In this document: one piece after another, positions 1 to 64,000 of the stretch | How the letters are laid out: every line of letters starts with the position of its first letter | How positions within the stretch are numbered: position 1 is the first letter of the stretch | Assembly: GCA_903868145.1 (NCBI GenBank) | Contig: CAIPTY010000100.1 | Location: 1-64,000, forward strand | Source: an uncultured Desulfuromonadales bacterium | GTDB taxonomy: Bacteria > Desulfobacterota > Desulfuromonadia > Geobacterales > Pseudopelobacteraceae | Direction of reading: 5' to 3' | Length of the DNA stretch: 64,000 nucleotides | The notes under the pieces: model-generated | Database searches by the model: none | Seen by the model: only the letters and a program-made list of their open reading frames with translations | What the model was told of the DNA's origin: nothing | Made by a program: the position numbers and the translations under genes

Positions 1-144
1 ACTGCTAAACTTGTTCATGGGGAATCCTTTCTGTGGCTTGTTTTTGGTCGGCAAACCTAAACTACCGCAGAAGGGCATTCCCCTTCAATATTTCAAAAAC
101 CTGTCTTGGACGGGTATGGGGTACGATAAAAGGTGACAGAATAG

Positions 145-357
145 GACCCGCTATCCCGAGCAGACGGATCCGCCGCTCCGCAACAGAACGTCCAGACTCC
201 GTCCCCAAACCCTCCACCAGCGGCAGCAGTTCCGGAAGCAAAGCCTGAACAACCGGCCAAGTCCACACCAGCCGTCAGTGCGCCGCTGCCGCAGAAAACT
301 CCGCCACCACAGGCCACGCGAAAGGGACGGCGCAACAGAGGATCATCGGAGGAATAA
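145..357 (+). pseudogene. Possible C-terminal remnant of a Pro/Ala-rich protein
   Basis: Frame 1 from 145 to a TAA at 355-357 reads as a low-complexity tail rich in Pro, Ala, Gln and Lys, ending in the basic stretch RKGRRNRGSSEE. Such tails occur at the C-termini of envelope and RNA-binding proteins, and the next gene (mtgA) has a similar Pro/Glu-rich tail. No ATG or GTG precedes it in frame, and stops at 127-129 and 142-144 cut it off upstream. It could be what remains of a deleted or frameshifted gene, or just a chance open frame. I cannot name the parent protein. Confidence 0.25.
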
Positions 358-400
358 GCTTCGTAGTCGTATCCTCCAATGTGTGCCTGAATGCATCGTT

Positions 401-436
401 TTTCTCTGTGATCTCTGTGCCTCTGTGTTAAACCTC
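401..436 (+). repeat. Dispersed CTCTGTG repeat, copy 1
   Basis: The segment contains TCTCTGTG twice followed by CCTCTGTGTTAAA. Similar strings occur at about 3706-3728 and, inverted and diverged, at about 9221-9250, always between genes. I recall this type of sequence as a widespread intergenic repeat in environmental genomes. Its function is unknown. Confidence 0.45.
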
Positions 437-592
437 TTTGGAGCAGCGGAATGTTACCGCGATTATCGCTGTATTGAATTGACAATCCACACGGAATTGC
501 TACGATGCCCCTATGATACCCAATAGAACAGACTCCCCCGACATTCCTGCCGATGAAGCCGGTCGCAACGTGAAAACATCCACCCGTGACCG

Positions 593-1513
593 ATGAAGAA
601 AATCATCCTCTACATATCGCTGGCGTTTGCCGCCTACCTGGCCTACGTCGGTATTTCCCTGGCGCTGATTCCGCCGGTCTCCGGGCTTGCGGACACGAAA
701 TACTCCACCACGATCCAGGTCAAAGACTGGCAGGGGGAGTACCATCCCCTGGTGGTCGGCCCGAAGAACCGTAACTGGACGCCATCCAGCCGTATCCCCC
801 CTGAGATGAAATGGGCTGTGGTCCTGGCCGAGGATGCCAATTTCTACAAGCATGAGGGTTTTGACGTCACGGCCATCAAGGCAGCCATCAAATACGATCT
901 GGAGAAGAAGAGCCTCAAGCGGGGAGCGTCCACCATTACCCAGCAGACCGCCAAGAACCTTTTCCTGTCGCGGGAGAAGACCGTCACCCGCAAGCTGAAG
1001 GAAGTCTACCTGGCGTACCGCATGGAACAGGAGCTGACCAAGGGGCGCATCATAGAGCTGTATCTGAATGTGGTCGAACTGGGGCCGATGGTATACGGCA
1101 TCGGTCACGGGGCGCGCTATTATTTCGGCAAGCCGGTATCGGCCCTGACCCCTCGGGAATGCGCATTTCTGGCCGCCATGCTGCCCGGCCCCCGGCTTGC
1201 CTATAACCCCTACAAGAACCTGAACAAGGTTTTGAAACGCTCCGATATGATCCTGAGGCTGCTTCGCCAGAACGGGGTCTTGTCGTCCGGAGAATACCAG
1301 AGTGCCCTTGCTTCGGGGCTCAACATCGCCGGTATGCAGCGCAAGGTGAACCAGACAGTTGTTCAGCCGCCGGTATTTGCGCCGGTCTCTTCGGCGCGCC
1401 CGGAGGCAGATGTTTCTTCGCCACTCCAGGTTCCACGGGAAGTGCCGCCGGAATCAAAGCCGCCCGAGAAGCAACCCGAGGCGCCACCCGATCAGCAACC
1501 GGACAGGAAATGA
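593..1513 (+). CDS. mtgA: Monofunctional peptidoglycan glycosyltransferase (MtgA-like)
   Basis: The 306-residue protein is a GT51 family transglycosylase that polymerises lipid II into glycan strands at the outer face of the inner membrane. An N-terminal membrane anchor covers about residues 4-26. The family motifs follow: [11 protein letters not shown] with catalytic Glu80, [17 protein letters not shown] at 110-126, and [12 protein letters not shown] near 153-164 with the second conserved Glu. There is no transpeptidase domain, so it is monofunctional. The last 60 residues are a Pro/Glu-rich tail of unknown role. No strong ribosome binding site precedes the ATG. The stop overlaps the rlmN start, which suggests a coupled operon with rlmN and the diguanylate cyclase. 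Confidence 0.9.
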
Positions 1514-2574
1514 TGAGCAATCCCGAAAAAACCGATCTAAAAAACCTGACGCTGCCGATGCTGGAGCGGTTTCTCCAGGGCAGGGGGAAGGAACGTTTCC
1601 GGGCCACTCAGATCTTCAAGTGGATCTACCAGCATGATGCCGGCTCGTTCGGGGAGATGACCAATATCTCGAAGGATCTGCGCACGGAACTGGCAGAAAC
1701 CGCCCGAATCAGTAAACTGGAACCGGAAGCCGTTGAGCAGGGGAGTGACGGGACCCGCAAGTACCTTTTCAGTCTGGGGGACGGAAACGCGGTGGAATCG
1801 GTGTTGATCCCGATCGAAGGGCGCAACACGGTCTGTATCTCATCCCAGGCGGGGTGTGCCATGGGGTGCGAGTTCTGCCTGACCGGAACTTTCAAGCTGG
1901 TTCGCAACCTGACCACCGCCGAGATTGTCAACCAGATTATGGCAATCCGGTGCGATGTCCGCGCTGCCGGTGAAGAGATCCGCAACATTGTCCTGATGGG
2001 CATGGGCGAGCCGCTGCATAATCTGGATAACGTCATACCGGCGATTCAGATCATGATCGACGGCAACGGGCTTCAGCTTTCCAACCGGCGGGTGACGGTG
2101 TCGACCTGCGGGCTGGTGCCCGAAATGGAGCGACTGGGGCGGGAGCTGCCGAACGTCAATCTGGCGGTATCATTGAACGCCACCACCGATGAGCTGCGTG
2201 ACCGGATCATGCCGGTCAACAGAAAGTATCCGCTGAAGGAGCTTTTGCGGGCGTGCCGGGAATTTCCGCTGCCGGGTCGGCGCAAGGTGACCTTCGAGTA
2301 CGTCATGATGGGGGGGATCAATGATTCGCTGGAGGATGCCAAACGCCTGTTGAGGCTGACCAGTGATATCCCCGGCAAGATCAACCTGATCCCCTTCAAT
2401 GAGCATGAGGGGTGCGGGTTCAGGGCGCCAACACAGGCAGCCATTGATGCATTTCATACCTTTCTGATTGACCGTAACGTGACGGTCATCACCCGCGACA
2501 GCCGAGGCGCTGATATATCTGCCGCCTGCGGGCAGCTCAAGGGGAATCTGGAAAATCGAAAAGAGATTATATGA
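1510..2574 (+). CDS. rlmN: 23S rRNA (adenine2503-C2)-methyltransferase RlmN
   Basis: This radical SAM enzyme methylates A2503 of 23S rRNA, and in the family also A37 of some tRNAs. The 354-residue length fits the family. The radical SAM cluster motif CxxxCxxC is seen at Cys116, Cys120 and Cys123 (GCAMGCEFC), and the two mechanistic cysteines are likely Cys109 and Cys340 (SAACGQL). It shares an ATGA overlap with mtgA upstream and another with the GGDEF gene downstream, so translation of all three is probably coupled. Confidence 0.95.
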
Positions 2575-3635
2575 CGACTTTTCAACATGATCTGGGTAGT
2601 TTCCTTGCAAAGATATCGGCAGGCGATGTCCCGGCTGAAATGCCGCCTGGAATGCCATTCCGACTGGAGCTGGCCGGAATCGCGCAGAGGATTTCGTCCC
2701 TGTCCGATGATCTTGCCCGGCTGCGGGTCGAGGCAGCACTGTCCAGATCCGAAAACCTGCGGCTCCGGAAACAGGAGTTCATCTACCGGTCGGTTTTTGA
2801 CAATGCCGTCGTCGGCATCATCATCACCTCCAATGATGATACGATCATTGACATAAATCATGCGGTGGAGTACATGCTCGGCTATCAGAAAGATGAACTG
2901 AAGACGCTGACTCTTTCAGACCTTACCTTGCCGGAAGATCACGAGAATGATGAGGAGCTCAAGCAGGACGTCATTGCAGGCAGGCGGCTGTACTACCATG
3001 TGGAAAAAAGATATGTCCGCAATGACGGCATACTCTTCTGGGGCATGGTGACTGTTTTTGTGGCATGGGACGAAACCGGAACCCCGAGCCTCATACATAT
3101 GCTGGAGGATATTTCGGCCCGAAAATCGGCTGAGCAGCAGTTGGAACATGCAAGCACGCGTGATGCACTTACCGGATTGTACAATCGGGGATACTTTGAC
3201 AATGAGTTGAACAGGTACCAGTTCAGGATGCTGCTTCCGGTCAGTGTTGTGGTGATTGATGTGGATGGGCTTAAGCAGATTAATGACTCTATGGGGCATG
3301 AGGCGGGAGATCGCCTCATTATCGGTGTGGCAACGATTCTCAAAGAGGCCTTCAGAGGCGATGATACGGTAGCACGAGTGGGTGGAGACGAATTTTCGAT
3401 TCTCCTGCCGGAGACGGGTGAAGAAGCTATAGTGATGGTTGTTGAGCGGCTTCGAAAATGTCAGGCTCGCTTCAACGAAGCGAGTCCCGGTTTCCAGGTG
3501 AATTTTTCACTTGGTTCAGCCACGGCGTTCAAAGGGGAGGAGATTCCAAAGGCGCTGAAGCTTGCGGATGAAAGGATGTATTCCGACAAGATCATGAACA
3601 AAGGCACGCGGGTTACCCGGGAACAATGTTGCTGA
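2571..3635 (+). CDS. PAS-GGDEF diguanylate cyclase
   Basis: The 354-residue cytoplasmic protein has a short N-terminal helical region, a PAS domain at about 70-185 and a GGDEF domain at about 195-350. The active-site signature GGDEF is intact at 271-275. An inhibitory I-site RGDD (262-265) sits exactly five residues upstream, so c-di-GMP product inhibition is expected. No EAL or membrane segment is present. PAS ligand unknown. The ATGA overlap with rlmN makes it the third gene of a coupled operon, an unexpected partner for rRNA methylation and cell-wall synthesis. Confidence 0.92.
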
Positions 3636-3745
3636 TTCCACCGTCACCCACCCCCCGACCCCGTCCCGTCGAGGGAGGGGGAGCTATTTCCATGACTTTT
3701 GCAAGGCTGTGTCTCTGTGGTTAAAATGCCGATTTCAGATTATTG
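3636..3745. repeat. Intergenic repeat-rich segment between convergent genes
   Basis: This gap holds a C-rich/G-rich imperfect palindrome at about 3648-3682 (CCCCCCGACCCCG against GGGAGGGGG) and a second CTCTGTG-type repeat, TGTCTCTGTGGTTAAAA, at about 3708-3725. The palindrome may end transcription from either side, but there is no T-tract. Confidence 0.4.
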
Positions 3746-5101
3746 CTACACCTGCGGACGTCTGCTGCGGTACTCTATCACCGGCTGATGTGCGGGCGCC
3801 CGGCTGGGTCGTGCTCCTGCTGCCGGTTTGGCAGTTGCCCCCCAGCTCTTGCCCTGGCCGGACGAAGCGGGCTTGCCCTTGTTGCCGCCCGGCTTTGCAA
3901 AACGGCTGCCGGGAGAATTTCCCGGTCGTTTTGACCCGTTACCCCCCGAAATACGCCGCAGCACCGACAGCGGCGCCAGTCCCTCGATGTTTTTTTCCGG
4001 CAGGCGTTTGCCGATGAAACGCTCAATCCGCTCCAGATAACTCAACTCCGACGATGACACAAAGGAAATGGCGATTCCGTTTGCCCCGGCGCGACCGGTG
4101 CGGCCGATGCGATGGACGTAGTCCTCCGCAAAACGGGGCAGGTCGAAGTTTATGACATGGCTGACACCATTCACATCCAGACCGCGGGCGGCCACATCGG
4201 TCGCCACCAGCAGCCGGATGGCACCACGGCGCATGCGTTCGATGGTTTTGTTACGGGCGATCTGGTTCATATCGCCATGCAGGGCAGCAGCCGGATAACC
4301 GTTGCGGCTCAGTTCGCGGGCCAGTTCATCAGCGTCGCGCTTGGTGGCAGAGAATATGATCGCCCTGGTCAGACTGGCGTCGCTGACCAGATGGCGCAGA
4401 AGCTCCTTTTTGTGGCTCAGGTTGTCGGCAACGTGCAGACGCTGCTCGATCAGGGCGTGGGACGACGTCCGCACCGCCAACTCGATCCGCTGCGGGTTGT
4501 TGAGCATCTTTTCGGCAAGACCCAGTACGGATTTCTCCATGGTGGCCGTGAACATAAGCGTCTGGCGCTCAGTCGGCGCCCGGGAGACGATCTTTTCCAT
4601 ATCCTCGCTGAAACCCATGTCCAGCATGCGGTCAGCTTCGTCCAGAACCAGCATCTCAAGGCGGTCAAGCCGTACGCTGCCGCGCTCCAGATGATCGAGC
4701 AGGCGACCGGGGGTTGCAACGATGATATCGACCGGAGCCGATAAAAGTCGCATCTGCTCGCGATAGGGCATGCCGCCCAGAATGGAGCCGCAACGGATCC
4801 TGACGCCGCGACCGTACTTGCAGGCGGCGTCCATGACCTGGCTTGCCAACTCCCGGGTCGGGGTCAGCACAAGGATACGCGGCCCTTTGCCGGGTACCTT
4901 CGAGGGGACGGTAAGTCGTTCCAGGGCGGGCAGCACAAAGGCAGCCGTCTTGCCGGTGCCGGTCTGGGCCGTGGCGATAAGGTCAGAGCCTGCCATTACG
5001 AGCGGGATGGCCTGTTCCTGAACAGGGGTGGGTGTTGTGTAGCCACAGGCGGTGATCGCCTTGAGAATGGCCGGGCTGAGGTTGAGCTCTTCAAACGTCA
5101 T
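3746..5101 (-). CDS. rhlE: DEAD-box ATP-dependent RNA helicase, RhlE type
   Basis: A 451-residue RNA helicase. Visible motifs are the Q motif (PTPVQEQAI), Walker A (AQTGTGKT), DEAD (VLDEADRMLDMG), TAT (FTATMEK), and motif VI HRIGRTGRAG in the second RecA domain. The C-terminal 90 residues are a Gly/Ser/Lys/Arg-rich unstructured tail typical of RhlE proteins. I chose the ATG at 5101 because AAAGGAAAAC lies just upstream; an in-frame ATG at 5119 and a longer form to 5140 lack one. A promoter and terminator-like hairpin in the long leader suggest attenuation control. Likely roles are ribosome assembly or cold-condition RNA remodelling (family knowledge). Confidence 0.9.
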   Translation of the reverse strand: MTFEELNLSPAILKAITACGYTTPTPVQEQAIPLVMAGSDLIATAQTGTGKTAAFVLPALERLTVPSKVPGKGPRILVLTPTRELASQVMDAACKYGRGVRIRCGSILGGMPYREQMRLLSAPVDIIVATPGRLLDHLERGSVRLDRLEMLVLDEADRMLDMGFSEDMEKIVSRAPTERQTLMFTATMEKSVLGLAEKMLNNPQRIELAVRTSSHALIEQRLHVADNLSHKKELLRHLVSDASLTRAIIFSATKRDADELARELSRNGYPAAALHGDMNQIARNKTIERMRRGAIRLLVATDVAARGLDVNGVSHVINFDLPRFAEDYVHRIGRTGRAGANGIAISFVSSSELSYLERIERFIGKRLPEKNIEGLAPLSVLRRISGGNGSKRPGNSPGSRFAKPGGNKGKPASSGQGKSWGATAKPAAGARPSRAPAHQPVIEYRSRRPQV

Positions 5102-5326
5102 ATTGTTTTCCTTTTTCATGCGGTGTCGGGGTTTGAGCACACACGGGCCGCGGGATCATACGACATGATCCGCTGGACAGAACGGCAGGAGGGCGTGGGC
5201 AAGGCTGCTTTATTATCTCGGTGCATTCCTGTGACCGGAATGACGACCGGATAAAAATCTTCGCCTGCCAAACGTTCTGCCGTGTTCAATGAAAGGGATT
5301 GAATCAGGGGGTCGGTAAGCGATGAT

Positions 5327-5358
5327 CAAAAAGAAAACGACGGACACCATGCCGTCGT
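5327..5358 (-). terminator. Terminator-like hairpin in the helicase leader (possible attenuator)
   Basis: On the minus strand ACGACGG (5358-5352) pairs with CCGTCGT (5343-5337) around an 8-base loop, and the second arm runs into TTTTCTTTTT. That is a classic intrinsic terminator. It lies about 15-45 bases after the predicted start of transcription and more than 220 bases before the helicase start codon, so readthrough would be needed for expression. Confidence 0.65.
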
Positions 5359-5378
5359 CTGTGTGACAGTCTTTCTCA

Positions 5379-5407
5379 TATATAGGGCTATTGAAGCGAA
5401 ATTGCAA
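5379..5407 (-). promoter_or_regulatory. Predicted sigma-70 promoter of the helicase gene
   Basis: TTGCAA at 5407-5402 and TATATA at 5384-5379 are separated by exactly 17 bases. Transcription would start near 5372. Confidence 0.65.
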
Positions 5408-5419
5408 GATATTTTTTCA

Positions 5420-5448
5420 TTGCCTCTTTATCTGAGGATTAGTATACT
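5420..5448 (+). promoter_or_regulatory. Predicted sigma-70 promoter of the SprA-like gene
   Basis: TTGCCT at 5420-5425 and TATACT at 5443-5448 are 17 bases apart, giving a leader of about 30 bases before the ATG at 5484. Its -35 box is only 12 bases from the -35 box of the divergent helicase promoter. Confidence 0.6.
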
Positions 5449-5483
5449 CACTGCATACCCGTTTTCACGAGGCGAATGAAACC

Positions 5484-6512
5484 ATGGAACCGATTGGTTC
5501 GACAAATGGCAGCACTTCATCACCATCCCCCTCCGGCGTTGATGCGCTCCGCTCCCTGCCCGGCCGGCAACCCGGGCAGGGAGCAGCCTCGGGTGAGGTG
5601 TCTTCTGCTTCTGCCGCCCGGAAACAGCAGGATTCCGTCGTCGGCAAGCAGTTGGGTGTCCAGCGTTCCGCCGCATCCGGCGGGCAGGAATTCAAAGCCT
5701 ACGGCCCCGAAAGTCCGCAACGGGCGGATGCACCTCCGGGCGGTCCCCCGCCACCCAGGCCTGGTTCAGGTGATGCGACAACTCCGGTGGCTGACAAAAA
5801 GCAGGAAGACCCCCAGGTTCAACAGCAGGTGGCCCAGCTTAAATCCATCGAAGTGAAGGTGAAGGCCCATGAGGCGGCTCACAAGGCAGCCGGGGGCGCC
5901 ATGACCGGCTCCATATCCTACACCTATACGCGCGGCCCGGACGGTAAAAACTACGTTACCGGCGGTGAAGTGCCCATCACTGTTTCGCCCGGCAAGACCC
6001 CGCAGGAAACCATCTCCAGAATGCAGCAGGTCATCCAGGCTGCTCTGGCGCCCGCTGATCCCTCGCCCCAGGATCGCGCCGTAGCCGGTCAGGCGACACA
6101 GCAGTTGCAGAAGGCCCAACAGGAGCGCAGCAGCGCCGCTGCGTCGGATACCACCGATACATCTGGTTCTACTGGTTCTGCCGCAACCGATTCGAAGAGT
6201 GCCGGACAGACCTCCGGGGACTTATCCGGCACCCCTGTCGCCGACTCAGCCGCTGCGGGGCAACGCCGGTCACAGCGTGAGACCGGCGGGAACAGCGCCG
6301 TGGCTCAGGCAGCGCGAGCCTACAGCGATCCGACTGTCACCGGGACAGGATACCCTTCCCGAGATCTCCCGGTGCCGTCTGGTTTACAATCCCAGGCAGA
6401 TTCTTTTCTGACCGGATTTTCACCCCAGGATGCCCGCAAGGCCGCATCCGCCGTTTCACCGTCAATGATAACCGGCTTCGGCTCCTCACCGCAATTATCC
6501 CGGTATGCCTGA
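5484..6512 (+). CDS. Putative metalloprotease of the SprA-related (CJM1_0395) family
   Basis: A 342-residue protein with a compact conserved core at about 110-215 flanked by long Ser/Gly/Pro/Gln-rich stretches. The core carries a zinc-protease-like HEAAH motif (VKAHEAAHKAAGG, near residue 130) followed by GSISYTYTRGPDGKNYVTGGEVPI, which I recognise from the SprA-related family (putative metalloproteases). No signal peptide is evident. Enzymatic activity is inferred from the HExxH motif only. The last 8 bases overlap the start of the deacetylase gene, so the two are probably co-transcribed. Confidence 0.7.
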   Translation: MEPIGSTNGSTSSPSPSGVDALRSLPGRQPGQGAASGEVSSASAARKQQDSVVGKQLGVQRSAASGGQEFKAYGPESPQRADAPPGGPPPPRPGSGDATTPVADKKQEDPQVQQQVAQLKSIEVKVKAHEAAHKAAGGAMTGSISYTYTRGPDGKNYVTGGEVPITVSPGKTPQETISRMQQVIQAALAPADPSPQDRAVAGQATQQLQKAQQERSSAAASDTTDTSGSTGSAATDSKSAGQTSGDLSGTPVADSAAAGQRRSQRETGGNSAVAQAARAYSDPTVTGTGYPSRDLPVPSGLQSQADSFLTGFSPQDARKAASAVSPSMITGFGSSPQLSRYA

Positions 6513-7686
6513 CTCCCGTTTCCGCTTGCCTGCTACAGCCCGCACCGCCCTGATATTCTCACCGCTCTTCGGAAATTTCAGCTACGGTGATGATCACCCC
6601 TTCAAACTCCAGCGCTACCGGTTGGCACGCGATCTGATGGAGGGGTACGGCCTGCTCGATCTGCCCGGCATGGAGATCCGTGACTGCCGCCCGGTGCCTG
6701 ACGAACTGCTTCTGAGCTTCCACGATCCGGCCTATATCGAGCGGCTCAAGGAATTCAGCGCGTCAAGCGAGCCCCGCGCCGATTTCCGGTTCGGTCTGGG
6801 TGACGCCGACTGTCCCGTATTCGAGGGGCTCTATGAATGCGCTGCCCTGGGAGCAGGGGCCACGTTCGAGGCGGTGCGGCTGATAGAGGAGGAGGGGTTC
6901 GACATCGCCTTCAATCTGGCTGGTGGCTGGCACCATGCCCATCGTTCCCGGGCATCGGGTTTTTCCTACGTAAATGATGCCGTTCTGGCTATTAACTGGC
7001 TGGTTGCACGGGGCAGACGGGTTGTCTATCTTGATATCGATGCCCACCACGGCGACGGGGTGCAGGAGGGCTTCTACGACAGCGACCGGGTGCTGACCAT
7101 CTCTCTGCACGAAAGCGGGATTTATTTCTTTCCGGGAACCGGTTTTGAGGATGAGGTTGGCGAAGGGGCCGGTGTCGGCTATTCCGTCAATCTGCCGCTG
7201 ATAGCCCATACCGATGACGCCACCTATATGAAGGCCTTTGACGAGGTGGCCTACCCGCTGATGGCGGCTTATAATCCGGATGTGATCGTGACCCAGATCG
7301 GTGCTGATACCTTCCGCACCGATCCGCTGGCCCGACTGGAGATAACGACCCACAGCTACAGTTACATCATGCGCAAGCTCAAGGCGCTCAAGATCCCCTG
7401 GGTGGCTCTGGGTGGTGGTGGTTACGACATGATGAACACTGCCCGCGCCTGGACGATCGCCTGGGCGGTCATGAACGGGGTCAATCTGCCTCACCGCCTG
7501 CCGACGGCCTTCATCCGCCAGATCCGGGCCATGGGGTATCCCCACCGGGCGCTACTCGACTCCATGCACTGGTCCGAAGAGTTTGAGCGCAATCTGGCGC
7601 TGGATGCGGCGGAAAAAAGCATAGCCCTGATCAGAAAAACGGTTTTCCCCGGTATTATAGGAAGATATGATGCTTCCGGGAGGTAG
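6505..7686 (+). CDS. Histone deacetylase family protein (AcuC-like)
   Basis: A 393-residue member of the arginase/deacetylase superfamily, predicted zinc-dependent deacetylase of acetyl-lysine or small acetylated amines. Active-site elements are visible: the His pair in AGGWHHAHR (143-144), zinc ligands in LDIDAHHGDG (179-181), a later Asp in GADTFRTDPLA, and the Gly-rich GGGGYD with the transition-state Tyr. In bacteria AcuC removes acetyl groups from acetyl-CoA synthetase, but no acs or acetoin gene is nearby, so the substrate is open. Confidence 0.85.
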   Translation: MPDSRFRLPATARTALIFSPLFGNFSYGDDHPFKLQRYRLARDLMEGYGLLDLPGMEIRDCRPVPDELLLSFHDPAYIERLKEFSASSEPRADFRFGLGDADCPVFEGLYECAALGAGATFEAVRLIEEEGFDIAFNLAGGWHHAHRSRASGFSYVNDAVLAINWLVARGRRVVYLDIDAHHGDGVQEGFYDSDRVLTISLHESGIYFFPGTGFEDEVGEGAGVGYSVNLPLIAHTDDATYMKAFDEVAYPLMAAYNPDVIVTQIGADTFRTDPLARLEITTHSYSYIMRKLKALKIPWVALGGGGYDMMNTARAWTIAWAVMNGVNLPHRLPTAFIRQIRAMGYPHRALLDSMHWSEEFERNLALDAAEKSIALIRKTVFPGIIGRYDASGR

Positions 7687-7727
7687 AACCCCGTACCATG
7701 AGCAGACGTGCCGGAGCAGGAGATTCT

Positions 7728-8636
7728 ATGGACACCCTTGAAAAACAGCAACCAACCAGACTCAGCGGCATCCGTTATTTCACGCCATCTCCCGGCTTTA
7801 CTCTCACCGGTCGGGACGGCATGGTATCCATTGCCTGGGACGATAAACCCCCGATTCCCCTGATGGAGGAGGATTATCCCACAGCGGAAGAATTCGGCAA
7901 GCCAGACTACGATATGGTGGGGCGCGGCATCTATCAGACCCTGCGGCTGAATCCCGCCTGCACCTTCGCCGCTGTCTATGCCGCAATTTTGAAGGACGCC
8001 TATCCCCATATCATCTCCGAGTTGGGCGGGCAGATCATCATGCTGGACGCCAAAGAGGTGGACACACCCTATCTGGATCGCAAGATCAGTTTTCTCAGGA
8101 TCATGTCTCTGATCGACCCGGCCAATGCGGGTATTCATCTTGAGATCGCCCGTACCTATACCGATAAAGGCTCGCGTCTTGCGGCCCTGCACCAGGCGGT
8201 TGACAGTTGGTACGCCGCCGAAACCTCACTGAAAAAGTCGCGCGATCTTGATCCTGACTGCCCCCACGCAATCTATGAACATGGAGAGGCGCTGTATGTG
8301 CTGGGGCGCTACCTGCAGGCAGCCGAAATCTGGCAGTCGATCTCAACCGGTCTTGAGACAACCGGGCAGAGAAAGCTCGAATCACGCATAGCCGCTATTC
8401 TGGTCGGAAAACTGCCCCAGGTGCCGCCCGTAGACTACCTGACCGCCATAGGCGTTGCGGTCGAGGAACACCAGGCCGGCAGAAATGACCAGGCTGTCGC
8501 CATTTTGGAAGATGTGCTGGTTGACGCTGTTTTTGTGGAGCAGTTCCCCATGAACGAGATTTACTATCTGCTGGGAACCTGCTATCAGGAGATGGGCATG
8601 CTGAAAGAATCGGCCGAGGCCTTTACAAGGAGTTGA
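7728..8636 (+). CDS. Tetratricopeptide-repeat protein of unknown function
   Basis: Roughly 302 residues, soluble, with an unrecognised N-terminal half and TPR-like helices in the C-terminal half (for example HAIYEHGEALYVLGRYLQAA and EIYYLLGTCYQEMGMLKES). The ATG at 7728 has AGGAG five bases upstream; an in-frame ATG at 7698 adds ten residues but its GGAGG is about 14 bases away. The next small gene begins 2 bases after its stop, which suggests an operon with the two membrane proteins downstream. Confidence 0.7.
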   Translation: MDTLEKQQPTRLSGIRYFTPSPGFTLTGRDGMVSIAWDDKPPIPLMEEDYPTAEEFGKPDYDMVGRGIYQTLRLNPACTFAAVYAAILKDAYPHIISELGGQIIMLDAKEVDTPYLDRKISFLRIMSLIDPANAGIHLEIARTYTDKGSRLAALHQAVDSWYAAETSLKKSRDLDPDCPHAIYEHGEALYVLGRYLQAAEIWQSISTGLETTGQRKLESRIAAILVGKLPQVPPVDYLTAIGVAVEEHQAGRNDQAVAILEDVLVDAVFVEQFPMNEIYYLLGTCYQEMGMLKESAEAFTRS

Positions 8637-8638
8637 CC

Positions 8639-8752
8639 ATGTTTGGTTTCAGTGCAGCCGACTGGATATTCATTTTGGTTGTAATAGGTATTATCATCGT
8701 CTGCGTGGCCATAAGCGCCATGATCCAGAAGAAGAAGGGCAGCGATTCGTGA
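8639..8752 (+). CDS. Small single-span membrane protein (37 aa)
   Basis: An ATG at 8639 with AAGGAG seven bases upstream opens a 37-codon frame. The peptide has one hydrophobic segment (about residues 9-28, WIFILVVIGIIIVCV) followed by a basic tail QKKKGSDS, the pattern of a small inner-membrane peptide with the C-terminus in the cytoplasm. It starts 2 bases after the TPR gene and overlaps the GTG of the next gene. The spacing and binding site make it likely real. Function unknown. Confidence 0.65.
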   Translation: MFGFSAADWIFILVVIGIIIVCVAISAMIQKKKGSDS

Positions 8753-9210
8753 TTGGTAACGGACTGGATGGGGTCGGGCGCGACAGTGAACAGCGCCGAC
8801 CGCTGGGTATGGTTCTGCTGAGCGGACTGTATCTGTTTTTTTTTCTGCTGACCATCTCCACGTTCGGCTATCCCTTTCCCTTCATGGGCAGGATTTTTCT
8901 CGGAAAACCAGCTGAAGCGCTGGTTTTTGTTGACAGTCTGCTCTGCCTGTACCTCTTTCTGGGACTTATGAAGCGTCAGACGCTTACCTGGTACCTGCTG
9001 ATAGCCTATAACTGTTTCGAGATCATCAACACCCTGCTCAATCTTCTCTTCATCAGCATTACCGACGTGGAGAAGGTTGCCGGAAAGCCGGTTGATCCGC
9101 GCGCACTGCTTGTCAACAATATCTCGGTCGTGGTGGCGATCATCCTGCTGACCATTTTCATCTGGCGCCACCGCGCATACTTTACCAACCGCTCCAATTA
9201 CCTCTTTTAG
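8749..9210 (+). CDS. Four-span membrane protein of unknown function
   Basis: A GTG start overlaps the stop of the small membrane protein gene. The 153-residue product has about four hydrophobic segments (roughly 20-40, 57-74, 80-105 and 123-141) and a short basic tail. It resembles small integral membrane proteins found only by conservation; I do not recognise a named family. Tight linkage with the TPR gene and the 37-aa peptide suggests a three-gene unit. Confidence 0.65.
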   Translation: MIGNGLDGVGRDSEQRRPLGMVLLSGLYLFFFLLTISTFGYPFPFMGRIFLGKPAEALVFVDSLLCLYLFLGLMKRQTLTWYLLIAYNCFEIINTLLNLLFISITDVEKVAGKPVDPRALLVNNISVVVAIILLTIFIWRHRAYFTNRSNYLF

Positions 9211-9220
9211 GTAGAAACGG

Positions 9221-9250
9221 CAGTGGAGTCACGGAGAACACAGCTCGCCA
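9221..9250 (-). repeat. Dispersed CTCTGTG-type repeat, copy 3 (diverged, inverted)
   Basis: Read on the minus strand the segment is GAGCTGTGTTCTCCGTGACTC, resembling the repeats at 401-436 and 3706-3728. It sits in the 121-base gap before the receiver gene. Confidence 0.3.
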
Positions 9251-9331
9251 ACGACTCTGCTCCCTTCAAGCATCCATCGCCGTTTTTTTTTGCTTCATGG
9301 CGACGGAAAAATCAGGTATAGTGACTGACAT

Positions 9332-9718
9332 ATGGGTCGAATACTTCTGATTGATGACGACCGGGGTTTTACCAATTTTCTCTCCGGCTATATCCGTGAC
9401 ACCTATCCGCTGCTGCATGTTGACATCTGCAACAATCCGGTTGTCGCTCTCCAACACATCAAGTCCGGGGGCTATGACCTGTTGCTCGTCGATCTGGAGA
9501 TGCCATCACTGGACGGGCTCAAGCTCCTGAATTTTGCCATCCAGACCGGTATGGACAAAAACCGGGTCGTGATCCTTTCCGGGCGTGATGCCAATGTACT
9601 CCACGAACTCTGCCCCATGGGAAGCTGCCTCGCGGTACTCAACAAATTTGAGGCACGCCAGAAGGCAGTGCTTGACATGATCTTCAGCTCTCTCCAGAAA
9701 AAATCGGGCGGAACCTGA
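9332..9718 (+). CDS. Stand-alone response regulator receiver domain
   Basis: The 128-residue protein is a REC domain without an output domain, like CheY or Spo0F. The acidic pocket is in LLIDDDRGF (Asp8-Asp10), the phosphoacceptor Asp in LLLVDLEMPSLDG (about 56), the Ser of the switch in VVILSGRD, and the Lys in VLNKFE. The cognate kinase is not in the window. It ends 5 bases before the DUF401 gene, hinting at a shared transcript. Confidence 0.85.
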   Translation: MGRILLIDDDRGFTNFLSGYIRDTYPLLHVDICNNPVVALQHIKSGGYDLLLVDLEMPSLDGLKLLNFAIQTGMDKNRVVILSGRDANVLHELCPMGSCLAVLNKFEARQKAVLDMIFSSLQKKSGGT

Positions 9719-9723
9719 CAGCG

Positions 9724-10932
9724 ATGAACGATCTTCTCAAGACTACGGCGGTGCTCGTATGTATCGTTGTTCTGCTCCGCCGCAAGGTTTCCATGGCAGC
9801 TGTCATGCCGATCGGTTCGCTCCTGCTTGCCTGCATCTACCTGACCCCGCCGCTTGATTTCATCAAGGCTGCGCGTATCGCCGTGTTCTCCCCCAAATCT
9901 CTGGACATGACCCTGACGCTGATGCTGACCATGGTTATGGAAAACATCCTGCGCACCACCGGCATGCTGACACGCATGGTAAGCTCTCTTTCAGCGGCGC
10001 TGCCTGACCGGCGCATCGTCATGGCGGCCATGCCGGCCATGATCGGCATGCTGCCGTCACCCGGCGGTGCGATCTTCTCGGCTCCAATGGTCAGCGAAGC
10101 TGCTGCCGGTGCGGTCATCGAGCCTGAGCAGAAGGCCATGATCAATTACTGGTACCGCCACATATGGGAATACATTTCGCCGCTCTACCCCGGCATCATA
10201 CTGGTGTCGGGCATCACCGGGCTCAGCACCCAGACCCTTTTTATCGCCAACATGCCCTTTGCGCTCTCGGTGGTCGGCTGGGGGATGGTATTCTGCTTTC
10301 ACGGTATCAAGCGTCAGGAGGCATCTGCATCGCCATGCGGCCGTTTCAAGGATTTTCTGACGTTTCTGACAATGGTTTCTCCCATACTGCTGGCCCTGCT
10401 GCTGGTAGTTATACTGCGGGTCAACCCCGCTCTGGCGCTGGGCGGCGCGGTTGTTGCTCTGTATATTGTCCATCGTTATTCCCCGTCCAGAATATTCAGG
10501 AACCTGCGTGAAAGCATCTCCGGCAAGGCGCTTTTTCTGGTGATCGGCATCATGATCTTCCAGGAGGTTCTGAGAGTCACCGGTGCTTTGGGCGGTATCT
10601 CGTCCTTCTTTGCCTCGTCACATCTCCCGGTTCACCTTGTCCTGATTCTGATCCCGTTCATCGCCGGCATCATGACCGGCCTGACCGTCGGCTACGTGGG
10701 TATCACCTTCCCGCTCCTGCTGCCGCTCATGGGAGGCAGTTCGCCTTCACCGGGTCTGGTGGCGCTGGCCTTTGCATCCGGGTTTGCGGGCGTGATGCTG
10801 TCTCCGATCCACCTGTGCTATGTCCTGACCTGCGAATATTTCCATACCGACATCGCACGAGTATACCACAAACTCTACATACCGTCTGCGCTGGTGTTGG
10901 CAGCAGCCCTGATCCCTCTGACTGTCTACTGA
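9724..10932 (+). CDS. DUF401 family membrane permease
   Basis: A 402-residue polytopic inner-membrane protein with about 10 hydrophobic spans. The conserved stretch GMLPSPGGAIFSAPMVSEA and the repeated GxxxGxxVGYxGITFPL region near the C-terminus are typical of DUF401, which is related to the ion-transporter (GntP/CitMHS) superfamily. An organic-acid or amino-acid substrate is likely by family, but nothing here fixes it. Confidence 0.8.
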   Translation: MNDLLKTTAVLVCIVVLLRRKVSMAAVMPIGSLLLACIYLTPPLDFIKAARIAVFSPKSLDMTLTLMLTMVMENILRTTGMLTRMVSSLSAALPDRRIVMAAMPAMIGMLPSPGGAIFSAPMVSEAAAGAVIEPEQKAMINYWYRHIWEYISPLYPGIILVSGITGLSTQTLFIANMPFALSVVGWGMVFCFHGIKRQEASASPCGRFKDFLTFLTMVSPILLALLLVVILRVNPALALGGAVVALYIVHRYSPSRIFRNLRESISGKALFLVIGIMIFQEVLRVTGALGGISSFFASSHLPVHLVLILIPFIAGIMTGLTVGYVGITFPLLLPLMGGSSPSPGLVALAFASGFAGVMLSPIHLCYVLTCEYFHTDIARVYHKLYIPSALVLAAALIPLTVY

Positions 10933-10936
10933 TGTC

Positions 10937-10964
10937 TTGACGTTTATCCGCTTTTGAGCGTCAA
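10937..10964 (+). promoter_or_regulatory. Inverted repeat TTGACG...CGTCAA upstream of the OmpA lipoprotein gene
   Basis: TTGACG (10937-10942) and CGTCAA (10959-10964) form a 6-base inverted repeat with a 16-base centre. It could be an operator or the -35 region of a promoter. No confident -10 box follows. Confidence 0.25.
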
Positions 10965-10998
10965 ATGCTTCAACAATCTGCTGACCGGAAGGAATGCC

Positions 10999-11862
10999 AT
11001 GCTGAAACAACTCTCCCGTACACTATTGAGCGGATTTCTGGCTCTCTCTCTGAGCGGCTGTCTGGTGGCCGAGAGTACCTATCTCAAAAAGGTCGAGGAG
11101 GCCGATGGTCTGACAACTGAACTCGGTTCTCTGAAGCATAGGCATGACACGCTGGCCACGGATAACGTCGCGCTCAAGGCGGCCTGTGACAAGCTCAGGG
11201 GCGAGGCAGCCGGTCTGGCCGGTGACAGGGAAAAACTGACGAAAGAAAGGGCCGAACTCGAACAGGTCCTGAAGGCCAAATCCGATGCGCTTTCGCAGAA
11301 TATCAGCGACCTGCGCCAGAAAATTACGGTTCTGGAGGGCGAGAACAAAAAGCTGAAGGATGATATATCCAGTCTGCAGAAGATCAGGGAGGAGAAGGTC
11401 AAGGCTGTCAGCAGCATCTACGAGAAGCTGCTGCAGAATTTGAAGAGCGAAATTTCCAGGGGTCACGTTACCATCTCGGAGCTGAAGGGAAAATTGACCA
11501 TCGCCCTGGAAGCCGCCATCCTGTTCGACTCCGGAAAGGCTGATGTGAATGAGAATGGCATGGCCATCCTGCTGAAGGTGGTCGACACGCTGAAAGCGGC
11601 GAAAGACAAGGCAATCCGCATCGATGGTCACACCGACAGCGCCCCGATCTCTGCTTCTCTGGCCCGCACGTTTCCTACAAACTGGGAGCTTTCCGCCGCT
11701 CGCGCCATCAATGTCGCCAAATACCTGCAACAGCAGGGACTTGACCCCGCGATCCTTTCCGCCACAGCCTTTGCGGAATACAGGCCGGTGGCGGACAACA
11801 GCACCAAGCAGGGCAAAGTAAAGAACCGCCGCATCGAAATCACACTGATGGCCAGAGACTGA
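10999..11862 (+). CDS. OmpA-family lipoprotein with coiled coil
   Basis: The ATG at 10999 follows GGAAGGA. The 287-residue product begins with a lipoprotein signal ending in LALSLSGC (lipidated Cys about 21). A long coiled coil follows (about 30-150), then an OmpA/MotB peptidoglycan-binding domain (about 165-285) with the signatures IRIDGHTDSAPI and NRRIEITL. It should anchor the outer membrane to peptidoglycan, with the coiled coil as spacer. The next gene overlaps its stop by one base. Confidence 0.88.
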   Translation: MLKQLSRTLLSGFLALSLSGCLVAESTYLKKVEEADGLTTELGSLKHRHDTLATDNVALKAACDKLRGEAAGLAGDREKLTKERAELEQVLKAKSDALSQNISDLRQKITVLEGENKKLKDDISSLQKIREEKVKAVSSIYEKLLQNLKSEISRGHVTISELKGKLTIALEAAILFDSGKADVNENGMAILLKVVDTLKAAKDKAIRIDGHTDSAPISASLARTFPTNWELSAARAINVAKYLQQQGLDPAILSATAFAEYRPVADNSTKQGKVKNRRIEITLMARD

Positions 11863-12581
11863 TGGGCAAAAGAAAACAGCAGAAGCAGGCGCCTTCCAGG
11901 CCACCGGAGTTTCACAGTACCCCCTTCAGCAGTCTGAAAGGTGTACAGTTGCCTGTTGCTTCCCCTGCGGAAACAAAACCGTCTGCTCCCGTAGCGCTTC
12001 CGGTTATGGACAAAGATGGGGGTGAAAATCTGTTTCTGCTCGCTATGGAGGGGGTTAGCAGGCTGGGTGAACCTCCCGGTGCCCGGCTTGCGGGGGATGA
12101 GCAAACGCCTGGTCTTAGATGCTCGGCGTCAACAATTGCAAAGGCCGCGTCGCCTGCCCATATCGAACCGGTCGCGTCAGACCTCTTTCTCGAGGAGATC
12201 AAGCGCCTGAAACTGGAAGTCAAATTTTCCGACCAGGCACCCGATGAAGACGAACTGAAGCCGCTTGCCGGCAATCGGCTCAAACAGTTGAAGAGGGGGA
12301 TAATTGCGGTTGACCACCAGCTTGACCTGCATGGCCTGACTCGCGACGAGGCGCTGACGGAGTTGCCGCGTTTTCTGCGCTCAGCACGGCTGAGAGGGCA
12401 GGTAGCGGCTCTGGTTATCACCGGCAAGGGAAATAACTCGCCGGGCGAGCCGGTGCTACAACAGGCGGTTGCCGGATGGCTCCGGGATACGGGGCGCGAG
12501 CTGGTTGTCGAGTATGCGCCGGCACCCCGGGAAATGGGCGGCAGCGGCGCCTTTGTCGTTTTCCTGCGCCCCCTGCCATAG
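11862..12581 (+). CDS. Smr domain protein
   Basis: The ATG overlaps the TGA of the OmpA lipoprotein gene. The 239-residue protein has a variable N-terminal part and a C-terminal Smr domain (about 145-238), with LDLHGLTRDEA and VITGKGNNSPGEPVL. Smr domains are nucleases acting on branched DNA or on mRNA of collided ribosomes. This one is a stand-alone Smr protein without the MutS part, like E. coli SmrA/SmrB. The precise substrate is not evident. Confidence 0.85.
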   Translation: MGKRKQQKQAPSRPPEFHSTPFSSLKGVQLPVASPAETKPSAPVALPVMDKDGGENLFLLAMEGVSRLGEPPGARLAGDEQTPGLRCSASTIAKAASPAHIEPVASDLFLEEIKRLKLEVKFSDQAPDEDELKPLAGNRLKQLKRGIIAVDHQLDLHGLTRDEALTELPRFLRSARLRGQVAALVITGKGNNSPGEPVLQQAVAGWLRDTGRELVVEYAPAPREMGGSGAFVVFLRPLP

Positions 12582-12670
12582 TGACACCTAGGGAAATGCT
12601 GAAACTTTTTTCTGCTTATCGAAGGCGTCTTGCAATCACCTGCAGGAAGCGTGGTTTATCGCTCATAACA

Positions 12671-12699
12671 TTGACATACAGCGGTTTATATGATATGGG
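12671..12699 (+). promoter_or_regulatory. Predicted promoter of fabH
   Basis: TTGACA at 12671-12676 and TATGGG at 12694-12699 are 17 bases apart, in an AT-rich gap. The fabH start at 12757 is preceded by AGAGGAGATAC. Confidence 0.55.
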
Positions 12700-12756
12700 T
12701 AAAAACATTCAATTATATTAAAAAATACGTATATACCGTCATGGTAGAGGAGATAC

Positions 12757-13737
12757 ATGATTCACGCGCAGATTATAGGGAGTGGTGCATATACGCCCGA
12801 ACGGGTGGTGCCCAACGATTTTTTCAGCAAGCTGGTTGACGATGCGGATGAGTGGATTTTCTCGCGCACCGGAATCCGTGAGCGGCGTTTTGCGCGCGAA
12901 GATCAATCGACATCGGACCTTGCCACCGTTTCCGCCCTTGAAGCCCTGAAGAATGCCGGTATCTCCGCCGATGAAATCGATTGTATCGTGCTGGGCACCT
13001 CCACCCCCGACATGAGCCTCCCTGCCACAGCCTGTATCGTCCAGAAGAATATCGGTGCCAAAAACGCCTTTGCCTTCGACATTAACGCAGTCTGCAGCAG
13101 CTTCGTGTACGCCATGGAAGTGGCCGACAATTTTATCCGATGCGGCAAATACAAAACCGTTATGGCCATCGGCGCCGACACCTATTCCAGAATTCTCGAT
13201 TTCGAGGACAAGGCCACCTGTCCGCTGTTCGGTGACGGTGCAGGCGCTGCCATCCTGCGTGCCACAGGGGATGACAAGGGGGTACTCTGCACCTACATGC
13301 GCAGTGACGGTCACGGCTGGCCACTGATCCAGGTGCCTTCATCCGGTTCCCGCAAACCTGTCACAGCCGAAACCATCGCCGCCCGCGAGATTTACTTCAA
13401 GATGTCCGGCAAGAGTGTCTATGTATTCGCCACCGAGGTGATCCCCGAGATCATCGTTGAACTGTGTAAAAAAGCCGGTATCCAGACCTCTGCAATTGAC
13501 TACATCATTCCGCATCAGGCCAATGTGCGCATGATCGATTTTATCGCCAAAAAGTTCGGTTATCCCAGGGAACAGTTTCTGCTTAACCTGGATCGCTGCG
13601 GCAATACCTCTTCGGCTTCTGTTGCACTGGTGCTGGCCGAGAATATGAACAACGGCACCATCAAGCCGGGAGACCTGGTGCTCACCATGGGGTTCGGCGG
13701 CGGCCTCACCTGGGGTGGCCTGCTGATAAGATTCTAA
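12757..13737 (+). CDS. fabH: 3-oxoacyl-ACP synthase III (FabH-type)
   Basis: A 326-residue thiolase-fold condensing enzyme. The catalytic triad is complete: Cys in FDINAVCSSFVYA (about 112), His in IIPHQANVRM (about 252) and Asn in GNTSSASVAL (about 282). The enzyme normally condenses acetyl-CoA with malonyl-ACP to start fatty acid synthesis. It stands alone here, not in a plsX-fabDG cluster, so it may be a second FabH with a different primer preference. It is convergent with mqnE, with one base between the stops. Confidence 0.9.
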   Translation: MIHAQIIGSGAYTPERVVPNDFFSKLVDDADEWIFSRTGIRERRFAREDQSTSDLATVSALEALKNAGISADEIDCIVLGTSTPDMSLPATACIVQKNIGAKNAFAFDINAVCSSFVYAMEVADNFIRCGKYKTVMAIGADTYSRILDFEDKATCPLFGDGAGAAILRATGDDKGVLCTYMRSDGHGWPLIQVPSSGSRKPVTAETIAAREIYFKMSGKSVYVFATEVIPEIIVELCKKAGIQTSAIDYIIPHQANVRMIDFIAKKFGYPREQFLLNLDRCGNTSSASVALVLAENMNNGTIKPGDLVLTMGFGGGLTWGGLLIRF

Positions 13738-13738
13738 C

Positions 13739-14812
13739 TCAGGGAATCGGACGATAGAGAGTGTCCCGCTCCACCGGGTTCTTACCGGCCTTTCTGATCA
13801 GGTTTAGGATACACTCCTTGGTCAGTAACTGCGGGCTGGCCGCGCCGGCATCATGACCGATTTTTTCCTCTACCACGGTACCGTCCAGGTCGTTGACCCC
13901 GAAGGCCAGTGCAACCTGGGCGATCTTTTCCCCCAGCATGACCCAGTAGGCCTTGATGTGATCGAAGTTGTCCAGAAAGATGCGCGCTATGGCCAGGGTC
14001 TTGAGGTCGTCCACCCCTGAGGTGCCTTTGATGTCCAGCTTCAGATCTGAATTCTCCGGCTGGAACGCCAATGGGATGAAGGCCTGAAAACCTCCCGTTT
14101 CATCCTGTAACTCCCGCAGCATCTCCAGATGTGACACCCTGTCGGCAAAAGTTTCCACGTGCCCGTACAGCATGGTTGCATTGGTCTTCAGACCCGCCAG
14201 GTGGACCAACCGTATTATCTCCAGCCAGCGCGCGCCGGAAATCTTCTCCGGGCAGATCTTTTTCCGTACATCTTCCACCAGTATTTCCGCACCGCCACCC
14301 GGCATTGATCCCAGACCGGCTGCTATCAGCCGCTGAATTACCCGCTCGATCGTCAGCCCTGCTATGCGGGAGAAATACTCCAACTCCACGGCAGTGAAGG
14401 CCTTGATGTGCAGGCCGGGTGCTGTCTGGCGCACGGAACGCAGCACCTGCTCATAGTATTCAAAGGTGAGATCGGGGTGCAGTCCGCCCACAATATGCAC
14501 CTCCGTGGCTCCCTCCAGCTCGGCCTCACGGGCTCGCCGACAGATCTCATCAAGCGTAAGGGTATACGCCCCCTCTTCTCCGCTTGTGCGGGAAAAAGCG
14601 CAGAAAGCGCAGCGGTTGACACAGATATTGGTGGGGTTTATGTGCCGGTTGACGTTGAAGAATACGTTTTTCCCGTTTTTTTGTTCGTTGACCAGAGCAG
14701 CAAGTTCACCGATTGTCAGAAGATCCCGGGATTCAAACAGCTCCAGGGCTTCACCAGAGGAGATGCGTTGTCTGTTACGGACTTTTTCGACTATGGTTGA
14801 GAAGGTTGGCAT
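13739..14812 (-). CDS. mqnE: Aminofutalosine synthase MqnE
   Basis: A radical SAM enzyme that joins SAM and the enolpyruvyl-benzoate made by MqnA to give 6-amino-6-deoxyfutalosine, an early step of the futalosine menaquinone route. The cluster motif CVNRCAFCAFS and the MqnE/MqnC-type HIVGGLHPDLTFEYY, LGSMPGGGAEIL and QPENSDL are visible. I use the ATG at 14812 (357 residues); a TTG at 14848 would add 12 residues. Neither has a good ribosome binding site. mqnB (35367) and mqnD (60532) are elsewhere in the window. Confidence 0.88.
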   Translation of the reverse strand: MPTFSTIVEKVRNRQRISSGEALELFESRDLLTIGELAALVNEQKNGKNVFFNVNRHINPTNICVNRCAFCAFSRTSGEEGAYTLTLDEICRRAREAELEGATEVHIVGGLHPDLTFEYYEQVLRSVRQTAPGLHIKAFTAVELEYFSRIAGLTIERVIQRLIAAGLGSMPGGGAEILVEDVRKKICPEKISGARWLEIIRLVHLAGLKTNATMLYGHVETFADRVSHLEMLRELQDETGGFQAFIPLAFQPENSDLKLDIKGTSGVDDLKTLAIARIFLDNFDHIKAYWVMLGEKIAQVALAFGVNDLDGTVVEEKIGHDAGAASPQLLTKECILNLIRKAGKNPVERDTLYRPIP

Positions 14813-14924
14813 GGCGGGAAGTTTACGGCAAAGCGGCGGGTGGTTCAACGAAAAAAAACATGCCGGGTTAAACGCTGATCTGAATGGCGGCCCATTTCAT
14901 ATCAGACGGATTCCTGCTCCAACT

Positions 14925-14962
14925 GATAAGACCCCGCTCCTTGAGAAGAACGGGGTCTTATC
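14925..14962 (-). terminator. Strong hairpin downstream of onr
   Basis: A perfect 12-base inverted repeat, GATAAGACCCCG (14925-14936) and CGGGGTCTTATC (14951-14962), encloses a 14-base loop. It begins 20 bases after the onr stop on the minus strand and before mqnE. There is no U-tract, so it may act as a 3' stabiliser as well as a terminator. Confidence 0.6.
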
Positions 14963-14982
14963 TACGTAATCAGATCGAAATA

Positions 14983-16614
14983 TTACGGCTGTTTTTTTGC
15001 TTCGTCTTTCTTAACAACGCCCATGGCGTCGTTAAGTATCTTGACTCCCGCTTTTGAAGCGGCGATGGAGCCGGTCAGACTTTCGCGGGCAAGGCCGGGA
15101 TTGTGGAAGCCGTCCGAGTTTTCGGCGGTCCAGTATTCCCAGAGCACATGCGCTTCTTCGTGTTTTTCACGTGCTTGTGACAGAACGCTTTCGGTTACCC
15201 CCATGCGCTGGGCAGCTGCGTAGGAGTCGATCAACTGGCCGAGCCAGTACTCTGCCTTGCGCATCTTACCTTTGGTGTAGTTGATAATGGAATCCATTTC
15301 GTACTGTTTCTTCTCAACCGTACTGTCCGGGTGGCAGCCAAGGCAGGATGCCTTGATGTTCTGCCTGGGTTTGACCACGCCATGGGTTGAAAACAGCTTG
15401 CCGTCCTTGCCCTTCATTCTGGGCATATGGCACTGGTGGCACTGTACACCGGCCTTGTCGTGGACGCTGCCGGCATAGGTCTCGGCTTCCGGGTGCTGGA
15501 ACTTGATCAGGCGCGCGCCGGTTACGGCATGCTTGAAATCGAAAAAGTCCAGCGCCTTGTAGTGTTTCAGCACCTGCAGGACATTTTTGAGCGGGAAGTG
15601 GTTGGTGCGCTGGTCGTCATATTTTACAGGTTTGTCGTCACTCCACTGGTTCCCGGCGCCACAGTTATACTCCACATGGCACTGGGCGCACATCATGCGC
15701 GAATCAGTCTTTTTCATCACCCCGATCTTTCGGAAGCCGTCGCGGAATGAAATCACTTTCAGGTCGGTTTTGCCATCCCTGGCAAAAATATTGCCGCCCG
15801 TGTCTTTCCCGATGGCCTGAATCAGGGCGTCACGCACCACGCGGGGTTGGGCACCGTGCGGATCATGACAATGAATGCAACCGACCGGGTTGTTTGTGTC
15901 TTTTGCGACATCGACAATATTGGAAGTACGGTCCCACTTGGCCCTCGGATCTTTGTCGCCCATGAACTTCATTTTCAGGATATGGTCCGAGGTCTTACAC
16001 TGTATGCAGGTTGGATTGCCGGCCATGGCGGTCTCTTTCAGCTTGTAATCCTTGCCTTTATCCTCAAGCACATCCCAGGTTTTACCGACCTTGTCGATTC
16101 CCTTCCAGCTATCCTTGAACTGGAAACGCCCCCCCTGGAAACGATCCACCGCAAACTGGTCGATCACCATGAAGGCATGACCACGCGGCTCGTTGTGTTC
16201 AAAGGTAAAGCCGTAGGGCGCCAGCAGTTTGTCCTGCATCGGCGATCGCCCGGTTGGAACCCCCTTCTCCTTGCGGGCGCCACCGTCACGATTCACACTG
16301 TAGAAACTTTCCATCTGGTTCTTATGGCATTTGCCGCACAGCGCCTGATCGATGATCGTCACCGGTTTACTCTTCTCCGGATCCTTCATGTGGCTGTCCA
16401 GTTTATCATGACAAACCGTACAGGCGAGTTTGGCATGTTTGGAGCCCTCTTTCAGCGCCTTGACCTCATCGTGACACTCGTAACAGTGTGCGCGACCATC
16501 TGTGGCCGTTTTGGCAGCAGGTTTTACCTTGGCAGCAGTTGTCATGGCAGGGAGTGATACGAGTGTTACAGCCCCGATGATGGCAGCAGCGAGGGCCAGA
16601 TTCTTCTTCAACAT
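14983..16614 (-). CDS. onr: Octaheme cytochrome c nitrite reductase
   Basis: The 543-residue exported protein reduces nitrite (and hydroxylamine or sulfite in the family) to ammonia with six electrons. After a signal peptide (about 1-27) come eight heme sites: Cys44, 65, 93, then CIQCK at 203-207, then Cys246, 309, 392, 424. The Lys-ligated catalytic heme is therefore the fourth, exactly the octaheme (TvNiR) order and not pentaheme NrfA. Catalytic residues fit: Arg123, Tyr316, Gln373-His374. Tyr316-Asn-Cys318 matches the TyrxCys pair that is covalently linked in the octaheme enzyme. The start has GGAAAGGAG upstream. It is the last gene of the hcp-PAS-onr operon. Confidence 0.9.
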   Translation of the reverse strand: MLKKNLALAAAIIGAVTLVSLPAMTTAAKVKPAAKTATDGRAHCYECHDEVKALKEGSKHAKLACTVCHDKLDSHMKDPEKSKPVTIIDQALCGKCHKNQMESFYSVNRDGGARKEKGVPTGRSPMQDKLLAPYGFTFEHNEPRGHAFMVIDQFAVDRFQGGRFQFKDSWKGIDKVGKTWDVLEDKGKDYKLKETAMAGNPTCIQCKTSDHILKMKFMGDKDPRAKWDRTSNIVDVAKDTNNPVGCIHCHDPHGAQPRVVRDALIQAIGKDTGGNIFARDGKTDLKVISFRDGFRKIGVMKKTDSRMMCAQCHVEYNCGAGNQWSDDKPVKYDDQRTNHFPLKNVLQVLKHYKALDFFDFKHAVTGARLIKFQHPEAETYAGSVHDKAGVQCHQCHMPRMKGKDGKLFSTHGVVKPRQNIKASCLGCHPDSTVEKKQYEMDSIINYTKGKMRKAEYWLGQLIDSYAAAQRMGVTESVLSQAREKHEEAHVLWEYWTAENSDGFHNPGLARESLTGSIAASKAGVKILNDAMGVVKKDEAKKQP

Positions 16615-16669
16615 GGTGATTCTCCTTTCCGTAATGAGGTTACCTCAACCAAGACAGACCCATCGGTAG

Positions 16670-17104
16670 TCAAACCAGTTGTGCTTCGCAAACTTTCAAA
16701 CGTTCCTTCAACTCCTTCTCCTTGTTCCATCGTTCAGTTATGTTTCGCATGATCGAGCCGCAGCCCTGTACTGTTCCTGCATCGTCGTGCAGCAACACCA
16801 TGCTGAATTCCAGTGAAATGCGGGAACCATCTTTACAAATACCCGGTGAAGAGAGCAGCCCGGTTTTATACTTCGTCTCTCCCGACGACATCACCCGCCA
16901 GTACCCTTCCCAATGTCGACCCCTCATATTTTCCGGGATAATCAGATCAAGCGACTGTCCCAGAGCTTCATCAGCAGTATGACCGAATATCTGTTCCGCG
17001 CCGCTGTTCCAGAAGCGAATAATTCCTTCCCGGTCCGAGACAAGAATCGCATCCGAGGCATTGTTGACAAGTTGTATCAAGAGCTTCTCCATGTTCTGTG
17101 TCAC
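16670..17104 (-). CDS. Stand-alone PAS domain protein
   Basis: The 144-residue protein is a single PAS domain (about 8-125; AILVSDREGIIRFWNSGAEQIFGHTADEALG) with a short C-terminal coiled coil and no output domain. The GTG at 17104 lies 2 bases past the hcp stop; an in-frame ATG at 17092 has GGGTGA upstream and may be the true start. Located between hcp and onr, it may sense a redox or nitrogen-oxide signal and act through a partner protein. That role is inference. Confidence 0.75.
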   Translation of the reverse strand: MTQNMEKLLIQLVNNASDAILVSDREGIIRFWNSGAEQIFGHTADEALGQSLDLIIPENMRGRHWEGYWRVMSSGETKYKTGLLSSPGICKDGSRISLEFSMVLLHDDAGTVQGCGSIMRNITERWNKEKELKERLKVCEAQLV

Positions 17105-17106
17105 CC

Positions 17107-18702
17107 TTACCCCAGAATCGCTTTCAGGTCGGCCTCGGCCGTTGTGATGGGAGCGATGTTGAAGTTCTCAACCAGGAAGTTGAGTACATTTGGTGTTATG
17201 AATGCCGGCAGGGTTGGCCCGAGCTTGATATTTTTGATGCCCAGATGGAACAGCGTCAACAGGATAACAACCGCCTTCTGCTCATACCAGGAGAGGATCA
17301 TGGACAGTGGCAGATCGTTGACGCCACACTCAAAGGCTCCAGCCAGGGCCACGGCGATCTGGATGGCCGAGTATGCGTCGTTGCACTGGCCGACGTCCAA
17401 CAGGCGCGGAATACCGCCGATGTCGCCGAACTCCAGCTTGTTGAAGCGGTATTTGCCGCAGGCCAGGGTCAGGATGATGGAATCCTTGGGCGCCTTCTCG
17501 GCAAATTCGGTGTAATAGTTGCGGCCCGACTTGGCACCGTCACAACCGCCCACCAGGAAGAAATGCTTTATCTGGCCTGACTTGACGGCCGCGATGACCT
17601 TGTCGGCCACCCCCAGCACGGCGTTGTGGCCGAAGCCGGTCAGGATCTCCTGCCCCGGATTCTCGGGCAGTGCCGGACATGCAAGCGCCTTTTCGATAAC
17701 CGGGCTGAAATCCCAGCCGTCGATGTGGCTGACGCCGGGCCAGGCAACCAGACCCCACGTAAAGAGCCGGTCGGTATAAGATTCAGCCGGTTTCTGGATG
17801 CAGTTGGTGTTGAAGATTATGGCGCTGGGAAACGCGGCGAATTCCTTGGCCTGATCCTGCCAGGCCCCGCCGTAGTTGGCAACCAGGTGGCTGTACTTTT
17901 TCAGACCGGGATAGCCATGGGCCGGCAGCATTTCGCCATGGGTGTAGATATTGATCCCCGTCCCTTCGGTCTGTTTGAGAATTTCTTCCAGCATCTTCAG
18001 GTCGTGGCCGGATACCAGGATAGCCTTGCCGGCCCTGGTGCCGAGTTGAACCGGCGTGGGAACCGGGTGGCCGTAGGTGTCCGTGTGGGCGGTATTGAGG
18101 AGACCCATTACGGTCAGATTCTGCTTGCCGCACTCCATGGAAAGGCCGACGAAATCCATCAGACCCAGGTTGGCGTCGGTGGTTGCTGCCAGAGCCTTCT
18201 GGAAAAAGGCCATCACCTCGTCATCGGTCTTTCCCAGAATCATGGCATGATCCATATATGCGGCCATGCCCTTCAGGCCGTACATCAGGATCTCGATTAC
18301 GGAACGGATGTCTTCGTTGACGTGCTGGGTGTTGATGCCGTACTGCTCTCCCTGGGCGGTCATGCCGGCCAGATCATCGGCCGGTTTCCAGTCGGCGACC
18401 GGATTACTGACAGCCGTTCCTAAGGAGGCTTTGGCTTTCTCTTTAAGCTCGTAGCACTGTTTGATCATACCGCCGATACGGGCTGCGTCAAAATCAACAT
18501 TGGTGACGGTAGTGAAGAGCGCCTCGATGGTGAAACGGTCGATCTCGGCGGTGCGCCCCAGTTTGTCGGCATAGAGCGCCAGGCTCTTCAGACCGTACAG
18601 CAGATGATCCTGCAGTGCAGCCACTTCCGGTTTTTTGCCGCATACGCCTGAAATATTACAGCCGGTTCCCTGTGCTGCCTGTTCGCATTGATTACAGAAC
18701 AT
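17107..18702 (-). CDS. hcp: Hybrid cluster protein (hydroxylamine reductase / NO reductase)
   Basis: The 531-residue protein matches Hcp. The N-terminal cluster ligands are in MFCNQCEQAAQGTGCNISGVC (Cys3, 6, 15, 21). Downstream hybrid-cluster ligands are visible in IFNTNCIQKP, LACGKYRFN and GQCNDAYSA. The family reduces hydroxylamine in vitro and is linked to NO reduction and protein S-nitrosylation in vivo. AGGAGGAAC precedes the ATG. It heads an operon with the PAS gene and the nitrite reductase, and a TTGAC-N4-GTCAA palindrome lies about 100 bases upstream. Confidence 0.95.
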   Translation of the reverse strand: MFCNQCEQAAQGTGCNISGVCGKKPEVAALQDHLLYGLKSLALYADKLGRTAEIDRFTIEALFTTVTNVDFDAARIGGMIKQCYELKEKAKASLGTAVSNPVADWKPADDLAGMTAQGEQYGINTQHVNEDIRSVIEILMYGLKGMAAYMDHAMILGKTDDEVMAFFQKALAATTDANLGLMDFVGLSMECGKQNLTVMGLLNTAHTDTYGHPVPTPVQLGTRAGKAILVSGHDLKMLEEILKQTEGTGINIYTHGEMLPAHGYPGLKKYSHLVANYGGAWQDQAKEFAAFPSAIIFNTNCIQKPAESYTDRLFTWGLVAWPGVSHIDGWDFSPVIEKALACPALPENPGQEILTGFGHNAVLGVADKVIAAVKSGQIKHFFLVGGCDGAKSGRNYYTEFAEKAPKDSIILTLACGKYRFNKLEFGDIGGIPRLLDVGQCNDAYSAIQIAVALAGAFECGVNDLPLSMILSWYEQKAVVILLTLFHLGIKNIKLGPTLPAFITPNVLNFLVENFNIAPITTAEADLKAILG

Positions 18703-18730
18703 TCGTTGTTCCTCCTGTGGGGTTTCAGTT

Positions 18731-18751
18731 AAACTCGCTATCGAGTTTTTT
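18731..18751 (+). terminator. Hairpin with T-tract in the hcp leader
   Basis: AAACTCG and CGAGTTT pair around CTAT, followed by TTT, so on the plus strand it looks like a small terminator. On the minus strand it forms a hairpin in the hcp 5' untranslated region just ahead of the ribosome binding site. Which strand matters is unclear. Confidence 0.4.
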
Positions 18752-18770
18752 CTGTTTGTATGATAGTGAG

Positions 18771-18810
18771 AGTATAGTAGGTATTCAGATATTTACTTGA
18801 CGCCGGTCAA
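18771..18810 (-). promoter_or_regulatory. hcp promoter with CRP/FNR-type (HcpR-like) operator
   Basis: TTGAC-GCCG-GTCAA (18797-18810) is a perfect 5+5 palindrome. It differs at one base from the HcpR consensus as I recall it (TTGACC-N2-GGTCAA). On the minus strand a good -10 box, TATACT, lies at 18776-18771, so transcription would start near 18763 and the palindrome centre would fall near -40 to -41, the class II activator position. The divergent DUF362 gene starts only 27 bases from the palindrome. Confidence 0.65.
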
Positions 18811-18836
18811 AAATATCCATATTGGGAGGTACATTA

Positions 18837-19940
18837 ATGTCAAAAGTATATTTTGCGGACATGCGCGCCGGTCATACAGAAAACCTGTTCGACAAGATCA
18901 GCAGGATTCTGATTCTGTCCGGCTTGAAAGACACCATCTCCGAAGGTGACCTGACGGCCGTAAAGATCCATTTCGGCGAAAAGGGCAACAGCGCCTTCAT
19001 CCGCCCGATCTTTGCCCGGCGTGTGGTGGAGGAAGTCAAGAAACTCGGGGCCAGACCGTTTCTGACCGATTCATCGACGCTGTACCCCGGCGAGCGTAAG
19101 GAAGCGGTCTCGGCCCTGACCTGTGCAATCGAGAACGGCTTTGCGTTTGCCTGTGCCGGTGCGCCGCTGATCATCAGTGATGGGCTGCGGGGCGTCACTG
19201 AGACGGAGGTTGCGGTGGACGGTGAGCTGCTGAAAAATGTCTACATCGGCACCGAGATCGTCGAGGCGGATTCGCTGGTGGCCATGACCCACTTCAAGTG
19301 CCATGAGCTGACCGGATTCGGCGGGGCAATCAAAAACCTGGGCATGGGGTGCGCCAGCCGCAAGGGGAAACTTGTCCAGCACTCCACGGTTGCGCCGGTG
19401 GTAGCGGTAAAAAAGTGTACCGGCTGCGGCATCTGTCCGCGCTCCTGTGCCCACGATGCCATTGTCATCACCGACGGCAAGGCGAACATTGATCCCCGGA
19501 AATGCGCCGGCTGTTCGCGCTGTATCACGGTTTGCCCGGTCACGGCGATCAATATCCAGTGGAACGAGGCGGCCGATCTGGTCATGCGCAAAATGGCCGA
19601 ATACGCCAAGGGTGCGTTGACCGGCAAGGATGGCAAGGCGGTCTACATCAGCTTTATCACGCAGGTGTCACCGGCCTGTGACTGCTACGGCCATTCCGAT
19701 GCCCCGATCGTAAACGACATCGGCATTTGCGCCTCAACCGATCCGGTGGCCATCGATCAGGCCTGCGCCGACCTGGTCAACGGGGCCCGCGGCAACGAAG
19801 GTTCGGCCCTGCAGTCCGGTCACGAGCCTGGCGGGGACAAGTTCCGTGGCTGCTGGCCGGAGATACCCTGGGAGGTTCAACTGGAGCATGGGGAAAAGAT
19901 CGGGCTGGGAACCAGAACGTATGAGCTGGTGAGGCTATGA
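18837..19940 (+). CDS. DUF362 protein with two [4Fe-4S] ferredoxin motifs
   Basis: The ATG at 18837 has GGGAGGT upstream; a TTG five codons earlier is less likely. The 367-residue protein has a DUF362 domain (about 5-180 and 240-360) with an inserted 2x[4Fe-4S] ferredoxin region: CTGCGICPRSC and CAGCSRCITVCP (about 195-240). Such proteins are cytoplasmic and of unknown function, probably electron carriers. It is divergent from hcp and shares the intergenic palindrome, so it may belong to the same regulon. It overlaps the next gene by ATGA. Confidence 0.82.
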   Translation: MSKVYFADMRAGHTENLFDKISRILILSGLKDTISEGDLTAVKIHFGEKGNSAFIRPIFARRVVEEVKKLGARPFLTDSSTLYPGERKEAVSALTCAIENGFAFACAGAPLIISDGLRGVTETEVAVDGELLKNVYIGTEIVEADSLVAMTHFKCHELTGFGGAIKNLGMGCASRKGKLVQHSTVAPVVAVKKCTGCGICPRSCAHDAIVITDGKANIDPRKCAGCSRCITVCPVTAINIQWNEAADLVMRKMAEYAKGALTGKDGKAVYISFITQVSPACDCYGHSDAPIVNDIGICASTDPVAIDQACADLVNGARGNEGSALQSGHEPGGDKFRGCWPEIPWEVQLEHGEKIGLGTRTYELVRL

Positions 19941-21283
19941 AACTGATACAATCTGGCCGTCTGTTTGCCGCGGTGGCAGTGGCTCTTGCCCTGGTTTCGT
20001 CGCCGTTGTATGCCGATGATCCCAGGCCGGTCCGGATCGAGGATCTACGAAGGATTCCCCAGGATGTGCGCCCTTTCTCCGCAGCGATCAACGTGCCGAT
20101 GAACGCGGACGAACAGGCTCGTGCCCTGCGGCAGTTTCGTGAACGCTACTTTTCCCCCTGGACATCAGCGGTGCCGCTCTACAGTATCACCCAGGCAATC
20201 GCGGACATGAAGTCCTATACGGAAAAAACCTGGTACGGGGAAAACCGGATCAGGGTGGAACCGGAGCGGATCAACCGTTTGCTGGCTCTGGCCGATCTTG
20301 ACCGTATTCCTTCGATGAACCGTTTGGGGATCGCCATTGAGCCGGTCTCTGTCCGTTCCCTGCCGGGCATCAGGCCCTTCTACGAGACCGACGACGATTT
20401 TCCCTTCGATCAACTGCAGTACAGCGAGATCAAGCTGAACGAGCCGGTGCGTATCCTTCATGCATCTACAGACGGAGCATGGCTCTACATCGAGACATCC
20501 GGTGTGTCCGGCTGGGTGACATCCGGTGCAGTGAGGCTTGTCGATGAATCCGTGCGACAGCGGATGAACAGTGCCCAGCAGGTAGTTGTGCTAAAGGATT
20601 TTGCTGTGATCAGGGATGGGCAGGGAAAGCCGCTGCAACAGCCAAAGGTTGGAACCTTGTATCCGCTGGTGAAAGAAAATCCGGACTTTTGGCTGGTTCA
20701 CGCTGCGGTTGCGGGAGAAGGAGAACAGGCGACATTTAAAACAGCGCGTATCGACAGGAATGATGCAGCTCTCCACCCGCTGCCGTTTACGAGCGAGACC
20801 GTTACGGTTGTTGGCAATGAATTGCTGAAAACTCCCTACGGATGGGGCGAAATATTCCGTAACCGCGACTGCTCCGCGACCACCAGAGATTTTTTTCTCC
20901 CCTTCGGTATCTGGCTTCCGCGTAATTCGCTGCAGCAGATATCTTCCGGCCCATTCGTGTCCCTGGCGAACCTCCCCAATGCTGACAAGGAGAAGCTGCT
21001 GCGCGAGCAGGGTGTGCCCTTCAGGACACTTGTACATCGCAAGGGACATATCATGCTGTACGCCGGTCTTATTGACGGCAAACCGGTTATTTTGCACAAT
21101 ACCTGGGCGATACGCTTCAAGCGCGGGGACGCCCCTGAAGAAAAGTTCTACATTGGCAGGACTGTTCTGAGCACTCTGGAACCGGGCAAGGAACTGCCTC
21201 TCTCACGAGGGGTAATTCTCGATTATCTGGATGGAATGCTCCTGTTGCCGGTGAAGGGACAGGGGGAAGGGGCGAACAGGTGA
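19937..21283 (+). CDS. Exported SH3 / NlpC-P60 (C40) cell-wall peptidase
   Basis: A signal peptide (about 1-26) precedes an N-terminal NlpC/P60-associated region, two SH3-type domains (about 125-215 and 215-300) and a C40 peptidase domain. The catalytic Cys is in [13 protein letters not shown] (about 313) and the His in [10 protein letters not shown]. The family cuts peptidoglycan stem peptides in the periplasm. Length 448, as usual for the SH3-N_NLPC class. The ATG overlaps the DUF362 stop, and dtd starts within its own stop, so these form one operon. Confidence 0.85.
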
Positions 21284-21717
21284 AAACCGTTATCCAGCGC
21301 GTAGTGTCCGCATCGGTGCTTGTGGAAGGAGCCGTTGTCGGCGGGATCGGGCGAGGTATCACGGTTTTTCTGGGAGTCGAGCGGGGAGACGATGAGTCAA
21401 AAGCAGACTGGCTGGCGCAGAAGATTGTCAATCTGAGGATCTTCCCCGATGATGACGGAAAGATGAACCTCTCGGTTGTAGAGAGCGGCGGCTCGCTGCT
21501 GATTGTGTCCCAGTTCACTCTGGCGGGCAACTGTGCAAAGGGGAAAAGGCCTTCGTTTGATTCAGCGGCGAGGCCGGACGAGGCAAGGCGGGTGTATGAA
21601 TACTTTGTCGAAGCGGTAAAACAGCTTGGCGTGACGGTCGCAACCGGTATCTTCCAGGCCGACATGCGGGTGGCGTTGGTCAATGACGGGCCGGTGACCT
21701 TCATCCTGGAACGGTAG
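21280..21717 (+). CDS. dtd: D-aminoacyl-tRNA deacylase
   Basis: The 145-residue enzyme hydrolyses D-aminoacyl-tRNAs and glycyl-tRNA(Ala), recycling mischarged tRNAs. The two family motifs are clear: SQFTLAG (about 77-83) and NDGPVTF (about 136-142), whose Gly-Pro forms the chirality-sensing site. It uses a GTG start that overlaps the stop of the C40 peptidase gene. Confidence 0.95.
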
Positions 21718-21765
21718 GTCACCCGCCGACGTTCTCGAAGGGAAATGAGCAACCAGCAGAATATA

Positions 21766-21794
21766 TTGACAATCAATACGGACAGGCCTTAGAG
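21766..21794 (+). promoter_or_regulatory. Predicted promoter of the DUF2062 gene
   Basis: TTGACA at 21766-21771 and TTAGAG at 21789-21794 are 17 bases apart. The -35 is consensus and the -10 weak. Transcription would start near 21801. Confidence 0.4.
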
Positions 21795-21815
21795 TTGCGC
21801 GACTTCGAGGCGACC

Positions 21816-22316
21816 ATGATTTCACGGGAAAAAATCAAAAAACACTTCAAGGAAATCATGTCGCTGGACAGTCATCCCGGGCATATTTCGACCGGTTTCG
21901 CCGTAGGTGTCTTTATCAGTTTTACTCCGCCCATACCCGGCCTGCATACCGCTCTGGCGCTGATTGTCGCCTTTGTATTCCGTCTCAATAAGCTGACCTG
22001 CCTGACCGGCTCCTGGGTCAACTCCCCCATAACCGTCGTTCCATCCATGATACTCAGCTACAAACTGGGAAAATGGCTTCTCGGAGGTCATGGCGCATCA
22101 GAACTGAGGATACGCAACCTGGATTGGCACACCCTCAAGGGGGTCATGATTCACCATTCCAAGCCGCTGCTGCTGGGGTGCTCTATCATCGGTTTCTTCG
22201 CCGCAGTGGCGGCGTACTTCATCTGTTACCGGTTGCTGGTGTTTTTCAGGCGCAAGGATGCCGCACTGGCCGAGATAACCCGCGAGATGGAAGTTGTGGG
22301 GGAAGAACTGGAATAA
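21816..22316 (+). CDS. DUF2062 membrane protein
   Basis: The 166-residue protein matches DUF2062: FKEIMSLDSHPGHISTGFAVGVFISFTPPIPGLHT, then hydrophobic spans at about 25-60, 70-90 and 115-140. Some DUF2062 domains are fused to glycosyltransferases, but this one stands alone. I prefer the ATG at 21816 over a TTG at 21795. Function unknown; the neighbour uppP suggests an envelope role, which is inference. Confidence 0.75.
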   Translation: MISREKIKKHFKEIMSLDSHPGHISTGFAVGVFISFTPPIPGLHTALALIVAFVFRLNKLTCLTGSWVNSPITVVPSMILSYKLGKWLLGGHGASELRIRNLDWHTLKGVMIHHSKPLLLGCSIIGFFAAVAAYFICYRLLVFFRRKDAALAEITREMEVVGEELE

Positions 22317-22357
22317 ACCGCATCTTAATTTGTCAGTCCTGAAAGGAGCAGCATCCC

Positions 22358-23179
22358 GTGAATCTTCTCCACTCCGTAGTGCTCGGAGCGCTGCAGGGTT
22401 TCGCCGAAGTCCTGCCGGTCAGCAGTTCCGCCCATCTTATCCTGGTTCCCTGGCTGCTGAAGTGGCCCGAATCGGGGCTGACCTTTGACGTTGCCCTGCA
22501 TCTGGGCACCTTCCTGGCTCTGTCGCTTTACTTCTGGCGTGACATTGTCGAAATGACAGCGTCCTTTTTCGAGGCGCTCTCCAGCCGATCTCTGGACACC
22601 CCGGCCAAACGGCTGCCATTTCTGATTATCGGCGCCACCGTTCCTGCCGCCGTAGTGGGCAAACTGTTTGAGCACAAGATAGAGGCCATCTTCCGTACTA
22701 ATCCCCTGTTGATCGCTGGCGCGCTGATTGTCTTCGGAATAATACTGGGAATAGCCGATACGGTCGGTCGCAAACGTTTGATGCTGGACGGGATCACGCC
22801 GGCCAGCGCTCTGCTGATCGGGATCCTGCAGTGTCTGGCGCTGATCCCCGGCGTTTCCCGCTCCGGTATCACCATCACCGCCGGACTGATGATGGGATTG
22901 ACTCGCGAGACCGCTGCCCGCTTCTCGTTCCTGATGTCACTTCCGATTGTCTCCGGGGCAGCCTTGCTCAAGACCCTGCACCTGGCCAAGCACGGGATTC
23001 CAGCCGGTGAAGGGGTGCCCATGCTGGTCGGGATCGTGGTTTCAGCGATTACCGGGTATATAAGCGTTGCCTTCCTGCTCAAGTTTGTACAGAAACGGAG
23101 TGTGTCGCCCTTCGTCTGGTATCGGGTAGTGGCGGGCGGGTTTGTCATTGCGGCAATCATGTCGGGATTCAAGGGGTAG
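22358..23179 (+). CDS. uppP: Undecaprenyl-diphosphatase UppP (BacA)
   Basis: The 273-residue integral membrane enzyme dephosphorylates undecaprenyl diphosphate to recycle the peptidoglycan lipid carrier. Signature motifs are LGALQGFAEVLPVSSSAHL (about 9-27) and LIPGVSRSGITITAG (about 165-180). About eight membrane spans. It starts with GTG after AAAGGAGCAGC. radC follows 2 bases after the stop. Confidence 0.95.
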   Translation: MNLLHSVVLGALQGFAEVLPVSSSAHLILVPWLLKWPESGLTFDVALHLGTFLALSLYFWRDIVEMTASFFEALSSRSLDTPAKRLPFLIIGATVPAAVVGKLFEHKIEAIFRTNPLLIAGALIVFGIILGIADTVGRKRLMLDGITPASALLIGILQCLALIPGVSRSGITITAGLMMGLTRETAARFSFLMSLPIVSGAALLKTLHLAKHGIPAGEGVPMLVGIVVSAITGYISVAFLLKFVQKRSVSPFVWYRVVAGGFVIAAIMSGFKG

Positions 23180-23181
23180 GG

Positions 23182-23871
23182 ATGGCGGGCGGGATCAAGG
23201 AATGGCCGGAGGATGAACGGCCACGGGAAAAGATGATCAAACAGGGGGTTGGCAGTCTGAGCAATGCCGAGCTGCTGGCGCTGATTATCCGAACCGGAGA
23301 TACCACCACCAAAAAAAGCGCGATTGATCTGGGGCGTGAGATCATCTCTCACTTTGGGGATAACCTGCGAGAGCTGGGGAGCGCCGATCTTGCTGAAATC
23401 TGTGCAATAAAGGGGATGGGCCCCGCCAAGGCGACCGGCATCAAGGCGGCCTTTGCCCTGGCATCGCGTTTCCAGGCCCGCAAGCTGGAACGTTTTGACC
23501 GTTTCACCTCACCGCAACAGATCTTCGATTATTTTCAGCACGAATTCCGTGACGCCCGCAAGGAATACTTCCTGGCGCTGCTGCTGGACGGCAAGAATCG
23601 GATTATCCGCAGAGTCCAGGTTTCAGAAGGTTCACTGAATCAATCGATCGTACATCCGAGAGAGGTCTTCAGCCCGGCTGTCAAGGAGTCTGCGGCAGCC
23701 GTGATTCTGATCCATAACCACCCCACCGGCGACCCCGCGCCCAGTACGGAGGACATCGCCATCACCCGCCGTCTTCGCGAGGCCGGTGATATCATGGGGA
23801 TCAAGGTGCTTGATCACATCATCATCGGGGATGGGGAATACCTCAGCTTTGTGGAGCGGGGTCTGCTGTAG
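23182..23871 (+). CDS. radC: RadC family JAB/MPN domain protein
   Basis: The 229-residue protein has an N-terminal helix-hairpin-helix part (AIKGMGPAKATGIKAAF) and a C-terminal JAB domain with the metal-binding motif IHNHPTGDPAPSTEDI and the distal conserved DHIIIGDGEYLSF. It is the full-length chromosomal form, close to the family length. Despite the name, a direct DNA repair role is not established. It is convergent with hemG. Confidence 0.92.
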   Translation: MAGGIKEWPEDERPREKMIKQGVGSLSNAELLALIIRTGDTTTKKSAIDLGREIISHFGDNLRELGSADLAEICAIKGMGPAKATGIKAAFALASRFQARKLERFDRFTSPQQIFDYFQHEFRDARKEYFLALLLDGKNRIIRRVQVSEGSLNQSIVHPREVFSPAVKESAAAVILIHNHPTGDPAPSTEDIAITRRLREAGDIMGIKVLDHIIIGDGEYLSFVERGLL

Positions 23872-23888
23872 AGCGTGTCCGTAAATTT

Positions 23889-25301
23889 TCAGCCTGCCAA
23901 TGCCGCCAATGTCTCGTCAGATGCCCGCTGGGCGGCGGCCACGCAGTCGTTCAGGCCGATACCGCGGTAGGAGTTGCCGGTCAGGATCAGTCCGGTATGT
24001 TTTTTCAACAACCCTGCCAATGACTCCAGCCTTTTGCCATGCCCGACCGTATACTGGGGAATGGCCTGGGGGTGGCGGAAGATACGCACAAACGATGGAT
24101 CGATCCCTATCCCCATGGTTGCCTGAAGATCGCGCTTTACCCGGGCTGTAACCTCGTCATCACTCAGATTCACATACTCCGGAAAACAGGCCCCTCCCAT
24201 CATGCTGCGCAGCAGCACCCTGCCCTGCGGCGCACGGTTTTCAAACATGCTGGAATCCCACAGGGTTCCGAGCGTGCTGCGTCCTTCCTTCCTGGGTATC
24301 AGATAACCGAAGCCGTCCAGCGAATGGGAGATTTTATCGCGCTCGTACCCGAAACAGACCACCGTCATGCTGGCGTAGGGGATCTGACGCAGTATGCCTG
24401 ACAGCCCATTGTCGCAGGCAGAGAGTATCTCCGCAGCGGTAAATGCCGGGGAAGCGATAATGACCGCATCAGCTTCATATCCACGAGAATCAGCGCACGA
24501 AACCCGCCAGGGAGAGCTTGTTCCCTTATTCACAGTTACAACCTCGTGCCCCGGTTCAACAATCCCGCCCAGCGATGCGGACAGGGCATCTGAAAGATAC
24601 TGGATCCCCTCACGAAACGAGGTGAGTACTCCGCCTGGTCCGGCGGCGCTGGAAACGACCTTTCCCTCGGCAATATCCCTTTTCTTCTTTTTAGCCAGCC
24701 TGACCATGGCCCGGATCAAACCGCCGTATTCTTGCTCCAGCTCTGCGATGCGCGGGAAACAGGATACGAGGGACATGGTCTCCGGGTCACCGGCGAAGAT
24801 GCCGGATACCATGGGAGCAATCAGCTTGTCGAGAGCCTCGGCCCCCAACCGGCGGCGACCAAAGTCGGCCAGGGTTTCATCCACGCCGACAGGAGCAGAT
24901 GCTATGAAGGGGGTCGGCTCCATTGCCAGACGCAGTTTGCCCGGCCAGGAAATCAGGCGGCTTTTCAGGAATGCGGGTCCGCCGTCCGGTAGCTGGTGCA
25001 GTTCGCCGCCGGAAAAGATGAAGCGCTTGCGGGCGTTGTCGTTGCTGTGATGGAGATGGCCACTGACACCGATGGCTGAGCAGAGTTCCAGGGTCTGGGG
25101 TTTGCTGTCAAGAAACCCGTTGGGCCCCCATTCGCAGGTATAACCCTCCTCACGAATGCTCCAGATCTTGCCGCCGACACGTGCCTCTTTTTCCAGCAGG
25201 CTTATATCCAGCTCGATGCCGGATTTTGCAGCTTTATCACGCAGCAGCCAGGCTGTTGAAAGCCCGGAGATGCCGCCGCCGATGATGATCACTTTTTTCA
25301 T
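23889..25301 (-). CDS. hemY: Protoporphyrinogen/coproporphyrinogen oxidase (HemG/HemY type)
   Basis: The 470-residue flavoprotein oxidises protoporphyrinogen IX (or coproporphyrinogen III) late in heme synthesis. The FAD-binding VIIIGGGISGLSTAWLL is at the N-terminus, EKEARVGGKIWS follows, and the C-terminal GNSYRGIGLNDCVAAA binds FAD again. Two ATGs are possible, 25310 and 25301; the second is better spaced from AGGAG and matches the usual N-terminus. It stands apart from other heme genes. Heavy cytochrome demand fits the organism. Confidence 0.88.
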   Translation of the reverse strand: MKKVIIIGGGISGLSTAWLLRDKAAKSGIELDISLLEKEARVGGKIWSIREEGYTCEWGPNGFLDSKPQTLELCSAIGVSGHLHHSNDNARKRFIFSGGELHQLPDGGPAFLKSRLISWPGKLRLAMEPTPFIASAPVGVDETLADFGRRRLGAEALDKLIAPMVSGIFAGDPETMSLVSCFPRIAELEQEYGGLIRAMVRLAKKKKRDIAEGKVVSSAAGPGGVLTSFREGIQYLSDALSASLGGIVEPGHEVVTVNKGTSSPWRVSCADSRGYEADAVIIASPAFTAAEILSACDNGLSGILRQIPYASMTVVCFGYERDKISHSLDGFGYLIPRKEGRSTLGTLWDSSMFENRAPQGRVLLRSMMGGACFPEYVNLSDDEVTARVKRDLQATMGIGIDPSFVRIFRHPQAIPQYTVGHGKRLESLAGLLKKHTGLILTGNSYRGIGLNDCVAAAQRASDETLAALAG

Positions 25302-25388
25302 ATATTTCATTCTCCTGTATGTCTGCCGGATTTTTCGGGATAGTACGACCGTAGCGCAACGCTGTCAAGGTATACGCCAGAGCTTCTG

Positions 25389-25417
25389 TTGACATGCTGC
25401 CAAAGGCGGCTTAGAGT
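25389..25417 (+). promoter_or_regulatory. Predicted promoter of the DnaJ-like gene
   Basis: TTGACA at 25389-25394 with TAGAGT at 25412-25417 (17-base spacing). The -10 is weak. No heat-shock sigma-32 promoter is apparent. Confidence 0.35.
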
Positions 25418-25449
25418 GTGATTACAATACAGAAAGGACGGAGAATATC

Positions 25450-26349
25450 ATGGCCGCTGCAGATTATTACAAGGTACTCGGGATCGATAAAAAATCCTCC
25501 CCCGAAGACATCAAGAAGGCATTCCGCAAACTGGCGGTCAAGTATCACCCTGACCGCAACCCGGACAACAGGACCGCCGAGGACAAATTCAAGGAGATCA
25601 ATGAGGCCTACGCCGTACTCTCTGATCCGAAAAAGAAAGAGGAGTACGATACCTACGGGTCCAGCGGTTTCCATAAGCAGTACAGCCAGGAGGATATCTT
25701 CAGGGGTTTTGATTTTGGCAATGCCTATAAGGGTATGGGTGCCGGCGGTGGTGAAGACATCTTCTCGCGTCTGTTCGGGGGTTCTTTTGGCGGACGGGCG
25801 GGGCGCGCCGGTTTTCACTCCGGCCCTCAGAAGGGTGGCGACCTGGAGATGGAAACCGATGTCAGTTTCCGTGATGCCGTGCAGGGGGCGGAGAAGGTGA
25901 TCGCTTTCCGCCGCAACGGCAAACGTGAGGAATTGCGGGTGAAGATTCCGGCAGGTGTCGATAACGGCAGCAAGATTCGGATCACCGGCAAGGGGGGGCA
26001 GGGTGAGGGGGGAGGGGAGGCAGGCGATCTGTTCATGATCATCCGCGTGCTGCCCGATCCTGTTTTTAGCCGCGAAGGGGGCGATCTGACGGTGGAGCGC
26101 CGGATTCCGTTCAGTTCCGCCTGTCTGGGAACTTCACTGGATGTACCGACTCTGGAGGGTGACAAGCGCATCAAGATACCGGCAGGCATCCAGCCCGGCA
26201 CAAAGATCCGACTGAAAGGCTTCGGCGTAAAATCGCTGGGGTCAAACGCCAAAGGTGATCTCTATCTCAAGATCGCCCTGCACGTGCCGGAAGCCCTCAG
26301 CGACGAGCAGAAGAAGCTGGTGGAGGAACTGGCGGAGAAGGGGCTGTAA
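25450..26349 (+). CDS. CbpA-like J-domain co-chaperone
   Basis: The 299-residue protein has an N-terminal J domain (about 5-70) with the HPD tripeptide in KYHPDRNPDN, a Gly/Phe-rich linker (about 75-130) and two C-terminal substrate-binding beta domains. The Cys-rich zinc finger of DnaJ is absent, so it is the type II (CbpA) form. It stimulates DnaK ATPase and delivers clients. AGAAAGGACGGAG precedes the start. No dnaK is nearby. Confidence 0.9.
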   Translation: MAAADYYKVLGIDKKSSPEDIKKAFRKLAVKYHPDRNPDNRTAEDKFKEINEAYAVLSDPKKKEEYDTYGSSGFHKQYSQEDIFRGFDFGNAYKGMGAGGGEDIFSRLFGGSFGGRAGRAGFHSGPQKGGDLEMETDVSFRDAVQGAEKVIAFRRNGKREELRVKIPAGVDNGSKIRITGKGGQGEGGGEAGDLFMIIRVLPDPVFSREGGDLTVERRIPFSSACLGTSLDVPTLEGDKRIKIPAGIQPGTKIRLKGFGVKSLGSNAKGDLYLKIALHVPEALSDEQKKLVEELAEKGL

Positions 26350-26365
26350 AACAATTCATCAGGCC

Positions 26366-26839
26366 TCAGACTTTTGTCAATAACACCACTGCGTGCGCGG
26401 ATATTCCTTCTCCGCGACCGGAAAACCCCAGCCCTTCCTCGGTTGTAGCCTTGACATTAACCTGATCAACGTCAGTATTCAGTACGGCGGCAATGTTCCG
26501 GCGCATCGTCCCGATATGCGGCGCCATTCTGGGCTGCTGGGCGATAATGGTGGCGTCCAGGTTGCCCAGTTTCCAACCCTTCCCGTCGGCAAGCTGCATG
26601 ACCCGCTCCAGTAGTTTCAGGCTGTCAGCCCCCTTGTAGGTTGCATCGGTATCAGGAAAGTGCCTGCCGATATCGCCTTCACCCATGGCGCCGAGAATAG
26701 CATCGGAGATGGCGTGCAGCAGCACATCGGCATCGGAATGACCCAGCAATCCCTTCTCCCAGGGGATGTCAACCCCGCCCATGATCAGTTTTCTCCCCTC
26801 CACCAGGCGGTGAACGTCGTATCCGTGTCCTATGCGCAT
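26366..26839 (-). CDS. ispF: 2-C-methyl-D-erythritol 2,4-cyclodiphosphate synthase
   Basis: The 157-residue enzyme makes MEcPP in the MEP isoprenoid pathway. Zinc ligands are in GHGYDVHRL (Asp8, His10) and [12 protein letters not shown] (His42). The C-terminal [17 protein letters not shown] binds CDP. Length is standard. It is a single-function IspF; ispD is not adjacent. Confidence 0.96.
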
Positions 26840-26929
26840 GTGCTCCTCCGTTTTTCTGACTGTACTGAATCATCCGCAACCTTTCAAGTGATTCTTCACT
26901 CCGGCGTGACGATAACGCGGCAATTTTAC

Positions 26930-26958
26930 TTGTTGCATCGCACTGATTTTGCTATGGT
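26930..26958 (+). promoter_or_regulatory. Predicted promoter of dapF
   Basis: TTGTTG at 26930-26935 and TATGGT at 26953-26958 are 17 bases apart. The start would be near 26965, giving a leader of about 33 bases. Confidence 0.45.
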
Positions 26959-26997
26959 GCGAGCCTGCATCTTCACAGATAAAGGGGAACGGGTACG

Positions 26998-27843
26998 ATG
27001 AAATTCACCAAAATGCAGGGTGCCGGTAATGACTATGTGTATGTGAACTGCTTCGTGGAAAACGTTGCAGATCCCCGGCAGACCGCCATACAGGTCTCAA
27101 ACCGCAATTTCGGCGTCGGTTCGGACGGTTTGATTCTGATTATGCCATCCGAGAAAGCCGATGTGCGTATGCGTATGTTCAACTCCGACGGTTCGGAATC
27201 GGAAATGTGCGGCAACGGCATCCGCTGTGTTGCAAAATATGCGTATGATCACGGCATCGTCACCAAAACCGAGATCACTGCCGAGACCGGCGCCGGTATT
27301 TTGACGCTGCAACTGGTTCCGGGCGGCGATGGAAAAATAGAAAAGGTGCGTGTCAATATGGGGCCGCCACGACTGACACGGGCCGAAATACCCATGACCG
27401 GTGACACATCAGCACAGGTCGTTGATCAGCCGCTGTCAATCCTTGATCGCATCTTCAGGATCACCTGCGCCTCCATGGGCAATCCGCACTGCGTGATTTT
27501 TGTGGATGATGTCGAGAATTTTCCGGTTACGACCTACGGGCCGCTGATCGAGAACCATGAACTGTTTCCCCGGCGCACCAATGTGGAATTTGTTCAGGTC
27601 ATCTCCCGCAGTGAGGTGCGTCAGCGTACCTGGGAGCGGGGAGCCGGTGAAACACTGGCCTGCGGAACCGGTTCAAGCGCTGTTACAGCAGCCTGTGTGC
27701 TGAACGGATTGACCGACCGGAAAATTCTCAACCACCTCTCCGGCGGAGACCTGGAAATGGAGTGGGCCGGGGATGGCAACATCTACATGACCGGTCCGGC
27801 GGTGGAAGTTTTCAGTGGAGAGATAGAGCTGGAGAGAATTTAA
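26998..27843 (+). CDS. dapF: Diaminopimelate epimerase
   Basis: The 281-residue enzyme interconverts LL- and meso-diaminopimelate for lysine and peptidoglycan synthesis. The two catalytic cysteines are in SEMCGNGIRC (about 73) and LACGTGSSAV (about 222). The N-terminal KMQGAGNDYVYV is characteristic. AAAGGGGAACGG precedes the ATG. Confidence 0.96.
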   Translation: MKFTKMQGAGNDYVYVNCFVENVADPRQTAIQVSNRNFGVGSDGLILIMPSEKADVRMRMFNSDGSESEMCGNGIRCVAKYAYDHGIVTKTEITAETGAGILTLQLVPGGDGKIEKVRVNMGPPRLTRAEIPMTGDTSAQVVDQPLSILDRIFRITCASMGNPHCVIFVDDVENFPVTTYGPLIENHELFPRRTNVEFVQVISRSEVRQRTWERGAGETLACGTGSSAVTAACVLNGLTDRKILNHLSGGDLEMEWAGDGNIYMTGPAVEVFSGEIELERI

Positions 27844-27880
27844 CGTTACGAATGCTCTTGTTGGGGATTGAGGAATCGAC

Positions 27881-28789
27881 GTGCTTGATATCCTGATTCA
27901 TCTGGTGTTGATGGTCCTTATGCCGCCGCTCCTGTTCGGGGTGATCAACCGCACCAAAGCGTCCTTTGCGGGGCGTACCGGCCCCCCCCTGCTGCAGCCG
28001 TATTTTGATCTGTTTCGCCTGTTCCGTAAAGGGAGCATTTTCAGCCGCACCACCACCTGGGTATTCCGTGCAGGCCCCATCGTCACCCTGGCAGCCACGC
28101 TGACAGCCGCGCTGCTGATACCCTGTGGCAACCACTCGCCACTGCTTTCATTCAATGGCGACATGATCCTGTTTGTCTATCTGCTGGCCCTGGGGCGGTT
28201 TTTCACCACCGTTGCGGCTCTGGACACCGGTTCCAGCTTTGAAGGAATGGGGGCGGCCCGGGAAGTTACCTACTCCTGCCTTGCCGAACCGGTGATTTTC
28301 ATCGCACTGCTGGTACTCTCCCGCCTCTCCGGGTCGCTCTCCCTGGTCGGTATCCTGACACACTCCTCAACGGCCCTCTGGATGACTTCGGGAGCTGCGC
28401 TGGTTATGCTGGTCGTCGGTCTGTTCTTCGTTATTCTGTCGGAAAACTGCCGCATTCCCTTTGATGATCCCAATACCCATCTGGAGCTGACCATGATCCA
28501 TGAGGTGATGGTTCTGGATCACAGCGGTCCGGCCTTCGGCATGATACTCTATGCTTCCGCCCTCAAACTCTACATCCTGGGGGCCTTCTTCCTGCACCTG
28601 CTCCTGCCGCTCAGGGTAGCCGGATCGCTTCAGGACTGGCTGGTTTTTGTCATGTCCATGATCCTGCTGGCGGTCGCCATCGGCGTGGTGGAATCAAGCA
28701 TGGCACGCTATCGTCTGGTGCGGGTGCCGCAGATGCTCCTTTCGGCCAGTGTTCTGGCCGCCTTTGCCCTGATGCTGGTTGTGAGGTGA
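27881..28789 (+). CDS. HyfC/HycD/NuoH-like membrane subunit
   Basis: The 302-residue protein is the NuoH-type quinone-module membrane subunit of energy-converting hydrogenase-like complexes, with about eight spans. Conserved parts include KASFAGRTGPPLLQPYFDLFRLFRKG, ENCRIPFDDPNTHLELTMIHEVM and ESSMARYRLVRVPQ. The predicted start is GTG at 27881. It is the first gene of a four-gene cluster (27881-32376). Confidence 0.88.
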   Translation: MLDILIHLVLMVLMPPLLFGVINRTKASFAGRTGPPLLQPYFDLFRLFRKGSIFSRTTTWVFRAGPIVTLAATLTAALLIPCGNHSPLLSFNGDMILFVYLLALGRFFTTVAALDTGSSFEGMGAAREVTYSCLAEPVIFIALLVLSRLSGSLSLVGILTHSSTALWMTSGAALVMLVVGLFFVILSENCRIPFDDPNTHLELTMIHEVMVLDHSGPAFGMILYASALKLYILGAFFLHLLLPLRVAGSLQDWLVFVMSMILLAVAIGVVESSMARYRLVRVPQMLLSASVLAAFALMLVVR

Positions 28790-28791
28790 CC

Positions 28792-29436
28792 ATGAACGCC
28801 GCTTCTGACCAACTGCTGGTACTCGTGCTGCTGATCAATATCCTGATACTGGGGACTCATCGCACCACCGTTGCCATCCGCGCCATGGCGGCACAGGGTG
28901 TCATTCTGGGACTGCTGCCGATCCTGCTTTACTCGATCCAGAGTCATACCCTGATCATTACCATCTTTGTGCTGCTGGCCAAAGGGCTCTTCATCCCCTG
29001 GCTGCTGCTCGGCGCCCTCAAAAAGATCGACTTCGGTGAAGACCTGCAGCCGCTGTTCGGCTACAGCGGAAATATCCTGGCGGGAGCTGTGGCCACCATG
29101 CTGGCATTTTTCTTTGCCGCTCAATTGCCGTTGGCTCCCCAGCATCGCGATCTGCTGATCGTACCTGCTGCCCTGGCCACCATCCTGACCGGTTTTATAG
29201 CGCTGACCAGCCGCCGTAAAGCCATCAACCAGGTGGTCGGTTATCTGATGCTGGAGAATGGAATCTTCATTTTCGGGCTCCTGCTGACCGAAAGCATGCC
29301 GCTGATGGTGGAGGCAGGAGCCCTGCTGGATCTGATCGCCGGTATTTTTGTAATGGGGATCATCATCAAACAGATCGGCCGGGAGTTCTCTTCCATCGAT
29401 ACCAGCCGCATGACCGCCCTTCGCGAGGTGGAATGA
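28792..29436 (+). CDS. HyfE/NuoK-like membrane subunit
   Basis: The 214-residue polytopic protein matches the hydrogenase-4 HyfE family, which carries a NuoK-like C-terminal half (GYLMLENGIFIFGLLLTESMPLMVEAGALLDLIAGIFVMG). About seven membrane spans. The ATG at 28792 has GAGGTGACC upstream. It starts 2 bases after the NuoH-like gene. It likely takes part in ion translocation. Confidence 0.85.
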   Translation: MNAASDQLLVLVLLINILILGTHRTTVAIRAMAAQGVILGLLPILLYSIQSHTLIITIFVLLAKGLFIPWLLLGALKKIDFGEDLQPLFGYSGNILAGAVATMLAFFFAAQLPLAPQHRDLLIVPAALATILTGFIALTSRRKAINQVVGYLMLENGIFIFGLLLTESMPLMVEAGALLDLIAGIFVMGIIIKQIGREFSSIDTSRMTALREVE

Positions 29437-29437
29437 C

Positions 29438-30874
29438 GTGCTGATCCTGTTCATGATTATGATTCCACTGGCGGGAGCTCTTGCCGTCTGGCTGATCCCC
29501 TCCAACAGCCGCCGTCCACTGGTGCTTCCGGTTGTTGCCAGTCTGCACCTTGTTCTGGTCGCACTCGCCCTTTCCCAACCCTTGCCGGAGTATCTGAGCG
29601 CATGGATTCATCTGGATGCGGTCGGTAAATTATTCCTGCTGGAGTTCAGTGTCCTTTTCAGCGCCTGTGCCTGGTATGCCGTCAACTACCTGAAATACCG
29701 CATGGAACGTGATAACCGGGTGCTCTGCATGGGGCTGCAGGTCTGTCTCTCCGCCATGACCCTTGCCACGGTCTCACACCATATGGGCTTGTTGTGGCTG
29801 GCCATCGAGACCACTACCCTGGCAATGGCGCCCCTGGTATATTTCAATCGCAATGCCCGCTCTATCGAGGCAACATGGAAATACATGCTGATCTGTTCGC
29901 TCGGTATCGCGCTGGCTTTTCTGGGCATCCTCTTCCTGGCCTATTCAATGGTTGTTACAGGTCTTTCACCGACGCTTGTCCTTGAGGTGCTCCAGGGGCA
30001 GGCACCGCATCTTCCGCCTGCCTGGCTGAAAACGGCCTTTATCCTGATGCTGGTGGGCTACGGCACGAAGATGGGGCTGGCTCCCATGCATACCTGGAAG
30101 CCGGATGCCTACGGAGAGGCTCCCGGTCTCGTTGGCGCCATGCTGGCGGGAGGGCTGGCCAATTGCGGCCTCCTGGGTCTGATCCGCATCTATCAGATCT
30201 GCATGGTTACCGACAGCCACACTTTTTACTCAGTCACACTGATCGGCATGGGGCTGTTTTCCATCGCAATCGCCGCCATATTTCTGGTGCATCAGACCGA
30301 CATCAAGCGCATGCTGGCATATTCCAGCGTCGAACATATGGGTTTATTTGCCGTGGCTCTTGGTCTGGGCGGGAAAGCTCTCTATGGCCTGATGCTGCAC
30401 CTGATAGGAAATGGTCTGGCCAAGGGGGTGCTGTTTCTCTCCGCCGGGAACATTCATCGCGCCTTTGCTTCAAAAAACCGTGAGTCTGCACGCGGTGCGC
30501 TCAGGCGCGCGCCATGGACAGGAGCAATGTTTCTGGCCGGTTTTCTGGCCATGACAGGCTCTCCGCCGTTTTTGCCGTTCGCCAGTGAGTTTGCAATCTT
30601 CAGAGCTGCTTTCAGTCAGGGGCGACCGGTTACCGGCGCGCTGGTGGCACTTCTGTTGATGGTGGCTTTTCTGGGCATGTCCCTGACCGTTGTGCCGGTC
30701 GTATTTGGCGATCCTCCCAAAAACCGCGAGCGAACCAGGTTCTCCGAAACAGCCCTTCTGGTGGCGCCGCCGCTGGCGTTGCTGGTCATTCTGGGAATTA
30801 TCGGCATCTGGCTGCCGGAGCCCCTCTACCAGTTGGTGAAAGAAGCTGCAGCGCTGCTGGAGGTGGCCAGATGA
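29438..30874 (+). CDS. HyfF/NuoN-like antiporter-type subunit
   Basis: The 478-residue protein belongs to the Mrp-antiporter-like family of complex I (HyfF/EhrD type) with about 14 spans. The conserved Glu and Lys of the proton path are in IETTTLAMAPLVY and KTAFILMLVGYGTKMGLAPMHTWKPDAYGEAP, and HQTDIKRMLAYSSVEHMG follows. It starts with GTG and overlaps the large-subunit gene by ATGA. Only one such antiporter subunit is present; related complexes usually also have a NuoL-like one. Confidence 0.88.
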   Translation: MLILFMIMIPLAGALAVWLIPSNSRRPLVLPVVASLHLVLVALALSQPLPEYLSAWIHLDAVGKLFLLEFSVLFSACAWYAVNYLKYRMERDNRVLCMGLQVCLSAMTLATVSHHMGLLWLAIETTTLAMAPLVYFNRNARSIEATWKYMLICSLGIALAFLGILFLAYSMVVTGLSPTLVLEVLQGQAPHLPPAWLKTAFILMLVGYGTKMGLAPMHTWKPDAYGEAPGLVGAMLAGGLANCGLLGLIRIYQICMVTDSHTFYSVTLIGMGLFSIAIAAIFLVHQTDIKRMLAYSSVEHMGLFAVALGLGGKALYGLMLHLIGNGLAKGVLFLSAGNIHRAFASKNRESARGALRRAPWTGAMFLAGFLAMTGSPPFLPFASEFAIFRAAFSQGRPVTGALVALLLMVAFLGMSLTVVPVVFGDPPKNRERTRFSETALLVAPPLALLVILGIIGIWLPEPLYQLVKEAAALLEVAR

Positions 30875-32376
30875 GCTACGAACTGATGCTGAAGACCTTT
30901 GGCAACGGTACGCGCGTTCCTCTGAATGACGTGCCGGAGGTTGCCCTTGAGGTCTTTCTCCAGGGGATCGTTGAACTGACCGGCCTGGGGTGGCGTATCC
31001 TCTCGTACTTCGGTGTTCCTGAGCGGGAGGGTGCGGCTTTGTGGTGTGTTCTTGCCGGGAGCCACAGGAGGCTGGGAGCCTTTCATTCATGGTGCGAGGG
31101 AGCCTTGCCGAGCATCACGGCGGCTTGTCCGGAGGCTCACCTGTTTGAACGGGAGATTGCAGAACAGTGCGGCCTTGCCGTAGAGGGTCATCCCTGGCTC
31201 AAACCGGTGCGTGAGCAGGATTTTGCAGGGAACCGTGCGGACGATGATCAGTGTCTGACCGCTGTATCGGATTTTTATCGTCTGGCGGGAGAGGAGGCAC
31301 ACGAGGTCGCGGTCGGCCCGGTGCATGCGGGCATCATCGAACCGGGGCACTTCCGTTTTCAGTGTCACGGAGAGAAGGTGTTTCACCTGGAAATCGCCCT
31401 TGGATACCAGCATCGGGGGATCGAACGGGCTCTTGTCGGCGGACCGCACCCGGCAACCATGGTGCAGATGGAGACCATCGCAGGTGACACCACCATAGGT
31501 CACGCCACGGCATACGCCATGATCCGGGAGGGATTGACCGGGGTGGAACCTCCGCCTCGCGCCCAGGTCGTTCGGGGAATTGCGCTGGAGCTGGAGCGTC
31601 TGGCAAACCATTGCGGAGATCTGGGGGCGCTGGCGGGAGACGTGGGATTTCTCCCCACCATGTCATTTTGCGGCAGAATCCGGGGAGATTTTCTCAACAT
31701 GACGGCTGATATATGCGGAAGCCGCTTCGGACGGGGGCTGATACGACCGGGTGGTGTCGCTTTCGGCTGCACGCCGCAGCAGGCGGAGGCTTTGAGCAGA
31801 CGACTTGACGAGGTTCAGCACGACTACACCGGCGCAGTCAATCTGCTGTGGGCCTCGCCATCCGTCATGGCCCGCTTCGAGAGAACCGGCAGGATAAGCT
31901 CTGACGATGCCCTCTCCCTCAATCTGGTCGGTCCGGCTGCCAGGGCCTGCGGCATAGCGCGGGACGTGCGCCGTGACCATCCGTTCGGCATATACCTGAC
32001 CTCCGCTCCACCACTTGTCCTGGAAGCGGGCGGAGACGTGCTGGCGCGAGCCAGGCTCCGCTGGAATGAATCGATCGCATCGCTGGATTTTATCAGGGAA
32101 AGGCTGTCAACCCTCCCGGATTACGATGATCTGCTGACTCCCGGCGCCCCTGCCGGAGCAGAAATGCTTTCGGTAGCCCTGCTGGAGGGGTGGCGCGGCG
32201 AGATCTGCCATGTGGCGCTTACCGACAAAAACGGCGCATTTCTGCACTACAAGATAAAGGACCCCTCATTCCATAACTGGAGCGCTCTTGCCATGTCGCT
32301 GCGTAATGGGCAGATTTCGGATTTTCCCCTCTGTAACAAGAGTTTCAACCTGTCCTACTGCGGTTTTGATTTATAA
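30871..32376 (+). CDS. Hydrogenase-related large subunit (NuoCD/HyfG-like) lacking NiFe ligands
   Basis: The 501-residue protein fuses a NuoC-like N-terminal domain (LFEREIAEQCGLAVEGHPWLKPVR, about 91-114) to a NuoD/large-subunit domain (EPGHFRF...LGYQHRGIERAL). Where group 4 hydrogenases have CGIC the sequence has AGDT (204-207), and the C-terminal DPCxxC is replaced by FNLSYCGFDL. It therefore cannot hold a NiFe centre. This is the hallmark of energy-converting hydrogenase-related (Ehr) complexes, whose substrate is unknown. No NuoB-like small subunit or ferredoxin subunit is next to it. Confidence 0.85.
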   Translation: MSYELMLKTFGNGTRVPLNDVPEVALEVFLQGIVELTGLGWRILSYFGVPEREGAALWCVLAGSHRRLGAFHSWCEGALPSITAACPEAHLFEREIAEQCGLAVEGHPWLKPVREQDFAGNRADDDQCLTAVSDFYRLAGEEAHEVAVGPVHAGIIEPGHFRFQCHGEKVFHLEIALGYQHRGIERALVGGPHPATMVQMETIAGDTTIGHATAYAMIREGLTGVEPPPRAQVVRGIALELERLANHCGDLGALAGDVGFLPTMSFCGRIRGDFLNMTADICGSRFGRGLIRPGGVAFGCTPQQAEALSRRLDEVQHDYTGAVNLLWASPSVMARFERTGRISSDDALSLNLVGPAARACGIARDVRRDHPFGIYLTSAPPLVLEAGGDVLARARLRWNESIASLDFIRERLSTLPDYDDLLTPGAPAGAEMLSVALLEGWRGEICHVALTDKNGAFLHYKIKDPSFHNWSALAMSLRNGQISDFPLCNKSFNLSYCGFDL

Positions 32377-32381
32377 GCGCC

Positions 32382-32410
32382 TTGCACGGCGCCGGGCTAT
32401 CATGTATCGT
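32382..32410 (+). promoter_or_regulatory. Predicted promoter of the FAD oxidase gene
   Basis: TTGCAC at 32382-32387 and TATCGT at 32405-32410 are 17 bases apart, just after the Ehr-like cluster. This suggests the FAD oxidase gene is transcribed separately. Confidence 0.45.
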
Positions 32411-32445
32411 GGCCTCTGCCTGTACCTTGACGAAAGGTTTAAACC

Positions 32446-33825
32446 ATGCTTAATTCCTCAATTATCCCCGAACTTACGGCCATCGTCGGTCTCGATAACA
32501 TCCTGACCGAAAAACAGGATCTGATCTGCTACGGCTATGATGCCACCCAGATGGAATTCCTGCCCGATGCGGTGGTGCATCCGGCCAATGCCGAAGAGGT
32601 GTCGGCCGTCCTGAGACTCGCCAACCTCTGCGGTTTTCCCGTATTCCCGCGTGGCGCGGGGAGCGGCTTCACCGGCGGTTCGCTTCCCAAAGCGGGGGGC
32701 GTGGTGCTGGTGACCACCCGCATGGACCGCATCCTGCGGATCGACACCGAAAACCTGATCGCCGAGGTGGAACCGGGATTGGTGACCGAGCAGTTCCAGA
32801 TTGCCGTGGAGAAGCTCGGCCTGTTTTACCCCCCCGACCCGGCCTCGCTCAAGTTCTCCACCCTGGGGGGAAACGTGGCCGAGAACGCCGGGGGGCCACG
32901 CTGCGTCAAGTACGGCGTCACACGCGATTTTGTCATGGGACTCGAGGTTGTCCTGCCCACGGGCGAGATCATCCGCACCGGCGGCGAGACCTACAAGGCG
33001 GTGGTCGGCTACGACATGACCCGCCTGCTGTGCGGCAGTGAAGGGACGCTGGGGGTGATTACCAAAATCATCTTCAAGCTCTTGCCGCTGCCGGATGCCA
33101 AGAAAACCATGCTGACTATTTTCGATTCCATCGATGGTGCCGCCAAGGCCGTTTCCACCATCATCGGCAACAAGATCATACCCACGACGCTGGAGTTCAT
33201 GGACTACGCCACCCTGCAGTGCGTGGAGAAACGTTTCAACCTGGGTATCCCACCGGAGGGGCGGGCCGTGCTCCTGATCGAGGTGGACGGCGATCGTGAC
33301 CTGATCGAAAAACAGGCGGCCCGAATCCACGAACTGATCCAGCCGCTGGGGCTGGTGCAGTTCCGCGCAGCCAAAGATAATGCCGAGTCCGAAGAACTCT
33401 GGCGGGTACGGCGGCTGGTTTCTCCATCCTTGCGGGACATCAACCCCACCAAATACAACGAGGATATCGTGGTGCCGCGTAGCAAGGTGCCTGACGTTAT
33501 CCGCACCATTGAAAAAATCCAGCAGAAATACGATATTCCCATTGTCAACTTCGGCCATGCCGGCGACGGCAATATCCATGTCAACATCATGATCGACAAG
33601 GAAATTCCCGGCATGGAGGAGAAGGCTCACGAGGCGATCCGCGAGGTGTTCCAGGCCGCCCTGGATCTGAACGGAACCATGTCGGGCGAGCATGGTGTCG
33701 GCCTCTCGAAAGCGCCGTACATCGAGCTTGAGCTGTCTCCCGACCAGATCACCGCCATGAAGGCAATCAAGCATGCGCTCGACCCGAACAACATCCTCAA
33801 CCCGGGCAAGATGTTTCCCTGGTAA
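32446..33825 (+). CDS. FAD-linked 2-hydroxyacid oxidase (GlcD / D-lactate dehydrogenase type)
   Basis: The 459-residue protein has a PCMH-type FAD domain (FPRGAGSGFTGGSLPKAGGVVL; GGNVAENAGGPRCVKYGVTRDFV; CGSEGTLGVIT) and a C-terminal FAD-oxidase domain (NFGHAGDGNIHVNIM; SGEHGVGLSKAPYIELEL). The family oxidises D-lactate, glycolate or D-2-hydroxyglutarate and passes electrons to ETF, quinone or a partner iron-sulfur protein. No GlcE or GlcF partner is adjacent, so the exact substrate is open. Confidence 0.88.
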   Translation: MLNSSIIPELTAIVGLDNILTEKQDLICYGYDATQMEFLPDAVVHPANAEEVSAVLRLANLCGFPVFPRGAGSGFTGGSLPKAGGVVLVTTRMDRILRIDTENLIAEVEPGLVTEQFQIAVEKLGLFYPPDPASLKFSTLGGNVAENAGGPRCVKYGVTRDFVMGLEVVLPTGEIIRTGGETYKAVVGYDMTRLLCGSEGTLGVITKIIFKLLPLPDAKKTMLTIFDSIDGAAKAVSTIIGNKIIPTTLEFMDYATLQCVEKRFNLGIPPEGRAVLLIEVDGDRDLIEKQAARIHELIQPLGLVQFRAAKDNAESEELWRVRRLVSPSLRDINPTKYNEDIVVPRSKVPDVIRTIEKIQQKYDIPIVNFGHAGDGNIHVNIMIDKEIPGMEEKAHEAIREVFQAALDLNGTMSGEHGVGLSKAPYIELELSPDQITAMKAIKHALDPNNILNPGKMFPW

Positions 33826-33871
33826 CGACCGAAATAACCGCTCCCCATCTCTGCAGCACGAAGGATTTTTC

Positions 33872-34159
33872 ATGGATGATGACAAACAGCGCCAGGAAGT
33901 ATCGCTGATAGGACGTATCCTGTCGATGGAGGCGCTCCTGATGCTGATGGGGGTGCTGTCCCTGATATACGGTATCAGGAATGGCGAACCGATGAACGTT
34001 TTCTGGGGGGTTGTGATCATCCCCGGGGTCTTTCTGCTGATCAAGGTACGCAAGAAGGACTGGAAAAAGCACTGGGAAGAGATGGAGGAAGAACAGCGGA
34101 TTCGCGAAGCCATCAGAAACAAGAAGACTTTGCCTCCCGATGAACCGAAGGAAGGATAG
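33872..34159 (+). CDS. Small membrane protein with charged tail
   Basis: The ATG at 33872 follows GAAGGA. The 95-residue product has two adjacent hydrophobic segments (about 20-36 and 45-60) and a Lys/Glu-rich cytoplasmic tail (RKKDWKKHWEEMEEEQRIREA). I do not recognise the family. It lies 4 bases upstream of maf, which suggests co-transcription. Confidence 0.6.
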   Translation: MDDDKQRQEVSLIGRILSMEALLMLMGVLSLIYGIRNGEPMNVFWGVVIIPGVFLLIKVRKKDWKKHWEEMEEEQRIREAIRNKKTLPPDEPKEG

Positions 34160-34163
34160 CAGG

Positions 34164-34748
34164 GTGCATCACGGTACGATCATACTTGCCTCGGCGTCGC
34201 CCCGTCGCACGGAACTGATGACTCTGGCCGGCATTGTGTTCAGCGTGGTGGCGGCGGATATCTGCGAAGATCTGAAGCCGGGTGAAACGCCATCGGAACA
34301 TGTCATCCGCCTGTCGCGGGAGAAGGCTGACGCCGTGGCTGCCGCTACTCCCGGACGTTTTTTTATCGGCGCCGACACCGTGGTTGTGCTTGATGGCACT
34401 ATCATGGGCAAGCCGGTGGACGATGACGAGGCGCACCGGATGTTATCGGCGCTGTCCGGCCGGGATCATGAGGTAATCACCGGCTTCACGGTCTTTGACA
34501 CGGTAACGGGGATTCATGTCAGCCGTAGCGTCGGCACCGAGGTGACCTTCAAATTGCTTTCGGAGCGGGAGATCCAATCCTACATAGCAACCGGCTGCCC
34601 CAGGGACAAGGCCGGCGCATACGCCATTCAGGGAGGAGCGGTGCATTTTGTCCGCGCCATCAACGGATCCTATACCAACGTCATCGGCCTGCCGATGACC
34701 GAACTCTACGAAACGCTGTCTCAACTGGGTGCGCTGGATGGCGATTGA
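34164..34748 (+). CDS. maf: Maf-type nucleoside triphosphate pyrophosphatase
   Basis: A house-cleaning enzyme hydrolysing dTTP/UTP and modified nucleotides. The motif ILASASPRRTELM at the N-terminus, GADTVVVLDGTIMGKP and TGCPRDKAGAYAIQG are the family signatures. I chose the GTG at 34164 (194 residues), preceded by AAGGAAGG; an ATG at 34140 lies inside the previous gene. The last 11 bases overlap yggS. Confidence 0.92.
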   Translation: MHHGTIILASASPRRTELMTLAGIVFSVVAADICEDLKPGETPSEHVIRLSREKADAVAAATPGRFFIGADTVVVLDGTIMGKPVDDDEAHRMLSALSGRDHEVITGFTVFDTVTGIHVSRSVGTEVTFKLLSEREIQSYIATGCPRDKAGAYAIQGGAVHFVRAINGSYTNVIGLPMTELYETLSQLGALDGD

Positions 34749-35421
34749 ATCAAACCTGAAACTGATACGAGAGCGGATCGCTTCGGCAGCTCTGGTAGCC
34801 GGACGCGACCCGGCAACAATCAGACTGGTGGCGGTTTCCAAAACCCGCCCGGCCGGTGATGTGGATCGGGCCTGCCGCGCCGGGCAGCAGATTTTCGGCG
34901 AGAACTATGTTCAGGAGTTGACCGAAAAGGCCAAGATGGTGATTGAACCGGTTGAATGGCACTTCATCGGACATCTGCAGAGCAACAAGGTCAGGCAGAT
35001 TGCCGGCCTGGTGAGCATGATCCACTCGGTTGACCGGCTTTCCCTGGCCGAAGAGATCAATCGGCAGTGGGAAAAACTGGGGAGTTCTTGTGACATTCTG
35101 GTACAGGTCAATATATCGGGAGAGGCTACAAAATCAGGTGCTTCGGAAGACGGTGCCCTTCATCTGGTGCGTGACATCGCCCTGTTGCCGCATGTCCGGA
35201 TTCGGGGACTGATGACTATGCCCCCCTTTTTTGACGATCCTGAAGCGGCCAGACCCTTTTTTGCAGGGCTTAAAAGGCTCTCGCTCCTGATCGAACACGA
35301 GCAGATACGCGGCGTTGCGATGCAGGAGCTTTCCATGGGCATGTCGGGTGATTTTGAAGCGGCGATTCAGGAGGGGGCCACACTGGTGCGTGTCGGCACT
35401 TCTGTCTTCGGGGCGCGTTGA
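34738..35421 (+). CDS. yggS: YggS/PLPBP family PLP-binding protein
   Basis: The 227-residue PLP homeostasis protein has the Schiff-base Lys in RLVAVSKTRP (about 37) and family motifs FGENYVQE, WHFIGHLQSNK and LSMGMSGDFEAAI. It controls free pyridoxal phosphate and affects amino acid metabolism. I chose the ATG at 34738. Its 3' end overlaps the convergent futalosine hydrolase gene by 55 bases. Confidence 0.94.
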   Translation: MAIESNLKLIRERIASAALVAGRDPATIRLVAVSKTRPAGDVDRACRAGQQIFGENYVQELTEKAKMVIEPVEWHFIGHLQSNKVRQIAGLVSMIHSVDRLSLAEEINRQWEKLGSSCDILVQVNISGEATKSGASEDGALHLVRDIALLPHVRIRGLMTMPPFFDDPEAARPFFAGLKRLSLLIEHEQIRGVAMQELSMGMSGDFEAAIQEGATLVRVGTSVFGAR

Positions 35422-36194
35422 TGCAATGTGCGACCCTGAGTGGTTTTGTTTGATCCGGTTTTCAGAACCGGTCGTTCCATCTCCTCGATATACTTGAGCA
35501 CAAAACGCTGAGCCACTTCGACTGCCCGCGGAATTTCCCAGGTTTTCATGTCCCGTTCATCCACATGATTGCTGATCCCGCGAATTTCCAGGCAATCGAT
35601 ACCGTAGCGCAGACAGACCTGCGCCACCGCCGCCCCTTCCATGTTTTCACATATCCCGCGAAATTTTCTGACAAGCTCTTCCCCGCGTTGTCGGGTTCCG
35701 CTACAGGTGGAGAGGGTGACGAAACTCCCCCGTCCCAGCTTGACGCCATAAAAATCAGCCAGTTGCATGGCTTTTTCCGCTGCATGACGGGAGAGCGGGA
35801 TGTCGTTGTGAAACTTTCTTTTCCCGCGCACACACAACGGCATCCCCATGAATTCGGTATCATGCCAGCCCGCAGAGGTCAGCACGCCTTCATCTCCCAG
35901 CAGTTCGTTGGTGGCAACCGCCAGATCGCCGATGGCAAGGCCGCTTCCCGGATAGGCTCCGGCGCAGCCGGTATTGATGACCAGCCGGGGGTGATGGCGT
36001 TCGATGAGTGCGGCTGTCGCTGCCGCCGCATTGATCTTGCCGACACCGCCGGCACAGATCAGCACCGGCAGCGTGCCGATGACCCCCTCGACATAATCAA
36101 ACGCGACCGCTTTTGTGCGGGCGGTCCTCCCCAGGGCCTGTTCCAGCAGGGAGATTTCCTGTGGCATGGCAGCTATGATCAGTATCGGTTTCAT
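35367..36194 (-). CDS. mqnB: Futalosine hydrolase MqnB
   Basis: A nucleoside phosphorylase-fold enzyme that removes adenine (or hypoxanthine) from (amino)futalosine in menaquinone synthesis. Motifs: AGGVGKINAAAATAALI, GCAGAYPGSGLAIGDLAVA, and the catalytic region ENMEGAAVAQVCLRYGIDCLEIRGISN, of the MqnB type rather than MtnN. I use the ATG at 36194 (275 residues). The core ends near residue 245; the last 30 residues are read from the strand opposite the yggS 3' end and may not be functional. mqnE and mqnD are elsewhere in the window. Confidence 0.85.
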   Translation of the reverse strand: MKPILIIAAMPQEISLLEQALGRTARTKAVAFDYVEGVIGTLPVLICAGGVGKINAAAATAALIERHHPRLVINTGCAGAYPGSGLAIGDLAVATNELLGDEGVLTSAGWHDTEFMGMPLCVRGKRKFHNDIPLSRHAAEKAMQLADFYGVKLGRGSFVTLSTCSGTRQRGEELVRKFRGICENMEGAAVAQVCLRYGIDCLEIRGISNHVDERDMKTWEIPRAVEVAQRFVLKYIEEMERPVLKTGSNKTTQGRTLHQRAPKTEVPTRTSVAPS

Positions 36195-36280
36195 GGAAAA
36201 ATTGTTTCCCGTTCGGTCATATCCGTACCTCCTCCTCGGCAATCACTTGGACTATTTATGAGATCCTCAAAGGTGATTCC

Positions 36281-36721
36281 TCAGCTTAAACTTGTTTCCA
36301 GAAACTTCTGTGGGGTTACTATTTGGATTTCTCCGACACTCATAAAATCCTTGTCGAAGGTGACCAGGTGGGAACAACGGCTTTCAATGGCTGTTGAGAG
36401 AATGATCGCGTCAGCGATAGCCAGTCGACTGGCTTTTTTCAGAGCGGCTGTACGCAGAATCCACCCATTGCGAAATTCAGCGATGGAAAAAAGGGGGAGA
36501 GATTCTATGGATTTGACAATTCGTTCAGCTTCTGCAGATTGATCGGCAGCGGTGAGAATGGCAGCCAGTTCCAAAAGGGTAATGGTGGCAACAACGGATT
36601 TAATGCGTTTGGTGAAAAGTAGCTGGAAAAAAGCGGTGCAGCTTTCGACCTTGTCCGGCTCGTTATTGAAAAAGCCGAGTAGTACATTAGTGTCGATACA
36701 GACAGTCACAGCCCGCGCCAC
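36281..36721 (-). CDS. PIN-domain toxin (VapC type)
   Basis: The 146-residue PIN nuclease has the acidic residues Asp10 (CIDTNVLL), Glu51 (LLELAAI), Asp104 (AIADAIIL) and Asp123/125 (TFDKDF). Such toxins cleave tRNA or rRNA. Its start overlaps the antitoxin gene by 16 bases, the usual layout. Confidence 0.85.
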   Translation of the reverse strand: MARAVTVCIDTNVLLGFFNNEPDKVESCTAFFQLLFTKRIKSVVATITLLELAAILTAADQSAEAERIVKSIESLPLFSIAEFRNGWILRTAALKKASRLAIADAIILSTAIESRCSHLVTFDKDFMSVGEIQIVTPQKFLETSLS

Positions 36722-36942
36722 TCTCTGCGGATCTGCCTCTGCACTTCAACCGAGTCTGTCTTTGGGAGATTATGGATGATACCGCGCAGTGCAAGAAAAC
36801 TCATTTCCGCTTTGGCCAGCTGATTCCGTTTTGTAGATATTTTAGGGAGCAGAAGCTTTACCTCAGTATGTTCCGGCAGATTAACCGGTATGCGGGGCAC
36901 GAATACACCATGTTCATAGGTAGCGTCAATGGTCTGTGGCAT
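36706..36942 (-). CDS. Antitoxin of the AF2212-like (DUF104) family
   Basis: The 78-residue protein has the signature IDATYEHGVFVPRIPVNLPEHTEVKLLL of DUF104 antitoxins, which pair with PIN toxins. The N-terminal part should bind DNA and the C-terminal helix should block the toxin. AGGGAGGATATTC precedes the ATG, and a promoter lies 28-56 bases upstream. Confidence 0.8.
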   Translation of the reverse strand: MPQTIDATYEHGVFVPRIPVNLPEHTEVKLLLPKISTKRNQLAKAEMSFLALRGIIHNLPKTDSVEVQRQIRREWRGL

Positions 36943-36969
36943 TTGAATATCCTCCCTTTTGATGAAATC

Positions 36970-36998
36970 ACTGTAACACAGAGGGTAGGGTGAGACAA
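36970..36998 (-). promoter_or_regulatory. Predicted promoter of the PIN toxin-antitoxin pair
   Basis: On the minus strand TTGTCT (36998-36993) and TACAGT (36975-36970) are 17 bases apart, upstream of the antitoxin. Confidence 0.5.
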
Positions 36999-37017
36999 GT
37001 ATCCTTGAAGTTGTAGA

Positions 37018-37040
37018 GTGGGCAGGGTTACAGTGCCCAC
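37018..37040. repeat. GTGGGCA...TGCCCAC palindrome
   Basis: A perfect 7-base inverted repeat with a 9-base loop, in the gap between the toxin-antitoxin operon and folE2. The sequence resembles a palindromic intergenic repeat seen in many genomes. It could also end transcription of folE2. Confidence 0.4.
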
Positions 37041-37119
37041 CATTATTTGCTGCAACTTTTGAATCGGCTCCGCGCAGTCATGATAAGATGAAGCAGCTCA
37101 GACATTCAAATTTCATACA

Positions 37120-37944
37120 TTACGGTGCAGAGCGCCGATCAAGTTCCACCGCTGCGAAGGCAGAGTGGTTGTGGATCGATTCAAAATTCTCGGTTTCGAC
37201 AGAAAACCAGGTGATGTTGTCCACTGCGGCAAGACGCGAATAGGCCTCTCGTACCATATCCTCCACAAAACGGGGATTTTGATAAGCCTGCTCGGTCACG
37301 AACTTCTCATCCTCCCGCTTCAGGAGCGAGTAGAGCGGGCTGCTGCCGCACTGCTCGATCAGTTCCACCAGATCCTCGATCCAGATGAATTCTCGATACC
37401 GTACCCGCACGGTCATGATGCTGCGCTGGTTGTGGGCACCAAATTTCGATAGTTCCCTGCTGCAGGGGCAGAGCGAGGTCAAGGGCACCTTGATCCCCAG
37501 TACAAAATCGAGCGTTTCTGTCATGGATGCGCTGAACTCACAGGTGTATTCCATCAGGCTTTTTGCTCCCGAAACCGGAGCGGCCTTGTCGATAAAATAG
37601 GGGAACTGGATCTCCAGGTGGGCGCTGTCCGAGCCGAGTCGGGCCTTCATCTCGTCCAGAATGGTTTCCAGCTTGTCCAGCGCAATCTGCTCACGGTACT
37701 TGTTCAGTATCTCCACGAACCGGCTCATGTGGGTGCCCTTGAAGTGGTGCGGCAGATCGACGTACATGTTCACCCGGGCCACGGTGTGCTGCAGCGAGCG
37801 ATTCTTGTCCATCACCACGATGGGGTAGGTTATATCCTTGACCCCCACCTTGGCGATCGGAATCCGGCGGCTGTCAGGGCGCTTCTGCATATCCGGCATG
37901 GGGCGGGAAGGCGCTGTCTTTCCGGTTTTTTTCTGTGTCGTCAT
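37120..37944 (-). CDS. folE2: GTP cyclohydrolase FolE2 (type IB)
   Basis: The 274-residue enzyme makes 7,8-dihydroneopterin triphosphate for folate and deazapurine synthesis. The catalytic region [19 protein letters not shown] (about 165-185) and the pattern [19 protein letters not shown] fit FolE2, which can use Mn instead of Zn. I chose the ATG at 37944, overlapping the engB stop as ATGA. Confidence 0.93.
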
Positions 37945-38531
37945 ATTCCGATCTCCAGCATGCGCGTGATCTCTGCCCATATTCCGTCCCGTCCATCCTT
38001 TGACAGTGCCGAGAAGGCGAACATTATGGCGCTGTCCCGTTTGATGGTCTCGGCAATCAGTGAGGTCTGCCTGCCGCGTTCATTCTTCGACAGCTTGTCG
38101 CACTTGGTCAGGACGATGATCGGCGGAATGGCGTAACGCTCCAGCCAGCCCAGCATGTCAAGGTCGCCGTCCGAGGGTATGCGGCGGATATCGAGGATCA
38201 ACACCACGGCCTTGAGGTTTTCCCGTTTGGCCAGGTAGGTCTCGATCATCGGCCCCCACTGTTTGCGGACATCCGGGGGGGCCTTGGCATAGCCGTAACC
38301 GGGCAGATCGACCAGTGTGAGAATGCCGTTAATATCGAAAAAATTGATCAGTTGGGTGCGTCCGGGGGTAGAACTGGTGCGAACCAGCGCCTTGCGACCC
38401 GCCAGCACATTGATCAGCGATGATTTTCCAACGTTCGAGCGACCGACAAAGGCGACCTCAGGCAGTGCGGAAGGTGGGAAATCCTTTGGTTTAACAGCGC
38501 TTTTTATGAATACAGCCTGATGCACATCCAT
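37941..38531 (-). CDS. engB: Ribosome biogenesis GTPase EngB (YsxC)
   Basis: A 196-residue GTPase for late 50S assembly. G1 is [17 protein letters not shown]2/switch [12 protein letters not shown]3 [11 protein letters not shown]4 VLTKCDKL, G5 FSALSKDG. The ATG at 38531 has AGGAG seven bases upstream; the longer frame to 38621 lacks a better start. It is coupled to folE2. Confidence 0.95.
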
Positions 38532-38737
38532 GCCTAATCTCCTTGTGGCGGGCATTATAATGCTGCGGCTCCCGGCGATACAAGCGCTTATTTCGGCATT
38601 CACTTTTACCACACCCGGCATAATTACTCTGTGGTGTTTGGCTCTGTTGTGTGATATAAAAATACCATTCAGTTTATGTCCCCTGTACCTTTCACGGACG
38701 CGCCGTTCAACTACACCTACACAAGGAGGAAACAGAG

Positions 38738-39159
38738 ATGGAAAGTGTAAACGCCAAGGATCGCCACGGACATACGCCCCTGATTGCCGCAGCCAAGGAG
38801 GGTCAAAAAGACTTTGTTCAGGATCTGCTGCATCGTGGGGCTGACCTGACCTCCACCAGTGTCAAGGGGAAAACCGCCCTCCATTATGCAGCAGCCAACG
38901 GTCATACCGACATTGTCACCACGCTGCTGGAAAGGGCGCTGATGCCGATGCCCGCGACAGCGCCGGTCATACTCCGTTGATGCTGGCGGCAATTTACGGC
39001 TGCAACAAGACTATCCAGGCTCTGCTGGATGGGGGTGCCAGTCCGTCACTCAAAACATCTGCCGCCACGACCGCAGCCATGTACGCGGAAAACAACAACC
39101 ATCCCCTGGCAACAGCACTGTTGAAGAAAGCAGAAAGAGCCAAACACGGCAACGCCTGA
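38738..39159 (+). pseudogene. Ankyrin-repeat gene with a single frameshift
   Basis: The ATG at 38738 follows AAGGAGG and encodes ankyrin repeats ([54 protein letters not shown]). At 38934-38936 the frame is lost: GAAAGGGCGCT should read with four Gs. Restoring one G gives RGADADARDSAGHTPLMLAA, an ideal ankyrin repeat, and continues to the stop at 39157-39159. As written the gene ends at 38980. The protein would be about 140 residues. Either a recent mutation, a slippage switch or a sequencing error. Confidence 0.8.
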
Positions 39160-39181
39160 CCGGATTATTTCACATAGCCTG

Positions 39182-39228
39182 AACGACAGATGGAACACGG
39201 GAATTCAATCCGTGTTCCATCTGTCGTT
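39182..39228. terminator. Long perfect hairpin between convergent genes
   Basis: A perfect 19-base inverted repeat (39182-39200 and 39210-39228) surrounds GAATTCAAT. It sits between the ankyrin gene (plus) and the DUF4337 gene (minus) and probably ends transcription from both sides, although it lacks a T-tract. Confidence 0.7.
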
Positions 39229-39262
39229 TGAGACTTCAGTTCATCTTTGGCCAGCCCCGCCG

Positions 39263-39817
39263 TCAGTAAAAATGCATCCATGCATCCATAAAGAAGAACA
39301 GCCAGCCGATGTTGCAGGCCAGGCCGATGTACCACAGGTAGTGACGCTTGGTCAGGCTGGCTATGGATGACAGCATCAGTGCGATCTGCAGAAAGATCAG
39401 GGCATAGCCGAAGTTCCCCCCCATCTCCTGGGCAATCAGCTTGCCTTTGGCGGTGGATTCGGCCTTGTCCTTGATCTCCTTTTTTTCTCCCTCGTAGCGT
39501 TTGATGTCATCGCCATATTTTTTAAGGGTTTTCTGGAACTCTTCTGCCACCGCGGGGGGTAGATCCTTCTGTGAGTGAAATTGCAGCATCAGCGCATTTT
39601 TACTGAGCTCAAAGGTGTGCTGCTTGATGCTCTTGGCCTGGTAGTAGGCCCACTGGTCGCTCTCCTGCCCCTGTGCCATGATGGCACGCGAGGAAAATTT
39701 GCCCATGTAGAGCGTTGTCAAGGCCGCAAGTACTGCCATGATAGCCGTTGAAAGAGCCAGCCATCCCTGCCATTTCTCTTTTTCTTTCTCCTTCTCCTTC
39801 TCTTCATTGTTTGACAT
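39263..39817 (-). CDS. DUF4337 membrane protein
   Basis: The 184-residue protein has an N-terminal Glu/Lys run (EKEKEKEKEK), a membrane span (about 18-38), a conserved region ESDQWAYYQAKSIKQHTFEL and a coiled coil, then two C-terminal spans (about 135-155 and 160-180). This is the DUF4337 layout; function unknown. The Glu/Lys run is encoded by imperfect hexamer repeats and might vary in length. It follows the TerC gene on the same strand by 14 bases. Confidence 0.75.
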   Translation of the reverse strand: MSNNEEKEKEKEKEKWQGWLALSTAIMAVLAALTTLYMGKFSSRAIMAQGQESDQWAYYQAKSIKQHTFELSKNALMLQFHSQKDLPPAVAEEFQKTLKKYGDDIKRYEGEKKEIKDKAESTAKGKLIAQEMGGNFGYALIFLQIALMLSSIASLTKRHYLWYIGLACNIGWLFFFMDAWMHFY

Positions 39818-39831
39818 CTGTCTGCATCCTC

Positions 39832-40593
39832 CTAATCAAGTTCGTTGATATCACCGACCAGATGCTGGCGCAGTTTTACCGGCTGAGCGCTATTCTTTCT
39901 GACCTTCAGATTGATCATCTCCACCAGCACTGAAAAGGCCATTGCGAAGTAGATATATCCCTTTGGGATATGGAACGATAGGCCGTCAGCCACCAGCGAC
40001 ACACCGATCAGCATCAGAAACGACAACGCCAGCACTTTGATGGTCGGGTGTTTTTCCACAAACGCGCTGACCGCACCGGCGAAGAACAGCATCACCCCTA
40101 CGGACAGCACGACGGCGGTTGCCATAACCGCCAGTTGGCTGGCCATACCAACCGCGGTGATGACCGAGTCCAGCGAGAAGATGATGTCCAGGAACATGAT
40201 CTGGATTACAACCCCTTTGAAGGTGGCGCCGGACTTTCCTTCGGAGGTGTGGTGCTCCTCCCCCTCCAGTTTATCATGGATCTCCATGGTGCTCTTGGCC
40301 AGCAGGAACAGGCCGCCGACGATCAGGATGATATCGCGCCCTGATACTCCGTGCCCCAGAACGGAGAAGAACGGCTCCGTCAGCCTCATGATCCAGGTCA
40401 GAGAGAAGAGGAGCATCAGTCGGGTGATCATGGCCAGCGCCAGGCCGATCTTCTGTGCCTTGGGGCGCTGGCGCTCCGGCAGTTTGCCGGTCAGGATGCT
40501 GATGAAGATGATATTGTCGATGCCCAGGACGATTTCCAGGGCGGTCAGGGTTACGAGAGCCAGCCAGGCCTGGGGATCTGAAAGCCATTCCAT
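39832..40593 (-). CDS. TerC family membrane protein
   Basis: The 253-residue integral membrane protein has the paired acidic TerC motifs LEIVLGIDNIIFISIL (about 20-35) and FLDIIFSLDSVITAVG (about 130-145). The family exports metal ions, with Mn export during protein secretion shown in some members, and is linked to tellurite resistance. I chose the ATG at 40593 with CAGGAGC upstream. Probably co-transcribed with the DUF4337 gene. Confidence 0.85.
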   Translation of the reverse strand: MEWLSDPQAWLALVTLTALEIVLGIDNIIFISILTGKLPERQRPKAQKIGLALAMITRLMLLFSLTWIMRLTEPFFSVLGHGVSGRDIILIVGGLFLLAKSTMEIHDKLEGEEHHTSEGKSGATFKGVVIQIMFLDIIFSLDSVITAVGMASQLAVMATAVVLSVGVMLFFAGAVSAFVEKHPTIKVLALSFLMLIGVSLVADGLSFHIPKGYIYFAMAFSVLVEMINLKVRKNSAQPVKLRQHLVGDINELD

Positions 40594-40664
40594 GTAATGA
40601 GCTCCTGTGGTTGAGACCCCGTAAAGGCGCAGGTCGAGAACAAAAATGTTGTAATACTGAATTC

Positions 40665-42338
40665 TTACGTATCGGCCGGCGCAGGTGCCCACATGTCTTT
40701 GGGAACGATCTTCGGTTGATCCGGGTCGCCAAGATAATGGGGAGACATGATCTGAACGCCGTATTCATTGAAAACATCCTGGATATTTTCATGCAGGGCG
40801 CTCATCACCTCTGCCCGTGGACTTGGTCCCGTAGGTATGGCCTGGCAGACAAGGCGGTACTGGGGATAAAAATCGGACAGCGCAGTCTGGAACACCTGCG
40901 GAGGCGGGTCATGCAGGACTCCGCTCGTCCGGTTCGCGGCTTCAACCAGCATGGCATGCACCTGACGCCAGGGAGCGTCGTAACCAATGGTGACGTTGAC
41001 GTCGAGAATGTATCCCGCTCCCTGGACGGTGCGGGAGTAATTGCGGGTGATATTCCCGATAATCAAGGAACTCGGCATGGTCAACTCCTCTCCCAGTCCG
41101 GTCCTGATACGGGTTGAAAAAAGCCCGACTTCGACAACCGTTCCTTGCGAATCGTTGATCTGGACGTACTCACCGGGGCGCAGGGTGCGGGTGTACATTA
41201 TAATAAGGCCGCTGGCGGCCTGCCCAATCACACTGGATGCTCCCAGTGAAACCATCAGACCCACCAGCACTGACAGCCCCTTGAAGGCCTCGGTGTGTGA
41301 TCCGGGCAGATAGGGGTAGGCCATGACCAGTGCAAACAGCCAGACCGCAACCGAAACAAGCCGTCTGGTTGGCCGGACGGTATCCTGATCCAATCCGGCA
41401 ATCGAAATCTTATTCTGCTCGATCCGGTCGAATATGCTGCCGAGCAGGCCGGTTACAAGCCGGGCGGCGAAGAATATCAATACGGCAATGATCAAGTCCG
41501 GGATGGCATGCAGGAGTGCGGACCCGAAACTTTTGATCACTATTATCAGGTAATTGGTTAGCTGCTCACCCCACGGCCTGGTATAGGGAAAACGTGAAAG
41601 CACAAAGCCGGCCCAGTTGAACATGAGAAAAGCGATGAACATCCAGTAGATCAATGAGGCGACACGATCTATGGCATGAATGATCCGGTCACGATGGAGC
41701 AGTAATTCACCTGCCGGCGACAACTTTTGCGAGTAGCTGTGAGCCAGTTCCGCAAGCCGTCTGCTCATCCAGGCTCGCGCACGGAACAAAAAGCGAAAAG
41801 CGATAAGCAGAACCACCGTAACCGTTGCGACCAGTCCGATGGAACGAAGCATGGCAGCCATGTTATTGGCTTCACTCGTTTCCTGCGCCACCTTTTCAAT
41901 TGCCGCGACAACATTTTTGGCGGCCTCAGGCAGTTTTTCCTGACGCAACGAATCAGCATCCTCCGGCACCATGACGAATGCCATGACACCATCAACGGTA
42001 ATAGCGTACCCCTGAGGAATCTCCTGGAGAGCTACCCTGCCTTCGCCCCTCTTGCTCAGCAGGCGGTCAAGAACGTCCTGCGCACGTTCAGCCCGTTCAA
42101 GAGCGGAAACACCGAGAAAGCTGCCCCTGAAGACCGCTACCGTCCGGTTGAAAATTCGTACTTCAGCGCTGCTCCTGGCAGTAGCTGCTACTACAGGAAT
42201 GGATTCCTTTGCGGTGCCGGCGTGCAGCGCTTCTTAATATATACAGGTTGCAACCGTTACTATCATACTCAGGAGCAGTACCCGTAGCGAGAAAAAGCCA
42301 CGCCTGCAACCGGGTTTATTATTTTGCATAGCTTGCAT
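40665..42338 (-). pseudogene. MscS-type mechanosensitive channel gene with an in-frame stop
   Basis: An ATG at 42338 with AAGGATACTAC upstream opens a signal-peptide-like N-terminus (FFSLRVLLLSMIVTVATC) that ends at a TAA at 42236-42234. The same frame stays open from there for 84 more codons (VRIFNRTVAVFRGSFLG...) to an internal ATG at 41984 and on to 40665, giving four or five membrane spans and an MscS domain (LGASSVIGQAASGLIIMYTRTLRPGEYVQI). Without the stop it would be a single protein of about 557 residues. A product from 41984 (439 residues) would lack the export signal and N-terminal domain. Confidence 0.78.
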
Positions 42339-42499
42339 GTAGTATCCTTGGTTATTCAGATTGATGTTTATTGCGAGGCATCCACTCCGGTCTGTTCCTG
42401 AGTCCGGAAGTTATTGTTGTTGCACTATATACGTGATAAAAGACAGATTCAAGAGTCATATGGAGTGCTGTAGTCAGAGAGTACACAGACAGAAGAGGG

Positions 42500-43708
42500 G
42501 TGCGCTTGAAAGCAAAAATAAAGGAATTCTATGAGCGGGAGTCGTCCACCGGCATCCTGCTGATGCTGGTGACGGTTGCTGCGCTGGTGCTGAAGAACTC
42601 GGCTCTGGCCGGCGCCTACAATGCCTTCCTGTATACGCCGGTGGAGATCCGGTTCGGCGCCTTGCAGATCGCCAAACCGCTGCTGCTCTGGATCAATGAT
42701 GGTCTGATGGCGGTATTTTTCCTGCTGGTGGGGCTTGAAGTCAAGCGGGAGCTGCTGCGAGGGAGCCTGTCATCATGGTCTCAGGCCGCCCTGCCGGTGA
42801 TAGCGGCCATTGGCGGCATGGCAGTTCCGGCCCTGATCTATGTCGGCTTCAATCTCCGCGAGCCTTCAGCGCTTCACGGCTGGGCCATCCCCACTGCCAC
42901 GGATATCGCCTTCGCCCTCGGCATCCTCTCGCTGCTGGGAAACAGGGTGACCCCCTCCCTCAAAATCTTTTTGCTGGCTTTGGCTATTATGGATGATCTG
43001 GGAGCAATAGTCATAATAGCTCTGTTTTACACCGATCACCTGTCGCTGGTTTCAATGGCGGTTGCAGGCGTATCGCTGGCCGTGCTCTTCGCCCTGAATC
43101 GTACAAGGGTGGTCAGTCGGGCTGCCTATATCCTGCTGGGTATGGTATTGTGGGTCAGCGTGCTGAAGTCCGGCGTACATGCAACCCTTGCAGGTGTGGC
43201 GCTGGCCTTCATGATCCCCCTGGATGCCCGGGAGGCAGACTCCGAACACTCGCTTTCCGAGAGCATCGAGCACGATCTGCACCCCTGGGTGTCGTTCATG
43301 ATCCTGCCCTTGTTCGCCTTCGTGAATGCCGGTATCGATCTGCGAGGACTGTCGCTGGGGCAGCTGGCAGCGCCAGTGCCGCTGGGGATCATGCTGGGTC
43401 TCTTTATCGGCAAACAGGCCGGGGTCTTTCTGTTCAGCTGGGCCGCCATCCGATTGAGACTGGCCGCACTGCCGGAGAGGAGCAGCTGGTCGCAGCTCTA
43501 CGGCATCGCACTGATGACCGGCATCGGTTTCACCATGAGTTTTTTTATCGATTCGTTGGCCTTTGTCGATGGCACGGCTTACGGGTATGCAGACAAACTG
43601 GCGATCCTGCTAGGCTCGCTGTTTTCGGGGGTGGCGGGGTATCTGGTTTTGCGGTTCGGCCACAACTGCCCGCCGGCCGTGGCTGAAACAGCTCCGAACA
43701 GGCTCTAG
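42500..43708 (+). CDS. nhaA: Na+/H+ antiporter NhaA
   Basis: The 402-residue antiporter exports Na+ in exchange for protons. The ion-binding Asp pair is in LALAIMDDLGAIVIIALF (about 157-158), with the TM4 motif PTATDIAFALGIL. It begins with GTG at 42500. About 12 spans. The 160-base upstream gap contains no clear promoter or riboswitch that I can name. Its 3' end overlaps the convergent MscS gene by 4 bases. Confidence 0.94.
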   Translation: MRLKAKIKEFYERESSTGILLMLVTVAALVLKNSALAGAYNAFLYTPVEIRFGALQIAKPLLLWINDGLMAVFFLLVGLEVKRELLRGSLSSWSQAALPVIAAIGGMAVPALIYVGFNLREPSALHGWAIPTATDIAFALGILSLLGNRVTPSLKIFLLALAIMDDLGAIVIIALFYTDHLSLVSMAVAGVSLAVLFALNRTRVVSRAAYILLGMVLWVSVLKSGVHATLAGVALAFMIPLDAREADSEHSLSESIEHDLHPWVSFMILPLFAFVNAGIDLRGLSLGQLAAPVPLGIMLGLFIGKQAGVFLFSWAAIRLRLAALPERSSWSQLYGIALMTGIGFTMSFFIDSLAFVDGTAYGYADKLAILLGSLFSGVAGYLVLRFGHNCPPAVAETAPNRL

Positions 43709-46074
43709 TTCTGTAGTTTTTCATCCTCACGTGACTCAGTATCAACAATCTCGACCTGTAGCGGCTTGAAGTTCTTGATATGGATATCCCTCTGGGGATA
43801 GGCTATGGCAATCCCTTCATCGGCCAGGTGCTTCTCAATCATGATCCTCAGGTCGCTGGAAATAACACGCGGATCAGCCGCGCTGTCAAGGCCGATCCAA
43901 TAGTAGAGCCCGAAGACGAGGGCATCAGCGCCGAAGTCATCAAGCGTCACCAGCGGCTCAGGTTTTTTCAGAACATCCTTGTGGAGGAATGCAGCATTGA
44001 GCAGCCGCTCCTTCACTACGGCGATATTCGACCCATATACCACCCCCACAGTGATACAGTATCTGACCTGTTGAGTGGAGTTGGTCCAGTTGGTAACATT
44101 TTTTTGAACAAAGGTATTGTTGGGAACCAGTGTCTCGATACCGGTGACATCGCGGATCGTGCTTGATCGAATTCCAATGCTGGTAACCCGGCCACGGACA
44201 CCATCAACATCAATCAGGTCACCGATGCGGAAAGGTCGTTCAGCCAGCATCATGAGGCCACTCATCAGGTTTTTCATAAGGTCCTGAATTCCAAAACCGG
44301 TTCCCAGGGCGATTGCGCCGCCCAGAAAAGCAAATGCGGTTAACGGGATTCGTACCAGATTGAGGCTTGAAAACAGCAGGATTACGAAGATCAATGCCAT
44401 TAGCCATCTTCTCGCCAGCAGGGCACCACCTTCCGGTATATCATGACGTTTCACCGCGTAGCGAAAGAGAATTTTTGTGCACTTTGAGCTTACTATCAAG
44501 CCGAGAATCAGGAGCGCCAGGGCAGAAACCACCTTGCCGATGGTCACTCCCCGTTTCCCTTTTATTTCCTTTCCATCGACGGTATATACATCTTCCGTAG
44601 CAAAGAGCTCATAACCCCAGATCCCCATGAAAAAAGTCTTCCAATTTCCAAGTTTGGCCTTGGTAACAGCGTTTTTTGTCCTTTCTGAAGATGTATCATT
44701 CAAGCTCGTAAAAACACTTTTTACCGCTGTCATCACTTTGAATCTTGACTGGAGCAGCTCTACACGGGATTTGTAGATTGAAACCAGACGATTGAGATCC
44801 TCACGATTCTGAGCAGCTCCGGGCTGCGCGATCTCAGATTCCAACTCATTCAGTTTCTGAACAGCTATATTCAGATTGAGAGAATCCGACTCCTCCTGCC
44901 TGGCAAAGGATGCAAGCGCCTGCGGAATCATCTGTTTGATACGGGATGCGCTTTCCTTGTCCTTGGTCACTTCGGCTGCATATCGCAATTCCCAGATAAC
45001 AAGTTCGAGGCGGTTCATTTCCAGCATATCGCGTAAAAGATCGATCTTGAGGCTGCTGTTCTCCAGATTCTCCTGCAAAACAAGATTTTGCAGCTGTTCA
45101 TGACGGGCACTGCCGCTTTTCTCTTTTTCTGCATTTACACGGTGTTTTGAATCTTTGGCGGTTGCCGAACCCGACAGGCGCTTTGCCGCCATGCTTTGTA
45201 ATGACTCATTCTCTGCGAGAGACTGTTCGAGTTCTCTTTCAAGCGTATTCCGTCGATCTTCAAGCCCCTTTTTTATGGTATTCAGATCCGACTCTGAAAA
45301 ACGGGAATCCCTGGAAATCTCATCAAGCGTATCGGCAAGGTATGAAAGCTCTTTCCTGGCTATCGTCAGTTCCTCTTCAGTATTCTTCTGGACTGCCTGA
45401 AATACAGCGAGTTCTGTAGCAAAAAATTTCCGATTGAGATCCAATACCAGCTTATTCCACTCGATGGTTGCAGCTTTTGCCGGGTTGGACTCCTTTTCAC
45501 TGCTTTCCAGGAGTGCCCTTGTTTTCCCTTCCAGTTTTTTCAGGTTATCTTCAGTTTTGCTCTTCTTTGCGGCGGTCGACTCGAGTGTCAGCTCTGCCTG
45601 CTTGATCTTGAGCTGTGCTCCTTGAACCTTCTCTCGAAGCCGTTCAAGAAGTAGTATTGAATACGGTGGCTTTTCTTTGGCGGTGATACCGGCCAGGACC
45701 TTTTTGTCCAGGCCAGACGGCTCGCTGTGGATGATCTCGGCGCGCTTAAGTTCGGAGAGGAGTCGCTCGTAGTTTGTAGCAATGAGGCGCAGCAGAAAAC
45801 GACGCTGCACAAGTTCGTACGTCGGAGTTCCCGGGGGCGCTCCGGTAGAAAGGCCATCGGGGGCATCGATTTTATTGAATTCAGAGCGGGCTTCCTGAAG
45901 GAGTTTACGTATCCTGCTGATGTCAGTTTCAGAGTTTGTCTGCCCGTCAGACGGAGAGACCGCGTCTGCCTTCTGTGGCAGTAAGATTTGTTGTAACGTA
46001 TTCGCCCGTAGTGGCGAGGGGACAGCATGTATTGATAAAAGAATCAGTATTCCAAATATATGCGCTCGATACAT
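43705..46074 (-). CDS. Large MscS-family channel with periplasmic coiled-coil domain
   Basis: The ATG at 46074 follows CAGGAG. The 789-residue protein has a signal peptide (about 1-25), a long coiled-coil periplasmic region (about 40-450), four or so spans (about 500-620) and the MscS core with FLGGAIALGTGFGIQDLMKNLMSGLMMLAERPFRIGDLIDVDG. It resembles MscK/MscM-type channels, which release solutes on hypo-osmotic shock. It is the only intact MscS gene in the window. Confidence 0.88.
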   Translation of the reverse strand: MYRAHIFGILILLSIHAVPSPLRANTLQQILLPQKADAVSPSDGQTNSETDISRIRKLLQEARSEFNKIDAPDGLSTGAPPGTPTYELVQRRFLLRLIATNYERLLSELKRAEIIHSEPSGLDKKVLAGITAKEKPPYSILLLERLREKVQGAQLKIKQAELTLESTAAKKSKTEDNLKKLEGKTRALLESSEKESNPAKAATIEWNKLVLDLNRKFFATELAVFQAVQKNTEEELTIARKELSYLADTLDEISRDSRFSESDLNTIKKGLEDRRNTLERELEQSLAENESLQSMAAKRLSGSATAKDSKHRVNAEKEKSGSARHEQLQNLVLQENLENSSLKIDLLRDMLEMNRLELVIWELRYAAEVTKDKESASRIKQMIPQALASFARQEESDSLNLNIAVQKLNELESEIAQPGAAQNREDLNRLVSIYKSRVELLQSRFKVMTAVKSVFTSLNDTSSERTKNAVTKAKLGNWKTFFMGIWGYELFATEDVYTVDGKEIKGKRGVTIGKVVSALALLILGLIVSSKCTKILFRYAVKRHDIPEGGALLARRWLMALIFVILLFSSLNLVRIPLTAFAFLGGAIALGTGFGIQDLMKNLMSGLMMLAERPFRIGDLIDVDGVRGRVTSIGIRSSTIRDVTGIETLVPNNTFVQKNVTNWTNSTQQVRYCITVGVVYGSNIAVVKERLLNAAFLHKDVLKKPEPLVTLDDFGADALVFGLYYWIGLDSAADPRVISSDLRIMIEKHLADEGIAIAYPQRDIHIKNFKPLQVEIVDTESREDEKLQN

Positions 46075-46138
46075 CGGGCTGTTCTCCTGTTTGCTGTGGT
46101 GCATCTAAAAGATCACTACCCGTGTCCCTGTCATTACG

Positions 46139-46780
46139 TCACGGATATACCGGCCATGCCTCGAAGCGTGCGCGGTCGGCATTATACTCCCGGACTTCGC
46201 CGCTCTCGATGTGATACACCCAGCCATGAATGGTGAGCCGTTCTTCCAGGACTGCCCGTTGGACTGAAGGGTGTGTATACAGGTTATCGATCTGGTTCAG
46301 GACATTGAATTCCGTCAGGATCGGGAGTTGCTCCTCTTCCGGCAGGTGCCGGTACTCTTTCAGCATCGCCTCACGTGCAGCCCTGCCGAATTCCATCCAG
46401 CGGGCAACTGCCGGCAAGTGTGCAACCTTGTCGGGATGCAGAATGCCCTTGACTACACCGCAGTCGGAGTGACCACAGATAATGATATGTTCGACCTGCA
46501 GGGCGGTAACCGCATATTCGATGCTTGCCGAAACCCCCACAGCTTCCTTTCGATACAGTGGAACCAGATTGCCCGGGTTGCGTTCGACGAAAAGTTGCCC
46601 CGGTCCGGTATGGGTAATCAGGGACGGAACCACGCGGGAGTCGGCGCAGGTAAGGAAGAGCGCCTTTGGGTTTTGGGCCCTGGCAAGTTTCTCAAACAAC
46701 ATCCGGCGTTTCGGAAAAACGTGCTGCTGGAACCGCGTTACTCCAGCTTTAAGGACATCAGAAAAATCTGGTTCGCTCAT
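46139..46780 (-). CDS. Beta-type carbonic anhydrase
   Basis: The 213-residue zinc enzyme hydrates CO2. Zinc ligands are Cys45 (LTCADSRV, with the Asp47/Arg49 dyad), His104 and Cys107 (CGHSDCGVVKG). It matches the plant-type beta-CA clade by length and motifs. It lies 64 bases upstream of the MscS gene on the same strand. Confidence 0.93.
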   Translation of the reverse strand: MSEPDFSDVLKAGVTRFQQHVFPKRRMLFEKLARAQNPKALFLTCADSRVVPSLITHTGPGQLFVERNPGNLVPLYRKEAVGVSASIEYAVTALQVEHIIICGHSDCGVVKGILHPDKVAHLPAVARWMEFGRAAREAMLKEYRHLPEEEQLPILTEFNVLNQIDNLYTHPSVQRAVLEERLTIHGWVYHIESGEVREYNADRARFEAWPVYP

Positions 46781-46831
46781 GCAGGTTCATTCCTCAGGCG
46801 GCAGGGGGGCTTTATTGACAAACGGGTGTAA

Positions 46832-47725
46832 TCACCAGAACGGATATTCCAGAGTTACGGCAAGTTTTCCGCGCAGGTCTTTCCTGAGTGCAAGATTCCA
46901 CTTGGTTGCGGCATTGGCGGCGCCATAGATATTGCCGATATAAAAAGGCAGCCCGATCAGGCCCGCAACACCTGCAATCGCGTAATTCTCCTGTTTAACA
47001 GCGACAATCGTACCGGCAATAAACAGCCCGTTGAGCAGCAGGGCGGTAATGCCGTCACCGTAGTGTCCCGCGTAGATGTGACCGCTGCCCGGTACAATCG
47101 CCGAAAGCATCCCCGCCACCAGAGGCGATTTATCCGGCAGTTCCTGGTGCTGCTCAAGTGTGGAAAGCGCTGTCGCTGCCTGTTTCGCCCCTGCGTCATG
47201 GGGGTATTTCTCTGCGAAGTGTTCCAGGTCGCGACGGCTGGCGGCAGTATTTCCCCGGTCGTATTCCGCCAGTACCTTGCCGAACACCGCTTTTCGCTGA
47301 TCGGCAGACGTGGGAGCGGATGCCGCTTCAGCGGCCTCGAATGCCTCTGCCGCCTGATCGGGCAGGTTGAGCCTGACCAGCGCCAACCCCTGTTGATAGG
47401 CCGCAGCAGCAGTGCGGCTTCCGGTGGGAAAACGTTTTCTGAAGGAGGCAAATGTCCGCGCCGCTGGTTCGTACTCCTCTCCCCGGTAATAGGCCATGCC
47501 GACGTTGAAGAGAGCGCTGTCGGCGAGCGGAGAATCGGGAAACAGAATCAGGAGCTTTTTGTATTCGGTGATCGCGCGGTAGTACTCCCCTTCAGCGGTA
47601 AAGGCGTCGCCAAGTTTCAACTGAACCGCATCCGTCAGGACAATGCCTGCTTCGCCTGCGGTTGCAGGCTGCACAATGCCGAGCAGTTGAACAATCAGGA
47701 TACTGGCGGCGATAATTCGTCTCAT
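46832..47725 (-). CDS. Exported TPR protein with C-terminal membrane domain
   Basis: I chose the ATG at 47725, overlapping the YidD-like stop (ATGA). The 297-residue protein has a signal peptide (about 1-24), TPR repeats (about 30-180, YbgF/BamD-like GEYYRAITEYKKLLILFPDSPLADSALFNVG) and a hydrophobic C-terminal domain with LSAIVPGSGHIYAGHYGDGITALLLNGLF. This C-terminal module is often seen next to exported YidD proteins. An envelope-assembly role is inference. Confidence 0.72.
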   Translation of the reverse strand: MRRIIAASILIVQLLGIVQPATAGEAGIVLTDAVQLKLGDAFTAEGEYYRAITEYKKLLILFPDSPLADSALFNVGMAYYRGEEYEPAARTFASFRKRFPTGSRTAAAAYQQGLALVRLNLPDQAAEAFEAAEAASAPTSADQRKAVFGKVLAEYDRGNTAASRRDLEHFAEKYPHDAGAKQAATALSTLEQHQELPDKSPLVAGMLSAIVPGSGHIYAGHYGDGITALLLNGLFIAGTIVAVKQENYAIAGVAGLIGLPFYIGNIYGAANAATKWNLALRKDLRGKLAVTLEYPFW

Positions 47726-48138
47726 TGCTCTCTCAATGCATTGCGGGATACCGGGTCGAACAGCCTGCCATTGGGGAGCGGGGCATAATCCGCATCCGGT
47801 CCCTTGAATATATTGCAGCGGGTCAGTCGGTCGGCGGTCATCATGATGCCCTGAATCGGGCCGTACTCTTTGACAGCCTGGCGGCCAAACGTGGAGCACG
47901 ACGGTGAGAAGCCGCACCGTGACCCGCTTACCGGGGAGATGACGCCCCGATAAAAATCAATGGCTCCGAGAAAAACCTGTCTGGTGACAGATGCTTCGGG
48001 AGAGGGGTGTGATGCGGCTTCGTGATGGTGCTCCTGTGAACGCGGCCCGTTCATGGTCGCCGGCGAGGCAGATGAAATAACCGGCGCCAGTAAAAGGAAC
48101 ACGAATGCATGGAGAACGGCTGGTTGCAGCGTGCGCAT
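47722..48138 (-). CDS. YidD-like protein with signal peptide
   Basis: The 138-residue protein contains a YidD domain at about 55-118 (FYRGVISPVSGSRCGFSPSCSTFG; MMTADRLTRCN). Classical YidD is about 70-85 residues, cytoplasmic, and encoded with rnpA and yidC. This one has an N-terminal signal or anchor (about 5-24) and a His-rich linker, and sits in a lipoprotein-YidD-TPR operon. It is probably a specialised paralog working outside the cytoplasm; its function is unknown. Confidence 0.82.
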   Translation of the reverse strand: MRTLQPAVLHAFVFLLLAPVISSASPATMNGPRSQEHHHEAASHPSPEASVTRQVFLGAIDFYRGVISPVSGSRCGFSPSCSTFGRQAVKEYGPIQGIMMTADRLTRCNIFKGPDADYAPLPNGRLFDPVSRNALREQ

Positions 48139-48146
48139 GCTAAAGT

Positions 48147-48371
48147 CTATTTTTCTATTTTATCGAGGATGTCCTGCTTTGCCTTCTTGTACTCTCTCTC
48201 CGTAATTGCGCCGCTGTCGTAGGCTTTCTGCAGGTCGATCATCTGCTCGCCGACCGTTCGCGTACTGGTCTGGGTGTCAATCTTTGTGCTGGTTCCACCG
48301 CCGCAGCATCCTGCCGTCAGGCTCATTACGATAACCAGCAACAGCACTTTGGCAATTCCGATCTTTTTCAT
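48147..48371 (-). CDS. Small SHOCT-domain lipoprotein
   Basis: The 74-residue protein starts with a lipoprotein signal ending in SLTAGC (Cys22) and ends in a SHOCT-type helix pair (QMIDLQKAYDSGAITEREYKKAKQDIL). SHOCT domains mediate oligomerisation. It is first in the operon with the YidD-like and TPR genes, 8 bases before the YidD-like start. A promoter lies about 42 bases upstream. Confidence 0.8.
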   Translation of the reverse strand: MKKIGIAKVLLLVIVMSLTAGCCGGGTSTKIDTQTSTRTVGEQMIDLQKAYDSGAITEREYKKAKQDILDKIEK

Positions 48372-48412
48372 ACGCCACTCCTCACAAAAATGTATGGGAT
48401 AAACACTGTCGG

Positions 48413-48441
48413 ATTAAAACGCAGAATCTGAGGATAGTCAA
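48413..48441 (-). promoter_or_regulatory. Predicted promoter of the SHOCT-YidD-TPR operon
   Basis: On the minus strand TTGACT (48441-48436) and TTTAAT (48418-48413) are 17 bases apart, upstream of the lipoprotein gene. The rest of the 217-base gap to 48588 holds no gene. Confidence 0.55.
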
Positions 48442-48588
48442 GTACTGGCTGTCTGATGGACTCGCCCGGTCAGGTTGCTGCACAACGCGCAGTCAGCTAA
48501 ATGGGGCAATATCGGAGTACAGGGGAACCCTGGTTGACCTGCAACAGCTGGGTGGCAGATGGCAAAACAGTGGAAGCCTGATCAAGTG

Positions 48589-49884
48589 TTACCTCCGGCC
48601 ATTTTGGAGAGTATAGGTCCGTTCCAGTATGTCGCAATATGAATTGAAGACTTCTTTCTTTGCAAGAATTGACATATGGTCCTCATTAAACCCCAAAACC
48701 TTTTTCGCTTCCCGTTGCGCCTGAAAATAGAGCTGGCTGCTTAGCGAGACTGTGCCGTCGTTGTATTCAGAAAAGACCGACGGACCGCCGTGGTATCCGA
48801 ATAGTAGATAATAATCAACAGCACTCCCAAGAGTCTTGCTGAAAATTGAATTCTGAAACTCACTTCCCGGCACCATGTCAATCCACGAAGGAATGGTAGC
48901 GGGAGCTATGTCTACACCGTATTTTGCTCCGGAATGGCCATGCCAGGGAGTTGATAAAGAAACAAACAACTTGATGTATTCTGATTTGTCATCAAAAACG
49001 GATTTGTTTATAAATGCTCTGGACAAGAGTCCGCCCATGGAGTGCGCCGTAACATACAACTGACTGAAATTATACTTTTGATGGAGCCTTTTTATTATGC
49101 TGTTCAAAGTGCTCGCGGAGCTTTCCAGGCTGGCGCCAGAAGGGTAGAGAAAGAACCATGGCTGATATTTATTTCTGTCCAGATGTTTAAAAAAATAGCT
49201 CCAATCTTGGGGAGAACCGCCTGCACCATTGACAAAAAGAACCGGGATTTTACCTGGATCATATGGTTCCAAAAAATAGACACCGATTCCCGTGTTAGTA
49301 ATAAAGTCAAAGAATTCCCACAACCCCCTTTTCCCATTCTCTGCTGAAAAACGCTCATCGGAAAGATCCGCGATTTCGCCGATGGCAATCGGCAATGGCT
49401 TTCTCACAAGAGTGGTGAGTTTCGGTAGTGCCTCTTTTAACCCGGTAGGAATAGTTATTTCTGCTTTTAAGGACAAACGAATGGAATAAACTTCGGCGGA
49501 ATTGTCTGTCACTATGCTGTCGGTGTGTATTCCAACCAATCCACCGTCGTCAGGTTGCAGATTGTCATTGAAATCCGTGAATGCCATAACAATGTACGTT
49601 TGATTTGTCTGAACCCTTAGAACAAATCGTCCAAAACTGTTTAGATGGGTGTAGTTATAGGGTGCAAAGGTTCCATTCTCCTCTTTGAATGCAACAACAA
49701 CGATCTTTGAAGGGTCTTGGCCATAATCGGAGACAACGCCCACAATGGCTCTTGAGGCTGCAGACTCTGCGAGATTGCGTTTTACCTGTGTCATGCAGCC
49801 AGATGAGAGAATGGTCAGCAAACCGGTTATAATGACTACGGCTGCCCTGCGCATAATAAAACTGTGACGACGTACTACTGCCAT
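48589..49884 (-). CDS. Lipase-like alpha/beta hydrolase lipoprotein
   Basis: The 431-residue protein has a lipoprotein signal ending in LTILSSGC (an internal ATG at 49854 may be the start), a beta-rich N-terminal domain (about 40-160) and an alpha/beta hydrolase domain with the oxyanion region PVLFVNGAGGSPQDWSYF and nucleophile elbow VTAHSMGGLLSR (Ser about 285). Likely His near EDHMSILAK. It should be a surface or periplasmic esterase. Base composition is more AT-rich than neighbours, a possible sign of transfer. Confidence 0.8.
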   Translation of the reverse strand: MAVVRRHSFIMRRAAVVIITGLLTILSSGCMTQVKRNLAESAASRAIVGVVSDYGQDPSKIVVVAFKEENGTFAPYNYTHLNSFGRFVLRVQTNQTYIVMAFTDFNDNLQPDDGGLVGIHTDSIVTDNSAEVYSIRLSLKAEITIPTGLKEALPKLTTLVRKPLPIAIGEIADLSDERFSAENGKRGLWEFFDFITNTGIGVYFLEPYDPGKIPVLFVNGAGGSPQDWSYFFKHLDRNKYQPWFFLYPSGASLESSASTLNSIIKRLHQKYNFSQLYVTAHSMGGLLSRAFINKSVFDDKSEYIKLFVSLSTPWHGHSGAKYGVDIAPATIPSWIDMVPGSEFQNSIFSKTLGSAVDYYLLFGYHGGPSVFSEYNDGTVSLSSQLYFQAQREAKKVLGFNEDHMSILAKKEVFNSYCDILERTYTLQNGRR

Positions 49885-49918
49885 TGTATCCTCCGTTTCA
49901 TTACAGCTGAATGAATCA

Positions 49919-49938
49919 CCCCGCCGCAGGCAGCGGGG
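49919..49938 (-). terminator. GC hairpin downstream of the His/Pro repeat gene
   Basis: CCCCGC (49919-49924) and GCGGGG (49933-49938) pair around an 8-base loop, followed by AATTC. It lies between the His/Pro repeat gene and the lipase gene, both on the minus strand. The sequence resembles a common dispersed palindrome; there is no T-tract. Confidence 0.4.
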
Positions 49939-49986
49939 AATTCGACCTTCAGAGACAACAAATGGACATGAGGCTTATGAATGAGA

Positions 49987-50487
49987 TTAACGCGGTTGCT
50001 CTACAATTTCGTAGTAAACCCCTCTGCTACCCATAAACGGCTGGTGATAAACACCACCACAGTTTTGATATGCAACGTCGTTGATATAAGTTGAGGAACA
50101 TCCGCCGGGTAATGAATAGACCGTGGTTCCATATAGGGGTGTTACCGGTTGCCGCGACGCGACAGCTGCACCGATCATGGTACCTAACGCGAGAGCGGTA
50201 ACATCAGAAACGATAGCGGCTCTGTTGTGGTGCCCTGGCCGATGAATCGGACGATGGATCGGTCGGTGGACGGGTGGATAATGAATATTGCCAGGATGTC
50301 CCGGTCGGTGGACGGGTGGGCGATGAACATTGCCAGAGTGTCCCGGACGGTGGGCAGACGGACGATTGACAGGCGGGCGGTGAACATTGCCGGGGCGACC
50401 CGGTCGGTGATCAGGCGCAGCCCAGGAGCTGACGCTGGTTGTCGCAAGTAATACGGTCATAACCAGTAGAGAGGTAAAATTTTTCAT
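49987..50487 (-). CDS. Exported His/Pro-rich repeat protein
   Basis: The 166-residue protein has a signal peptide (about 1-23), then about 65 residues of repeats such as HRPGHPGNIHYPPV and HRPIHRPIHRPGHH, then a short glycine-rich hydrophobic segment (LALGTMIGAAVASRQ) and a C-terminal domain with a Cys pair (GGCSS, NCGG). Metal binding by the His repeats is possible but unproven. Its ATG overlaps the DUF2092 stop, so it is the second gene of that operon. Confidence 0.72.
   Translation of the reverse strand: MKNFTSLLVMTVLLATTSVSSWAAPDHRPGRPGNVHRPPVNRPSAHRPGHSGNVHRPPVHRPGHPGNIHYPPVHRPIHRPIHRPGHHNRAAIVSDVTALALGTMIGAAVASRQPVTPLYGTTVYSLPGGCSSTYINDVAYQNCGGVYHQPFMGSRGVYYEIVEQPR
50260..50414 (-). 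repeat. Tandem repeats inside the His/Pro protein gene
   Basis: Starts of the unit CGGTCGGTGG recur at 50260, 50302, 50344 and 50401, giving periods of 42, 42 and 57 bases (57 = 42 + 15). All periods are multiples of 3, so unit loss or gain keeps the frame. Confidence 0.75.
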
Positions 50488-51284
50488 TTTTTGGCACCTC
50501 CGTCATCAGCTACGGCAGCTTTTGCAGTCTGATACGATATCTTCATAACTCCGGTCGGAACCTTGAATGCGAAGGCGCCTTTCGTAATGGGTACATTAAG
50601 CTTCCAGTCAGAGTACTGAAGTATGAAGCGGGGCTTATCGGGTAGTGTTGTGTATGTCATTGTCATCAGGACTGGCAACGGTTTATTACCAACTGCAATC
50701 CAGATCTGCCACTCGATTCCGTCACCCTTCAATGCCAGATGGTCACAGAGCACACCGCCGATAGTGGATTGCCCTGCCGTAAACGCGCTGGTCAGATCAG
50801 CGGTGATATAAGCATATGGATCGCTTGTGAGAATGTCACTGAAAGCAGTGTGAATACCGGCCTTTTCCATGGCAAATGGGAACAGTTCATCCAGGGTTGC
50901 CGGTGTTGCTGTTACGGCGTACATCTTGTCTTTGGGAGAATAGCTTGTCATGTTTTTACCATCAAAATAAAATTCGTTCGGCTTGCTGTCGCTTTTGGTG
51001 ATGGCCTTAAGCCCGTTCGGGCGTTTGAGCGTCACTTTGGTGTGAGAGAAAAAATTGAGCAGTTGGCCCTTTACTGAAGTCTCAACCATGGTACTGGCTG
51101 TAAAAGTCATTGTTTTTGCGTCGGCCAGATAGGCACTCATATTTTCCAGCAGATCAAGAGCCTTCTGCTCAATAGCTGGATTGGCGACTTTTTCTGCGGC
51201 GATCTCCGCTGCGTTTACAATCACACTTGACAAGAGAAGCACACTCACAGACACGGCGATTACAATCTTTGTCGGCAAAATCAT
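50484..51284 (-). CDS. DUF2092 exported protein
   Basis: The 266-residue protein has a signal peptide (about 1-25) and a DUF2092 domain with the features LLENMSAYLADAKTMTFTAST, RPNGLKAI, FYFDGKNMTSYSPKDKMYA and CDHLALKGDGIEWQIWIAVGNKPLPVLM. The fold is related to lipoprotein carriers (LolA-like); its role is unknown. AGGAGGTTTAAAC precedes the ATG. Likely operon with the His/Pro repeat gene. Confidence 0.8.
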   Translation of the reverse strand: MILPTKIVIAVSVSVLLLSSVIVNAAEIAAEKVANPAIEQKALDLLENMSAYLADAKTMTFTASTMVETSVKGQLLNFFSHTKVTLKRPNGLKAITKSDSKPNEFYFDGKNMTSYSPKDKMYAVTATPATLDELFPFAMEKAGIHTAFSDILTSDPYAYITADLTSAFTAGQSTIGGVLCDHLALKGDGIEWQIWIAVGNKPLPVLMTMTYTTLPDKPRFILQYSDWKLNVPITKGAFAFKVPTGVMKISYQTAKAAVADDGGAKK

Positions 51285-51335
51285 GTTTAAACCTCCTGTG
51301 GAAAATTTAGAATTCTCGTTCGCTCCCGAGCCGAT

Positions 51336-51412
51336 TTTATAGGTGACTTTATGACCGTTTCAGCCTAGCAGATAATCAGAGAATATTTGACGCGCAACTC
51401 ACCATTTTGGGC
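51336..51412 (-). promoter_or_regulatory. Promoter region of the DUF2092 operon with a CCATTTTGGG element
   Basis: On the minus strand a good -10 box TATAAA sits at 51341-51336 with no clear -35. At 51400-51412 the element CACCATTTTGGGC resembles the palindrome ACCCATTTTGGGT at 52103-52115 near the regulator gene. A -10 without -35 plus an upstream element suggests an activator, perhaps the regulator at 51476. Confidence 0.35.
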
Positions 51413-51475
51413 AGTTGCCGAGGGAGAGGAGTTGTAAAGCGAGGTCTTTGGTATTAGCTTTTAAAAAACGGACAT

Positions 51476-52003
51476 CTATTTGGAACTATCTGCATCCGCT
51501 CTCTTTTTTAACACTTCATTCATCTGTGCACAGAGAGTTCTGAATTCCTCGAAAAGTCGCAGATTAAAATCAGGGACAAAACGTTCCGAAACCTTCATAT
51601 TCATTGTGTATGAGCGGGATGAAACTCTGTCTACATATCCCATTTGTTCCAGTTCGGAGAATTTACGGCGTACTGTCTCGCGGGGGATCCCGGTCGCCTC
51701 ACTGATGGAAAAAGGGTTACACGCCAGAATCTTAACTTTATCCCTGACATTTTCACGGGTTTTATCAACAGTTGTATCTGGAACAAGACGCCCTTGCCTG
51801 ACGTGCAGGGCAACCATATGATGGGCAATCTCTCCCAGCACAATAGCCAGTGTTATATCGCCATTAAATTCTGTGTAAATGGTATTGAGGTACCTCAACA
51901 AAAAGTCGTTGAGGAGCAATGTGACCTCGGTTTGGTGTTGTTTGTAGAGGTCGGCGTTGGATTTTGAAATGGAGCTTAAGGACGACAGTAAATGATCACG
52001 CAT
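51476..52003 (-). CDS. Winged-helix transcriptional regulator
   Basis: The 175-residue protein has a helical N-terminal half (about 1-80) and a winged-helix motif (FSISEATGIPRETVRRKFSELEQMGYVDR, about 98-126) like the CRP/GntR type, then a helical C-terminal tail. I recognise no ligand domain. Location between the DUF2092 operon and the VWA gene makes both possible targets. Confidence 0.7.
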   Translation of the reverse strand: MRDHLLSSLSSISKSNADLYKQHQTEVTLLLNDFLLRYLNTIYTEFNGDITLAIVLGEIAHHMVALHVRQGRLVPDTTVDKTRENVRDKVKILACNPFSISEATGIPRETVRRKFSELEQMGYVDRVSSRSYTMNMKVSERFVPDFNLRLFEEFRTLCAQMNEVLKKRADADSSK

Positions 52004-52102
52004 ACGTACCCCTGTATTTTTTAAAAGGAGATGATTTACCTCAATTTGCGAACCCTAAACAGTATGTCCAGGGGCACACTAATATGTTTTTTATGCACAA
52101 TA

Positions 52103-52115
52103 ACCCATTTTGGGT
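52103..52115. promoter_or_regulatory. Perfect palindrome ACCCATTTTGGGT, possible operator
   Basis: Five-base arms ACCCA and TGGGT around TTT, about 100 bases upstream of the regulator start. A similar half-conserved copy is upstream of the DUF2092 operon at 51400-51412. Confidence 0.35.
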
Positions 52116-52236
52116 ACTCGTAGAATAATTTTTTTAAACAGTTCTGGTAGGATTCATTAATCAGGTTTGACGGGAGATTCTGAATTGGCTGCAATTGTCA
52201 GTCTGCGGCATTTTTTCACCATACACCACAAATACG

Positions 52237-52265
52237 TTGTAGTATCGGATGTACATCGCTACATT
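52237..52265 (+). promoter_or_regulatory. Predicted promoter of the VWA/OmpA gene
   Basis: TTGTAG at 52237-52242 and TACATT at 52260-52265 are 17 bases apart, giving a leader of about 50 bases to the ATG at 52321. Confidence 0.5.
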
Positions 52266-52320
52266 AGGTGTCATATTGGCTCAGTTTAGTCGGCTATCGA
52301 ATAAACAAAAGGAGAATTTC

Positions 52321-54726
52321 ATGTCGCTCAAACGAATGTTTCTTGTGTTGGTTGTCCTGTTAACCAGTGGAGTTGCCTTCGCCGCCGGCGATTCGGATCT
52401 GAATATCCGGGCCGTCAAGCCGGGTGCAGCGGTGACGGTAGAGCAGGTCATCAAGGATGGCAAGCTGCTGGTAAGTGTTACCGATGCCGGGAAAAAACCC
52501 GTGTTCGGACTGGGCGCAGGTGATTTTTCCGTAACGCGGTCCGGGCGAACAGCACAGATAACCTCCGTACAACCGATGTCCGAGAACAAGGACGTGCCGC
52601 GACATATCGTCCTGGTCATGGACAACTCCTATTCGATGTATGAGCGCAAGGCCATCAAGGCGCTGCTTGCCGGTGTTAACGAACTGTTGAAGACCGTTCG
52701 ACCGATCGACGATGTGCGGATGGTCGTTTTCGACAACAAGAAGTCGGTCATCATGGGCGGACGTGAACTGCATGTGCAGACATTCGGTTCTAACGAGCCC
52801 GCCGGGCTGCACGACTTTGCAACAAAAGCCTACCAACTGGAGGGGCTGACCGGAGGAACCGTACTGTACGAAGCGCTTCTTGCCGGCCTTGATCTCATAA
52901 AGACGATGCCGGCAACCGAGCCCCGTTTCATGGTGGTATTTTCCGATGGTGAAGATCTTAACAGCGCCTTCAGCAAAGACGTCGTATTCAATGCGGCAAA
53001 ATCTCTCGAACGATTCAACGTCTACGCCATCGATTACATGGACAGGCCCGGAACCGACTCGTTTTTGACCAAATTTTCCAAAGATAACAGCGGTCAGATC
53101 TGGAAGGCCACGTCCGAGTCAAGCATTGTCTCCATCTTCCAGAGTGTTGCCTCCCAGATGCAGTATTACTACGTCGTCAGTTATCAGTTCCCCCCCACGG
53201 GCAATCTGGCGGTTGCTCCGGCCAGCCTGACGATCGATGAGGTGAGGGCGATGGATACCGATCTCCCTGCCCGGATCAATTCCTCAGTACTGACACTGCG
53301 TCCGACGGTCGATTCTGTCTACGGGATTGCGCGCTGGAAAGCTGTTGTCAGCAATAGCAGAGGGGTCGTGGCTGAACAAACAGGGCAAGGTACGCCTGCG
53401 GCTGAACTGAAAATACCGCTGCCGACCACGGATCTGCCAGCGCTTGCCCGCATCGGCGACCTTTCAGTGAAGATGGAACTGGAAGACCGCAATGGCCAGA
53501 ATCTGGTGTTGACCACCGCGCCGGTCAAGGTCAGGCTCGTGCAGACCCGTGCCGGCCTGACGGTCACACCTGCCAGCCTGACGATCGAAGAGATCAAAAC
53601 CATTGATGCCTCGCCGATGCTCGGCCATATCTACTTCGCCAAAGGGGCGGCCGAGATACTTCCCCAATATGTCCGCTTCACCGGACCGCCTGAAACAGCG
53701 GGCTTCGATGAACAGAAGTTCTCCGGCACGCTGGAAAAATACTATCAGGACCTGAACATAGTCGGCAACCGTCTGGCCACTAAACCCGAGGCCACCATTA
53801 CGCTGGTCGGCTGCAACGACAACGCCGCCAAAGAGAAGGGGAACAAAAAACTCTCAGCTCAGCGTGCCACGGCGGTTCGGGACTATCTGCAGACTGTCTG
53901 GAACATCGCACCCGAGCGGATGAAGCTGGAAACACGCAACCTGCCGGCCAAGCCGAGCTCCGTCCAGTTGAAGGAAGGCCAGGCCGAAAATCGCAGAGTT
54001 GAAATCACCTCAACTGATCCATCAATCCTTGCCCCGATCCGCAGCACCTATTTCACCACACGAATCGACACTTCACGCCTGACACTGAGGCCCGAGGTGG
54101 TCGCTCCAAACGGTGTTGCAAGCTGGAAGATCACAGCTGCAAACGCTTCGGGGACTCTGGCCGATCAGTCAGGAAAAGGTTCGCCTGCGCTTGAAATCCC
54201 GATTCAGCTGGCCGCCGGCGATCTCAAGGCGCTGGCCGCCGGGGGCGACATTGCGGTGAAGATGGAGGTGCTCGACGGCAAGGGTCAGAACATGGCGCTT
54301 TCGCCTCAACCGGTCAAGGTCAACTTCATCCGGACCAGTCAGAGACTCGCAGAAAAGCTTGATCTGCGGGTTCAGGAAAAGTATGCCCTGATCCTGTTCG
54401 ATTTCAACAAGGATACCATCGAAGCTCAAAACCAGGATATCGTCAACGGGATTGTAGCCCGCATCAAGCTTCTGCCCCAGGCAACCGTCAGTATCGTCGG
54501 TCACACCGACAACATAGGCAAGGAGGCGTACAACCTTAAACTCTCCGAGCGTCGGGCGCTGTCAGTTTACAAGATGCTGGCCGCGTCCTTTGGTGAGGCC
54601 CTCGGCGACCGTATCCGCTATTCCGGTGTCGGCCCGAACAATCCCCTGTTTGACAACCAGACTCCGGAGGCCCGCTCTTTCAACCGGACGGTGACCATTA
54701 CGCTGGAATATCTGAGCAAGGAATAG
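52321..54726 (+). CDS. Exported VWA protein with two OmpA-like modules
   Basis: The ATG at 52321 follows AAAGGAG. The 801-residue protein has a signal peptide (1-21), a von Willebrand A domain (about 93-300) with an intact MIDAS DNSYS at 101-105, and two copies of a module made of a beta domain (LTLRPTV...; LTLRPEV...) followed by an OmpA-like domain. The first OmpA copy (VGCNDNAAKEKGNK, RVEITS) is diverged; the second (VSIVGHTDNIGKEAYN, FNRTVTITL) is canonical. The beta domains share NGQN and KVKMELED-type strings, indicating internal duplication. It probably binds peptidoglycan and a partner via the VWA domain. Confidence 0.82.
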   Translation: MSLKRMFLVLVVLLTSGVAFAAGDSDLNIRAVKPGAAVTVEQVIKDGKLLVSVTDAGKKPVFGLGAGDFSVTRSGRTAQITSVQPMSENKDVPRHIVLVMDNSYSMYERKAIKALLAGVNELLKTVRPIDDVRMVVFDNKKSVIMGGRELHVQTFGSNEPAGLHDFATKAYQLEGLTGGTVLYEALLAGLDLIKTMPATEPRFMVVFSDGEDLNSAFSKDVVFNAAKSLERFNVYAIDYMDRPGTDSFLTKFSKDNSGQIWKATSESSIVSIFQSVASQMQYYYVVSYQFPPTGNLAVAPASLTIDEVRAMDTDLPARINSSVLTLRPTVDSVYGIARWKAVVSNSRGVVAEQTGQGTPAAELKIPLPTTDLPALARIGDLSVKMELEDRNGQNLVLTTAPVKVRLVQTRAGLTVTPASLTIEEIKTIDASPMLGHIYFAKGAAEILPQYVRFTGPPETAGFDEQKFSGTLEKYYQDLNIVGNRLATKPEATITLVGCNDNAAKEKGNKKLSAQRATAVRDYLQTVWNIAPERMKLETRNLPAKPSSVQLKEGQAENRRVEITSTDPSILAPIRSTYFTTRIDTSRLTLRPEVVAPNGVASWKITAANASGTLADQSGKGSPALEIPIQLAAGDLKALAAGGDIAVKMEVLDGKGQNMALSPQPVKVNFIRTSQRLAEKLDLRVQEKYALILFDFNKDTIEAQNQDIVNGIVARIKLLPQATVSIVGHTDNIGKEAYNLKLSERRALSVYKMLAASFGEALGDRIRYSGVGPNNPLFDNQTPEARSFNRTVTITLEYLSKE

Positions 54727-54799
54727 CCGCTGCCCCATCCGGCAGGTTGTGCCGGGTTGCTCTCAAATTGACTGGATTTTTTTCTGATAAGGAGTGGAG

Positions 54800-55996
54800 A
54801 TGAGATGCTTTGACAGGGCGGTGAGCAGAAGGTGTATCCCGGTTGCAGTTCTCATGGTCGCAAGCGTTGCCCTGATGTGCGGTTGCAGCACGAAAGAACC
54901 GGCCAAACCACCCATGGCTGCAACAGAGGTCGTAGCTGTTACGGTTGAGCCAAAAACCGTGCCGGCAACTTTTCCGTTTGTGGCCCAGATCCAGAGTTCC
55001 CATCAGGTGGATGTCATGTCCCCGGTCAGCGGTTTTCTGGAGAAGATAAGTTATAAGGAAGGTGATGCGGTTCGCAAGGGACAGGTGCTCTTCCAGATTG
55101 ACCGGAAGCCGTTCCAGGCCCAGGTGAATTCCGTCAAGGGTGAGCTGGAAAGCCGCAAAGCCCAGTTATGGACCGCCAAGGCATCCCTTGACCGGATACG
55201 CCCCCTGGCGGATCAGAATGCCGCCAGCAAGAGCGATCTGGATACCGCCATCGGAAACTTCAAGTCGGCAGAGGCCGGGCTCCAGCAGGCAAAGGCAAAT
55301 CTTGAGAAGGCCCAGCTTGATTTGAACTACACCACCATCAGGTCTGCGGTGAATGGTGTAGCCGGTCAATCCCTGATGCGGCAAGGGGCCTACATCGCTG
55401 CCGGCAGCTCCTCCGCCAAGCTTACCTATGTGGCAAAGCTTGATCCGGCATGGGTTGATTTCAGCGTATCCCAGAATGATCAGGATCGTCTGCATCAGGA
55501 GGTTCAAAAAGGTCAACTGCTTCCGCCAAAGGATAGCCGTTTCACGGTGGAACTGGAACTTGCCAACGGTGTCCGCTATCCCACGACCGGGGTGGTTAAT
55601 TTTGCTGATCCCTCCTTCAGCAAGGAGACCGGCACCTTTCTGGTGAGAGCGGTAATTTCCAACCCCAAGGGAGAATTGCGTCCCGGCATGTACGTGAAGG
55701 CACATCTGAAGGGCGCCCAGCGTCCCAACGCCTTGGTGGTGCCGCAGAAGGCGGTTCAGCAGAGCCCTAACGGTCACGTGGTTTTTCTCGTGGATAACAA
55801 GGGACTGGCCGAGGTCAGGCCGGTAACAGTCGGTGATTGGCTCGGCAATGACTGGATTATAAGCCAGGGGCTCAAGCCCGGAGACCGCATTATTGTGGAA
55901 GGATTCATGAAACTGGCTCCCGGTATGCCTGTCAAGGTGGTGCCGTCCGGCCAGGTCAAGCAGGCCCAGCCTCAACAGCCCGCAGCGGCGAAATAG
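54800..55996 (+). CDS. RND efflux periplasmic adaptor (membrane fusion lipoprotein)
   Basis: The ATG at 54800 follows AAGGAG. The 398-residue protein has a lipoprotein signal ending in LMCGC, a biotinyl-lipoyl domain split around a helical hairpin (FLEKISYKEGDAVRKGQVLFQID ... VNGVAGQSLMRQGAYI) and a C-terminal beta-barrel (RPGMYVKAHL; VVPQKAVQQ). It is AcrA/MexA-like and links the RND pump to the outer membrane channel. A small hairpin (CCGGCA/TGCCGG, about 54739-54755) separates it from the VWA gene. Confidence 0.92.
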   Translation: MRCFDRAVSRRCIPVAVLMVASVALMCGCSTKEPAKPPMAATEVVAVTVEPKTVPATFPFVAQIQSSHQVDVMSPVSGFLEKISYKEGDAVRKGQVLFQIDRKPFQAQVNSVKGELESRKAQLWTAKASLDRIRPLADQNAASKSDLDTAIGNFKSAEAGLQQAKANLEKAQLDLNYTTIRSAVNGVAGQSLMRQGAYIAAGSSSAKLTYVAKLDPAWVDFSVSQNDQDRLHQEVQKGQLLPPKDSRFTVELELANGVRYPTTGVVNFADPSFSKETGTFLVRAVISNPKGELRPGMYVKAHLKGAQRPNALVVPQKAVQQSPNGHVVFLVDNKGLAEVRPVTVGDWLGNDWIISQGLKPGDRIIVEGFMKLAPGMPVKVVPSGQVKQAQPQQPAAAK

Positions 55997-56005
55997 GGGA
56001 ATACC

Positions 56006-59000
56006 ATGGGAAGCTTCTTTATTGACCGCCCCGTATTTGCTGCTGTCATCGCCATCATCATAACCCTCGGGGGATTCATAGCGATGAAGGCCACGCCCAT
56101 CGCCCAGTATCCCGACATAGCCCCTCCTTCGGTTCAGGTCTCGGCCTCATATCCCGGCGCTACCTCCGAGGTAATCGCCAACACGGTGGCCGCCCCCCTT
56201 GAACAACAGATCAACGGCGTTGACGGAATGCTCTACATGACGTCGAGCAGTTCGTCATCCGGCAGCATGTCGCTTACCGTCACCTTTGGAGCGGGTACTG
56301 ATCCGGACATGGCCCAGGTCAATGTCCAGAACCGGGTTAACCAGGCCGTATCACTGCTTCCGGATGTGGTCAGTCGCCAGGGGGTCACGGTGACAAAAAA
56401 CTCCGGATCGTTCCTTATGGCCATCAGTATCACCTCCGTCGATGAACGCTACGATCCTTTGTACCTCGCCAACTACACCAACCTCTACATTCTCGATCTG
56501 ATAAAGCGTCTGCCCGGCGCCAATACCGCCAGCATGTTCCCCACGCCAGACCTGGCAATGCGGATCTGGCTTCAGCCTGACCAGATGGCGCAACTGGGCG
56601 TTACCACCCAGGACATCTCCACAGCCATACAGCAGCAGAACAAGGCATACGGCATCGGCTCCATCGGTCAGAACCCCGTTCCAGCGGGCACCCAGCAGTC
56701 TTTTGTGGTATCGACCAAAGGGATGCTGTCCAGTCCGGCCGAATTTGAAAACATCATCATCCGTGCCGCCAATCAGGGTTCGGCCATCGTTCGCCTGAAG
56801 GACGTGGCCAGGGCGGAACTGGCTGCCCGGGATTTCTCGATGACCGCCAAGGTCAACGGGAAAAAATCAGCCGTTATAATAGTGTATCAGCAGCCCGGCG
56901 CCAATGCCATCGAGACATCCAAACAGGTTCGTGATCTGCTCAAAAGCCTGAAGCCGAATTTCCCGGCCGGCATGGAGTACAAGGTCGTAATGGACACCAG
57001 CTCCTTTACCGAGGCCTCAATTGAGAAAGTGCTGCATACCTTCTTCGAGGCCGTGGTGCTGGTGGTACTGGTGGTCTTCCTGTTCCTGCAGAGCTTCCGG
57101 GCCACCCTGATCCCGATCCTGGCGGTTCCGATCGCTATCATCGGCACCTATATCGGCATCAAGCTTTTTGGCTTCTCAACCAACATGCTGACCCTGTTCG
57201 GAATGATCCTGGCTATCGGTCTGGTCGTTGACGACGCGATCATTGTTGTTGAAAACGTGGAGCACAACATGGCAACCCTCGGCATGAAGCCCATGGAGGC
57301 GGCCAAGAAAGCCATGGACGAGCTTACCGGGGCATTGATCGCCATCGTGCTGGTGCTGGGCTCGGTTTTTCTGCCGATAGCCTTTCTGGGGGGGATGACC
57401 GGGACCCTTTACAAACAGTTCGCGGTAACCATTGCCATCTCCATGGTGCTGTCAGGGGTAGTGGCCCTGAGCCTCTCACCGGCCATGGCGGCGCGTATCC
57501 TGAAACCGGCCCATGGCGAGAAGAAAGGATTCTTCAAATGGTTCGATAACGGTTTCGGCCGCCTGACCGACCTCTACGTTTCCGGTGTACGCTGGCTCCT
57601 TGGCCACAGGATCATCGGTATAGCTTTGTTTGCAGGACTGCTGGTGGCCGTGGCGGTTCTCTTCAAAGTAGTGCCCGGCAGCTTTGTGCCTGAAGAAGAT
57701 CAGGGCTTTGTGTTTGTGGGCAGCTTCCTGCCTGATGCCGCCAGTCTGGAACGCACCAGCCAGGTGAGCAGTCAGATGTTGCCGATTCTTCGCTCGAACC
57801 CGGCCATTGACGACATCACCCAGATTGACGGCTACAGCCTTTTGGACGGTACCGTTAAGAATAATGCAGCTCTGGCGTTCATCGCATTGAAGCCCTACGA
57901 TCAGCGTAAAGAGCCCCAGGCAAGCGCCTTCAAGGTGGTGCAGGATCAGGGGCGTAAACTTTCAGCGATCAAGGCCGGGATGGTATTCCCGATCAATCCC
58001 CCTTCGATTCCCGGCCTGGGCAGCACCGGCGGCTTTGAGTTCTACATTCAGAACAAGGGGAGTGCCACCCCTCAGGAACTGGAGAAGATTACCAAGGCCT
58101 TCATCGCTGAGACCAGAAAGCGCAAGGAACTGGCCGGCGTCTCGACCACCTTCTCGGCCAGCCAGCAGCAACTCTATCTGGAGGTCGACCGTTCGCGGGC
58201 CGAACTGCTCGGAGTGCCTGTCTCCACGGTATTCGATACCCTCCAGTCCTATTTCGGTTCGGCATTTGTCGGACAGTTTGTTCAGTACGGCCGGATCTGG
58301 CAAGTGGTCATGCAGTCTCAGGGATCATACCGCGATAAGCCGGAAAATCTGACCCAGGTCTATGTACGCTCCACCGGTGGGGCCATGATCCCGCTTTCGG
58401 CGATGGCGACCATCAAATACATTGCCGGTCCCGGCATTTTGCCGCGATTTAACGGTTTTCCCGCCTCCAAACTGAGCGGTAATCAGGCGCCGGGGTACAG
58501 TTCCGGTCAGGCTATCGCAACCATGGAAGAGATCGCCAAAAAGGTGCTGCCTGACGGCTACGGCTATTCATGGGCCGGGCAGGCTTTCGAGGAAAAGAAA
58601 TCGGGGAGCACTTCCACCATTGCATTTGCCCTGGGGCTTATCATGGTATTCCTGATCCTGGCGGCTCAGTACGAAAAATGGTCCCTGCCGATCGGTGTAG
58701 TCATGTCCGTACCATTCGCAGTCTGCGGTGCGCTGCTCATGACCTGGAGCCGCGGACTGGAAAATGATGTTTATTTTCAGGTGGGTCTGGTGACCCTGGT
58801 GGGGCTTTCAGCCAAGAATGCCATTCTCATTATCGAGTTTGCCGCAGAAAACCTGCGAAAAGGCATGTCCCCGTCTGAGGCGGCTATAGAAGCCGCCCGT
58901 CTGAGGCTCAGACCTATTGCCATGACCTCTCTGGCCTTCATCCTGGGGTGCGTTCCCATGGCAATCGCCACCGGCGCCGGCGCCAACAGCCTGCGCGCCA

Positions 59001-59161
59001 TCGGAACCGGTGTTATCGGCGGTATGCTGGCTTCCACACTGGTCGCATCCTTTTTTGTGCCGCTCTTCTTCGTGCTTCTGGAAGAGGGAAGCAGCATTTT
59101 CAGTAAAAAGCGGAAACCGGCGGCGGTAACCTCGGGCGAAGAAGGAGAAACCCATGCGTAA
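56006..59161 (+). CDS. RND efflux pump, HAE1 (AcrB) family
   Basis: The 1051-residue inner-membrane pump has 12 spans and two periplasmic loops. The proton-relay Asp pair is in AIGLVVDDAIIVVENVEHNM (about 408-409), and the N-terminus MGSFFIDRPVFAAVIAIIITLGG is typical. Likely substrates are hydrophobic drugs, solvents or dyes. It is 9 bases after the adaptor gene. No TetR or two-component regulator is adjacent. Confidence 0.95.
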   Translation: MGSFFIDRPVFAAVIAIIITLGGFIAMKATPIAQYPDIAPPSVQVSASYPGATSEVIANTVAAPLEQQINGVDGMLYMTSSSSSSGSMSLTVTFGAGTDPDMAQVNVQNRVNQAVSLLPDVVSRQGVTVTKNSGSFLMAISITSVDERYDPLYLANYTNLYILDLIKRLPGANTASMFPTPDLAMRIWLQPDQMAQLGVTTQDISTAIQQQNKAYGIGSIGQNPVPAGTQQSFVVSTKGMLSSPAEFENIIIRAANQGSAIVRLKDVARAELAARDFSMTAKVNGKKSAVIIVYQQPGANAIETSKQVRDLLKSLKPNFPAGMEYKVVMDTSSFTEASIEKVLHTFFEAVVLVVLVVFLFLQSFRATLIPILAVPIAIIGTYIGIKLFGFSTNMLTLFGMILAIGLVVDDAIIVVENVEHNMATLGMKPMEAAKKAMDELTGALIAIVLVLGSVFLPIAFLGGMTGTLYKQFAVTIAISMVLSGVVALSLSPAMAARILKPAHGEKKGFFKWFDNGFGRLTDLYVSGVRWLLGHRIIGIALFAGLLVAVAVLFKVVPGSFVPEEDQGFVFVGSFLPDAASLERTSQVSSQMLPILRSNPAIDDITQIDGYSLLDGTVKNNAALAFIALKPYDQRKEPQASAFKVVQDQGRKLSAIKAGMVFPINPPSIPGLGSTGGFEFYIQNKGSATPQELEKITKAFIAETRKRKELAGVSTTFSASQQQLYLEVDRSRAELLGVPVSTVFDTLQSYFGSAFVGQFVQYGRIWQVVMQSQGSYRDKPENLTQVYVRSTGGAMIPLSAMATIKYIAGPGILPRFNGFPASKLSGNQAPGYSSGQAIATMEEIAKKVLPDGYGYSWAGQAFEEKKSGSTSTIAFALGLIMVFLILAAQYEKWSLPIGVVMSVPFAVCGALLMTWSRGLENDVYFQVGLVTLVGLSAKNAILIIEFAAENLRKGMSPSEAAIEAARLRLRPIAMTSLAFILGCVPMAIATGAGANSLRAIGTGVIGGMLASTLVASFFVPLFFVLLEEGSSIFSKKRKPAAVTSGEEGETHA

Positions 59162-60524
59162 CCTTATGATTCTCCTGATGGCACTCAGTCTGACGGCATG
59201 CTCCATCGGCCCCGATTATGTCAGGCCGGAGACGGCGAAACACGAGGCCTGGCGGGCGCAGTATCAGGCTGCCGAAGGGGTGATCGATTCTGCCTGGTGG
59301 AAGCAGTTCGGCGATTCAGAACTGGATCGACTGGTACAGAGCGCTCTCCGGGAAAACCTCGACATCAAAATCGCCGCTGCGCGTGTTGACCAGTATCTGG
59401 GGGCTCTTAACAGTACCCGATCCCAGTACTTCCCGCAGATCAGTTCCAACCTCAACGGAGGAGGGGGGCGTCAGAGCGGCGTCAACAGCGAGTCCTACTC
59501 GGCAACACTCAATGCGTCGTGGGAGCTCGATCTGTGGGGTAAGGTCAGGCGATCATCGGAAGCGGCCAATGCCCAGCTTCTGGGAAGCGAAGCGGGAAGG
59601 CGGGGGGCTCTGTTGTCGCTGGTGAGCAGTGTGGCGACCGGCTACATCACTCTGAGAGCATATGACCGGAAGCTTGAGATTGCCCGGGAAACCTCAAAGG
59701 CCTATAGCGACAGCCTGAATCTCTTCAAGCTCCGCTTCAGGTACGGCACCGTTTCACAGCTACAGGTAAGTCAGGCCGAATCCGAGTACGAGAAGGCTCA
59801 TCAGTCCGAGATCAGTCTCGAATCGTCGATCAGCCAGCAGGAAAACCTTCTGTCAATACTGCTTGGCCAGGCTCCCGGGCCGATTGCGCGCGGCAAGAGC
59901 CTGGAACAGTTGACCCCCCCCGCCATTCCGGCCGGATTGCCATCGAAGCTGCTGGAGCGGCGCCCCGACATCATCCAGGCAGAGCAGACCCTGGTGGCCG
60001 CAAACGCCCAGATCGGTGTGGCCAAAGCCGCCTATTTTCCTGCAATATCACTGACCGCCGCACTGGGTGTTGCCAGTCAGGATCTGGGCAAACTGTTTGC
60101 CGCAGGCACCGGCATCTGGTCATTGGCCGGCACTGCCGCCACACCGATATTGACCTTCGGGTCATTATCCGGCAAGGTGAAACAGGCGGAGGCGCAACAG
60201 CAGCAGGCGCTGTTCCAGTATCAGCAGGCTGTGCTGAATTCATTCCGGGAAGTTGATGATGCGCTGGTCAAGACAACAAAGGGTCGCGAGCAGGTTGCAT
60301 CGCAGCGGGCTCAGGTCAAGGCCCTGCAGGATTACTCCCGTCTGGCCAGGCTCCAGTTTGAGGCTGGAACCGCCAATTACCTCCAGGTGCTGGACGCAGA
60401 CCGCTCGCTGTTTTCCGGCCAGCTGGATCTTGTCCAGGGGCAGGTAGATACACTCAACGCTATTGTTTCAGTCTACAAGACCATGGGTGGCGGGTGGATT
60501 GATGTGGCGGGGAGTATGAAATAA
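59154..60524 (+). CDS. Outer membrane efflux lipoprotein (NodT/OprM family)
   Basis: The 456-residue TolC-like channel begins with a lipoprotein signal ending in ALSLTAC (Cys16). It has two repeats with the long helical hairpins, and the family strings SIGPDYVRPE, LNASWELDLWGKVRRSSEAA, RRPDIIQAEQTLVAANAQIGVAKAAYFP and AGTANYLQVLDADRSLF. It overlaps the pump gene by 8 bases, so the adaptor-pump-channel set is one operon. Confidence 0.93.
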   Translation: MRNLMILLMALSLTACSIGPDYVRPETAKHEAWRAQYQAAEGVIDSAWWKQFGDSELDRLVQSALRENLDIKIAAARVDQYLGALNSTRSQYFPQISSNLNGGGGRQSGVNSESYSATLNASWELDLWGKVRRSSEAANAQLLGSEAGRRGALLSLVSSVATGYITLRAYDRKLEIARETSKAYSDSLNLFKLRFRYGTVSQLQVSQAESEYEKAHQSEISLESSISQQENLLSILLGQAPGPIARGKSLEQLTPPAIPAGLPSKLLERRPDIIQAEQTLVAANAQIGVAKAAYFPAISLTAALGVASQDLGKLFAAGTGIWSLAGTAATPILTFGSLSGKVKQAEAQQQQALFQYQQAVLNSFREVDDALVKTTKGREQVASQRAQVKALQDYSRLARLQFEAGTANYLQVLDADRSLFSGQLDLVQGQVDTLNAIVSVYKTMGGGWIDVAGSMK

Positions 60525-60531
60525 AGGATTG

Positions 60532-61368
60532 CTAAACGAACAACCCAGACCGGGATGCAGGGATGATCCCGGATTTTTCCGCTCGCAGCAGCAGCTCTGA
60601 AACAGCCCGTTCCCCCTCTTCACCCAGCTCCGTCGAAAAGTCATTCACATACAGCGCAATGTGGGCGGCGCAGACATCCTCGCTGATCTCCTGGGCATGT
60701 TCACGGATGTAGTGGACGGCTTCAACAGGGTGGGTGCGGGCATATTCCACTCCGCTGCGCAATGCGCGTTCGATGGCTGAAATCGTATCCATCCTCAGCG
60801 AGCGGCGTGCCACAATCCCCCCCAACGGGATAGGCAGTCCTGTCTCAGCCTCCCACCACTCTCCCAGATCAACCAGCTTGTGCAGGCCGAAACCCTGGTA
60901 GGTGAAGCGCGATTCGTGGATGATCAGCCCGGCGTCGGCCTGTCCGGTCAGAACAGCATCCATGATCTCGTTAAAGGGCATGACCAGAAAGTTATCCAGG
61001 GTCGGATCGAAGAGCCGCAGCAGCAGCTTGGCCGTGGTGTAGCGCCCCGGCACGGCGATGGTTCTGCCCCGCAGGTCGGCGGGATCAATCCGGTCTGCAG
61101 CAACCAGCAATGGCCCGCAGCCCCGGCCCAACGCGCTGCCGGAGCGCAGCAGGGCATACTCGTCGCGGATATGTCCCAGAGCGTGATAGGATACCTTGCT
61201 GACATCAAGCTCGCCCTTCAGCGCCAATTGATTTAGAGTTTCAACGTCTTCCAGTCTCTCCTGATACCGGAGGCCGGCAGTATCCACCAAGCCATGCACC
61301 AGCGGATAGAACATGAACGTGTCGTTGGGGCAGGGGGAGAAACCTAAGGTCAATTCAGGGGACACCAT
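60532..61368 (-). CDS. mqnD: 1,4-dihydroxy-6-naphthoate synthase MqnD
   Basis: The 278-residue periplasmic-binding-protein-fold enzyme converts cyclic dehypoxanthinyl futalosine to 1,4-dihydroxy-6-naphthoate in menaquinone synthesis. The signature LTLGFSPCPNDTFMFYPLV (about 6-24) and catalytic His in GLIIHESRFTYQ (about 150) fit MqnD rather than MqnA. Its ATG and first five codons (MVSPEL) lie inside REP copy A, and its ribosome binding site AAAGGAT overlaps the RAYT stop, so the repeat forms its translation start. It is convergent with the efflux operon. Confidence 0.9.
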   Translation of the reverse strand: MVSPELTLGFSPCPNDTFMFYPLVHGLVDTAGLRYQERLEDVETLNQLALKGELDVSKVSYHALGHIRDEYALLRSGSALGRGCGPLLVAADRIDPADLRGRTIAVPGRYTTAKLLLRLFDPTLDNFLVMPFNEIMDAVLTGQADAGLIIHESRFTYQGFGLHKLVDLGEWWEAETGLPIPLGGIVARRSLRMDTISAIERALRSGVEYARTHPVEAVHYIREHAQEISEDVCAAHIALYVNDFSTELGEEGERAVSELLLRAEKSGIIPASRSGLFV

Positions 61369-61378
61369 ACTTATTTAT
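61354..61378 (-). repeat. REP-like sequence copy A (at mqnD start / RAYT stop)
   Basis: On the minus strand the copy reads AATAAGTATGGTGTCCCC then TGAATT. It shares 22 identical bases with copy B (62074-62098) in opposite orientation. It contains the mqnD start codon and the end of the RAYT gene. Confidence 0.8.
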
Positions 61379-62033
61379 CCTTTCCTTTTGGTCCCGGCTT
61401 CCTCTTTTTCAACGGGCGATCAAGAGCTGATTCAAGTCGCTCGACATAATCCACGGAACCTAGGGGGCGGCCGGTCCGCTCATGTTTGCGGATATTCTCG
61501 GACAGCACATTGTCAGGTGCCTCGGCAAGAAACAGTTGCCAGTCTCCGGCCATCTCCAGAAGCGGTGCAACGGTGACAAGACCATCATCCGCAGCCGCCA
61601 GATGGGCGCGGGCACTGCACCAGGGCCACTCCGATGCCTTTGTGACCAGTCCGGCACGTACCGGGTTCAACTCGACATAGCGGGCTGCTGCCAGTAGATA
61701 CGTCTCGTCCATCGGGAACGAGGCAAAACGCCCCTGCCAGAGATGGCCGCGCCAGTTTTCGCGGAAGTTGATCATGCGGCTGTAGCGGCGGTGCGTCTCG
61801 CCGATGGCCCGGTGTAGCGAGTCGTCGCGTTCCGGTACGACGACCAGGTGCACATGGTTTGGCATCAGGCAGTACGCCCACACGGCAACGCCGCATTTTC
61901 TGCACCACTCGTCCATTAGCGCGAGGTAGGCGCGGTAGTCGTCGTCGCTGAAAAAGGTCGGCATCCTGCGGTTGCCGCGCTGGGTAACGTGGTGCGGGAT
62001 TCCGGCTGCTATGACACGGGCAATACGGGGCAT
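61371..62033 (-). mobile_element. REP-associated tyrosine transposase (RAYT, Y1/TnpA_REP family)
   Basis: The 220-residue single-strand DNA nuclease has the HUH motif in LMPNHVHLVV (His60, His62) and the catalytic Tyr in HRRYSRMIN (Tyr84). RAYTs are domesticated relatives of IS200/IS605 transposases that act on REP sequences. The gene has inverted copies of a 25-base repeat at both ends (A and B) and no strong ribosome binding site. The C-terminus is Lys/Pro/Gly-rich. mqnD follows 2 bases after the stop. Confidence 0.9.
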
Positions 62034-62073
62034 GGGGAGAGAGTAGGATTGAGGCAGGTTAAAGTCAAGTGGT

Positions 62074-62098
62074 AATTAAGTATGGTGTCCCCTGAATT
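62074..62098 (+). repeat. REP-like sequence copy B
   Basis: AATTAAGTATGGTGTCCCC then TGAATT on the plus strand, upstream of the RAYT start. Inverted relative to copies A and C. Confidence 0.8.
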
Positions 62099-62209
62099 TT
62101 TCCTAAATTCTTCTGAGGTTATTGGTGCAGCACAAAAAGCTATAGACAAGCTTTAATTTATCGAGTATCTTCTACTTACAGGGTATTCTACAAGAAGTCG
62201 GGGCTAGTT

Positions 62210-62509
62210 ATGCGAGTATCAGAATTATTACATGCCATAAAATATATCAAAAGTGTTTACAAGGACATGACAGTTAGACAGTTAGAAGTATTATTGCATA
62301 TAGCCGATGAGGAGGGATTAACTCAGTTTGCTTATGCCAGAAAATGTAATGAGGCTGATACGGTGATACATCGTACAGTGAAAATGTACTCTGAATTAGG
62401 TTTCCTAGTTGAGAGGTCATCTTCTGATAACAGGGCTAAAGCATGGTTTATGTCTGAAAAAGGTAAAGAGTTTATAGGAGGGATATATGGGAAACTTACG
62501 CTTGAATAA
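62210..62509 (+). CDS. Small MarR-like winged-helix protein
   Basis: The 99-residue protein has a winged-helix fold (MTVRQLEVLLHIADEEGLTQFAYARKCNEADTVIHRTVKMYSELGFL) and a wing with RSSSDNRAKAWFMSEKGKEF, similar to MarR regulators without dimerisation helices. The region is clearly AT-richer than its surroundings. It lies between REP copies B and C, and its stop codon TAA (62507-62509) is formed at the edge of copy C. Acquired DNA is likely. Target unknown. Confidence 0.65.
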   Translation: MRVSELLHAIKYIKSVYKDMTVRQLEVLLHIADEEGLTQFAYARKCNEADTVIHRTVKMYSELGFLVERSSSDNRAKAWFMSEKGKEFIGGIYGKLTLE

Positions 62510-62532
62510 TTCCAGGGACACCGTACTTAATT
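62508..62532 (-). repeat. REP-like sequence copy C
   Basis: On the minus strand AATTAAGTACGGTGTCCC then TGGAATT, with 3 mismatches to copy B. It holds the stop codon of the HEPN gene and touches the stop codon of the winged-helix gene. Confidence 0.75.
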
Positions 62533-62910
62533 CTTCTCCAACATTTCCATAACTGTCTTATGCACCTCTTCCGCCAGTTTTAACGCCTGCCGAGCGACCT
62601 CTTTCTCCGCAAACTCAGCGGGATAACGGTACTCAACAGCATACGCGTTCAGTATAGCCAGAGTAGGGCGCAGCAGCTCAAACTCTGGATAGCAACCCTT
62701 CAAAAGATCAAGCAACAGCGAGAGATTGTGTGTTTTACCGAACGGTATTTCCGCCTCCTGCAACAATGCTTTCAGGCATTTTTCCGCGCACTGCTGGGAA
62801 TGAAAACAGGCTGCATCATAGTTGGGAGCAGTGCGGGCACGCAACTCGCGGCGAGCTGTCGCAAGATCCCCGTCAGCTTTTTTGATCCATTCAGTGGTGA
62901 GGGGCTGCAT
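62527..62910 (-). CDS. HEPN domain protein (partner of MNT)
   Basis: The 127-residue protein has the HEPN signature AACFHSQQCAEKCLKALLQE and a C-terminal EYRYPAEFAEKEVARQALKLAEEV. It overlaps the nucleotidyltransferase gene by 20 bases; such MNT-HEPN pairs act as toxin-antitoxin systems, in which the MNT partner AMPylates HEPN. The canonical RNase motif of HepT (RxxxxxH) is not obvious. The last codon and stop are provided by REP copy C. Confidence 0.8.
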   Translation of the reverse strand: MQPLTTEWIKKADGDLATARRELRARTAPNYDAACFHSQQCAEKCLKALLQEAEIPFGKTHNLSLLLDLLKGCYPEFELLRPTLAILNAYAVEYRYPAEFAEKEVARQALKLAEEVHKTVMEMLEKN

Positions 62911-63217
62911 ACAACTCTTTCCCGGTAGTCATGATTTCGCGCAGGAAAAAATCGTTCAGGGCCAGACGCTCCCTGATCTGGCGGGAGGAACGCACCACCA
63001 GCTCTACCGGCACGGTGGGCTTCAAGCGCTTGATGATATCGGCTGCAGTCCGTGCCCCGGAAACAACCTCAGGCATGACAACCAGCAGGTCAACATCCGA
63101 TTCCGCGCAGGCAGTGCCGCGAGCATAGGAGCCGAAGAGGATCACTTTTTCCGGCAAAAACTCCCTGGCTACATCATCAACAAAGGTTTGTATATCCGTA
63201 AAGGCCACCACCGACAT
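62891..63217 (-). CDS. MNT-type nucleotidyltransferase
   Basis: The ATG at 63217 follows TTAGGAG. The 108-residue protein has the minimal nucleotidyltransferase motif LFGSYARGTACAESDVDLLVVM, with catalytic Asp pair. It is likely the antitoxin of the HEPN protein encoded just downstream. Confidence 0.85.
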   Translation of the reverse strand: MSVVAFTDIQTFVDDVAREFLPEKVILFGSYARGTACAESDVDLLVVMPEVVSGARTAADIIKRLKPTVPVELVVRSSRQIRERLALNDFFLREIMTTGKELYAAPHH

Positions 63218-63246
63218 GTCGCAGCTCCTAATGAAATTATTGGGCA

Positions 63247-63276
63247 AGTATACTGTCAAAAAGTGAAAAAATGCAA
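63247..63276 (-). promoter_or_regulatory. Predicted promoter of the MNT-HEPN pair
   Basis: On the minus strand TTGCAT (63276-63271) and TATACT (63252-63247) with 18-base spacing. The 129-base gap to the SulP gene has nothing else I can name. Confidence 0.45.
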
Positions 63277-63346
63277 GAACTGCAAGGAATTAAGTGCACA
63301 TCATACGTACTGCATGTCTCCTGCACCAACCGTTTTCCCCGGCACA

Positions 63347-64000
63347 TCACCCGCCAAATCCTTCATTTTTCCTGTCTTCCTCCCAGTCGCTCCAGACTAC
63401 CTCATGGCTGAGCAGGTAGTGATCGACCGCCTGTCCGATGGTGGGAAAGAAGTTCTCGAGCCCGAGTTTTTTGAACAGGCCGTAGCGCTTGAGATGGTCC
63501 TTTACCGGTCCCTTCATCTGTGCGAAGCAGAGATCGACTCCAGCGTGCCGAAGTTCCTCTTCCAGTTCGGCCAGCACATCTGCGGCGGTGATGTCCACGT
63601 CGGTGACCGGTTCGGCGGCCACGACGATCCACTTGGTGGGTGTCGGCGCATCAGATACCGCCTTCAGGACGTGCTCGCGGAACATCTCGGCATTGGCGAA
63701 GAACAGCGGTGCATCCCAGCGGAACAGCACAAGTCCGGGGATCCTGCGTGCCTCGGGGTGACGGTTGATGTCATGGTAGCCTTTCATGCCGTCGACCCGC
63801 CCCAATACGGCGCAGTAAGGGCGCCAGGCCCGCCAGATGAATGCCAGGAGTGCAAACCCGACGGCGATGAAGATACCGTGAACAACTCCCAGCAGCGCAA
63901 CCCCCAGGAAGCAGACGACCGACAGGATAAACTCGCCACGCCTCAGGTAGTACAGTCGGCGGACCTCCACGACCTCCACCAGATTATAGCAGACCGAGAT
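63347..64000 (-). CDS. SulP family anion transporter, C-terminal part (truncated by window)
   Basis: The frame continues past the window end. The visible C-terminal 217 residues contain the last membrane spans (RRGEFILSVVCFLGVALLGVVHGIFIAVGFALLAFIW) and a STAS domain (LVLFRWDAPLFFANAEMFREHVLKAV; WIVVAAEPVTDVDITAADVLAELEEELRHAGVDL). SulP proteins carry sulfate, bicarbonate or chloride; the substrate cannot be told. The 5' part is outside the window. Confidence 0.88.
   Translation of the reverse strand: MSVCYNLVEVVEVRRLYYLRRGEFILSVVCFLGVALLGVVHGIFIAVGFALLAFIWRAWRPYCAVLGRVDGMKGYHDINRHPEARRIPGLVLFRWDAPLFFANAEMFREHVLKAVSDAPTPTKWIVVAAEPVTDVDITAADVLAELEEELRHAGVDLCFAQMKGPVKDHLKRYGLFKKLGLENFFPTIGQAVDHYLLSHEVVWSDWEEDRKNEGFGG

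Follow-up and report, generated by a model that had tools for sequence, protein, structure and literature searches.

DEAD-box RNA helicases reshape many cellular RNAs, and to our knowledge how bacteria set the level of these enzymes is understood in only a few cases. The deaD gene of E. coli, which likewise codes for a DEAD-box RNA helicase, has a long and structured leader; it differs from the leader described here in that a covariance model of the core of the latter (R2, see below) found no match in the 9-kb region around deaD of E. coli K-12. Classical intrinsic-terminator attenuators have the same order of elements as the present locus, that is, a promoter, a terminator-like hairpin, and then the leader and the gene. 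Unlike in those attenuators, however, no mutually exclusive antiterminator upstream of or overlapping the hairpin was seen in the folds that were made, and its terminator-like character is not conserved beyond the lineage of the window (the whole stretch of DNA analysed, 64,000 nucleotides long). In Synechocystis, autoregulation of the RNA helicase gene crhR affects the half-life of both transcript and protein, and the accessible part of that report does not mention a leader RNA (PMC3485376); there, as may be the case here, an RNA helicase controls its own expression, a likeness of description. A survey of bacterial RNA motifs that covered a Geobacter genome counted 107 protein-binding candidates, and its accessible part gives two Geobacter motifs, yjbM and nifV (PMC11109978). 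Like the leader described here, those candidates are structured 5'-UTR motifs found before genes for nucleic-acid-binding proteins and taken as autoregulatory, but no DEAD-box helicase leader is named in the accessible part, though the supplementary alignments may list one.

A literature search that included the accessible parts of PMC8632094, PMC11109978, PMC6429828 and PMC2864571 returned no helicase leader of this kind. No Rfam 15 family reached its gathering score in the window or in the loci of 20 relatives, and a permissive Rfam scan of positions 5080-5440 gave two matches, with E values of 5.7 and 9.8. The leader may thus represent a new family within a kind of RNA already known, that of cis-acting structured leaders, and is possibly listed before in the supplement to PMC11109978.

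Promoter, leader and helicase gene

The sequence-only reading had described a promoter, a hairpin followed by a U-run and a long untranslated leader upstream of a helicase gene, and all of these lie at the positions claimed (minus strand, 5407-5328; start codon at 5101). The spacing is also as claimed: the U-run ends about 45 nt after the expected transcription start, and the start codon follows about 225 nt further on. The leader was followed in other genomes with two covariance models: R1, which covers hairpin H1 to strand A2, and R2, which covers the core formed by helices P1 and P2 and was built from more distant groups, without the window's group. The features of the site are as follows.

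5379-5407, minus strand: promoter, TTGCAA-N17-TATATA; read from the sequence; 50/52 leaders of the window's type have the pattern
5102-5372, minus strand: whole leader RNA, about 270 nt; alignment of relatives, R1 and R2 matches
5335-5360, minus strand: hairpin H1, loop CAUGGUGU, terminator-like in this lineage; scan, covarying arms (alignment A1), terminator-like in 41/52 leaders
5328-5337, minus strand: U-run UUUUCUUUUU on the 3' side of H1, in the window also complementary to the Shine-Dalgarno region; sequence and window fold
5312-5326, minus strand: strand A1, the 5' strand of helix P1, AUCAUCGCUUACCGA; duplex with strand A2, and covariation of P1 and P2 in more distant groups (alignment A3)
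5277-5307, minus strand: hairpin P2 (CUG..UUCAAU..AUUGAA..CAG); sequences, and four of five pairs changed on both sides in alignment A3
5256-5272, minus strand: strand A2, the 3' strand of P1, UUUGGCAGGCGAAGAUU; R2 match at 5324-5256 (24.5 bits, with the window's group outside the training set)
5198-5205, minus strand: strand A3, GCCUUGCC, a possible alternative partner of A2 (helix P3); window fold, and complement in sister groups
5142-5197, minus strand: domain P4, CACG..hairpin GGAUCAUG/UAUGAUCC..CGG..CGUG; covariation in alignment A6, reached by 0/500 shuffles (paired cells, covariation score)
5122-5126, minus strand: ACACC, 5' of the Shine-Dalgarno sequence and complementary to the H1 loop GGUGU; both present in 52/52 leaders of the window's type, ACACC in 0/91 others
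5109-5113, minus strand: Shine-Dalgarno sequence AAGGA; sequence
3746-5101, minus strand: DEAD-box RNA helicase gene, 451 aa, to which the leader belongs; Pfam DEAD and Helicase_C

From the promoter onwards the order, 5' to 3', is H1, A1 (AUCAUCGCUUACC in the window), P2, A2 (GGCAGGCGAAGAU), A3, P4, ACACC and the Shine-Dalgarno sequence. The promoter reads TTGCAA at 5407-5402, a 17-nt spacer and TATATA at 5384-5379, and the position of its -10 element places the expected transcription start near 5372. It is conserved: the pattern TTG[CA]..N16-18..TANNNT occurs at a near-constant position, with one outlier, in leaders of the window's type and in only 1-7% of shuffles; in three more distant groups it was found in 7/11, 7/12 and 0/19 leaders. 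(A class-level count of the -10 element, 4/49, was set aside because the pattern used was ill-suited.) To call this promoter strong, as had been done, was nonetheless generous, as it has 8 of 12 consensus matches and is absent from a scan at a threshold of 9. The promoter scan of the window found no minus-strand promoter-like site of at least 9/12 within the leader. Between the helicase gene and its divergent neighbour, overlapping promoter-like sites occur on both strands, at 5420-5448 (plus) and 5468-5441 (minus), with 9/12 matches each; judged by its sequence, the minus-strand site may give an earlier start for the helicase transcript.

The product of the gene is a DEAD-box helicase by the Pfam DEAD and Helicase_C domains, and of the 45 NCBIfam models that matched, each of the 25 listed stayed below its cut-off, the CsdA-, SrmB- and RhlE-type models among them. 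A match to the helicase was found in all 29 genomes searched (its own included), the best match per genome being 60-100% identical, and there were up to eleven helicase-like matches per genome. The list of open reading frames starts the protein at a GTG at 5140, but the relatives favour the ATG at 5101. The divergent neighbour (5484-6512, plus strand) belongs to the SprA-related family (Pfam PF12118). Since this gene stands beside the helicase in only 1/30 loci, the window's own (1.5 kb of flank per locus), the RNA goes with the helicase and not with the neighbour.

Distribution of the leader RNA

The sequence-only reading had proposed that leader hairpins be compared in relatives, and H1 proved to be conserved as part of a larger conserved RNA, the alignment showing that the upstream region is kept far beyond the hairpin. 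Within the order, R1 matched 64/141 genomes, with one match per genome except for one genome (G121) with two, even though a genome may contain up to eleven helicase-like matches, and R2 matched 66/141 at E values up to 0.001. Taken together, the two models matched 127/141 genomes at E values up to 0.001, with three genomes common to both lists, and left 14 without a match at that cut-off; in one of these 14 (G041) an R2 match at 0.003 has the helicase downstream. The window's own leader is the best R2 match in the 64 kb (24.5 bits, E 4.7e-5; the next match has 9.6 bits), and in a search of the whole genome it has an E value of 0.0027, above the 0.001 cut-off used for the order count. In the class, R2 matched 108/277 genomes at E values up to 0.01, in 43 of 82 genera, and in a sample of the phylum it matched 18/395, 10 of them outside the class.

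The leader belongs to the helicase gene, as had been claimed, and adjoins it in all but one of the matches examined. Outside the order, 36 of the 38 class-level matches were examined (G184 and G249 were left out), and all 36 have a helicase downstream, at least 54% identical to that of the window and starting 113 to 306 nt away. Gene context was inspected for part of the in-order matches; four further matches there lie, without exception, upstream of the helicase. Outside the class, 9/10 R2 matches are found just upstream of the helicase. The tenth (L255) is probably false, with no helicase in the 2.1 kb examined. A pattern scan of named genomes returned 69 stretches. H1, either usual or variant in form, occurs in 46, of which 42 show a helicase start, while the sequence available for the other four stops before such a start could appear. 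The remaining 23 stretches, with neither H1 nor a helicase start, were taken as chance. Named carriers include Pelotalea chapellei, Oryzomonas japonica and many Geobacteraceae assemblies. A leader of about 270 nt that forms a conserved, structured RNA and belongs to one DEAD-box helicase paralogue is well supported.

Two observations concern the gene itself. In one genome (G136, contig 64) the helicase match falls into three adjoining pieces just downstream of the RNA match, which suggests a sequencing error or a decaying gene. In two families of the order, helicase orthologues (L025, L026, L027, L140 and L141) have a different, common leader that contains UGCCCUGGCGGGC, possibly a second type of leader that, to judge from these sequences, travels with the gene. 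R2 found no match in these five leaders, nor in the others of the nine further sources to which they belong.

Helices of the leader

RNAalifold was applied to three groups (37, 11 and 19 leaders), and H1, P1 (A1 with A2) and P2 were found in all three, together with a hairpin at the place of P4. Alignment A3 (23 sequences, hand-chosen from three groups) is 94.5% paired in P1 and P2, and changes on both sides affect two pairs in P1 and four in P2, six in all; four of five measures were reached by 0/500 shuffles, and no slid register came near. Across the 36 sequences aligned at class level, P1 is nearly invariant (97% paired), and its covariation was not above that of shuffles on any measure. 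RNAalifold on alignment A5 (36 of 45 prepared references, nine near-duplicates or sequences with odd-length loops having been dropped) gave eight P1 pairs, none of them changed on both sides. No counts were taken from alignments A2 and A4, in which groups with helices of differing register had been mixed. Duplexes between and within groups fill this gap in the covariation of P1 in part. Within a group, the duplex of strands A1 and A2 has a mean of -11 to -16 kcal/mol, and it weakens to -7 to -9 kcal/mol when A1 comes from f3 or g22 and A2 from f1 or f2; in the window's own subgroup and in g2, A1 pairs with A2 of other groups at least as well as with its own.

Among nine hand-picked leaders, strand A2 is of three types, GGUUGGC, GGCAGGC and GGCUGGC, and its partners in A1 and A3 differ accordingly. 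Types II and III prefer their own A3 and type I does not, and the A1 strands of two leaders (L008 and L214) do not prefer their own A2. Tested without gaps, so that a bulged helix would be missed, the A2:A3 pairing (P3) was better than shuffles (p below 0.05) in 37/37 f1g7, 4/4 f2 and 14/19 g22 leaders, and elsewhere in 3/11 f3, 11/49 class/phylum, 1/12 g2 and 1/11 leaders of the window's own subgroup. In f1g7 and f2, therefore, A3 is a clear alternative partner of A2, and its pairing excludes P1; the fit of A3 to A2 is weak in the commonest type. In the minimum-energy fold of the window itself, A2 pairs with A3 and the U-run masks the Shine-Dalgarno sequence.

In the window, the Shine-Dalgarno element has an unpaired probability of 0.02 or less at 37 °C. 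Masking by the U-run was rejected as a general mechanism: group means were 0.28-0.37, against 0.26-0.45 when the leaders were shuffled outside the last 26 bases, and the probability of pairing between U-run and Shine-Dalgarno sequence averages 0.08-0.13 across groups. P4 is 95.9% paired in alignment A6 (32 of 37 prepared references, with 22 of the 37 f1g7 leaders taken); three measures were reached by 0/500 shuffles and the others by 8 and 335/500.

Two further pairings were considered. The H1 loop GGUGU and the ACACC motif are both invariant in 52/52 leaders of the window's type and are also present in both further leaders read, and within-group permutations of the 5' region against the region before the Shine-Dalgarno sequence were not significant (p 0.14 to 0.48). 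Invariant as they are, and without covariation, the two motifs suggest that H1 may have a second role in the full-length message. In class/phylum leaders (L206-L254), the 5' end is often GACUG and the stretch after P1 often GCCAGUC; CAGUC or CGGUC occurs near A3 in 18/19 of these leaders with GACUG, against 12/30 without it. This hints at a possible closing helix around H1 and P1. Permutations of the duplex between GACUG and the A3 region were not significant in the class/phylum leaders (p 0.35) or in the pooled set (0.40), pointed in the wrong direction in g22 (0.99) and f3 (0.95), and gave 0.73 and 0.12 in a second run.

Hairpin H1 and possible functions of the leader

The hairpin had been read as an intrinsic terminator. 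In the window alone it is no better than chance, as there are 4 terminator-like sites in 4 kb against 3.1 expected (sd 2.2) and its fold has a z score of -1.3, and because the isolated hairpin was not significant it was the comparison with relatives that had to decide. By that comparison the hairpin is real, since its arms covary and relatives conserve its terminator-like form. In alignment A1 (restricted to the 19 of 29 loci in which the H1 motif occurs) 98.5% of cells are paired, and the paired cells, the cells changed on both sides and the covariation score all beat 500 shuffles; the number of pairs changed on both sides was reached by 113/500 shuffles and that of further pair types by 500/500, and sliding the register by +3 hardly lowers the score (0.358 against 0.368). 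A survey of hairpins that takes paired matches only missed 37/143 leaders and was not used as a test. H1 is terminator-like in 41/52 leaders of the window's type (10/11 window-like, 27/37 f1g7 and 4/4 of a third group), against 5-7% of shuffles; one of the 11 window-like and 10 of the 37 f1g7 leaders keep H1 and yet do not score as terminator-like. In the other leaders the count is 8/91 (1/11, 0/12, 0/19 and, at class level, 7/49), against 0-7% of shuffles, the figure for the class level being 7%. As a sequence pattern, then, the putative terminator at H1 is real but lineage-specific.

What does such a leader do? A conserved structured RNA lies 5' of a gene for a nucleic-acid-binding protein and is kept with that gene across genomes, as in leaders regarded as autoregulatory. 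Because a structured leader on the gene of one RNA-remodelling enzyme is the usual sign of autogenous control, we infer such control here and retain autoregulation by the helicase, which the sequence-only reading had raised, as the most likely use of the leader, with binding of the protein as a presumed step. On balance, we favour the view that the site marks the 5' end of a structured leader RNA through which the helicase, by reading it, controls its own gene. The helicase as ligand, the direction of control and the step at which output is set are all putative. Free helicase would bind or remodel the leader, probably reading P1 or the choice between P1 and P3, and the fold that it leaves would set helicase output, either at the start of translation or by decay of the mRNA. 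A terminator-like H1 may, in the window's lineage, add some premature termination. A more specific version seems doubtful to us. In it, the new RNA family would report free helicase activity, with P1 as a built-in substrate; once P1 is opened, A2 would pair with A3 and helicase production would fall, and the terminator would have been grafted onto the 5' hairpin in the window's lineage. This switch is the less probable because in the window's own subgroup the complement between A2 and A3 is not above chance.

The main rival to autoregulation by the helicase, unlikely in our view but still to be reckoned with, is that the leader senses something else and controls the helicase gene as a small-molecule riboswitch, a temperature switch or a sensor of assembly state. 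The strands of P1 (CAUCGNUC..CUGACC and GGUUGGCGACGAUG) are conserved beyond what a plain duplex needs, and sister groups have two alternative partners of A2; against this, 49/50 inspected matches adjoin one gene, which codes for a nucleic-acid enzyme and not for a step of a metabolic pathway, and no Rfam family matches. Attenuation at H1, in which transcription would mostly end near +45 unless the helicase, a cold-shock protein or some other factor allowed read-through, had been proposed as a possible explanation of the site. We think it rather improbable, even though H1 and its U-run are terminator-like far above shuffles in most leaders of the window's type and the promoter stands at a near-constant distance. 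It leaves about 200 conserved downstream bases unexplained, 11/52 leaders within the type do not score as terminator-like, and a non-exhaustive look at the folds showed no antiterminator forming ahead of H1. The partners seen against H1 in folds and alignments are all downstream of it (the bases before H1 were not searched exhaustively), and because they are transcribed after H1, downstream strands presumably cannot decide termination there. Attenuation is thus not supported as the main explanation, since outside the type H1 is terminator-like in so few leaders while the remainder of the leader is kept throughout the class and also outside it; by the same comparison of leaders within and outside the type, it would be at most a lineage-specific addition.

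Two other readings fare worse. Conservation of the promoter together with the terminator-like hairpin in this lineage would suit a small RNA of about 45 nt made from that pair, or a processed fragment of the leader, acting in trans, but conservation of the downstream leader, and of its association with the helicase, reaches far beyond that of the terminator, which makes such an RNA improbable. It is even harder to believe in a leader peptide, encoded by the reading frame MVSVVFFLIIAYRP... that starts in the H1 loop (5350-5213, minus strand). In many leaders of the window's type its ATG and the codons next to it are open, yet the ATG is present in 42/52, the frame, open in the window, is broken in relatives, ranges from 7 to 73 codons and differs even between close relatives, and the arms of H1 covary as RNA. 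With neither start codon nor reading frame conserved, the peptide was rejected.

If autoregulation by the helicase is indeed the use of this leader, the RNA is likely to be a natural target for the helicase, and it would be a family to add to the RNA databases. It is attached to one helicase gene across the class, with matches to the model in further families of the phylum. It would also offer a simple way to ask, with a reporter, whether a helicase is able to gauge its free activity by unfolding its own message.

Follow-up and report, generated by a model that had tools for sequence, protein, structure and literature searches.

A short repeat that occurs three times around a RAYT transposase gene is the terminal inverted repeat (TIR) of a 747-bp TIRYT element, and one of the three copies is a solo end of the same TIR family that terminates an MNT-HEPN unit. 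Comparison with related genomes supports the view that one end of the element, copy A, now supplies the start of mqnD, a menaquinone biosynthesis gene. Across the order, the 3' ends of toxin genes are the preferred location of solo TIRs, and these stray ends point to an undescribed way in which an element is duplicated and genes are carried along. The window, by which we mean the whole stretch of 64,000 nucleotides analysed here, is part of contig 100 of a draft assembly (G000; 103 contigs, 3.80 Mb in total), and the element is arranged in it as follows:

61352..62098, minus strand: whole TIRYT element (TIRtron), with units of the same plan in relatives
61352..61376, minus strand: copy A, the element's left TIR, holding the mqnD ATG and first codons
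61371..62033, minus strand: RAYT/TIRYT gene, encoding a Y1 HUH transposase of 220 amino acids (PF01797, E=3.8e-14)
62040..62068, minus strand: promoter-like TTGACT with a weak -10 (TACTCT), just inside copy B, read from the sequence
62074..62098, plus strand: copy B, the element's right TIR

The original prediction described the repeat as a 25-base REP-like sequence in three copies, two of them an inverted pair around the RAYT gene, and advised a search for more of them in the genome. All three copies are present, the register of A being shifted by 2 bp (61352-61376, not 61354-61378), and no match to the repeat arose in 100 shuffles of the window. Copies A and B do bracket the RAYT gene in opposite orientation and agree at 24 of 25 bases, and C agrees with B at 22 of 25; the motif GGGGACAC, which fits GGGGWSAS, is exact in A and B and one base off in C. 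Further copies were found in the source genome beyond the window, namely an inverted 56-bp dimer on contig 14, one copy on contig 62 and degenerate copies on contigs 17 and 77. The identification as a REP fell, since a single copy has neither a stable hairpin (MFE about 0) nor a GT[AG]G foot; in addition, the six copies found at three mismatches or fewer fall short of the high copy number of REPs.

The transposase has intact NHVH (PNHVHLV) and YVELNP motifs and a C-terminal extension, and it scores 74.1 bits against the NCBIfam model of the REP-associated tyrosine transposase (NF047646), below the cut-off of 80. TIR-RAYT-TIR units recur in related genomes at 747 bp (G005, G007, G046), 744 bp (G002, G114) and 743 bp (G045), and related elements likewise have TTGAC(A/T) inside the RAYT-upstream TIR. 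RAYT relatives in Omnitrophota, Riflebacteria and Rhodospirillales records are surrounded by ends built on this plan, and a search for RAYT on plasmids returned distant relatives only. Gene-less inverted dimers of 55-56 bp, which resemble REPINs, occur on contig 14 of the source genome and elsewhere. The source genome also encodes a second, different Y1 transposase (G000:C15:55245-55580, L001), which has no good TIR copy near it.

These features place the element among described systems. In Di Nocera et al. (2013, PMC3733652), a TIRYT or TIRtron is a RAYT-like Y1 gene between non-REP inverted repeats with the motif GGGGWSAS, whose ends occur also as singles, dimers and clusters; the window element shares the HUH motif with a catalytic tyrosine, the non-REP inverted flanks and the GGGGWSAS motif. 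Likewise, in Quentin et al. (2018, PMC6006769), TnpAY1 subclass 2.1 (Bertels group 1) carries NHVH and Y[IV]ELNP and an extra HTH-like domain at the C-terminus, has no nearby REPs, is frequent in delta-proteobacteria and is suspected by the authors to equal TIRYT, and the window transposase has NHVH and YVELNP. That subclass is described there as lacking typical IS features, whereas here there is a unit of constant anatomy, whose insertion into a gene pair is evident from gene order. Compared with the REP/RAYT system (REPtron) and REPINs (PMC2817692, PMC3116915), the Y1 transposases are relatives and the inverted dimers of about 56 bp are REPIN-like, but TIRYT ends are non-palindromic, lack a GTAG foot and exist in few copies.

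The left end of the element runs into the following features:

60532..61368, minus strand: mqnD (menaquinone biosynthesis, VitK2_biosynth; PF02621, E=9.8e-86), starting within copy A
61378..61388, minus strand: AAAGGAAAGGA, resembling a Shine-Dalgarno sequence of mqnD and lying within the final RAYT codons, function putative
63347..64000, continuing to 65128 of the contig, minus strand: SulP-like transporter with a STAS-like end, named from its protein rather than from a family search

The protein encoded by mqnD, the only full-length copy in the genome, begins with MVSPE followed by LTLGF, and copy A provides the ATG (61368-61366) and the first five codons. None of the 29 homologues compared from the genus and family starts with MVSPE; mqnD of relatives starts with MNRTPLTLGF, MTTPTLTLGF, MKNPLTLGF and others, and homology to them begins at about LTLGF, exactly at the edge of copy A. 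An aminopeptidase gene (M29-like, from reading the protein) precedes mqnD in G001 and G003, which belong to the same genus, and also in several further genera, and its stop overlaps the mqnD start. On the source contig this aminopeptidase gene is found at 65157-66332, 3.8 kb upstream of mqnD, and SulP, MNT, HEPN, copy C, a winged-helix ORF and the TIRYT element lie between the two. Given the ancestral overlap in relatives and the distance here, the pair was split and the native mqnD start lost. The 747-bp TIRYT element lies in this formerly overlapping gene pair, and the outward reading of its end (AAGT-ATG-GTG-TCC-CCT-GAA-TT) became the new mqnD start, with the Shine-Dalgarno-like sequence in the 3' codons of RAYT. 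The claims that the start codon lies in the repeat and that insertion reshaped this gene end have stood. For the ribosome binding site, which the original prediction put in the RAYT stop (61373-61371), the candidate is a purine-rich stretch in the last RAYT codons (61388-61378). The spacing from AGGA to ATG is 9 nt. The mqnD ATG follows the RAYT stop by 2 nt, and a strict scan of the minus strand from 61200 to 62650 gave no sigma-70-like promoter, so that dependence of mqnD transcription on the RAYT promoter is plausible.

Downstream of this aminopeptidase gene, G005 carries a TIR, MNT-HepT-TIR, MNT-HEPN-TIR and a TIRYT element, and its mqnD is elsewhere in the genome with an ordinary start. 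Capture of a start codon as a general habit of TIRs was considered and rejected: outward ORFs run from TIR ATGs at few other ends, none of them convincing, and mqnD is the only convincing case. At L213 (G005:C14, 4242-4800), the sequence behind the RAYT element of G005 has a macro-domain-like ORF whose frame is open from an ATG at the TIR edge, though the more natural-looking start is a later ATG.

On the other side of the element, copy C lies among the following features:

62099..62507, no strand: low-GC interval between B and C, called foreign, 36.4% GC against 55.4% for the window
62210..62509, plus strand: winged-helix-like ORF, its stop overlapping the outer edge of copy C; near-orphan in the order
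62508..62532, minus strand: copy C, solo TIR with its inner side facing HEPN
62527..62910, minus strand: HEPN toxin gene (PF05168, E=2.1e-28)
62891..63217, minus strand: MNT nucleotidyltransferase (antitoxin), partner of HEPN (PF01909, E=2.4e-13; MntA antitoxin model below cut-off)

Here the original prediction was right that the HEPN gene takes its last codon and its stop (EKN-stop) from copy C and that this copy touches the stop of the winged-helix ORF, and the interval that holds this ORF is indeed low in GC. The TIR-made HEPN end occurs also in G005 and, less exactly, in others, and the B-C interval has the lowest GC of any 409-bp stretch in the window. The winged-helix-like ORF matches a transcriptional regulator family (phrog_9665, E=6.9e-6) and has no Pfam match; homologues are present in three of 141 genomes, one being its own and two having weak matches, and a search of viral contigs found nothing. 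The reading of B and C around this ORF as an element of its own has to be given up, because their outer sides face each other and they are not two ends of one element. HEPN-MNT was likewise considered as a two-ended TIR element and discarded: upstream of MNT only GAATTAAGT near 63286 matches, and the sequence then diverges.

TIR copies were collected from 141 genomes of the order, counting as a match any site within two mismatches of a degenerate consensus and using the reversed pattern as control. A TIR match is present in 88 of the 141 genomes and the reversed control gave essentially none; most of the copies examined are solo. Toxin families make up 17 of 45 neighbours on the inner side of TIRs and two of 40 on the outer side (Fisher p=0.0002, for ORFs selected by hand and with an effective number smaller than these counts, because some loci are related to one another). 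The inner-side toxins are HEPN (5), PIN (5), HepT (3), Fic (3) and ParE (1), and those on the outer side are one HEPN and one weak DarT. No toxin capping was seen in Omnitrophota genomes with related elements.

One HepT subfamily shows the same. Its homologues with at least 79% identity along the greater part of the sequence occur at 13 loci, spread over two families and many genera. In 12 of these loci the gene ends in codons derived from the TIR, either GGAATTAAGTAA or a sequence one base away from it, and the TIR is in register in most of them; such an end was found in none of 17 more distant or partial homologues. The 12 HepT-TIR units have at least nine left and at least ten right contexts. 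When units are compared in pairs, similarity stops on the right at the outer edge of the TIR in most pairs and on the left, again in most, at a limit between -262 and -366. Within the family, HepT is about as similar between genomes as mqnD, and spread faster than that of core genes was not seen within the family; therefore, vertical descent contributes, and part of the HepT spread may be vertical.

Several individual loci are worth recording. In four genomes, HepT-TIR units (L220, L222, L223, L226) follow the same upstream gene, read as LL-diaminopimelate aminotransferase, with differing right flanks, and a TIR-ended PIN gene (L160) occupies the same neighbourhood, a possible hot spot. The source genome holds a decayed HepT-TIR unit with internal stops (L228, G000:C77). 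Series of TIRs in the same direction, spaced by about 120-1600 bp, occur at L175 (G037:C1), L200 (G003:C78) and L207 (G007:C3), the last with repeated PIN and HepT toxin genes. In addition, a 57-60-bp unit found in many genera consists of AACAGCAAAGGCGGCCGATTGGCCGCCTTTTGAA followed by a TIR, with unrelated sequence before the unit; in it the end is joined to a terminator-like hairpin (as DNA, -13 to -14 kcal/mol). The unit lies on the TIR inner side at L158, L167-L169, L175, L178-L180, L200, L207, L209, L211 and others.

A second regularity concerns breakpoints. Beside more than 30 TIRs there are tandem truncated TIR copies, which we call ladders. In 60 of 70 exact matches of at least 10 nt, the outer limit falls 0-8 nt beyond the TIR, 8 nt being the furthest distance compared, and a little local flank is shared, while the inner limits range from -5 to -85. 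Similar truncated copies stand beside RAYT in Omnitrophota. One fixed end combined with a variable other end is found both in the ladders and at the HepT unit boundaries, and the same rule of a fixed outer and a variable inner breakpoint describes both.

We infer from these sequence patterns that nicking takes place at a fixed outer site and is followed by inward copying of variable length. The transposase would nick a few nucleotides outside the end, on the inward-reading strand (AATTCCGGGGACAC), and keep the 5' end of the element on its tyrosine, while the free 3' OH would be extended inward by strand displacement. Rejoining after such an extension would leave ladders, and transfer to a new site would create one-ended units with the adjacent gene, such as toxin-antitoxin cassettes. 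If the nick lay outside the end, copying ran inward and rejoining came early, the outer breakpoints would be fixed and the inner ones variable, as observed. Other HUH enzymes offer partial parallels. IS200/IS605 elements (IS608, ISDra2) use a Y1 HUH transposase and 5'-phosphotyrosine intermediates, and their unlike ends are recognised on one strand; the TIRYT enzyme is likewise a Y1 HUH transposase, but each end of its element is the inverted repeat of the other. IS91/ISCR and Helitrons are one-ended rolling-circle HUH elements with Y2 or Rep/helicase enzymes. They share with the pattern proposed here one fixed end, a variable other end and the capture of adjacent genes, although their enzymes are not of the Y1 type.

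The strongest competing explanation is that TIRs reached the 3' ends of toxin-antitoxin genes in repeated, separate insertions, which are tolerated or preferred there, so that the genes are not cargo and the mqnD start is an accident of one insertion. Solo TIRs do lie a few to tens of nucleotides past the stops of different genes, there is no TIR at close relatives of the window's HEPN gene (L116, L117, L119), and HepT and mqnD show equal identity within the family, all as independent insertion would have it. It would not, however, give the same junction codon in 12 of 13 HepT loci in many contexts, and the asymmetry between inner and outer sides would additionally need an orientation preference; we regard it as rather unlikely. 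Replication slippage or unequal recombination at short repeats, with no role for the transposase, might account for the ladders and tandem ends, which, like slippage products, are arranged in tandem and have local flank in common. Slippage does not explain why one breakpoint keeps to 0-8 nt outside the TIR and the other varies over 80 nt, and it seems improbable as the source of these structures.

Two further readings have little to recommend them. Remodelling of gene ends by a REP (repetitive extragenic palindrome) family would fit the RAYT-class gene, the low-copy dispersed repeats and the REPIN-like inverted dimers, but the lack of hairpin and foot in single copies, the few copies per genome and the match to the published TIRYT motif (PMC3733652) make it very improbable. 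That the arrays are integron cassettes, with the TIR or its hairpin variant as attC site, is scarcely credible. Integrases score over cut-off in eight of 12 genomes tested (including G000:C26) and same-direction arrays of ends do exist; however, three of the other four genomes (G005, G030 and G038) contain TIR-toxin units although no integrase in them passes the cut-off, the integrases over cut-off in G000, G007 and G037 lie on contigs other than those of the arrays, and the repeat forms the terminus of a Y1 transposase element. By eye, no attC sites were apparent at the unit boundaries.

The best explanation as a whole thus combines TIRYT insertion, capture of the mqnD start, capping of toxin genes and one-ended nicking with inward copying, and we consider it probable by a modest measure. 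Counting against it are that HepT is no more similar than mqnD, that slippage could make ladders, that the genome is a draft of 103 contigs, that mqnD is the sole convincing start capture, that the Omnitrophota show no toxin capping, and that the toxin counts include related loci and hand-selected ORFs. A further step, that TIRYT ends act as a one-ended mobilisation signal by which a Y1 transposase in trans moves adjacent toxin-antitoxin genes, builds arrays and leaves ladders from aborted rounds, all without integrase or attC, is quite possible, though we stop short of calling it probable. In the open-access literature on RAYT with toxin-antitoxin genes and inverted repeats, we found no report of toxin capping by ends, and a major survey of toxin-antitoxin systems mentions neither transposases nor inverted repeats. 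The available portions of PMC3733652 and PMC6006769 contain no toxin capping and no such breakpoint rule; toxin 3' ends, the fixed outer and variable inner breakpoint and a captured start codon set the present case apart from the TIRYT account in the available portion of PMC3733652.

In summary, the window is a good instance of start- and stop-codon capture by a TIRtron, and it provides a clear case in which the end of a mobile element turned into the start codon of a core metabolic gene. To our knowledge, how repeats are spread by RAYT-class transposases is unsettled, and movement by the TIRYT branch has hardly been examined. The ends described here offer a concrete signature, in which breakpoints coincide 0-8 nt outside the end, inward copying varies in length and solo ends cap toxin genes. 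The order-wide association of toxins with TIRs is more surprising than the window case itself. If the one-ended reading is true, a minimal Y1 enzyme can build mobile toxin-antitoxin arrays, a capacity so far credited to integrons and larger transposons.
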